The position numbers and the translations under genes are program-made. From the IMG/VR virus record IMGVR_UViG_3300030102_000661, positions 1 through 26,203 of that record: a DNA stretch of 26,203 nucleotides; one strand, given 5' to 3'. The notes under the pieces were generated by a model. That model ran no database searches and was not told the DNA's origin. It saw nothing but the letters and a program-made list of their open reading frames with translations. Origin of the DNA: a virus. Shown here piece by piece: positions 1-26,203 of the stretch (its first letter is position 1; every line of letters starts with the position of its first letter).

Positions 1-243
1 GACACTCTCCAATCTGTATTTACGTATATAGACTCTGCGCCGCAACTTTGGGTATATAGGGTGTTGCTGTAGGAAATGTGCCTTTTTTTGTGTACATATT
101 GTGTACAGCAGATCATCCTACAATAAATATTTGTTTACCACCTTGGGTTACAGCTTTCCATGGCATCGAACTAATAAGTCGTTCAGCCAGGCATCGGATC
201 TCGCGCGCGTAGATAAGACAAGCAGAAGATGTTTTATATATAG
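1..243. other. Non-coding gap downstream of terS
   Basis: No convincing gene is seen between the end of the terminase small subunit and the window edge. The gap holds a double TGTGTACA repeat (89-107), a GC-rich stretch around 130-212 containing a TCGCGCGCG run and two GGCATCG copies 28 bp apart (162 and 190), and at 5-10 on the minus strand a GGAGAG that could be the ribosome binding site of a gene starting just beyond the edge. By position that gene should be the large terminase subunit. That identity is inference. Confidence 0.5.
89..107. repeat. TGTGTACA double repeat, copy 1
   Basis: Two TGTGTACA octamers are separated so that their starts are 11 bp apart (89 and 100), about one helical turn. 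The same arrangement occurs at 8402-8420 and 8622-8640 around the attachment core. Each octamer contains the palindrome TGTACA. The spacing suggests a protein binding two sites on one face of the DNA. Its function is unknown. Confidence 0.7.
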
Positions 244-657
244 CTATCCTACTTTAACTTCACCGTTATCCCAGCTTAATGTAATACTATTCTCAGCTGC
301 CACACTAGGTTCATCCTTCTTATCTCTAAGACCATATGGCTGTATCCTGGCTAACGTCCACTTCAATGTGTCTATCTCCAAACGCCTTCTTTGTACCTCT
401 GCATTTAGAAACCTTGTATCAATACTTTCAGGCAAAGGTTGTACAGCTAGATCATTGATATGATCAGAAAAGTATTCTGCTTGCATCACTCTACCTTTAC
501 GATAGATATCCCACAGCTGCTCATCATCTTGTACAGCTCTTGTAATAGATCTATAGCTAGGCATACCTTTAGTCTTACAAATGCTTACCAGGCTTTCACC
601 GTTGGCTAACCGATTGGCTATGTTCTGCATTATTATCTTGTTGACTACTTTTGCCAT
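244..657 (-). CDS. terS: Terminase small subunit (Sf6-like)
   Basis: This protein should recognise the packaging site and recruit the large terminase. Residues about 10-45 carry a helix-turn-helix of the type seen in small terminases: ANRLANGESLVSICKTKGMP, then a short helix. An acidic and aromatic stretch follows (DDEQLWDIYRKGRVMQAEYF), typical of the 'E-ReaQAe' region of Sf6/P22-like TerS. The chosen start (657) has AAGGA five bases upstream. An in-frame start at 723 would add 22 hydrophobic residues with no ribosome binding site and would overlap the zinc-finger gene further. It is the last visible gene of the leftward operon, and the large terminase is expected next, off the left edge. 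The length of 137 residues fits the family. The family assignment comes from pattern recognition only. Confidence 0.72.
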   Translation of the reverse strand: MAKVVNKIIMQNIANRLANGESLVSICKTKGMPSYRSITRAVQDDEQLWDIYRKGRVMQAEYFSDHINDLAVQPLPESIDTRFLNAEVQRRRLEIDTLKWTLARIQPYGLRDKKDEPSVAAENSITLSWDNGEVKVG

Positions 658-748
658 AACTATCCTTACAAACTGGACAATATCCATTAACAATTGCAGC
701 TTTATGGATATAACATATTTCAAATTTTGGATTGTCTTGTTGTGACAT
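596..748 (-). CDS. Small zinc-finger-like protein overlapping terS
   Basis: This is a 50-residue reading frame starting MSQQDNPKFE. It contains C12-x2-H15 followed by C24-x2-C27 (ICYIHKAAIVNGYCPVCKD), a layout that suggests one zinc-binding site. The last third is Ser/Gln/Asn-rich and probably disordered. It overlaps the first 62 bases of terS in another frame, and the cysteine-containing part lies upstream of the terS start, where no other gene is present. No strong ribosome binding site is seen. Proteins of this size and pattern are common in phages, but I do not recognise a named family. The gene could be spurious, although four correctly spaced metal ligands in a short frame argue against chance. 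Confidence 0.5.
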   Translation of the reverse strand: MSQQDNPKFEICYIHKAAIVNGYCPVCKDSYGKSSQQDNNAEHSQSVSQR

Positions 749-802
749 ACAACTACATCTAGTGCTATTTTAACTTAAATATACCTGATTTCGGTACATT
801 CG

Positions 803-1195
803 TCATTTTTTATTTAACTTATAATACAATTTTATCAACGCATCCTGATACCTACGCTTTACAATTCTAGGATCATTAAGGCGTAATATCCTGGCTATCT
901 TAGACCATTGAACACCTCTATCACGATACGCAGCTGAATGAGCTACTGCCCAAACTAACTTTCTATCTTTCTCTTCCATCAATGCTAGGTAATCAGCAAT
1001 CTTATCATATCTATCTATCTCAGCATTTGTAGCTGACAATCTCATCTCTGATTTACCATCCCATCCATAACTATTCCAATCTTTTACATAATCAACCCAA
1101 AATGCCATTTTAGTCCTTCTAACAACAGAAGGTAGCTTTCTATCTGTTTCAGCTGCTTCTAGGAACTGATCATGTAATGCTGTTATGTTGGGCAA
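803..1195 (-). CDS. DUF6362-like HTH protein
   Basis: This is a 130-residue protein. Its C-terminal half (about 75-127) reads DRKLVWAVAHSAAYRDRGVQ then WSKIARIL and a basic recognition-like helix (DPRIVKRRYQDALIKLYYKL). That matches my memory of DUF6362 proteins from alphaproteobacterial prophages, which have 'DR.LVWA..' followed by a helix-turn-helix and a final 'A....A..LN'. A DNA-binding role near the terminase is likely but unproven. It overlaps the upstream gene by 26 bp and is followed by the zinc-finger and terS genes in the same operon. The N-terminal region has several Trp and Tyr residues (WVDYVKDWNSYGWDG). It could be a packaging or transcription accessory factor. Confidence 0.6.
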   Translation of the reverse strand: MPNITALHDQFLEAAETDRKLPSVVRRTKMAFWVDYVKDWNSYGWDGKSEMRLSATNAEIDRYDKIADYLALMEEKDRKLVWAVAHSAAYRDRGVQWSKIARILRLNDPRIVKRRYQDALIKLYYKLNKK

Positions 1196-1592
1196 GTGTC
1201 TTTTCCATTTCTATTATAAAATCATATTTCTCATAAAACGATGCTTCCTGGAGATTTCTCAGCAGCTGCATATAGTTTTGTTCGGAATAATTAGGACGTA
1301 TTTTGCGCAGTATTCTATCTAAACGGAACTGCATATCATCAGTTCTTCTACGCTCTTTAGCATTACGATAATTTACATTAAAATTTTTGGTGGTTTTACT
1401 GACAATAGATTTGATGGCGTTCTGCTTGGCAGTAGAGTTTACAGTAAAGTTTGCCGCATCGTTTACTTTGTTTTCTTTACTAATATTTTTTACTTGGAGT
1501 TTGTCTATACTGTTAGCTAGGGTGTGACGTAAACTTTGCTGTATAGACTGTCTACTAACGATTTTATCTTTTGATTTTTTTTCGTCAATCAT
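1170..1592 (-). CDS. Basic hypothetical phage protein
   Basis: A 140-residue, Lys/Arg/Asn-rich protein that I do not recognise. The start at 1592 is chosen because its ATG overlaps the upstream stop as ATGA; a longer frame to 1676 would run backwards into the DUF6378-like gene. The first 75 residues are low complexity (repeated Lys, Ser, Asn) and likely disordered. The second half looks helical, with a basic cluster (NAKERRRTDDMQFRLDRILR) and an amphipathic C-terminus (QLLRNLQEASFYEKYDFIIE). Nucleic-acid binding is possible from its charge alone. It sits between DUF6378- and DUF6362-like genes in a tightly overlapping operon. Confidence 0.6.
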   Translation of the reverse strand: MIDEKKSKDKIVSRQSIQQSLRHTLANSIDKLQVKNISKENKVNDAANFTVNSTAKQNAIKSIVSKTTKNFNVNYRNAKERRRTDDMQFRLDRILRKIRPNYSEQNYMQLLRNLQEASFYEKYDFIIEMEKTLAQHNSIT

Positions 1593-1867
1593 TTTTTTTC
1601 TTCCAACGCACCAGCTATGAATTTGTAATTCCCCCCATCTACCGCGTGATCCCTTTTGTATCCCCCTACGTCCCACCGAGTGCCTTTGAGTTCATCTAAA
1701 ATTCTTGCACTCTCAGCTGGTGTTACATCCTCTTTTAACTTTTTAGCCAGGACTAAACTGATTCGTGCAGCAAAATTTATAAACACCTCTTCATAGTTTC
1801 CATAGTTCTTGCCACGCTGCTCAAGTATATCAGAAGCTTCTTTTGCTAGTTGTTGTGGTTTAATCAT
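1589..1867 (-). CDS. DUF6378-like phage protein
   Basis: This 92-residue protein fits the phage family known as DUF6378. Features seen are an N-terminal 'A.ILEQRGKNYGNYEEVF.NFA', a central helix, then 'TPAESARILDELKGTRWDVGGYKRDHAVDGGNYKFIAGALEE', where family members have a similar 'K..R.......D..GY' stretch. The function of the family is unknown. It overlaps the upstream gene by 8 bp and the downstream gene by 4 bp (ATGA), so it is probably translationally coupled to both. Confidence 0.65.
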   Translation of the reverse strand: MIKPQQLAKEASDILEQRGKNYGNYEEVFINFAARISLVLAKKLKEDVTPAESARILDELKGTRWDVGGYKRDHAVDGGNYKFIAGALEEKK

Positions 1868-2540
1868 ATAAATTACCTTGCTCCATTTCTATTTCCCAGT
1901 TGATAGGTGTTTGCAAACTGTCAATTTGCCTTGCCATAATTTCAGGGCATTTGTTTTTATCTTTAAAATTTCTAGCTACATTTGTGCTATCAGCTGACGC
2001 AAACGGATATTTATCTCCACCCATCTGTAAACCTCTAAGCATATGAATGTATGGAATTTTGTTGTATTTTTTTATAAGTTCATTAAAAACAAAATCCATT
2101 CTAGCTCTCCATTTTTCAGAATTAACTATCCAAAATTCGCCTGAACTTCCAAAACAAACCTTTTGATAATTATCAACTAGATAAAACAAATAACTTATAT
2201 CCAGGTGTATATGCCAAACTGGACAAGCATAATCTTTACTAAATGGAAAAGTTTTTATTAGATTTTTTTGATCTTCAATTGTTCCATTTATTTTGTCAGG
2301 CGGTAAACACCAATGTGGATGACCTAGCTTGTCTTCTAACCAGCTGTAGTACCTATTAAAATCAACCTCTAAACCTTTTGTAAAAACACTAAAAGATCCG
2401 CAATCATACATTATGCTTTGTCCGATCTGTAAACATACCTTTACATCATCAGGTCTTGCAAAACTTACGCAAAAATGTTTACCAGCCATTTTATATAATT
2501 CAGACTTAGGAGTCATTGGTGTTCCGTGATAATGAAGCAT
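1860..2540 (-). CDS. Conserved phage protein, possible TIM-barrel transglycosylase-like enzyme
   Basis: A 226-residue protein with strong motifs: YHGTP (4-8), HFCVSFA (22-28), MYDCGSFS (44-51), VWHIH (108-112), CFGSSG (129-134), MLRGL (167-171) and ASADSTNVARN (181-191). Regularly spaced conserved segments ending in Gly, Asp or His suggest an alpha/beta barrel. The DCGSFS and ADSTNVA pieces recall phage proteins related to tRNA-guanine transglycosylase (DpdA-type DNA base modification), but I cannot prove homology. The start is set at 2540, where ATG overlaps the upstream TAA (TAATG). A start at 2558 would be inside the preceding gene. Unlike most early genes here it is long and motif-rich, so an enzymatic role is likely. 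Confidence 0.5.
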   Translation of the reverse strand: MLHYHGTPMTPKSELYKMAGKHFCVSFARPDDVKVCLQIGQSIMYDCGSFSVFTKGLEVDFNRYYSWLEDKLGHPHWCLPPDKINGTIEDQKNLIKTFPFSKDYACPVWHIHLDISYLFYLVDNYQKVCFGSSGEFWIVNSEKWRARMDFVFNELIKKYNKIPYIHMLRGLQMGGDKYPFASADSTNVARNFKDKNKCPEIMARQIDSLQTPINWEIEMEQGNLYD

Positions 2541-2788
2541 TACTCTGTTTTTCCACAAGTAATTTTGACACCCATATGATCACCAACTAAAACAACCTTG
2601 GCTCTTATTTTGTCTTCCATAAGTTTCCAAATGTCTTCCTGGTACATTTTTTTATCGTATATTTCTGATTGTAATTCTAATAAATCTTCAGCTTGTAAAA
2701 CTTTTGAAGTTGTTATCGTAGCTTCGTAAATATCAACCGCATTATTGTTTGGACATCTACACGCCAATTTTAAAAAATATTTATTCAA
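2540..2788 (-). CDS. Hypothetical small early protein
   Basis: An 82-residue protein that I do not recognise. It starts MNKYFLKLACRCPNNNAVDI, continues with a beta-like stretch (YEATITTSKVLQAEDLLELQ), a helix and a final beta-rich end (RAKVVLVGDHMGVKITCGKTE). Three cysteines are present (two as CRC near the N-terminus, one at the C-terminus). The layout resembles a small alpha/beta fold. It overlaps the zinc-ribbon gene upstream by 8 bp and couples to the next gene by TAATG. Confidence 0.6.
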   Translation of the reverse strand: MNKYFLKLACRCPNNNAVDIYEATITTSKVLQAEDLLELQSEIYDKKMYQEDIWKLMEDKIRAKVVLVGDHMGVKITCGKTE

Positions 2789-3092
2789 TGCCTAACTCCT
2801 TCAAATCTATAATTTCATCATCATCAAACTGCTCAAACTCATCGTACCTAGTTCTAGGCTCCTGGCGCCTTACTGGTAATACCTTCTTTTTGCCAGGTCT
2901 AATCATACCACTGGTAACCTGATTGACCCCTCTACGGAGCTTATTTACGTTTACTTTTTCTACTTCCCTAGTCTCCAGGGTATAAAATGAATATTTGCAG
3001 CTGGTACACACTCTTCTGCGTCTAACCTGGTTATCTTCATAAGCTCGACTATCTTTTACCTGAGTAGATTTTTTACACATTGGACAATTCAT
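2781..3092 (-). CDS. NrdR-like zinc-ribbon protein without ATP-cone
   Basis: Residues 1-40 match the zinc ribbon of the ribonucleotide reductase repressor NrdR: MNCPMCKKSTQVKDSRAYED, then RRRRVCTSCKYSFYTLE, with Cys3/Cys6 and Cys29/Cys32 as metal ligands and the NrdR-type DSR and RRRR motifs. In NrdR an ATP-cone of about 100 residues follows. Here there is only a basic linker (KKKVLPVRRQEPRTR) and a very acidic tail (DEFEQFDDDEIIDLKELGIE), 103 residues in all. It may therefore bind DNA without nucleotide control, or act as a phage regulator or decoy. It overlaps its upstream neighbour by ATGA. Confidence 0.7.
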   Translation of the reverse strand: MNCPMCKKSTQVKDSRAYEDNQVRRRRVCTSCKYSFYTLETREVEKVNVNKLRRGVNQVTSGMIRPGKKKVLPVRRQEPRTRYDEFEQFDDDEIIDLKELGIE

Positions 3093-3286
3093 AACAGCAG
3101 CTCCAGCTGGTCTGTTTCAGATTGTTTTTTTACTACCTCATAATCTACACCGTTATTGACTTGCCATATCTCATCCATGAGCTGCTTGAATAATCTTGGT
3201 TGTGTTGTGCGTATCTCATCATAAACATAAAATAATTCAGGATGCTCAACCTCTAGTCTATCCATCCAGGCAGCATACCAACTCAT
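3089..3286 (-). CDS. Hypothetical small acidic protein
   Basis: A 65-residue protein, MSWYAAWMDRLEVEHPELFY and onward, mostly helical and acidic, with no recognised family. It overlaps the VRR-NUC gene upstream and the NrdR-like gene downstream by ATGA junctions, so it belongs to the same coupled translation unit. Its position beside the nuclease suggests a partner or modulator, but nothing in the sequence proves this. Confidence 0.6.
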   Translation of the reverse strand: MSWYAAWMDRLEVEHPELFYVYDEIRTTQPRLFKQLMDEIWQVNNGVDYEVVKKQSETDQLELLL

Positions 3287-3693
3287 GCACCAAGCTCCTT
3301 GGCAAGTTTCTCGATTATCTGCATTTGTGTGTTGTCTTTTAACTCAATCAAGTTTGATAAAAATAATTTCATCTTTGAAAAGTTATCTATTACAGCTACA
3401 GCTGCACCAGCTTCTATCAGCTGTTCATGCATCTTTTTTTGTGAAGGTGTAGTTCTACCGCCTGGTCTTTTAAGCTCTAAAAATATACTGCATGGCACAC
3501 CATCCCAAAAGTAACGCTGTGGTACAAATATGCATAGATCAGGAAACCCAGCCTTCATACCCATAGCTTTCATTTTGACATGATAGTTTACATGGCGCTT
3601 ACCTTCATTTGGTGAATGATGATATATAGCGCCCCTGGGTAGTGCAGCATCTAACCAATCCACAACCATTTTATGAAATTGGTATTCTTTCAT
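3283..3693 (-). CDS. VRR-NUC domain nuclease
   Basis: A 136-residue stand-alone VRR-NUC (PD-(D/E)XK superfamily) protein. Visible motifs are an N-terminal helix (EYQFHKMVVDWLDAALP), GFPDL with Asp52, FLELKRPGGRTTPSQ with Glu73 and Lys75 plus the downstream Gln85, and a final 'G.AVAVIDNF' strand. Asp, Glu and Lys form the expected metal-binding catalytic set. Phage single-domain VRR-NUC proteins are thought to cut branched or flap DNA and often lie close to terminase or replication genes. It starts one base after the cro-like stop and overlaps the next gene by ATGA. Confidence 0.85.
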   Translation of the reverse strand: MKEYQFHKMVVDWLDAALPRGAIYHHSPNEGKRHVNYHVKMKAMGMKAGFPDLCIFVPQRYFWDGVPCSIFLELKRPGGRTTPSQKKMHEQLIEAGAAVAVIDNFSKMKLFLSNLIELKDNTQMQIIEKLAKELGA

Positions 3694-3694
3694 G

Positions 3695-3904
3695 CTAATC
3701 TACACGATAAAAATCGTTAGGCGTTACAGCTCCGTCAGTTACTGTCATAATCGCAGCCATATATTTGGCGCTTGGTATCATCCTATCTCTGTGTGTTTGA
3801 GGAAGACAAAAACGCCTGGCAATCGTTGCATGACTAGCACCAATCATTGCAGCTAACTTGGCATAACTCATTTTGTTTTGATCTTTAAATTCTTTTAATG
3901 TCAT
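3695..3904 (-). CDS. Cro-like HTH repressor
   Basis: A 69-residue protein with a Cro/CI-type helix-turn-helix: MTLKEFKDQNKMSYAKLAAM followed by IGASHATIARRF as turn and recognition helix, ending in the GAVTPNDFY stretch found in many Cro-like proteins. It is the first gene of the leftward early operon and is divergent from the CI-like gene. Start 3904 is preferred over 3928 because the protein then begins as Cro relatives do, and because the predicted promoter would start transcription at this ATG. The extra eight residues from 3928 have no ribosome binding site. Its expected role is to shut down the repressor promoter and choose lytic growth. Confidence 0.75.
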   Translation of the reverse strand: MTLKEFKDQNKMSYAKLAAMIGASHATIARRFCLPQTHRDRMIPSAKYMAAIMTVTDGAVTPNDFYRVD

Positions 3905-3938
3905 GCCTGGATTATATAGATTTGACATATACGGTCAA
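3905..3938 (-). promoter_or_regulatory. Predicted promoter of the cro-like operon
   Basis: On the minus strand TTGACC (3938-3933) and TATAAT (3916-3911) are separated by 16 bp, a near-consensus sigma70 promoter. Six bases follow before ATG at 3904, so the predicted +1 is the A of the start codon. The -35 box overlaps an operator-like site (3934-3945). Confidence 0.65.
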
Positions 3939-3945
3939 TACTGTT
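3934..3945. promoter_or_regulatory. Operator-like site O1
   Basis: GTCAATACTGTT matches the site at 4648-4659 (GTCAAAACTGTT) at 11 of 12 positions. Its reverse complement, AACAGTATTGAC, shares AACAGT and TGAC with the sites at 3966 and 8361. It overlaps the -35 box of the cro-like promoter, so binding should block it. Confidence 0.6.
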
Positions 3946-3965
3946 ATTTATTTTTTTATAGATGT

Positions 3966-3980
3966 AACAGTAACTGACAT
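3966..3980. promoter_or_regulatory. Operator-like site O2
   Basis: AACAGTAACTGACAT lies 15 bp upstream of the CI-like start codon. It differs at one position from AACAGTAAATGACAT in the integrase promoter (8361-8375). The core CAGT-A-ACTG is palindromic. It probably serves autoregulation of the repressor. Confidence 0.6.
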
Positions 3981-3994
3981 GGTGATATTATAAA

Positions 3995-4630
3995 ATGAAT
4001 GATAATATATTTAACATGATAAAGAATAATCAAAATAATTTAAAGCATCTCATAAGATTAGCTGGTTTAACACACGCTGAAGTAGCTGAAAAAAAAGGTA
4101 TAGCGCCTGAAAGTTTATCCAGGCATATATCAGGTAAATCGCAGTTTAGCATACAAGACGCAAGAGATTATGCAGAAATTCTTGATATAGATCCAAGTCA
4201 ATTACTTTTCCCAAATCCTAAAATTAGAGTTTATGGAGAAATAGTAGACGCTGATGTTGTTAACATGAAAGATAGCTCAGACCCTGAAGAATGGGTATCT
4301 ACACCATTTAGATATCCACCTTGGGTAGGTATTTTTGTAGATGTAAGAAAAAATTACAATACATTTTTGGATGGAGCACTTGAAACAGTTGATACTAGAC
4401 CAATTCAAAAACAAGAAGTTCCGCAATCTGCTTATGGTAAATGGTGCGTTGTAAAAACAGCTGATAAAAAAATTTTACAAAGAACAATTTATCCAACTCA
4501 TGATGGAAAGTTTACACTAGCTTCAGTAGGCGGCAGAGAAGTTTTACATGACCAAACATTATTGTTTGCTTGCCCAGTTTTATCTCGTGTCGAAAGACCT
4601 GAATTATTAGGTTTCAAAATTATTAGTTGA
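3995..4630 (+). CDS. CI-like phage repressor
   Basis: A 211-residue protein with an N-terminal XRE-type HTH at about residues 16-65 (LIRLAGLTHAEVAEKKGIAP, then SLSRHISGKSQFSIQD). From about residue 75 onward comes a beta-rich domain shaped like the LexA/CI peptidase-S24 fold (KIRVYGEIVDADVV..., GKWCVVKTADKKILQRTIYP, LLFACPVLSRVER). The usual catalytic Ser-Met motif is not seen. The matching region reads VGIFVDVRKNYNTFLDGALE, so self-cleavage is doubtful. The divergent cro-like gene, operator-like repeats and an adjacent recombination operon place it as the lysogeny repressor. Only a weak GGTG precedes the start. Confidence 0.75.
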   Translation: MNDNIFNMIKNNQNNLKHLIRLAGLTHAEVAEKKGIAPESLSRHISGKSQFSIQDARDYAEILDIDPSQLLFPNPKIRVYGEIVDADVVNMKDSSDPEEWVSTPFRYPPWVGIFVDVRKNYNTFLDGALETVDTRPIQKQEVPQSAYGKWCVVKTADKKILQRTIYPTHDGKFTLASVGGREVLHDQTLLFACPVLSRVERPELLGFKIIS

Positions 4631-4633
4631 CAC

Positions 4634-4665
4634 TTTTAACAGCTTCTGTCAAAACTGTTTATACC
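4634..4665 (+). promoter_or_regulatory. Promoter and operator of the recombination operon
   Basis: Immediately after the repressor stop lies a palindrome (4634-4654) built as TTTT-a-ACAG-ctt-CTGT-c-AAAA, overlapping GTCAAAACTGTT (4648-4659). A plausible sigma70 promoter, TTAACA (4636-4641), 18 bp, TATACC (4660-4665), is covered by these sites. The next start codon is at 4697. The dyad could also act as a weak hairpin at the end of the repressor mRNA. Confidence 0.5.
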
Positions 4666-4696
4666 CAATAAATAGTTAACAGAGGTTGTTTAGAAT

Positions 4697-5623
4697 ATGG
4701 AGTTCCCTTCACTGCCCAACTGGGCAACACAAAAAAACTACTTATGGCATTCTAATCCTGAAAGTAGACCAGTATGCAGAACATACTTTGATAAATGTAT
4801 TATAAGACCAAAACTCGATATAGCCTGGTCTATAGTCAAAGGCGAAAAGGACGGTGATAAAGATCACGCCTTAGAACAAATCAAAAAATATACTAATGAT
4901 GCAGCTAAAATGACAGCTGGTCGAGTTGTACAAACTTTAATTGACGATTACCGAATCAATAATAAAGCAGATACTATTGAAGATTGTATTGATGCTGGTA
5001 AAGAAATGTTTGCCGAATACAAACCTAAGACCTGGGATGATGGCAAGGATGAAGCACAACTAGAGATATGTCGTGATACTTTTGGTGATGTATTTAAGAA
5101 CGCATTACAAGGTTTAGATGAAGCGCAAAATAAAATGCGTATCAATAAACTAGAAGGTGAACGTAATTATATGTTTGCTGTTCCAGGTCTAGCATTAGAG
5201 TATAACGGCAAGCCTGATTTTAACGGACAAATAGAACTTAAAACCACCTGGGCAAGTGTAGCTAATACTAAATCAGGTAAAAGAGCAGCTAGTCTTCCAA
5301 CACAACCCAGTTGGTCGCATTTATGTCAGGTTGCTGGATACTGGGCATTTAAGCATGAACCACAATCAATTGTATATGCCAATGAGACTAGCTTCAGAGT
5401 ATTTACTCAAGAGAACTGCGAAAAACTAGCGCCTGAAGCTCTTAAAAATATTTGGAACCATATTGTAGCTAAATGTCGTATCCGTGAAAACCAGCTTAAA
5501 TCTGCTGAAACAGTTAATGATCTAATACAGCTGGTCGAACCTGACTTTAGCCATATGTTCGCCTGGGATATTCATCCTGACGTTTTATCAGAAGCAAAAC
5601 TTTTATGGGGATTTGTACAATGA
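4697..5623 (+). CDS. PD-(D/E)XK exonuclease (RecB/Cas4/YqaJ-like)
   Basis: A 308-residue nuclease. The catalytic motifs are GKPDFNG with Asp174, QIELKTTW with Glu180 and Lys182, and the RecB-family Gln-x3-Tyr motif in LCQVAGYW (Gln211, Tyr215). The N-terminal half is helical, with an SxxPVCRTYFDKCII stretch containing two cysteines. No full 4Fe-4S cysteine set is evident. With the annealing protein encoded three genes downstream it should form a Red-like two-component recombination system, the exonuclease making single strands for the annealing protein. It is the first gene of the rightward operon. Confidence 0.8.
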   Translation: MEFPSLPNWATQKNYLWHSNPESRPVCRTYFDKCIIRPKLDIAWSIVKGEKDGDKDHALEQIKKYTNDAAKMTAGRVVQTLIDDYRINNKADTIEDCIDAGKEMFAEYKPKTWDDGKDEAQLEICRDTFGDVFKNALQGLDEAQNKMRINKLEGERNYMFAVPGLALEYNGKPDFNGQIELKTTWASVANTKSGKRAASLPTQPSWSHLCQVAGYWAFKHEPQSIVYANETSFRVFTQENCEKLAPEALKNIWNHIVAKCRIRENQLKSAETVNDLIQLVEPDFSHMFAWDIHPDVLSEAKLLWGFVQ

Positions 5624-5757
5624 ATAAGTATCTAAAAATGCATATTGCAAAAGCAACACCTAAAAATAATTCATATACGTTTTGGTATACCCTGATACAT
5701 TTTTTAGGCTTTTGTAGCTTCACCGTGTTTATGATTTTTTTACTGGTGATACTATGA
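5620..5757 (+). CDS. Small single-pass membrane protein
   Basis: A 45-residue frame linked by ATGA overlaps on both sides (5620-5623 with the nuclease, 5754-5757 with the next gene). It starts MNKYLKMHIAKATPKNNSYT with positive charges, followed by one hydrophobic segment at about residues 21-45 (FWYTLIHFLGFCSFTVFMIF and the rest). The perfect stop/start overlaps support it as a real gene. No family is recognised. A membrane-acting early peptide, such as an exclusion or holin-like product, is possible but unproven. Confidence 0.6.
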   Translation: MNKYLKMHIAKATPKNNSYTFWYTLIHFLGFCSFTVFMIFLLVIL

Positions 5758-6092
5758 TTCAAAGAAATATGTTTGATAAATTAGAGGTTCCTAGAAACGT
5801 CCGTGAAGCACGCTTTCTAGAGTTTCATAAACAATACCCAATAGTTTATAGGCTATGGGATAGGTTCACCAGGGAATGCATTGATAAAGGTATGAACAGA
5901 GTAGGTTCAGCTCTAATCATGGAACGCATACGCTGGGAAACAAACGTAGTTATACAAGACAACACCGAAAATAATAAAAAATTAAAAATAAATGATCATC
6001 ACAAAGCATATTATTCACGGCTTTGGATGAAGAACAATCCACAATACAAAGGCGTATTTGAGACAAGAGGAGTAGAAGGAAGTAATGATTGA
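5754..6092 (+). CDS. Conserved phage protein of unknown function
   Basis: A 112-residue protein with a pattern I have seen in many prophages: 'FLEFHKQYPIVYRLWDRFTR', then a small helix, 'RVGSALIMERIRWET', and 'KINDHHKAYYSRLWMKNNPQ' followed by GVFETR. It is compact and rich in aromatic and basic residues, and its relatives often lie beside recombination genes, as here. The function is unknown. It overlaps the upstream membrane protein gene by 4 bp and the annealing protein gene by 8 bp. Confidence 0.65.
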   Translation: MIQRNMFDKLEVPRNVREARFLEFHKQYPIVYRLWDRFTRECIDKGMNRVGSALIMERIRWETNVVIQDNTENNKKLKINDHHKAYYSRLWMKNNPQYKGVFETRGVEGSND

Positions 6093-6714
6093 AGCGGACG
6101 TATTACATAATATCATTGAAGATATAAAAAAAGCACCAGCTGTAGAAATTCATAAAAAGAAATACACAACTGTAGCTACAAGATTAGAAATATTCAGAAA
6201 ACATACTGGTTTTAAATACGGTATTAACACTGACATTGTCACATACGGATCACAACCAGGTGAAAAGATTGTGATCAAAGCAACCATATCTACTGACCAG
6301 GGATTTGTTTTAGCTAGTGGTACAGCTGAAGAGATCATTGGCAGCGGAAATATAAACAAAACATCAGCGTTAGAAAACTGTGAGAGCAGCGCCTGGGGGC
6401 GTGCTTTGGGCAGCCTTGGCATACATGGCGGTGAGTTTCCTAGTTACGATGAAATGGAAATAGCAAAAGGGAAGGAAGATAAATTGGAAGACAATCCTAA
6501 ACCTGAAGGTGATCCTGAAGATAAGTTAGCTGCTGCTGAAAAATATGTAGAACAGCAGATAAAAGCAATTCAAACAATGAACCAAAATGCGCTTACTGTT
6601 TGGACACAACACGAATCAGATAACTTAAAATCGTTAGCTGATTTAAATAAAAATCTACATACAAAATTATTTAACGCTTACAAGGAAAGGAAACAAAATG
6701 CCGTCAGCGCCTAA
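6085..6714 (+). CDS. Single-strand annealing protein (ERF/Sak-type)
   Basis: A 209-residue protein. Residues 1-115 form the conserved core: VEIHKKKYTTVATRLEIFRK, a beta-rich middle (KIVIKATISTDQGFVLASGTAEEI) and the diagnostic INKTSALENCESSAWGRALG segment (90-110), found in phage ssDNA annealing proteins of the ERF/Rad52-like group. The rest (about 125-209) is charged and helical, probably the tail that contacts ssDNA-binding or nuclease partners. AAGGAAG precedes the start. It is expected to anneal single strands produced by the nuclease encoded at 4697. The exact subfamily cannot be assigned by eye. Confidence 0.75.
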   Translation: MIEADVLHNIIEDIKKAPAVEIHKKKYTTVATRLEIFRKHTGFKYGINTDIVTYGSQPGEKIVIKATISTDQGFVLASGTAEEIIGSGNINKTSALENCESSAWGRALGSLGIHGGEFPSYDEMEIAKGKEDKLEDNPKPEGDPEDKLAAAEKYVEQQIKAIQTMNQNALTVWTQHESDNLKSLADLNKNLHTKLFNAYKERKQNAVSA

Positions 6715-6994
6715 TATGAAAAATAGTAAATTAAGATTAAATGGATCTATAAATGCAACAGATCAAATATCGGTAGGATTTTGGTTTAACATTGATGACC
6801 AAGATTTAGTTGACCAGCTAGAGAAGTACTACGCTATAGCTAATAAATCACCGTCAATACAACTGCAAAGAAAAGAGATAGATACATATACAACAATGGG
6901 TAGTGCTAACCTATTCTTACCTGATGAGCGCAAGACTATGTTGCAAAGCAGCTCAACACCAATAGGAGATGATGATGGTTTCCCTGGAAGGTAG
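6698..6994 (+). CDS. Hypothetical early protein
   Basis: A 98-residue protein overlapping the annealing protein gene by 17 bp, with a good AAGGAAAGGA ribosome binding site inside that gene. Beta-like segments (KLRLNGSINATDQISVGFWF) and a helix (DQDLVDQLEKYYAIAN) are seen, ending in an acidic GDDDGFPGR tail. The sequence is too short and unfamiliar to assign. A partner of the annealing protein, such as a small ssDNA-binding protein with an acidic tip, is possible: the acidic C-terminus would fit but the core is not recognisably OB-fold. Confidence 0.6.
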   Translation: MPSAPNMKNSKLRLNGSINATDQISVGFWFNIDDQDLVDQLEKYYAIANKSPSIQLQRKEIDTYTTMGSANLFLPDERKTMLQSSSTPIGDDDGFPGR

Positions 6995-7178
6995 ATCTCT
7001 TTTTAGACCAAAAGAAGTAGCCATAAGATTGTTTGGTGATTTTGGCGATGTAAATCGTAAAAGAATTTATCGCTGGATACGAACTGGTAAAATAAAATCT
7101 ATCAAAGATTCAAGAGTATACTTTATACCTAAAAATGAAATACTTAGAATTGAATCTGAAATGGAAATGGCGGATTAG
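6975..7178 (+). CDS. xis: Excisionase-like HTH protein
   Basis: A 67-residue protein with a MerR/Xis-type winged HTH: LFRPKEVAIRLFGDFGDVNR, then KRIYRWIRTGKIKSIKDSRV and a C-terminal wing and helix (YFIPKNEILRIESEME). Three consecutive ATG codons exist. The third (6975) is chosen because AGGAG at 6964-6968 is six bases upstream, whereas it touches the first. The gene points at the integrase gene and their stop codons overlap. An excisionase or recombination directionality role is inferred from fold and position. Confidence 0.65.
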   Translation: MVSLEGRSLFRPKEVAIRLFGDFGDVNRKRIYRWIRTGKIKSIKDSRVYFIPKNEILRIESEMEMAD

Positions 7179-7188
7179 TTTCCGCCAT
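7167..7188. terminator. Hairpin at the xis/int convergence
   Basis: A perfect 8-bp inverted repeat, ATGGCGGA (7167-7174) and TCCGCCAT (7181-7188), encloses a 6-base loop TTAGTT. The loop holds the stop codons of both convergent genes. No T-run follows on either strand, so it is a bidirectional hairpin that may stop polymerases weakly or protect mRNA ends. Confidence 0.55.
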
Positions 7189-8323
7189 ACATCGCTGAAG
7201 CAGCTGCTTGTCTTGCCTTCGCTTGTTTTCTTTCATTCTTAACAAAGTGACCATACTGCTTGTAAGTAAAGTTAGAGTTAGAATGCCCCATAAGAGCAGC
7301 TACTTCTGCCCAATCTTCACCCAAGCTAGATAACTGCACTGATGCATAAAAGTGTCTCATATCACCCCATAAGATAGGCTTTACACCAGCTCTTTCACAA
7401 ACTCTTTTAATTAGTTTGATCAATATCTTTTGTACTTTTGGTGTACCGTTAGAGCTTGCAAAAACAATGTCACCAGGTGCGCTAAACTTTGATGCAATTT
7501 TTAGCTCTTTAAGTCTCTTCATAGTAGCTGCATCAATAGGTATTTCTCTTCTACCTCTTTTAGTCTTAGTATCACCAATAACCATTGTGCCATGCTTAAC
7601 TGCACCCTCGATACGAATTGTATCATTATTAAAATCAATGTTGCCCCACTTCAATGCACGCAGTTCACCTTGTCTCATGCCGCTTGCAAGAGCTGTAAGA
7701 ACCATACACTGATCATAAAGAGTTTCAGCTGGTAATCCGTCACTAACAATCTTTTGAATTGTCTCAGGCTGTATTCTTGGCGCCCTATCTCCAAGCTCTG
7801 ATGACATACCTAATGATACTTTATCAAGAGGGTTTATTGTAATCCAACCTTTAAGATCACAATAATTTAAAAACATTTTTAATACTTTAATTCTTTTCTC
7901 AGCTGTAGCTTTTGATTTACCTTCGTCAGTAATACCTTTTACAAAAGCTGTAACTAATTCAGATTTGTTTTCTCTTTTAATAATATCAAAACTTTGATCT
8001 AAAAATTTCTTACCATCAATCTTTATATCCAAACAATAACTTAATGATTTTTTAATCTCTTTGAAAAATGAAACAGACAATTCTTTATTGTCTATTCTAG
8101 TTGTTTGGTAATGATAAAATTTATCTACTGCCTGGGATACTTTTACTACGTCAACTTTTTCTGCAATAGCACCAGTAATAAATTTAGCTTTGAGTAATTC
8201 AGCTTCTTTCAGAGCAGCTGCTTTTGATGGATAGTTACCGTACCTATTGTTAAAACCAATACGCCTTGCATCAATAACCCATTGCTTTCTAGCTTCCCAA
8301 TATCTTACTTTAAGATCCTTCAT
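7175..8323 (-). CDS. int: Tyrosine-recombinase integrase
   Basis: A 382-residue phage integrase. An N-terminal arm-binding region (1-55) is followed by a core-binding SAM-like domain (about 60-165) and the catalytic domain. Catalytic residues visible are Arg217 in SGMRQGELRAL, Lys in the GDTKTKRGRREIPI turn (253 or 255), Arg323 in LWGDMRHFYAS, His347 in LMGHSNSNFT and nucleophile Tyr357 in KQYGHF. The first His of the usual H-x-x-R box is replaced by Gly320. AAGGAG (8335-8330) precedes the start. The adjacent attP core implies integration into a tRNA-Asp gene. The promoter carries an operator-like site. Confidence 0.93.
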   Translation of the reverse strand: MKDLKVRYWEARKQWVIDARRIGFNNRYGNYPSKAAALKEAELLKAKFITGAIAEKVDVVKVSQAVDKFYHYQTTRIDNKELSVSFFKEIKKSLSYCLDIKIDGKKFLDQSFDIIKRENKSELVTAFVKGITDEGKSKATAEKRIKVLKMFLNYCDLKGWITINPLDKVSLGMSSELGDRAPRIQPETIQKIVSDGLPAETLYDQCMVLTALASGMRQGELRALKWGNIDFNNDTIRIEGAVKHGTMVIGDTKTKRGRREIPIDAATMKRLKELKIASKFSAPGDIVFASSNGTPKVQKILIKLIKRVCERAGVKPILWGDMRHFYASVQLSSLGEDWAEVAALMGHSNSNFTYKQYGHFVKNERKQAKARQAAASAMYGGN

Positions 8324-8355
8324 TTACCGCTCCTTTGTTAACCGCTTATGTAATA

Positions 8356-8383
8356 AATATAACAGTAAATGACATATTTTCAA
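8356..8383 (-). promoter_or_regulatory. Predicted integrase promoter
   Basis: On the minus strand TTGAAA (8383-8378), 16 bp, TATATT (8361-8356). The 16-bp spacer contains an operator-like sequence, so the promoter should be repressed by the CI-like or Cro-like protein. The int start codon is 33 bp downstream of the -10 box. Confidence 0.6.
8361..8375. promoter_or_regulatory. Operator-like site O3 in the int promoter
   Basis: AACAGTAAATGACAT is identical to the repressor-promoter site at 3966-3980 except for one base. It lies almost exactly between the -35 and -10 boxes of the predicted integrase promoter. Confidence 0.6.
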
Positions 8384-8401
8384 GATAGGAACAGAAAAAA
8401 A

Positions 8402-8420
8402 TGTGTACAAAATGTGTACA
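8402..8420. repeat. TGTGTACA double repeat, copy 2
   Basis: TGTGTACAAAATGTGTACA, 19 bp, identical to 8622-8640. The two octamers start 11 bp apart. It lies 69 bp to the left of the attachment core. It is a candidate integrase arm site or accessory-protein site. Confidence 0.75.
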
Positions 8421-8489
8421 AGCTAAATTTATAATAGTTTTGGAATAGGTCTTGTGGGGGATAAGCCATTGATATTACTAGGAATATAA

Positions 8490-8534
8490 TGGCGAGAGTG
8501 ACGAGACTCGAACTCGCGACCTCCGGCGTGACAG
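8490..8534 (-). other. attP core: 3' half of tRNA-Asp(GTC)
   Basis: The minus strand reads as a tRNA from anticodon loop to CCA: loop CTGTCAC with anticodon GTC, stem GCCGG, variable AGGTC, T-arm GCGAG-TTCGAGT-CTCGT, acceptor CACTCTC, discriminator G, CCA (45 bases). The 5' half is absent: the base before the loop is A instead of the C needed for pairing. It therefore cannot be a full tRNA gene, but after recombination it would restore the 3' half of the host gene. Phage tRNA-integrated att cores commonly have this form. Confidence 0.85.
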
Positions 8535-8621
8535 TTCGTAAAAAACCTATGCGTGAGGTGTAAAGAGGTAGGTATTTAGGGAAATACGGCTACAGAGTTC
8601 CCACCGATTCCCTCGAAAAAG

Positions 8622-8640
8622 TGTGTACAAAATGTGTACA
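8622..8640. repeat. TGTGTACA double repeat, copy 3
   Basis: Identical to 8402-8420 and 87 bp to the right of the core, directly after the last late gene (stop at 8642). Because TGTACA is self-complementary, the minus-strand RNA can also fold here and is followed by CACTTTTT, so a weak terminator role is possible besides DNA binding. Confidence 0.7.
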
Positions 8641-8641
8641 A

Positions 8642-8746
8642 TTAGGATTTATATTTACCCATGATAGATTTCTTTTTTTTACCATCTTTTTTCATAGGCT
8701 TTTTCTTTGTATCCATTTTTTTACCGTATGATGATTTACCGTACAT
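8642..8746 (-). CDS. Tiny lysine-rich protein
   Basis: A 34-residue frame beginning MYGKSSYGKKMDTKKKPMKK, about 40 percent lysine, ending MGKYKS. Its ATG overlaps the upstream stop as TAATG, so it is very likely translated. It is the last gene of the late operon. Such small basic proteins are frequent at this place in marine podophages. DNA condensation, virion association or antagonism of host functions are guesses. Confidence 0.6.
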   Translation of the reverse strand: MYGKSSYGKKMDTKKKPMKKDGKKKKSIMGKYKS

Positions 8747-8937
8747 TATTTTTTTCCTTTCATTTTTTTCATTAATGACATTGCTTTTGATTGAGCCGCT
8801 TTTGATAAATCCTTTGCATGAAATACTTGTTTGGATGCTTCGCTATGTGAAGCGCCAGTATGTATCTGACCATCCATCTTATGTGTCTTACCCATGTATG
8901 GTTTACCATCTTTAAAAAAGTGTGTGCCTTCTGCCAT
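8746..8937 (-). CDS. Small basic late protein
   Basis: A 63-residue protein starting MAEGTHFFKDGKPYMGKTHK and ending in a Lys-rich helix (SKAMSLMKKMKGKK). A GGAG six bases upstream favours this start over the one at 8949. The N-terminal 'DGKPYMGKTHKMDGQIHTGA' stretch is familiar from marine phage small proteins, but its function is unknown. Coupled to the next gene by TAATG. Confidence 0.65.
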   Translation of the reverse strand: MAEGTHFFKDGKPYMGKTHKMDGQIHTGASHSEASKQVFHAKDLSKAAQSKAMSLMKKMKGKK

Positions 8938-8939
8938 AT

Positions 8940-9197
8940 CTAACTCCATTTAGTTCTGTCGCTCCAGTAAGCAGCTGACATTTTACCTTTAGCTATATTT
9001 TTAGCGTGTCTTGCCTTGAATGATTTCTGTCTTGGTGTTGCCTTTTTATCTCCGCTTACACCTTGCTGACCAAACCTTATTGTTTTTATTTTGTCACCTG
9101 ACTTGGCAACAACAACATGACTTTTTGTAGGATGATTAGGTGTACGTTTTGGTTTATTAAAACCACTTACCTTCATTCTTTTTAGAATACTGCTCAT
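8940..9197 (-). CDS. DUF6321-like basic protein
   Basis: An 85-residue, strongly basic protein. The stretch SGFNKPKRTPNHPTKSHVVV, then KIKTIRFGQQGVSGDK and SFKARHAKNIAKGKMSAAYW matches my memory of the DUF6321 family found in many phages. The function is unknown. The net positive charge and lack of membrane segments suggest nucleic-acid or capsid-interior binding. It overlaps the upstream gene by ATGA. Confidence 0.72.
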   Translation of the reverse strand: MSSILKRMKVSGFNKPKRTPNHPTKSHVVVAKSGDKIKTIRFGQQGVSGDKKATPRQKSFKARHAKNIAKGKMSAAYWSDRTKWS

Positions 9198-9364
9198 GAA
9201 GATCTAACGGAACCCATCTTTGATGCTTTGTTAGCAAACTTATCCCCACCTATCTTTGTCATTGTACCGTACACATAACTATCAGCAGCTTTGCCCTTCA
9301 AACCTTTTGCTTTGGCTTTTGCCATCAAAGATCTTTCTAATTTTTCTTTTAAAAGTCCTGGCAT
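9194..9364 (-). CDS. Small basic late protein
   Basis: A 56-residue protein starting MPGLLKEKLERSLMAKAKAK, continuing with ADSYVYGTMTKIGGDKFANK and a basic tail. It overlaps the upstream gene as TAATG and the downstream gene as ATGA, which supports it as real. The 'YVYGTMTKIG' segment recalls a short motif of many phage small basic proteins. The function is unknown. Confidence 0.65.
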   Translation of the reverse strand: MPGLLKEKLERSLMAKAKAKGLKGKAADSYVYGTMTKIGGDKFANKASKMGSVRSS

Positions 9365-9609
9365 TATATCCTCCTAAATTGTCTTGTTTTTTTCATTATT
9401 GATTCAGGTTGTTTTGAAAACTGTTTACCAGCTTTCTTTGACTTTCTTTTAGCAGCTGTTGTTGCAGCATATTCAGCTGGTGTTAGAGCTTTTATTGCTT
9501 TCTCAGGCAAATAACGCTCACCAGTAACACTAGATTTTTTACCTGACTTAGTGCGCCATTTCTGTTTACCCCAGCTCTTCAGGCTTTGTTGCGACTTGGC
9601 TAGGCTCAT
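9364..9609 (-). CDS. DUF5872-like protein, C-terminal part
   Basis: An 81-residue protein. LKSWGKQKWRTKSGKKSSVT, then GERYLPEKAIKALTPAEYAA and KRKSKKAGKQFSKQPESIMK resembles the second half of DUF5872-type proteins (marine phages and large algal viruses), where a W-T-K-E-x-W segment is followed by RYLP and a basic GKQF tail. In those proteins, as I recall them, the part encoded by the preceding gene (9606-9773) is on the same chain. Here the two frames are split by an ATGA overlap. Confidence 0.65.
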   Translation of the reverse strand: MSLAKSQQSLKSWGKQKWRTKSGKKSSVTGERYLPEKAIKALTPAEYAATTAAKRKSKKAGKQFSKQPESIMKKTRQFRRI

Positions 9610-9773
9610 TTATAACCACCACCTCTTGCCTTGTAAGTTTTAGCAAGTAGTTGCGCTTTCCTGGCTGACCATTTACCAGCAGCTGTACCGTGAGTAGCTC
9701 GACCTAATATAGATTTATATAACCGTTTTCTCATATTTGGTTTTGTATAATTACCAGCTGCATTAACCGCCAT
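9606..9773 (-). CDS. DUF5872-like protein, N-terminal part
   Basis: A 55-residue frame, MAVNAAGNYTKPNMRKRLYK and onward, with the hallmark GKWSARKAQLLAKTYKARGG followed by GYK. This W-S-A-R-K-(A/S)-Q-L...Y...GGGYK motif is the N-terminal half of DUF5872-type proteins. It overlaps the M15 peptidase gene by 11 bp and the following gene by ATGA. Strongly basic. The function is unknown. Confidence 0.65.
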   Translation of the reverse strand: MAVNAAGNYTKPNMRKRLYKSILGRATHGTAAGKWSARKAQLLAKTYKARGGGYK

Positions 9774-10212
9774 GTAACAATCCCTTTCTATATCCTTCTG
9801 ATCTATTGTAGGTCAGTGTTTCTTTTCTACCATCAGGTATGTATGAGCAGTGTATCCAGCCGCTGTTACCGCCCTGGAAACATTCTAATATCAATTGATC
9901 AAATGGTAGGTTTTCTTCTATCCATGTAGCTAACTTATAATTACTTACACCAGCTACCTCAAAATCTGCTGCTTCACCTTTTGCGTGTTGGCTGGTTGCT
10001 TTTGATCCAATAGCTTCACATAGTTCAGGTGATCTATATCCACTTGAAACTATAAATGATCCAAATTCATTTCGTATTGGCTGTAATATATTTTCACACA
10101 ATGCTGTAAGATTATAAATGTGATCAGCTGTTGGTGTATTTGGTATGCCTTTTCTTTCAGCTGTTTGACTTTTTGTAAGTTCAGCTAGTGAAAAGTTTTT
10201 TGATAACATCAT
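9763..10212 (-). CDS. M15 family peptidase endolysin
   Basis: A 149-residue D-Ala-D-Ala carboxypeptidase-like enzyme (peptidase M15, zinc dependent), the likely endolysin that cuts peptidoglycan cross-links. Zinc-site motifs are visible: SSGYRSPELCEAIGSKATSQ, the H76-x6-D83 motif in SQHAKGEAADFE, and the final His121 in GWIHCSY. The N-terminal NFSLAELTKSQTAERKGIPN is typical of the short phage type. There is no signal peptide, so a holin is needed. The adjacent upstream gene encodes one. Overlaps both neighbours. Confidence 0.9.
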   Translation of the reverse strand: MMLSKNFSLAELTKSQTAERKGIPNTPTADHIYNLTALCENILQPIRNEFGSFIVSSGYRSPELCEAIGSKATSQHAKGEAADFEVAGVSNYKLATWIEENLPFDQLILECFQGGNSGWIHCSYIPDGRKETLTYNRSEGYRKGLLHGG

Positions 10213-10589
10213 TTTCTATTCCTGAATTTATCTACGCCTTTCAATCCTAGTCCAGCTAAAATTGTCACGTATAAAACATTCTGATACCAATCAGGTAACT
10301 CGTTTAACCTATCAAATCCTTGTTTAACTATATCTTCCATACCAGGGATGAAAACTAAGATCACTGGTATCAAAACAATCACAGTAATTATTTCGTCTTT
10401 CCAGGAACCCTGGGTACTCTGCGCCATGATGAGTTCCCATTTACTATCATGAGTTGCAGCTGTCTTCATTACTTCTGCTTCAGCTTCTGCCTTTGCTTTT
10501 GCTACGGCGCCCTTTGCTTTTGTTTGCTCTATCTTTGATTCCATAAAGCTAGATGCTAGGGATGCAAGCGGTGTTAGAAATTGTAACAT
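10209..10589 (-). CDS. Holin (GTA-type 3TM holin family)
   Basis: A 126-residue protein with an N-terminal amphipathic or hydrophobic segment (about 2-14), an Ala/Lys/Glu-rich coiled helix (20-45), and two strong membrane segments near 66-83 (EIITVIVLIPVILVFIPGME) and 104-117 (NVLYVTILAGLGLK). The SWKDEIITVIVLIPVILVFI followed by PG, and the LPDWYQN stretch, fit the holin-3TM family first described for gene transfer agents. It directly precedes the endolysin and overlaps it. It should form the inner-membrane lesion. Confidence 0.75.
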   Translation of the reverse strand: MLQFLTPLASLASSFMESKIEQTKAKGAVAKAKAEAEAEVMKTAATHDSKWELIMAQSTQGSWKDEIITVIVLIPVILVFIPGMEDIVKQGFDRLNELPDWYQNVLYVTILAGLGLKGVDKFRNRK

Positions 10590-10591
10590 AA

Positions 10592-10906
10592 TTATTTCCT
10601 ATTCATAAAAGCTGAAGCTCCCATATAAGCAGCAACGATGCCACCGCCAGTGATATAAAAAAGATTAGATATATCGGCAAGTGCCTTAACTCTTTCGAGA
10701 TCGACAAAGAACATAGCACCAGTAAATACACCCATAGCAACCAGGCTTGCAGTTGCCATACGTCTTTGCGCCCTTTGTTTTCGTAGATCATGTTCAAGTT
10801 TTTTTATTTCAGTAACATGACTTAGTTCTTCATCTGAAACTATGCCATCACCATCTTCATCGTACTCGGCGTATATTGATTCTTTCTGTAACTTTTTCTG
10901 CATCAT
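10592..10906 (-). CDS. EF-hand membrane protein of the lysis cassette
   Basis: A 104-residue protein with a canonical EF-hand loop at residues 16-27, DEDGDGIVSDEE (Asp at 1, 3, 5, Gly at 6, Glu at 12), followed by a basic helix (HDLRKQRAQRRMATAS) and two hydrophobic segments (about 53-66, ASLVAMGVFTGAMFF, and 82-100, LFYITGGGIVAAYMGASAFM). The calcium loop would sit outside the bilayer. Membrane proteins with an EF-hand occur in marine phages, but no role is established. By location it may be a second holin, antiholin or pinholin-like regulator. Confidence 0.7.
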   Translation of the reverse strand: MMQKKLQKESIYAEYDEDGDGIVSDEELSHVTEIKKLEHDLRKQRAQRRMATASLVAMGVFTGAMFFVDLERVKALADISNLFYITGGGIVAAYMGASAFMNRK

Positions 10907-11373
10907 ATGATACCTTTTTTCTTAGCAATAATTGCCAGGACAGTTACAACACCAGCGCAAGCAGCGGTAATCAAAATACCTAGAATTATTTTCAATATCA
11001 TGTCCTGGATTTTTTCTTTTCTTTTCTTTGCAGCTATAGCAGCTTCTTTCCGTTTTCTTCGACTCTCCGCTACATAAGATAGGTAATCCGAGTACAGATT
11101 AACACGCCCATAAAGCATCATGTACTCACGCAATTTTTCGTTTTTAACACGGATCTGTTCTAGTGCCATAAACTCTTCTAGGTCACTATCTTGTTTACCT
11201 AAAAAGTTTGTCCAAATACTATTTTTCTTTTTATGTAAATCTGCTCTTAACTGATCTTCAGCTGCACAAAATTTAGAGATCGCAGCTCCACAATTTGCTA
11301 TATCCCTCGAATTTTCGATAGTTTTCTTGATGACCGCAAAAGCACTATTTGCGGCAATAAGCATTTCCAGCAT
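10903..11373 (-). CDS. Conserved marine-phage membrane-anchored protein
   Basis: A 156-residue protein with a helical N-terminal region (AANSAFAVIKKTIENSRDIA), a middle segment KKNSIWTNFLGKQDSDLEEF leading to ALEQIRVKNEKLREYMMLYG, a very basic stretch (SRRKRKEAAIAAKKRKEKIQ) and one C-terminal membrane segment (about 128-150, LKIILGILITAACAGVVTVL). Relatives are common in cyanophages and pelagiphages near the lysis genes. The function is not known. The basic region next to the membrane helix fits a spanin-like or lysis accessory function only loosely. Confidence 0.65.
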   Translation of the reverse strand: MLEMLIAANSAFAVIKKTIENSRDIANCGAAISKFCAAEDQLRADLHKKKNSIWTNFLGKQDSDLEEFMALEQIRVKNEKLREYMMLYGRVNLYSDYLSYVAESRRKRKEAAIAAKKRKEKIQDMILKIILGILITAACAGVVTVLAIIAKKKGII

Positions 11374-11385
11374 GACATGATAAAC

Positions 11386-11553
11386 CTATTTAATAATTAT
11401 TGATACAAGTAATAGTAAACTTGCCGCAGCAGTTGAGATCATTATTGCTTCTAATCTTTTAATACGATTTATTGTTTCTATCCAGCGCTCATCGGACACG
11501 GCGATATGCTTTTCTAGGGTTACATGAATTTCTTGGAGATTAGGTTTTGCCAT
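11386..11553 (-). CDS. Small coiled-coil membrane protein (XhlA-like layout)
   Basis: A 55-residue protein starting MAKPNLQEIHVTLEKHIAVS at 11553, where ATG overlaps the upstream TAA (TAATG). An amphipathic helix (ERWIETINRIKRLEAIMIST) is followed by one membrane segment to the C-terminus. This architecture resembles haemolysin XhlA-type holin partners. The identity rests on layout only. Confidence 0.6.
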   Translation of the reverse strand: MAKPNLQEIHVTLEKHIAVSDERWIETINRIKRLEAIMISTAAASLLLLVSIIIK

Positions 11554-11981
11554 TATCCAGCTATCTCCATAAGTGTAATTGTACAAACAGCATTTGATGA
11601 TACTGTTCCTGAACCTGCTCCAACCTTACCTCTGATACTATAAACAACTTCACTTGTTGTTTGTGGACTATCTACTTCTATACAAGGTATTGCTTGTGCT
11701 ATAAACCCTCCTTGAGATGCATAGTTCTTAAATTCACCAGTTAAAGCAGTACCACCTCTATGTATAGCTAATTTTAGTTCTATATTAGATGCTTGAGCAG
11801 CACCATGAACAACTGCCATTATTAATATTTTACTACTAGTTGATGATGGTGTTATTGCTTTAGATATAATAAAGTTATAATTAGTAGATTGAGTAGAAAA
11901 AGTACTAGTTGGAGTATCACTAACTACTTGCAACACACTACCAGTAGGCATACTTGAATGATTTAGTTTTGTTAATGCCAT
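11553..11981 (-). CDS. Tail fibre/adhesin protein A
   Basis: A 142-residue beta-rich protein. It starts MALTKLNHSSMPTGSVLQVV, contains a 'SSTSSKILIMAVVHGAA' strand pair also found in its neighbour (SVNSKILLTAYVFHE), and ends in a hydrophobic strand ITLMEIAG. A strong AGGAGG-like site precedes the start. It is the last gene of the adhesin array. Likely a receptor-binding or fibre-tip protein. No enzyme motif is seen. Confidence 0.65.
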   Translation of the reverse strand: MALTKLNHSSMPTGSVLQVVSDTPTSTFSTQSTNYNFIISKAITPSSTSSKILIMAVVHGAAQASNIELKLAIHRGGTALTGEFKNYASQGGFIAQAIPCIEVDSPQTTSEVVYSIRGKVGAGSGTVSSNAVCTITLMEIAG

Positions 11982-11982
11982 G

Positions 11983-12558
11983 CTATCCTCCTATCTCTTG
12001 TGCTATTAGTATGGATATGCCTCTTTCGTAACCACTACCATCTAAATCATTAACTGTTCTATTAAGAAACAGTTCAGCACCTGAAGTAGTATTTGTAAAA
12101 GATACAGCATAGGTAATTGCTGACGTTGTATTAGGACTATCATAATAATTATAATGAGCTACATCAGCAGTACTAACAGCATCAGAAGTCCAATAACCCA
12201 TAGTAGTCTGTGCAATACCACTTCTTCTACTTCCGGCAACAGGAGCAGCTAGTTTTGTACTATCTCTATAAAAACTCCATAAGGTTGAATGGTTTCCAGT
12301 ATTATCTACTTCGTGAAATACATACGCAGTAAGTAGTATCTTAGAGTTAACTGACTTTGGTGTAATGCTTAATGATAAATGACTAGTTGAATCGTCTGCA
12401 TTTGAAGCTAACATTATCATGTCATTTGTGCCACTTTGTGTAAAACTCGTAACTCCAGTTTCTTGCTGAACTACTGTCTGCAATACAGCACCAGTTATAT
12501 AAGGAGTGCCAGTACCACTAGCATCTTGTATGTTGTCTACTTTAAGTATGCTTGTCAT
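11983..12558 (-). CDS. Tail fibre/adhesin protein B
   Basis: A 191-residue protein with the N-terminal signature MTSILKVDNIQDASGTGTPY seen in many marine phage tail fibres, then a beta-sandwich-like domain (SKILLTAYVFHEVDNTGNHS, TLWSFYRDSTKLAAPVAG...) that ends in GISILIAQEIGG. The N-terminal segment probably anchors the protein to the tail. The remaining beta-rich part is the candidate receptor-binding domain. It is preceded by AGGAGC. Confidence 0.7.
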   Translation of the reverse strand: MTSILKVDNIQDASGTGTPYITGAVLQTVVQQETGVTSFTQSGTNDMIMLASNADDSTSHLSLSITPKSVNSKILLTAYVFHEVDNTGNHSTLWSFYRDSTKLAAPVAGSRRSGIAQTTMGYWTSDAVSTADVAHYNYYDSPNTTSAITYAVSFTNTTSGAELFLNRTVNDLDGSGYERGISILIAQEIGG

Positions 12559-12559
12559 T

Positions 12560-13132
12560 CTATGCTCCTAACCTCATAACTACAAAACCAGTTCTTTGAA
12601 CACTAGTATTTCCAGTAAGATAACTGCCCCCAGCAAAACTTGATGTTACAAATTTAAACTTGTCGTTTGATGTATTTGTTACATTGAAAATAAAAGAATT
12701 TGAACCTATTGCTACTATTGTTCCTGATGTACCTCTATTGCCTTGAGTAACAACTGCAACTTCGCTATAACTTGAATTGTCTTGTGTAATATGTAGTGAG
12801 AAAGAAACTGCTTCATCTGAAGCAGCTATAACAAAACGACCAGTAAATGTTATTAAATATTTACCAGTTAATCCGAAACTAAAAATACCACTGCTTTGAG
12901 TTAAATTTGTTCCTATACCACCATATCCACTGCTATCATTTGCTTCCCAATTTGCAGTTACATCTCCATTTGTGCTAACATTAGTAGTAGTAGATAATCT
13001 CCATTGTTGTGCTACACTAATAAAATCGCCGACTGGAGCATTAGGAAAAGTAGCTACACCACCACTACTTATAGTCATGGCATTTGTTCCGTTGGTATGC
13101 GCTATGTTTTCTACACCTAGTTTACTGCTCAT
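12560..13132 (-). CDS. Tail fibre/adhesin protein C, jelly-roll (C1q/TNF-like)
   Basis: A 190-residue protein starting MSSKLGVENIAHTNGTNAMT, an anchor motif shared with adhesins B and D. The C-terminal 130 residues look like a C1q/TNF jelly roll: SGIFSFGLTGKYLITFTGRF, a loop, FSLHITQDNSSYSEVAVVTQ, and the final TGFVVMRLGA strand. AGGAG lies upstream of the start. Likely binds a host surface sugar or protein. Confidence 0.65.
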   Translation of the reverse strand: MSSKLGVENIAHTNGTNAMTISSGGVATFPNAPVGDFISVAQQWRLSTTTNVSTNGDVTANWEANDSSGYGGIGTNLTQSSGIFSFGLTGKYLITFTGRFVIAASDEAVSFSLHITQDNSSYSEVAVVTQGNRGTSGTIVAIGSNSFIFNVTNTSNDKFKFVTSSFAGGSYLTGNTSVQRTGFVVMRLGA

Positions 13133-13141
13133 ACTAATCTC

Positions 13142-13627
13142 CTATCCTATCAAATAACCTGACCAATGAGTCCATTCACCAGAGTCGCCATAAATTACAT
13201 CATTAGTATTATCTAAATATAAACCTAATGTATCTCCAACACCCATTTGATGAATAAAAGAACCACTTACAGTTTCATGATTAGATGAGTTTGTACTATA
13301 ATAATACACTAAGGTTGAGAGTGAACCTCCACTTGGTTGATACAAAAATCTATAAATATGAATGTCTGAATCATTTGGAGTTAATGCTATAAGAGAAAAA
13401 TGATATACCCCAGCTACTGGAGCAGTAAATATATTATTAGCAAAATGACCACCAACATTAAGCTCAGCAGTGTCCCAAGTAACTAATTGCTGAATCCCAG
13501 TTGCAGTTTGAGCCGATGTTTTTCTAACTCTAAAGGCTGGTCTTTGTGGTGTTAAAGGTGTTTCAGTAAAACTAACATTGCTACCAGTAGTTTTAGGCTG
13601 TATTTCGTCAACGAATAATTTAGACAA
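13142..13627 (-). CDS. Tail fibre/adhesin protein D, C1q-like domain
   Basis: A 161-residue protein. N-terminal anchor MSKLFVDEIQPKTTGSNVSF, then a clear C1q-like domain: PAFRVRKTSAQTATGIQQLV, NVGGHFANNIFTAPVAGVYH, a middle loop, FIHQMGVGDTLGLYLDNTND and final HWSGYLIG. C1q-like domains in phage fibres form trimers and bind ligands through loops. It overlaps the upstream gene by 8 bp. Confidence 0.78.
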   Translation of the reverse strand: MSKLFVDEIQPKTTGSNVSFTETPLTPQRPAFRVRKTSAQTATGIQQLVTWDTAELNVGGHFANNIFTAPVAGVYHFSLIALTPNDSDIHIYRFLYQPSGGSLSTLVYYYSTNSSNHETVSGSFIHQMGVGDTLGLYLDNTNDVIYGDSGEWTHWSGYLIG

Positions 13628-14087
13628 TGGTCAATACTCCATTAACTGTTAATGTTTTGTTTGTAGGTATTGTGTAATCCCCAGCTACCATTGCTCTTTC
13701 TCCACTAGCAATCGTTACATTATCTGTAGCTTGACTACCATTTATCCTAATGCCATCTCTATAAACTGTAGAACTAAACTTAGCACCAGTAACAGAACCA
13801 TCTGTAGGCACTACTGAATTACCAACTTCTCCAAGAGATACTATGTAATCTATTGTGTCTGATGTAGTCAGGTTTTCTGTAAATATTATGTTTGATCCTG
13901 ATACACTATAAGCATCTCTAGGTGCTTGTGTTACACCATTTACAGATACAATTAACTGTTCTGCTGTAGCTGGAGTAAATGCAGCTGTGCCTTTTGTTAA
14001 TGCAAAAGTATCTGTCGTACTTGAAATTGTTATATTGTCTAGCTTGTTATAACTTCCAGCAAGTACTGGCTTTCCAATATAGGGCAT
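13620..14087 (-). CDS. Tail fibre protein E (MPYIGKPV anchor)
   Basis: A 155-residue protein starting MPYIGKPVLAGSYNKLDNIT. A repeated fibre module follows: FALTKGTAAFTPATAEQLIV, SVNGVTQAPRDAYSVSGSNI and DTIDYIVSLGEVGNSVVPTD, then GSVTGAKF. Gene F encodes a paralogous module (MAYIGNPV, YINNVRQEPISAYTVSNVTV). The end is short and repetitive (TIPTNKTLTVNGVLTIV), so it may be a connector or a fibre stub rather than a tip. Confidence 0.68.
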   Translation of the reverse strand: MPYIGKPVLAGSYNKLDNITISSTTDTFALTKGTAAFTPATAEQLIVSVNGVTQAPRDAYSVSGSNIIFTENLTTSDTIDYIVSLGEVGNSVVPTDGSVTGAKFSSTVYRDGIRINGSQATDNVTIASGERAMVAGDYTIPTNKTLTVNGVLTIV

Positions 14088-14090
14088 TGT

Positions 14091-14342
14091 TTATACCTCT
14101 TGTGATTCCAAATGTTTTGTATAAGCTGTCTTTACAGCATCTGTATGTACTGCATTGCATATTGCTTTTACCTCTGCACTTTCATTACTTATATCTGCAT
14201 TAGGTGCGACTGAATGCCTATGAAAACTGCGACTTATTTCTGTGCCATCATCATAGATAATTCGTGCAGTTCTTACTTGAACGATTTTGTAATCACTTAC
14301 GATTTCTATTTTGTCTTGTACTGTTTTTTCTGTTAATGCCAT
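14091..14342 (-). CDS. Conserved small protein within the fibre cluster
   Basis: An 83-residue protein: MALTEKTVQDKIEIVSDYKI, then VQVRTARIIYDDGTEISRSF, HRHSVAPNADISNESAEVKA and a helical end. Relatives with 'VQVRTATII..DG.E..RSFHRH' are common beside fibre genes in cyanophages and pelagiphages. The function is unknown. A structural or chaperone-like role in fibre assembly is possible. AGGAG lies upstream. Confidence 0.7.
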   Translation of the reverse strand: MALTEKTVQDKIEIVSDYKIVQVRTARIIYDDGTEISRSFHRHSVAPNADISNESAEVKAICNAVHTDAVKTAYTKHLESQEV

Positions 14343-14351
14343 CTTTTTCTC

Positions 14352-14906
14352 CTAATCTTCAGTTAAATATGTAGCACTAAAAATAATATCATTAGAATTA
14401 CCTGAGTTTTTTAAATTGCTAGTCTCTAAAGCAAGAGCACGAGCATCTCTTGGGTCAGATGAATTATGAGTAACTAAATAAGCGTAATTTTGATTTGGTA
14501 GAATATAACCAGTAGAGGGAAAACGATCTGCATTCCAACTATTTGAATAACCAATATTTATAACAGAATATTCATTACCACTACTACCAGTTATATTTGT
14601 AAAAGGTAAGTTAAGAGTTATAGCACCTGAACCTCCTGATGTTGCATCAGTTCTAATTCTGCCTTGAATATGAACAAGTCGTCCTATTTTAGAATAATTA
14701 CCATTTGTGTTAGCATCATATGTAACTGTAGGATTACTTGTTGCACCACCATAAGTTGGTGAAAAAGTTCCCTCTTCATAGTCATCTAAAACTTCAGACG
14801 TTTGACCACTAGCATTACTTGTAGCAGAAAAATCTATACCTTTAGTATCTTGAAATACTATGTTTTCTGTAAGAGTACCTAAATTAGTTATTTTCGATAA
14901 TGCCAT
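14352..14906 (-). CDS. Tail fibre/adhesin protein G
   Basis: A 184-residue protein starting MALSKITNLGTLTENIVFQD. The LDDYEEGTFSPTYGGATSNP, YSKIGRLVHIQGRIRTDATS and GSGAITLNLPFTNITGSSGN segments are a recurrent phage fibre domain, in which the DDYEEGTF...Y.K.G..V...G pattern is widespread. The end is beta-rich (IIFSATYLTED). A fibre tip or accessory adhesin. Confidence 0.72.
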   Translation of the reverse strand: MALSKITNLGTLTENIVFQDTKGIDFSATSNASGQTSEVLDDYEEGTFSPTYGGATSNPTVTYDANTNGNYSKIGRLVHIQGRIRTDATSGGSGAITLNLPFTNITGSSGNEYSVINIGYSNSWNADRFPSTGYILPNQNYAYLVTHNSSDPRDARALALETSNLKNSGNSNDIIFSATYLTED

Positions 14907-14914
14907 TATTTTTC

Positions 14915-15748
14915 CTACCCTATTAAAACCATTTCAAATCCAAAGTCAGCGTATCCCAAAGATGCATTCTTACCGAACTGCACAGTATCATTTGCTGATA
15001 GTGAAAGTAATTTGACAGCAGATTGATCTTCATACTGACCAAAAGATTCTAACCACTCTCCATACATATTATTATTTACATAATAATGACCTATACGTCT
15101 TCCTGATGTACCTGAACCATGAGAATAATGACCAACAATTAGATAAACACCAGTTACAGGAACAGTAACAATACCAGTAGTAGTGTTGAGCATATTAAAG
15201 TCATTTTTATAAATTATAAGATGACCACCTGACACTAGGTTATGATTAGATGTTTCGTATGTAGTATACTTTAGCGAACCACTCACTCCAGCAACTGTTG
15301 CATTAGTAGCTGCGGCAGAAACAAATGGCTTGTTTGGTTGAGTAACATAGCCACTACTGTTAATGCTCATTCCAGTATTATTACCAGTACTGTCTTTAAT
15401 AGTAGAAAGGTTAAGTGTGCTATCGACCTTTGATGCAGTTACTGCACTATCAGCTATCTTTGCTGTGCTTACAGAACCATCAGGTGGAACAGTCGTTTGT
15501 ACTGCCCTGGCTAAATAAATTACATAAATATCATCTGTGCCTGATACAGTTCCAGTAAGATTTACTGTTACATTACTTACAGTATATGCACTTATAGGCT
15601 CTTGCCTTACATTATTGATATACAATGCTATGTCATTTTCGTTAGCTACTGCATGAGATAATGTAAGTGTTGTGCCACTAGCACCAGTTAAATCTTGTTT
15701 AAGTAAGCTGGTAAATGCTGTGTCTACTGGATTTCCTATATATGCCAT
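14915..15748 (-). CDS. Tail fibre protein F with C1q-like tip
   Basis: A 277-residue protein. The start at 15748 (MAYIGNPVDTAFTSLLKQDL) is chosen because it overlaps the upstream stop as TAATG. Residues 1-105 are the fibre module shared with protein E (ALYINNVRQEPISAYTVSNV, VPPDGSVSTAKI). A linker follows, and the C-terminal half is a C1q-like jelly roll: FNMLNTTTGIVTVPVTGVYL, a RRIGHYYVNNNMYGEWLESF strand pair, LLSLSANDTVQFGKNASLGY and the terminal FGFEMVLIG. Likely receptor binding. Confidence 0.75.
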   Translation of the reverse strand: MAYIGNPVDTAFTSLLKQDLTGASGTTLTLSHAVANENDIALYINNVRQEPISAYTVSNVTVNLTGTVSGTDDIYVIYLARAVQTTVPPDGSVSTAKIADSAVTASKVDSTLNLSTIKDSTGNNTGMSINSSGYVTQPNKPFVSAAATNATVAGVSGSLKYTTYETSNHNLVSGGHLIIYKNDFNMLNTTTGIVTVPVTGVYLIVGHYSHGSGTSGRRIGHYYVNNNMYGEWLESFGQYEDQSAVKLLSLSANDTVQFGKNASLGYADFGFEMVLIG

Positions 15749-16401
15749 TAGCTTATTGCATCCACTCTTGATAACCAAACATCTAAACTTGATACTGTGT
15801 TTGATTGAAAAAACATTCTATCACCATTTTGTGCCACCATTTTTGCACCTCCATCTAGTAGCTGCAAAGCACCACCTCTTGGTATTGGTGCATTCTTTAT
15901 AATGTAATGAACATTTGTAACTGTGATTTGACCACCATGATTACTATGATTGCTACAATAATAATATAACGTAGTTGGCGTTGAATCCGAGACAACAACA
16001 GTTAATGTGTTTGCACTTGAATCTCTTGTTACGCCAGTTGTATATTCAGAACCACCACTACCATGAGTGCCATCAGATGTTGTTGATAATGAAAATGGGT
16101 GTGCTGAAGGATATGTAAATACATAAGTAAATCCTCTAAGTAATGTGATATTTGGTCTTGTTGCTCCATCAAGCAAATATTGACTTGATACTACTGTTAC
16201 TGTGATTGCAAAGGGATCACCAGTATTACCAGTAAATGCACTACTTGTCATAAAACATGATGCTTCTATTTGATTTTCTGAGGTATTAGCCAAGTTAATA
16301 CCTACTATTGTGTTATCACTTCCAAAGTCAGTTCCATCAGGAATATCCTGGGGAATTGTGCCTACGCCAGTGATAAAATTTCTTTCAAAGTCTTGTGCCA
16401 T
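15748..16401 (-). CDS. Tail-associated protein with cupredoxin-like domain
   Basis: A 217-residue protein. Residues about 65-163 look like a cupredoxin (plastocyanin-like) domain: LRGFTYVFTYPSAHPFSLST with His101, and LYYYCSNHSNHGGQITV with Cys149, His152 and His155. In type-1 copper proteins these would be the His, Cys, His and axial ligands; here the usual Met is His155. Flanks are MAQDFERNFITGVGTIPQDI and PIPRGGALQLLDGGAKMVAQ, both typical of marine phage neck or tail proteins. Copper binding is inference. AAGGAG lies upstream. Confidence 0.7.
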   Translation of the reverse strand: MAQDFERNFITGVGTIPQDIPDGTDFGSDNTIVGINLANTSENQIEASCFMTSSAFTGNTGDPFAITVTVVSSQYLLDGATRPNITLLRGFTYVFTYPSAHPFSLSTTSDGTHGSGGSEYTTGVTRDSSANTLTVVVSDSTPTTLYYYCSNHSNHGGQITVTNVHYIIKNAPIPRGGALQLLDGGAKMVAQNGDRMFFQSNTVSSLDVWLSRVDAIS

Positions 16402-16413
16402 TGATTACTCCTT

Positions 16414-17751
16414 TTAAAGTGCCACAGCCATTGCAATAGCGAACCCAGCTGAAGCACCACCAGCTTCAACATTAACCCAAGCATTGCCAGTATAATATTT
16501 CAAAACACTATCATTACTGTTGAAGTACAGATCCCCAGCAGTAACTGTATCACCAGTTGGATTTGTAGCCGATGATCCATGATAAATATTTGAAAATTCA
16601 GTTTTAGATGCAGCAGCTTGTTCTGCATAATACCTGGCAGAAAATAAACCAGTATTTCCTACAGCTGTATTACTAGCAAAACTATTACCACCACCTAATG
16701 CCCAGTTTTTTGCAGATCCAGCATTTATTGTAGAACCACTAATTGCATACGATTTTGAACTAAACTCACCTTGACTATCAACAGCAGTTGCGTTTATTGC
16801 CCATTCTTTTGATGCGCCAACCTGATTAGTAACGCCAGTACCACCAAGAGCGTGCGCTTCAGAACTAAACTTACCAGTACCATTAACAACTTCACCAGTT
16901 GTTTTGGTTGCAAAATCTTCTGCTAGTTGTACATTTACTATTGCATTACTAGCTGTAGTTGCACTACCAGCAGCTGCGGTTGCACTATCAGCAGCTGCAA
17001 TTGCAGAATTAGCTGCGTTAGTAGCAGATGTTGTAGCACTAGCAGCATCAACTAATAATGTATATTTTGCACTATTAGCATTTGTTGTAAGTGGTTGCGC
17101 TCCACTGGATGTATGCGCAGAATTAACTAAAAATATATTATTAGTGCTTGTGTCCTTTACTATATCTCTTTCAGCATAAGCTGTACTAGCTGCCCAGTTT
17201 CCTCGTGATGTACCTATTGCAGTAGTGATAGTTAATTCACCTGAACTATCAAAAGAAAGTATTTTATCAGCACGATCACTAGCACTTGTAGTAAATTCAG
17301 TACTAGTCATTGTGTTTGTTCTTGAGATTTTAAGTGATCTATCAAGCTCTTCTTGCAGCTGTTGAGCTATCATAGTTATACGATCAAGAGCATTTTCATG
17401 GCTTTCAGCTGGGAACGGATCATTCTCAACATAGTCTGTTCCCTGGGTAAGAGTTAAGTTTCTTCTAATAACAACTTTTTCGCCTGATTGTGGTCTTTTG
17501 TCAGATGATGAAAAATGTGCATCACTGCTTGTACCAGTGTTAAATTTAAATAAAACATTACCACCTGATGAATTACCAGCATTTGTAACAACATAGTCTG
17601 TATCAAGTACTTTTACTGTCTCTATGCCAGTTGATGATCTTACAAGAACAGTTAAATCGCCATTAGCAAATATCTTAAAACCGTAAGGAAAGCTATGTTG
17701 TGTTCCATTTCCATCACCACTGCTAACGGTGGTTGTGCTAGATATTGTCAT
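16414..17751 (-). CDS. Tail fibre (T7 gp17 N-terminal domain)
   Basis: A 445-residue protein. Residues 1-150 match the T7 gp17 tail-attachment domain: 'DGNGTQHSFPYGFKIFANGD', 'SGEKVVIRRNLTLTQGTDYV', 'ENDPFPAESHENALDRITMI' and a coiled helix (AQQLQEELDRSLKISRT). After residue 180 come Ala/Ser-rich repeats (ATTSATNAANSAIAAADSAT), then repeated 'SSKEWA/SAKNWALGG' fibre segments, and a 'GDLYFNSNDSVLKYYTGNAW' ending. It should attach to the tail and carry the adhesins encoded downstream. Confidence 0.88.
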   Translation of the reverse strand: MTISSTTTVSSGDGNGTQHSFPYGFKIFANGDLTVLVRSSTGIETVKVLDTDYVVTNAGNSSGGNVLFKFNTGTSSDAHFSSSDKRPQSGEKVVIRRNLTLTQGTDYVENDPFPAESHENALDRITMIAQQLQEELDRSLKISRTNTMTSTEFTTSASDRADKILSFDSSGELTITTAIGTSRGNWAASTAYAERDIVKDTSTNNIFLVNSAHTSSGAQPLTTNANSAKYTLLVDAASATTSATNAANSAIAAADSATAAAGSATTASNAIVNVQLAEDFATKTTGEVVNGTGKFSSEAHALGGTGVTNQVGASKEWAINATAVDSQGEFSSKSYAISGSTINAGSAKNWALGGGNSFASNTAVGNTGLFSARYYAEQAAASKTEFSNIYHGSSATNPTGDTVTAGDLYFNSNDSVLKYYTGNAWVNVEAGGASAGFAIAMAVAL

Positions 17752-17761
17752 ATTTATACCT

Positions 17762-20700
17762 TTAATCTAATAAGTTATTATCAAAAAACACACGCTGTAA
17801 TTCTTCATTACCAGGCATTGCAAGCATTATTGGTAATGCAGCTTCATAAAAATTATCTTCAGCAGTTTTAATCATTTTCTTTTTTGCATCATCTTTTGCT
17901 CTTACATAAACTGGATGCACCATAAGAACTTTTAGATAATCTCTAAATTTATACATACCACTGCCCCTTGAACCTTGTACATTCAAACGCAGCATAACTT
18001 TATTTTTAGCTATTTCTGTTAGTTGCCCTCTTCTAATATTATCCAGGGCAACACCATTAATTCTTGCTTTTTCATCTGTTAAAGGCGCACCTAATCTAAC
18101 AAGTTCAGCAAAATAAGGTTCTATATTCTCTTCACCATATTTCATTTTAAATGGCGTAATGCTATTCCATAGAGCAAGCATTGGATTTACAGCAAAAGGA
18201 ACACCACGCTCTTTTTTAAATCCAAGCATATCGTATCTATATGCATAGTTTTCTTCTACACCTTTTGCATAAGGTATCGTCATAACTTGCTGGTTCCATC
18301 CGTATGCAACCGTGTCATAAAAAAACGTAGCTGCTGAATCACCATCTATATTTTTTTTAGTACCAACTAATGAGTATGGTATTTCTTTGAATGGATTGTC
18401 TGTATTTTGACTATCATCAAATAATTTTCTTACATCAGCAATAGTATAATATAATTGTGGTATTGCTGGTTGTTTACTAGGTATTATAGTGCCTTGTCCT
18501 TCAACACCCTCTTCACTATCTGTAAGTTTTTTTATGTTCCTAACAGCACTGCTATAAGGCAATGGAAATGCACCAACCATACTGCCTAACGGACTATCAA
18601 TAATTAATGATGGATCTGCATAATCAAAAGATCTTATGATAGACCCTAAACCCTGAAGGAACGGTAAGTCTCTGAAATAATCTACAGTTGCCACAGTAGC
18701 AGCTGAAACTAAATTTAGCCTATCTTCAGGATCATAAAACATTGTTTGATATTGAGCTGTACTTGCTGCAATACCTAAAAATGCACTTACTGGTTCTAAA
18801 CCCTGATAACTTACATAAACTAATTTACCATTCGGTAATCCAGTTTTTTCATTGTACATCGGCAACGGATCACCGTCATCATCCGTTGGAAAACCTTCAG
18901 CTCTATATACTAAACTGTATGGCTGCCATCCTGGGGGCAACATTTTCTGCGCTGTTGCATCTCTTGGATATGATCCAGTTATTTGACCATTAATCGCGTA
19001 CTCATGAAATATAGACATTGTCATTGCACCCAATGACATTTTACCCATAGCTCTTTGTTGCGCCCTTGCACCATTTTGCCCAAGAAGATTTTTTCTAATA
19101 GTACTACTTGGATTTAACATAGAAGCAGCAATAACTAGTGGATGCCCTTCTCCTATTCTTAACATACTATTTGTTGGCGCCTTGGCAAAAGGCATCAACA
19201 TTTTACCAAAAAAGTTTTTTCTAATACCTTTAGTAAATGACCCTAGTAATCCATCACCAAGATCATCTGTCATTGTTACATATCTAGCTGCGTTATCTAG
19301 TTCATCTGATTTATACTTTGGATCTAACAAAGTCATCATAGCATCATCAACAGCTACGTCTGTTGAATTACCTTTTGCTTTTGATGCTCTAGCAGTTCTT
19401 ACAGCTTGTTCATATAGCTCACCACGGCTTGAAATAACTCTCCAAAAATCATCTGCTGCTTGTAAAGCTGTACCTGGGTATCTAATTAACTTACCAATTT
19501 TATCAATAGCTTGACCAGCTGCACCTGATATATTTAATGTTTCAGAATCAATCGCCCTATAATTAGAGTTTTCAATTTTATTTAAAACATCGGCTGGTAC
19601 GCCACTTTCAAATGTTTTGCCCATAACAACATAGGCATCTCTTAATGATTTAGAATATCCATATACCCTGGCAAACAAATCTTCAAAATAAACACCTTCA
19701 GGATTTACTTGCTTACCAATTAATCTTTGACCAGTTCTAACGCCACTTCCTATACTAGCTGCCAACATATCAGCCATTAGATTGTACGTCATGAATAATG
19801 GCGTAGCTAACATATTTTTAAGATGAGTAGGCGCCCAACTTAATAAACCATTTATGTATACTTCTTGCCAAATATCACCAATCTTTTGATACCATGCACC
19901 AGCCACATATTTATTAGCATTTGCCTGACCACCAGTTTTAAGTGCGTCTAGATAACCTTTAGCCATATCTTGTGCTAATTTAGAGCCACCAGTTTCATCA
20001 AGTATAACTTGCGCCTGAACATCAGGAATATTAGTACCAGTTTTGATTCTAAATGATTGTAATGCCCTAGCTATTTCAGTTTGTGCGCCTTTTGCCTTCA
20101 TTTGTATTCCAGCATGAATAGACATTTGCCGCCTGAATGCTACCAGGTCATTTGGACTTGCATCACCACTTTCAACTTTTTTAGCTAACTCTTCTAATCT
20201 AGATGCTGACTTTTGTAACAAAACTCTTACAGCTGTCATTTCTTCAGCATTTAAGAGTTGTCCTGATTTTTTATTTAGTAATTTTTTTGTTAAACCAATT
20301 TCATCAGCAAGTAAGCCTGAAGCATTTGCAAGAGTTTCTTCGTTTGTTTGTATACCTCTTTTTTCTAATTCTTGTGGGTTTTTATATATTTCACTTATTG
20401 AATTGATAGCTCTATTAACATCACTGCCACTTTCAAAATTATTAAAATTAAAATCTAAACCAGTATCACTTGTAATTAGATCTTTTTTTCTTATCTCTAA
20501 AAAATCTAAAGCGTCACCTTCATTTGCAAGACCAGTTTGAAAATTTCTCATGCCTTTTTTAGCAACTGTATTTACTTCTTCATCAGCTGCTTTTTTTGCA
20601 AGGTTAATCAAATCGTCTTCAGGCTCTATTGCTACTTTTGCCTGAAAGCCACCCTTGGCAAATCTTTCTTGACCTTCAGGTGTTAAGACCTTTTCAGATA

Positions 20701-20968
20701 AGTCTTTTTGAACGCCTTTATAAGTTTCGTCACTTTTAAGTAAACCTTCAGTACTTGGTTCAGGAACTTTGTTAGTTGCGCCTGATCCTGATAAACCAGT
20801 ACCCATGCCGCCTTTATTTTGTCTGTTTATTATCTCACCAAACAAACCAAATATTTCTTTTCCTAGTCCAGCAGTTTGAATATTTTTGCTAACGTCAGGT
20901 CTTTTATCGGCAAAATTAGTCATGCCAGTAGCAGACGCTTCTAGCGTTTGTTCTTCAGGTGTTGCCAT
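17762..20968 (-). CDS. Very large ejection-type protein (T7 gp16 position)
   Basis: A 1068-residue protein. It lies where T7 places the largest internal core protein, between gp15-like genes and the gp17-like fibre, so it is probably ejected with DNA. The N-terminal third is helical. A hydrophobic and aromatic segment (WQEVYINGLLSWAPTHLKNM, LATPLFMTYNLMADMLAA) and later RKNFFGKMLMPFAKAPTNSM recall large polyvalent-type phage and plasmid proteins. No lytic transglycosylase motif is found at the N-terminus, unlike T7 gp16. GAGGA precedes the start, 10 bp after a transcription terminator. Confidence 0.6.
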   Translation of the reverse strand: MATPEEQTLEASATGMTNFADKRPDVSKNIQTAGLGKEIFGLFGEIINRQNKGGMGTGLSGSGATNKVPEPSTEGLLKSDETYKGVQKDLSEKVLTPEGQERFAKGGFQAKVAIEPEDDLINLAKKAADEEVNTVAKKGMRNFQTGLANEGDALDFLEIRKKDLITSDTGLDFNFNNFESGSDVNRAINSISEIYKNPQELEKRGIQTNEETLANASGLLADEIGLTKKLLNKKSGQLLNAEEMTAVRVLLQKSASRLEELAKKVESGDASPNDLVAFRRQMSIHAGIQMKAKGAQTEIARALQSFRIKTGTNIPDVQAQVILDETGGSKLAQDMAKGYLDALKTGGQANANKYVAGAWYQKIGDIWQEVYINGLLSWAPTHLKNMLATPLFMTYNLMADMLAASIGSGVRTGQRLIGKQVNPEGVYFEDLFARVYGYSKSLRDAYVVMGKTFESGVPADVLNKIENSNYRAIDSETLNISGAAGQAIDKIGKLIRYPGTALQAADDFWRVISSRGELYEQAVRTARASKAKGNSTDVAVDDAMMTLLDPKYKSDELDNAARYVTMTDDLGDGLLGSFTKGIRKNFFGKMLMPFAKAPTNSMLRIGEGHPLVIAASMLNPSSTIRKNLLGQNGARAQQRAMGKMSLGAMTMSIFHEYAINGQITGSYPRDATAQKMLPPGWQPYSLVYRAEGFPTDDDGDPLPMYNEKTGLPNGKLVYVSYQGLEPVSAFLGIAASTAQYQTMFYDPEDRLNLVSAATVATVDYFRDLPFLQGLGSIIRSFDYADPSLIIDSPLGSMVGAFPLPYSSAVRNIKKLTDSEEGVEGQGTIIPSKQPAIPQLYYTIADVRKLFDDSQNTDNPFKEIPYSLVGTKKNIDGDSAATFFYDTVAYGWNQQVMTIPYAKGVEENYAYRYDMLGFKKERGVPFAVNPMLALWNSITPFKMKYGEENIEPYFAELVRLGAPLTDEKARINGVALDNIRRGQLTEIAKNKVMLRLNVQGSRGSGMYKFRDYLKVLMVHPVYVRAKDDAKKKMIKTAEDNFYEAALPIMLAMPGNEELQRVFFDNNLLD

Positions 20969-20977
20969 GAGATCCTC

Positions 20978-21005
20978 AAAAAAAAAGGAGCGCCTAAAGC
21001 ACTCC
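20978..21005 (-). terminator. Intrinsic terminator upstream of the 1068-residue gene
   Basis: On the minus strand GGAGTGC-TTTAG-GCGCTCC forms a 7-bp stem (one G-U) with a 5-base loop, followed by nine T residues. It lies after the gene ending at 21032 and only 10 bp before the start at 20968. As it splits the late operon it may reduce expression of the downstream protein. Confidence 0.85.
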
Positions 21006-21031
21006 CACTATATATAGTCTTCTACCATATT

Positions 21032-21214
21032 TTAGGACATTTGTGAATTTTTTTCACTTGTCGGTTTGTTTGCAGATCCACTAACATACAACTCGGCAAA
21101 TCCTTTGCCTGATTTTTTTGCTTCGATTTGTCTTCTTAGGTTTTTTACAATGAAGGAATTTTCATCTTTACCTTTTTGTAATTGCCTATCTAGTTGCTGT
21201 TCCAAAGTACTCAT
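21032..21214 (-). CDS. Small hypothetical late protein
   Basis: A 60-residue protein starting MSTLEQQLDRQLQKGKDENS at 21214 (a start at 21229 is also possible). Helical and charged, with a Ser/Lys-rich end. It overlaps the end of the 939-residue gene by 29 bp and is the last gene before the intrinsic terminator. No family is recognised. Small proteins between ejection protein genes may be virion components. Confidence 0.55.
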   Translation of the reverse strand: MSTLEQQLDRQLQKGKDENSFIVKNLRRQIEAKKSGKGFAELYVSGSANKPTSEKNSQMS

Positions 21215-24005
21215 CGTATGATACTCCACCGTTGATCCATGTTGCAGATGGGTTTTTATAAACCACGGTCTGATACTGTACTACATCTGCAAAACTTATT
21301 CCATCTATTTTTCCTATTTCTTCTATAACATCTGCAAATAAGTCTTCTTTTTCTTCAAATATTTCTTTTGCCCTTGATGGATCAAATGCTTCATCAAACT
21401 CAGGTATGTACTGAAATCTAATACCAGTCAATCCAGCTGTTGGTTCATTACTTAAAGACATAATGTCAGGTCTATCTTTATACCTTGCGTCAGTTATAAA
21501 TGTAAAACCATCTATTCCTCTAGCTCTAAGTGTGTTGGTTATTATCTGCGCAAAGTCTACATTTTGTCTGTTTTGAAAATATATTTCTGCACCAGGTCTA
21601 GCTCCTTCAGTTCCATCAGCAACAACCTTTGATACAAAAACTGCATCCTGGTTGAATTTTTTGCCCATCTCAACAACCTTATCTGTCATAGCCTTGGGAT
21701 TAAAATTTGTTCTTGTAACAACCTCAAAATTCAAAGATCTTTCCAATTCACCCATAAATTCCCCATATGTGTTATTTGCTTGAAAAGCCATAACAGTATC
21801 ATCATTTTTAAGAGGTGCTGTAAGTTCTGCTGACAAATCAGCTTGTTGTATGTTTGTTGGAACATTGTCAGGTCTTTCTCTAGAAATACCTATTGTTGTT
21901 CTTTCAGGTGATCCTTCCAAAGTTTTTAATTCATCTGCTGCTTTTATTTTATCAGCTTCACTTGAAGCAGAGCTATTAATAATTGATCTAAGCTCTTTTA
22001 CTCTTTCAGGATTCGCTGATCCACCATACACACTTTCAAAGTCTAATGATCCGCCTTCACCAGCTTTTGTTGTCCATCCGTTCTTAGTCCACTTTTCTTT
22101 TTCTAAAAACCAAACTACTGCCTGGAGATCATCTGCACCCATATCACCTATGTTTGGATTAAATGCTTTTATGCCACCCTCCGTATTCAATATGTTTGCA
22201 GCATCAGAAAATACTTCTTGTCCAAAACCAAATTCAGATCCTATTTGTGGATTTTCAAAAGTACTTTTAGTTAAATGTTTACCAGCCACAGCTTTTTCTG
22301 CTGGTGGTGGTATTCTTGGTAATCCAGCAGCATCTCTAAGATATCTAGCCGCCCATACATCTATTGTAGCTTCATTACCAAAACCAATAAGATTACCAGT
22401 AAAGTTAATTGTTTTAGGAGCTTTACCAGGTTTTATTTGCCTGAACATATCAAGTAAAGCTGTAGTAGCTGCTGGACTATTATTTCCAAATAATTTACCA
22501 GCTGCATTTCTTATAAGATCAAAATCAACATTTTCATCTTTTGCCATTGCAGTAAGTCTTGTTGAACTTAAATTACCACCTTCATCGGCAATCTTTTTAT
22601 ACATTTCAATTTGTTTATCAAAGTCACCACGGACAAAAGATCTAAGTACACCAACAGCATTTTCATAGTTTTGTTGTACGTTAGTCATCGCTGACGTTGC
22701 ACCAATAATATCAGCAAATACATCAGATAAACCACCAAACTCTCTTCTTAGTCTAGATCTCATTGATCTATACCAATTAGCCTGGTTAATAATATCTATT
22801 GCAGCTTGATCACCACCCTTTGCTCTTTCAAGAACAGCGTTTACATCAGTAACCATTTTGTTTACAAGATTAGATTTATGAGTTGAAACAGCTGCTGTTT
22901 TTTTATCACCTTTTAATTTATCAAAATTTTTGACATTAGGAATATGGAAAGCATATGCTGGTTGCTGCCACCTAATATCTATTGAACCTTTTTTATCGAC
23001 TTTAAATGATGGATTTTTACTGTCAGCTGCAATGTTTATTGGTAGCCAACCTTCACTTTCAGGGTACTCATTTTTAACCCTTAGAGCTTCATCTCTAATA
23101 GTATTATATTCTTTTGTTGTCTTAGTATCTGTTTTTAACTTTGTTGTTTCTGCTCTAGACAATCTGTTAATTATATTACTAATAACACCAGCTTCAGCTT
23201 CACTTGTTGCAGCCAAACCAGCTGCTACAGTGCCGCCTTGTAAAACTCTTTTCCAAGGTATTTTTCTACCAATTCTAAATGCAGCTTCTAATAAACCACC
23301 TATGCCCATCCCCTCTAAAGATGACTTTGCAAGTTTTACAGCTTCAGGATCATCTTCATATTTTGTAAACAAACCGACTAGCATTTCTCGTAATGCTTCT
23401 TGATCTTGTTGTTCAACACCTTCAGGGTTTGACAATAACTGACCTACTAGCGTTTGATCGTTTGCATTGAAAGCAGTAGCATCAGCTATGCCGCCCCACA
23501 TTAATGACCTAGTAAAAGCATTTGCATTAGTAATTAATTTAACAAAAGAAGCTGCTGGTATTGCTGTTGTACCAAATTGAGATATAGCTTCTGTCAATGC
23601 ACCAGTAATTTGATTGTCATATGGTTTGGAAAGATACTCATTAAATTTTACATTCAATGATTTAGGAATAAGTTCTTCTCCAAAATCTGTTATTGCCTTA
23701 ATACCGCTTTGTAAAAAATCGCTTCCCATAACTGGATTTTGAATATCAAAGCCAATTTTATTAAGACCAGCTGTTACAATATCAACTGGCGCACCAACAA
23801 TTGTTGCCAGGTTCATAGGTAGTTCTGTCATACCTTTTACCGCACCTTTTACAGTAGCTCGACCCATTGTACCTGGTATTGTTTCTTTATCATCAACAAC
23901 TGGCTCTACTTTTTCTTTAGGCTTGTTAACAACACCGATATTAAAAAAAGCAGCTGTGTCTGCTGCTTCATAATCATTTTCTATTTGGTCTAAATAACTT
24001 GTCAT
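21186..24005 (-). CDS. Large ejection-type protein with an enzyme-like domain
   Basis: A 939-residue protein. Its N-terminus (MTSYLDQIENDYEAADTAAF) and hydrophobic stretches around 55-85 and 230-270 resemble internal virion proteins. The centre (about 405-655) looks like a compact globular domain: WYRSMRSRLRREFGGLSDVF, NFTGNL (534-539), TIDVWAARYLRDAAG (547-561), GSEFGFGQEVF (589-599) and LQAVVWFLEKEKW (627-639). Similar 'TIDVW.AR' and 'LQA..W' pieces occur in phage proteins of the DUF7178 or polyvalent-protein type, function unknown. Overlap with its upstream gene is ATGA. It is probably ejected with DNA. Confidence 0.6.
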   Translation of the reverse strand: MTSYLDQIENDYEAADTAAFFNIGVVNKPKEKVEPVVDDKETIPGTMGRATVKGAVKGMTELPMNLATIVGAPVDIVTAGLNKIGFDIQNPVMGSDFLQSGIKAITDFGEELIPKSLNVKFNEYLSKPYDNQITGALTEAISQFGTTAIPAASFVKLITNANAFTRSLMWGGIADATAFNANDQTLVGQLLSNPEGVEQQDQEALREMLVGLFTKYEDDPEAVKLAKSSLEGMGIGGLLEAAFRIGRKIPWKRVLQGGTVAAGLAATSEAEAGVISNIINRLSRAETTKLKTDTKTTKEYNTIRDEALRVKNEYPESEGWLPINIAADSKNPSFKVDKKGSIDIRWQQPAYAFHIPNVKNFDKLKGDKKTAAVSTHKSNLVNKMVTDVNAVLERAKGGDQAAIDIINQANWYRSMRSRLRREFGGLSDVFADIIGATSAMTNVQQNYENAVGVLRSFVRGDFDKQIEMYKKIADEGGNLSSTRLTAMAKDENVDFDLIRNAAGKLFGNNSPAATTALLDMFRQIKPGKAPKTINFTGNLIGFGNEATIDVWAARYLRDAAGLPRIPPPAEKAVAGKHLTKSTFENPQIGSEFGFGQEVFSDAANILNTEGGIKAFNPNIGDMGADDLQAVVWFLEKEKWTKNGWTTKAGEGGSLDFESVYGGSANPERVKELRSIINSSASSEADKIKAADELKTLEGSPERTTIGISRERPDNVPTNIQQADLSAELTAPLKNDDTVMAFQANNTYGEFMGELERSLNFEVVTRTNFNPKAMTDKVVEMGKKFNQDAVFVSKVVADGTEGARPGAEIYFQNRQNVDFAQIITNTLRARGIDGFTFITDARYKDRPDIMSLSNEPTAGLTGIRFQYIPEFDEAFDPSRAKEIFEEKEDLFADVIEEIGKIDGISFADVVQYQTVVYKNPSATWINGGVSYDEYFGTATR

Positions 24006-25645
24006 TGGATGCTATCAATCCTAAATTTTTTGTAAGTTAAAATTTCTCTTCTAAGATTTTGTACAAGCAAATCACTTGGTCTAAACAATGTTGGATTATT
24101 TTTCATATAATCTAATGTTGATTGGATTGGTTTGTTTTCATCAAAAACTATTTGATTTGGTAGCATTGAGTTCATGCTGGTTAAATAATCAACAGCTGTT
24201 TGTTTCATAGTTTTACGAAACTCAAGTTCTTTTTTACCATAAATTTCTTTTGCTTTTGCAATAGTGTTTGCATAAGTAATTGGTTTATTTTCTGCATTTT
24301 GTGTGAGTTTCCACTCAAATAATTCATTTTGAGCATCATCAAACATAAGTTGTAAAGATTTACCAGCTGCACCGCTAGTATCTGCATTTTCATTATAACT
24401 TAATTTTGTTCTAAAATATTGTTTTGCGTCTCTAAATCCATCATTTATTTCAGTTTGAACACGAGTCATAAATTTGCCATAATCACCATCATTAAGACCT
24501 GATGAATTATTTATTACAAGAGATGCTGTTAAAGTATTGTTTCTATCAGCTGAATTAAGTAATTCAATAACATTTCTATCAGATGCACCTGATTTTGTTT
24601 CAGCTTTTTGTATTCCTAACATAATTTCTGTTTTTTTAATTTTATCTATTGAATCATAGTATCCTCTTGATTTAAGTATTTGATGATTTTTCTTTGCGCT
24701 TTCAACTTGGTTTGGATCATTTAAATCAATATTGATAACCTTGGCATAAATATCATTGTTGATACCTTCTAATTCTTTTTCTTTATCTTCTTTTTGTTGT
24801 TCACGATCTTTATCAAACTCTTCAGCTGCTTTTAGTATTCTGTCACGCAGTTTTGTTTTATCACCAATAAGATTTATGGCATTGTTCAAAACTACGTTAT
24901 CACTTTTGCCATCTACTATTTCCATAGCCACAGCCATAGCACTCGGTGACTTTTTCATTTCTTTTAAAACTAAACCATCCACTAGCATTTCTGCTGATTT
25001 ATCAAAAGCTGTGGTGTATTCTTTTGAGCTGTAGCTGCCACCAGTAAGAGCTTTAGTTAATATACCTGGATTGTTAATATTAGTAGAAAAAACCTTTTGA
25101 AAGTTTTCATTAGCTGTTCCAAAGTTATCTGCATTTATGATTGCATTTACAGCTTCATCAGTGCTGTTTGATACATTTGCTTTGTTTACCTCAATAATTC
25201 TAGAATTGTTTTTTTTCACATAATCAATGATTGCAGAACTATAAACCTCTTGACCTATAGACATAAATCTAGATTGTGATTTTTTAGAACTTAAAAAAGG
25301 TTTACCAGTTGCTGGGTTAACTTTAAGACCCATTTGATATTGTTTTAGTATCTCTAACATTTTTCCCTTGGCTTCTCTTTCAGCCTGAATAGGATTTTCA
25401 CTTACTAATGCTTTTGATTTTTCTAACTCAAACTCTGCAACAATAGCTTTTTTTGCTGTATTGACTTCAGTATCAGTTTCTATCTCTAGTTTTCTCATAC
25501 CTATTTCAGTAACAGCATCACCAATATCAGCTATAGTTCTAGCCACTGCTGTAGCTGCATTTGGATTTAGACTAGCTGTTAAACGCTGTCCGCCACCACC
25601 ACGGATACCAAAACCAGTTTGTTGTTTATATGTAGGAACTCTCAT
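24002..25645 (-). CDS. T7 gp15-like internal virion protein
   Basis: A 547-residue protein beginning MRVPTYKQQTGFGIRGGGGQ, then a long helix-rich body (NPNAATAVARTIADIGDAVT, EIGMRKLEIETDTEVNTAKK). Composition (Lys/Asn/Glu-rich, coiled helices) and order directly after the gp14-like gene match T7 gp15, although it is shorter than T7's 747 residues. Expected to be ejected to form the periplasmic tunnel for DNA. Start follows the upstream TAA immediately (TAAATG). Confidence 0.65.
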   Translation of the reverse strand: MRVPTYKQQTGFGIRGGGGQRLTASLNPNAATAVARTIADIGDAVTEIGMRKLEIETDTEVNTAKKAIVAEFELEKSKALVSENPIQAEREAKGKMLEILKQYQMGLKVNPATGKPFLSSKKSQSRFMSIGQEVYSSAIIDYVKKNNSRIIEVNKANVSNSTDEAVNAIINADNFGTANENFQKVFSTNINNPGILTKALTGGSYSSKEYTTAFDKSAEMLVDGLVLKEMKKSPSAMAVAMEIVDGKSDNVVLNNAINLIGDKTKLRDRILKAAEEFDKDREQQKEDKEKELEGINNDIYAKVINIDLNDPNQVESAKKNHQILKSRGYYDSIDKIKKTEIMLGIQKAETKSGASDRNVIELLNSADRNNTLTASLVINNSSGLNDGDYGKFMTRVQTEINDGFRDAKQYFRTKLSYNENADTSGAAGKSLQLMFDDAQNELFEWKLTQNAENKPITYANTIAKAKEIYGKKELEFRKTMKQTAVDYLTSMNSMLPNQIVFDENKPIQSTLDYMKNNPTLFRPSDLLVQNLRREILTYKKFRIDSIQ

Positions 25646-26122
25646 TTAGACACTCGCATAAGTTGTTACAGCTTTTCCTATAGCTGCTATCTTCATTGCT
25701 CTTGATTGTTGCTTTGCTTCGTACAATGCAAGTTGTCCTCTTAATCTTTCGTTCACTGCATTTTCTCTATAATCACTTGCTGTAGCAGCTGCCTGGCGTC
25801 TTTGATTTTCGTTATCTATTTCAAAGTTCAAAGCATTATTAAGCAAAACATCAAGAGCTGATCCAGTTATAGCTACATTGTTTTTACGCATTGCCATAGC
25901 TGACGCATCATTTAATCCTCTAAAATCATTCCTAAATTTAACAGCATTCCTGGATGCATCAAACAAAGCCATTTCTGCTTTTTGTTCTGCTACCTTTGCA
26001 TTTCTATCTGCTATTTGTTTATTATATCGTCCAACTTGTTTAGTACCTTCAGCAGCAGCAAATGTACCTACCGCAGAAACACCTGAACCGATTGCCATAA
26101 GTGTAGCAGCTTCTAATCCCAT
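25646..26122 (-). CDS. T7 gp14-like internal virion protein
   Basis: A 158-residue protein. A hydrophobic, Gly/Ala-rich N-terminus (MGLEAATLMAIGSGVSAVGT) is followed by helical repeats (KQIADRNAKVAEQKAEMALF), the NNVAITGSALDVLLNNALNF segment and QRRQAAATASDYRENAVNER. This pattern is typical of gp14-like core proteins in podophages that form the outer-membrane part of the DNA channel. ATG overlaps the previous stop as TAATG. Confidence 0.75.
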   Translation of the reverse strand: MGLEAATLMAIGSGVSAVGTFAAAEGTKQVGRYNKQIADRNAKVAEQKAEMALFDASRNAVKFRNDFRGLNDASAMAMRKNNVAITGSALDVLLNNALNFEIDNENQRRQAAATASDYRENAVNERLRGQLALYEAKQQSRAMKIAAIGKAVTTYASV

Positions 26123-26203
26123 TATATCACCTTACTAAATAAAATATGATCTCTGCCATCAGGACTAAATTTCCTAACAACACCTTCTTTTTGCATTCCG
26201 AGA
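26122..26203 (-). CDS. GNAT-fold protein, C-terminal fragment (T7 gp13-like)
   Basis: Only the last 26 residues are in the window: LGMQKEGVVRKFSPDGRDHI, then LFSKVI and a stop that overlaps the gp14-like start (TAATG). This reads like the end of a GNAT acetyltransferase-type domain (G-x-x-x-E-G...GRDHILFS). T7 gp13, which sits directly before gp14, has a GNAT-like fold, so position and ending agree. The 5' part is beyond the edge. Confidence 0.55.
   Translation of the reverse strand, partial: LGMQKEGVVRKFSPDGRDHILFSKVI

Follow-up and report, generated by a model that had tools for sequence, protein, structure and literature searches.

How might a temperate phage place its lysogeny repressor, its recombination genes and its integrase under common control? 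The question is raised by a 26,203-base (26.2-kb) viral record, hereafter the window, which probably derives from an uncultured temperate phage of marine origin. An initial annotation had recognized four sites of the form AACAGT-N2-3-TGAC between or beside promoter boxes, and had predicted that one lysogeny repressor acts through them on the cro-like operon, its own gene, the recombination operon and int. Our analysis points to one repressor regulon, with a probability of roughly 0.8, in which cro, the repressor gene, the recombination operon and int would all be off in the dormant state through four candidate operators, O1 to O4 (Table 1).

The recognition element and its occurrence in the window

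All four AACAGT-N2-3-TGAC sites were found where they had been claimed, at 3934-3945 (-), 3966-3978 (+), 4648-4659 (-) and 8361-8373 (+), and all fall within three promoter regions. A search of the whole record (26,203 bases of viral DNA only) returned exactly these four matches, compared with 0.10 expected in dinucleotide shuffles; four or more were reached in 0 of 100 shuffles, and the reversed control pattern had no match in the 26,203 bases. The resemblances described within the set also held, with one base of 15 differing between 3966-3980 and 8361-8375, and one of 12 between the sites at 3934 and 4648. Comparison with relatives revealed the same candidate operator set at homologous promoters and gave strong support to the idea of one shared regulatory set at the cro/repressor, recombination-operon and int promoters, but its unit changed: AACAGT-N2-3-TGAC was ruled out as the recognition unit, and what the intergenic regions of relatives have in common is a 17-bp inverted repeat, TTGACAG-N3-CTGTCAA. 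The 12- to 13-mers at 3966 and 8361 are the middle of the dyads O2 and O4, and those at 3934 and 4648 consist of one half-site of O1 and O3, respectively, plus flanking sequence. This flank is a partly conserved extra half-site in the first case and the 5' arm of a 10-bp leader hairpin in the second.

Table 1. Features of the regions studied, in window coordinates
Feature	Position	Strand	Basis
Small HTH protein, Cro-like, encoded first in the leftward operon	3695..3928	-	weak HTH_3/HTH_26 matches
cro-side leftward promoter, TTGACC-16-TATAAT	3911..3938	-	promoter scan 11/12
O1, candidate operator dyad, TTGACATATACGGTCAA	3922..3938	.	second-best strong-matrix site, 19.9 bits
Probable repressor promoter, TTGACA-17-TATTTA	3922..3950	+	by eye from window and relatives; scan made no call
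Extra half-site, ATAACAG	3941..3947	-	9-bp direct repeat with O1 half
O2, weaker candidate operator, GTAACAGTAACTGACAT	3964..3980	+	top weak-class matrix match, 20.9 bits
Predicted lysogeny repressor, HTH_3 and CI-like C-terminal domain	3995..4630	+	HTH_3 2.2e-6, above cut-off
Half-site, TTGACAC	4627..4633	+	9 bp upstream of O3, overlaps repressor stop codon
O3, candidate operator dyad, TTAACAGCTTCTGTCAA	4636..4652	.	best strong-matrix site in window, 21.2 bits
Probable recombination-operon promoter, TTAACA-17-TTATAC	4636..4664	+	by eye; scan made no call
Leader hairpin, AACTGTTTAT-ACCCA-ATAAATAGTT	4653..4677	+	10-bp stem folded in window, L007, L009
First recombination-operon gene	4697..5623	+	tblastn 31.7% over 41% of query to putative nuclease of Pelagibacter phage HTVC028P
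Excisionase-like protein (HTH_17), final gene in the O3 operon	6969..7178	+	HTH_17 7e-6, just under cut-off; PHROG 66 excisionase 1e-4
Tyrosine integrase	7175..8323	-	PF00589 1.4e-22; PHROG 1 integrase 2e-45
int promoter, TTGAAA-16-TATATT	8356..8383	-	promoter scan 10/12
O4, candidate operator, ATGTCATTTACTGTTAT (int strand)	8359..8375	-	second weak-class matrix match, 19.7 bits
Intact attP	8402..8640	-	repeat search upstream of int in relatives

A strong-site matrix trained on O1 and O3 of distant relatives only ranked O3 first and O1 second in the window, both above the 99th percentile of shuffle maxima (18.6 bits) and with the next site at 9.5 bits; TTGACA is also the sigma-70 -35 consensus, and this overlap could inflate the scores of O1 and O3. 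The same matrix gave O2 7.4 bits and left O4 below its ten best sites, and because of these low scores O2 and O4 would be weak sites. A weak-site matrix, trained on O2 and O4 of relatives with the window and its closest kin left out, placed O2 first and O4 second (99th percentile of shuffle maxima, 18.9 bits). This is the weaker of the two tests; its training sites were chosen by position beside genes, which makes it less blind than the test of O1 and O3, and they include one O4 from L009, whose int is 91% identical to that of the window. In the reverse direction, a matrix built from the window, L005 and L014 assigned the top two places to the cro/repressor dyad and O3 in L033, L034, L042, L043, L044, L056, L063 and L065, and ranks three and one, with one other site between, in L059; the dyads upstream of int ranked third in L043 and L044. 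Overall, this matrix recovered the cro/repressor and recombination promoters in almost every distant relative, and int promoters in several of them. L062 carries an 18-bp variant of O1 that the 17-bp matrix missed. Further possible operators in the window, at 4676-4692 (9.5 bits), 23429-23445 (8.7 bits) and 3732-3748 (within the cro gene), were rejected, their scores lying inside the shuffle range. Outside the studied regions, two more dyads 22 bp apart were noted in L059 (1216-1254), an extra operator pair absent from the window.

The cro/repressor region and the probable readers of the dyads

The -35 boxes of cro and of the repressor gene, whose promoters diverge, fall within the half-sites of O1, which are 100% identical in 10 dereplicated lineages, compared with 55% for the O1 spacer and 41% for the O1-O2 interval. 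O2 sits 42 bp from O1 in the window, within the 5' leader of the repressor gene, and the spacing between the starts of O1 and O2 is 41-42 bp in 19 of 19 loci, as read from the sequences (the printed offsets reflect a rough regular expression). The extra half-site next to O1 shows 76% pairwise identity, against 41% in the spacer after it, and is partly lost in L014/L015. As for the placement of the sites beside promoter boxes, sigma-70-like promoters were called by the scan over the cro-side and int-side sites, but none over the site at 4648, where the boxes were read by hand.

The repressor gene is divergent from the cro-like gene with shared dyads between them, as in CI-type repressors. Its AlphaFold model (pLDDT 84) matched the C-terminal domain of the 186 CI repressor (Z 9.5-9.6 over 101-105 residues), and the lambda and 186 repressors led its Foldseek list (E 3.5e-8 to 2.5e-6); the VIA list for this protein consisted mostly of HTH-domain matches, and the NCBIfam scan of the repressors gave HTH matches only, all sub-threshold. 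Peptidase S24 had no Pfam match in the repressor at E 0.1, and the catalytic positions look absent, as judged by eye only; because of the missing family match, the repressor may not self-cleave. Across relatives, repressors share as little as about 37% identity with that of the window, with the HTH around GIAPES(L/V)SRH nearly invariant, and the recognition helix is almost invariant in all relatives that share the candidate operator. The CI architecture and this helix argue for the repressor as the predicted reader, but that it is the only one is doubtful, because two repressor-less lineages keep O1 and an O4.

The relatives were reached through neighboring genes. Queried with the repressor protein alone, viral contigs and phage records yielded nothing, nor did GTDB genomes when searched with repressor alignments, so neither a host nor a prophage is known. 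The gene at 4697-5623 as query led to 11 loci and the integrase to 12, and aligned repressors from these nuclease and integrase loci led to further, more distant loci, some of them GC-richer. Among the relatives, L010-L012 and L024/L025 have cro, the nuclease gene and, where covered, int, and are without a repressor like that of the window. In these, cro directly adjoins the nuclease gene across a short spacer that keeps one dyad. O1 is kept in L010 (TTGACAGTTACGGTCAA, 25.4 bits) and L024 (TTGACTTTTTCTGTCAA, 16.1 bits), and O4 is clear in L024/L025 (GTGACAGAAACTGTTAT) and weak in L010/L026 (GTGACAGTAAGTGTTAC in L026). A Cro-like gene is present in every relative covering the region, repressor-less ones included.

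The retention of O1 and an O4 beside cro in these lineages suggests that Cro shares the operator. It could also be read as a sign that the dyads are read mainly or solely by the Cro-like protein, with the larger repressor acting elsewhere or via Cro; we consider this unlikely. L010-L012 have neither O2 nor the extra half-site, an absence that would follow if both worked for the repressor, and operators shared by repressor and Cro are the usual lambda-type arrangement, which makes Cro an addition to the repressor more than an alternative to it. By analogy with D29 and L5, the repressor-less lineages might instead still be sensitive to the repressor of a relative, and these records may also be fragments or carry unrelated repressors. 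The repressor-less lineages represent a natural control. In the loci of HTVC028P, C72C1 and HTVC106P, which have a distant nuclease gene and are without this repressor, no strong dyad was found (best 5.8-12.5 bits).

The recombination operon, the int promoter and attP

O3 overlies the -35 of the recombination-operon promoter, its left half being the probable -35, and a strong dyad precedes the homologous nuclease gene in the repressor-bearing relatives that cover the region. The half-site upstream of O3 (TTGACA, ATGACA or TTAACA plus 2 nt) recurs at equal offset in L007, L009, L033, L042-L044, L056, L063 and L065, and is absent in L005/L014. Downstream of O3, the stem of the leader hairpin shows paired changes between L007 and L009, and the AACAGT half at 4648-4659, which is altered in close relatives, appears better explained as an arm of this hairpin. 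Hairpins of unrelated sequence stand directly before the first recombination gene in most relatives (window 4653-4677, L005, L014, L042-L044, L056, L063, L065); in several of them the stem takes in the Shine-Dalgarno region, which suggests translational control.

On the integrase side, O4 occupies the spacer between the -35 and -10 boxes, behind the -35, at about the same place in 11 of 11 int promoters compared, and the TTG of the -35 has an equal position in all 11. This placement bears on the view that the sites are mere sigma-70 promoter elements, TTGACA -35 boxes recurring as promoters recur. Both O1 half-sites and the left one of O3 do fall on -35 boxes, but the int-promoter dyad stands between the boxes, the full dyad is conserved and not the hexamers alone, and O2 follows the inferred repressor promoter at a constant interval, which leaves this view very improbable. 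No better placed is the reading of AACAGT-N-TGAC by a host regulator or, as with 186 Apl on its direct repeats, by the phage Xis-like HTH protein. In its favor, the half-sites of this motif repeat directly at 9-10 bp, Apl-type factors recognize direct repeats spaced by one helix turn (PMC7498355), and the phage has an excisionase-like gene; against it, the element conserved best is inverted, the geometry that fits HTH dimers, and the direct-repeat half is what some relatives lose.

In L006, L017, L021, L022, L025, L026 and L033, differing small genes separate int from its promoter/operator; if O4 is a repressor operator, as we favor, their position would bring them under repressor control too. 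Upstream of int, the integrase catalytic domain adjoins a tRNA-type attP with arm sites, in which the core (~8490-8540) resembles a tRNA 3' end, with tRNA identity judged by eye, and is flanked by paired arm-type repeats TGTACACATTTTGTACACA at 8402-8420 and 8622-8640. The arm-type repeats differ from phage to phage, but within one phage the two flanks of the attP core agree (window 8402-8640; L016-L022, L024-L026), and the repeats co-vary with a small number of residues in the N-terminal domain of Int: GFNNRYGN or GLNNRYGN occurs with TGTACACA, GYSHYYGN with TGTAGACA and GYSVNYGN with TGTTAACA, a covariation that, at the sequence level, looks like a switchable arm-binding specificity. The integrase of L020 (on L009's contig, about 8028) has an in-frame TAA at codon 10, which may be an error or mark a pseudogene.

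The proposed switch and its relation to known systems

The computation shows the sites, where they lie, how far apart and how well conserved they are, and a predicted fold for the repressor; from this we infer the identity of the binder, its cooperativity, the order of events and the role of Cro as follows. The 3995-4630 protein would most likely bind as a dimer to the 17-bp dyad. At O1 it would shut the cro operon, and O1 and O2 together, at a fixed distance of 41-42 bp or some four helical turns, would let the repressor limit its own synthesis. At O3, ahead of the recombination operon with its terminal excisionase-like gene, it would cover the -35, and at O4 it would block the int promoter by filling the -35/-10 spacer. 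After infection and before repressor accumulates, int and the xis-bearing operon would both be on; as repressor builds up, both would stop and the prophage would be locked in. Upon induction, all promoters would open together and yield Int and Xis. Cro probably binds at least O1.

In the lambda CI/Cro system (OR, OL), as in the window, the repressor and cro promoters diverge, 17-bp dyads overlie promoter boxes, a further set of operators precedes the recombination operon (like OL/pL), and the repressor, in the window on the model, has a CI-type HTH plus C-terminal domain fold. Unlike lambda, the window phage has only two operators between cro and the repressor gene, 41-42 bp apart, and whereas lambda int is served by pL and the CII-activated pI, int here has its own promoter and its own candidate operator. 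With coliphage 186 CI the window repressor shares the predicted fold of the C-terminal domain, and Pfam gives no S24 peptidase match for it. The int gene of 186 is carried on the lysogenic transcript together with the repressor, whereas that of the window runs convergently to the O3 operon and is served by a separate promoter, which is predicted to be repressed. ImmR of ICEBs1 controls Pxis and, through several operators, is both activator and repressor at its own promoter (PMC9956884); that circuit stimulates int transcription, whereas the candidate operator at the window int should repress it. In D29, compared with L5, the repressor is truncated, but the operator/stoperator sites are kept and the phage stays immune-sensitive (PMC5712189), and the repressor-less L010-L012 and L024/L025 resemble D29 in still keeping O1; the D29/L5 stoperators, however, are asymmetric and number about 24 per genome, compared with a few promoter dyads in the window phage. 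A repressor regulon is a known kind of circuit, here with an uncommonly clear connection to the integrase, and the control of int through an operator in its promoter spacer would be the less usual part. In the open-access literature no clear precedent emerged for direct action of a repressor on an int promoter, which is not proof of novelty.

For the phage group as a whole, we tentatively suggest, at somewhat less than even odds, that the repressor gates int directly via a spacer-locked operator and so confines integration to the brief period before repressor accumulates; the repressor-less lineages keep operators and so may be shut by the repressor of a resident relative or run by Cro alone. 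Collectively, these results give an operator code and regulon, both open to test, for a group of uncultured temperate phages with relatives among the marine pelagiphages, in which lysogeny control has been little studied. Since recognition helix and operator are conserved over repressors only about 40% identical, superinfection immunity groups would become predictable from sequence.
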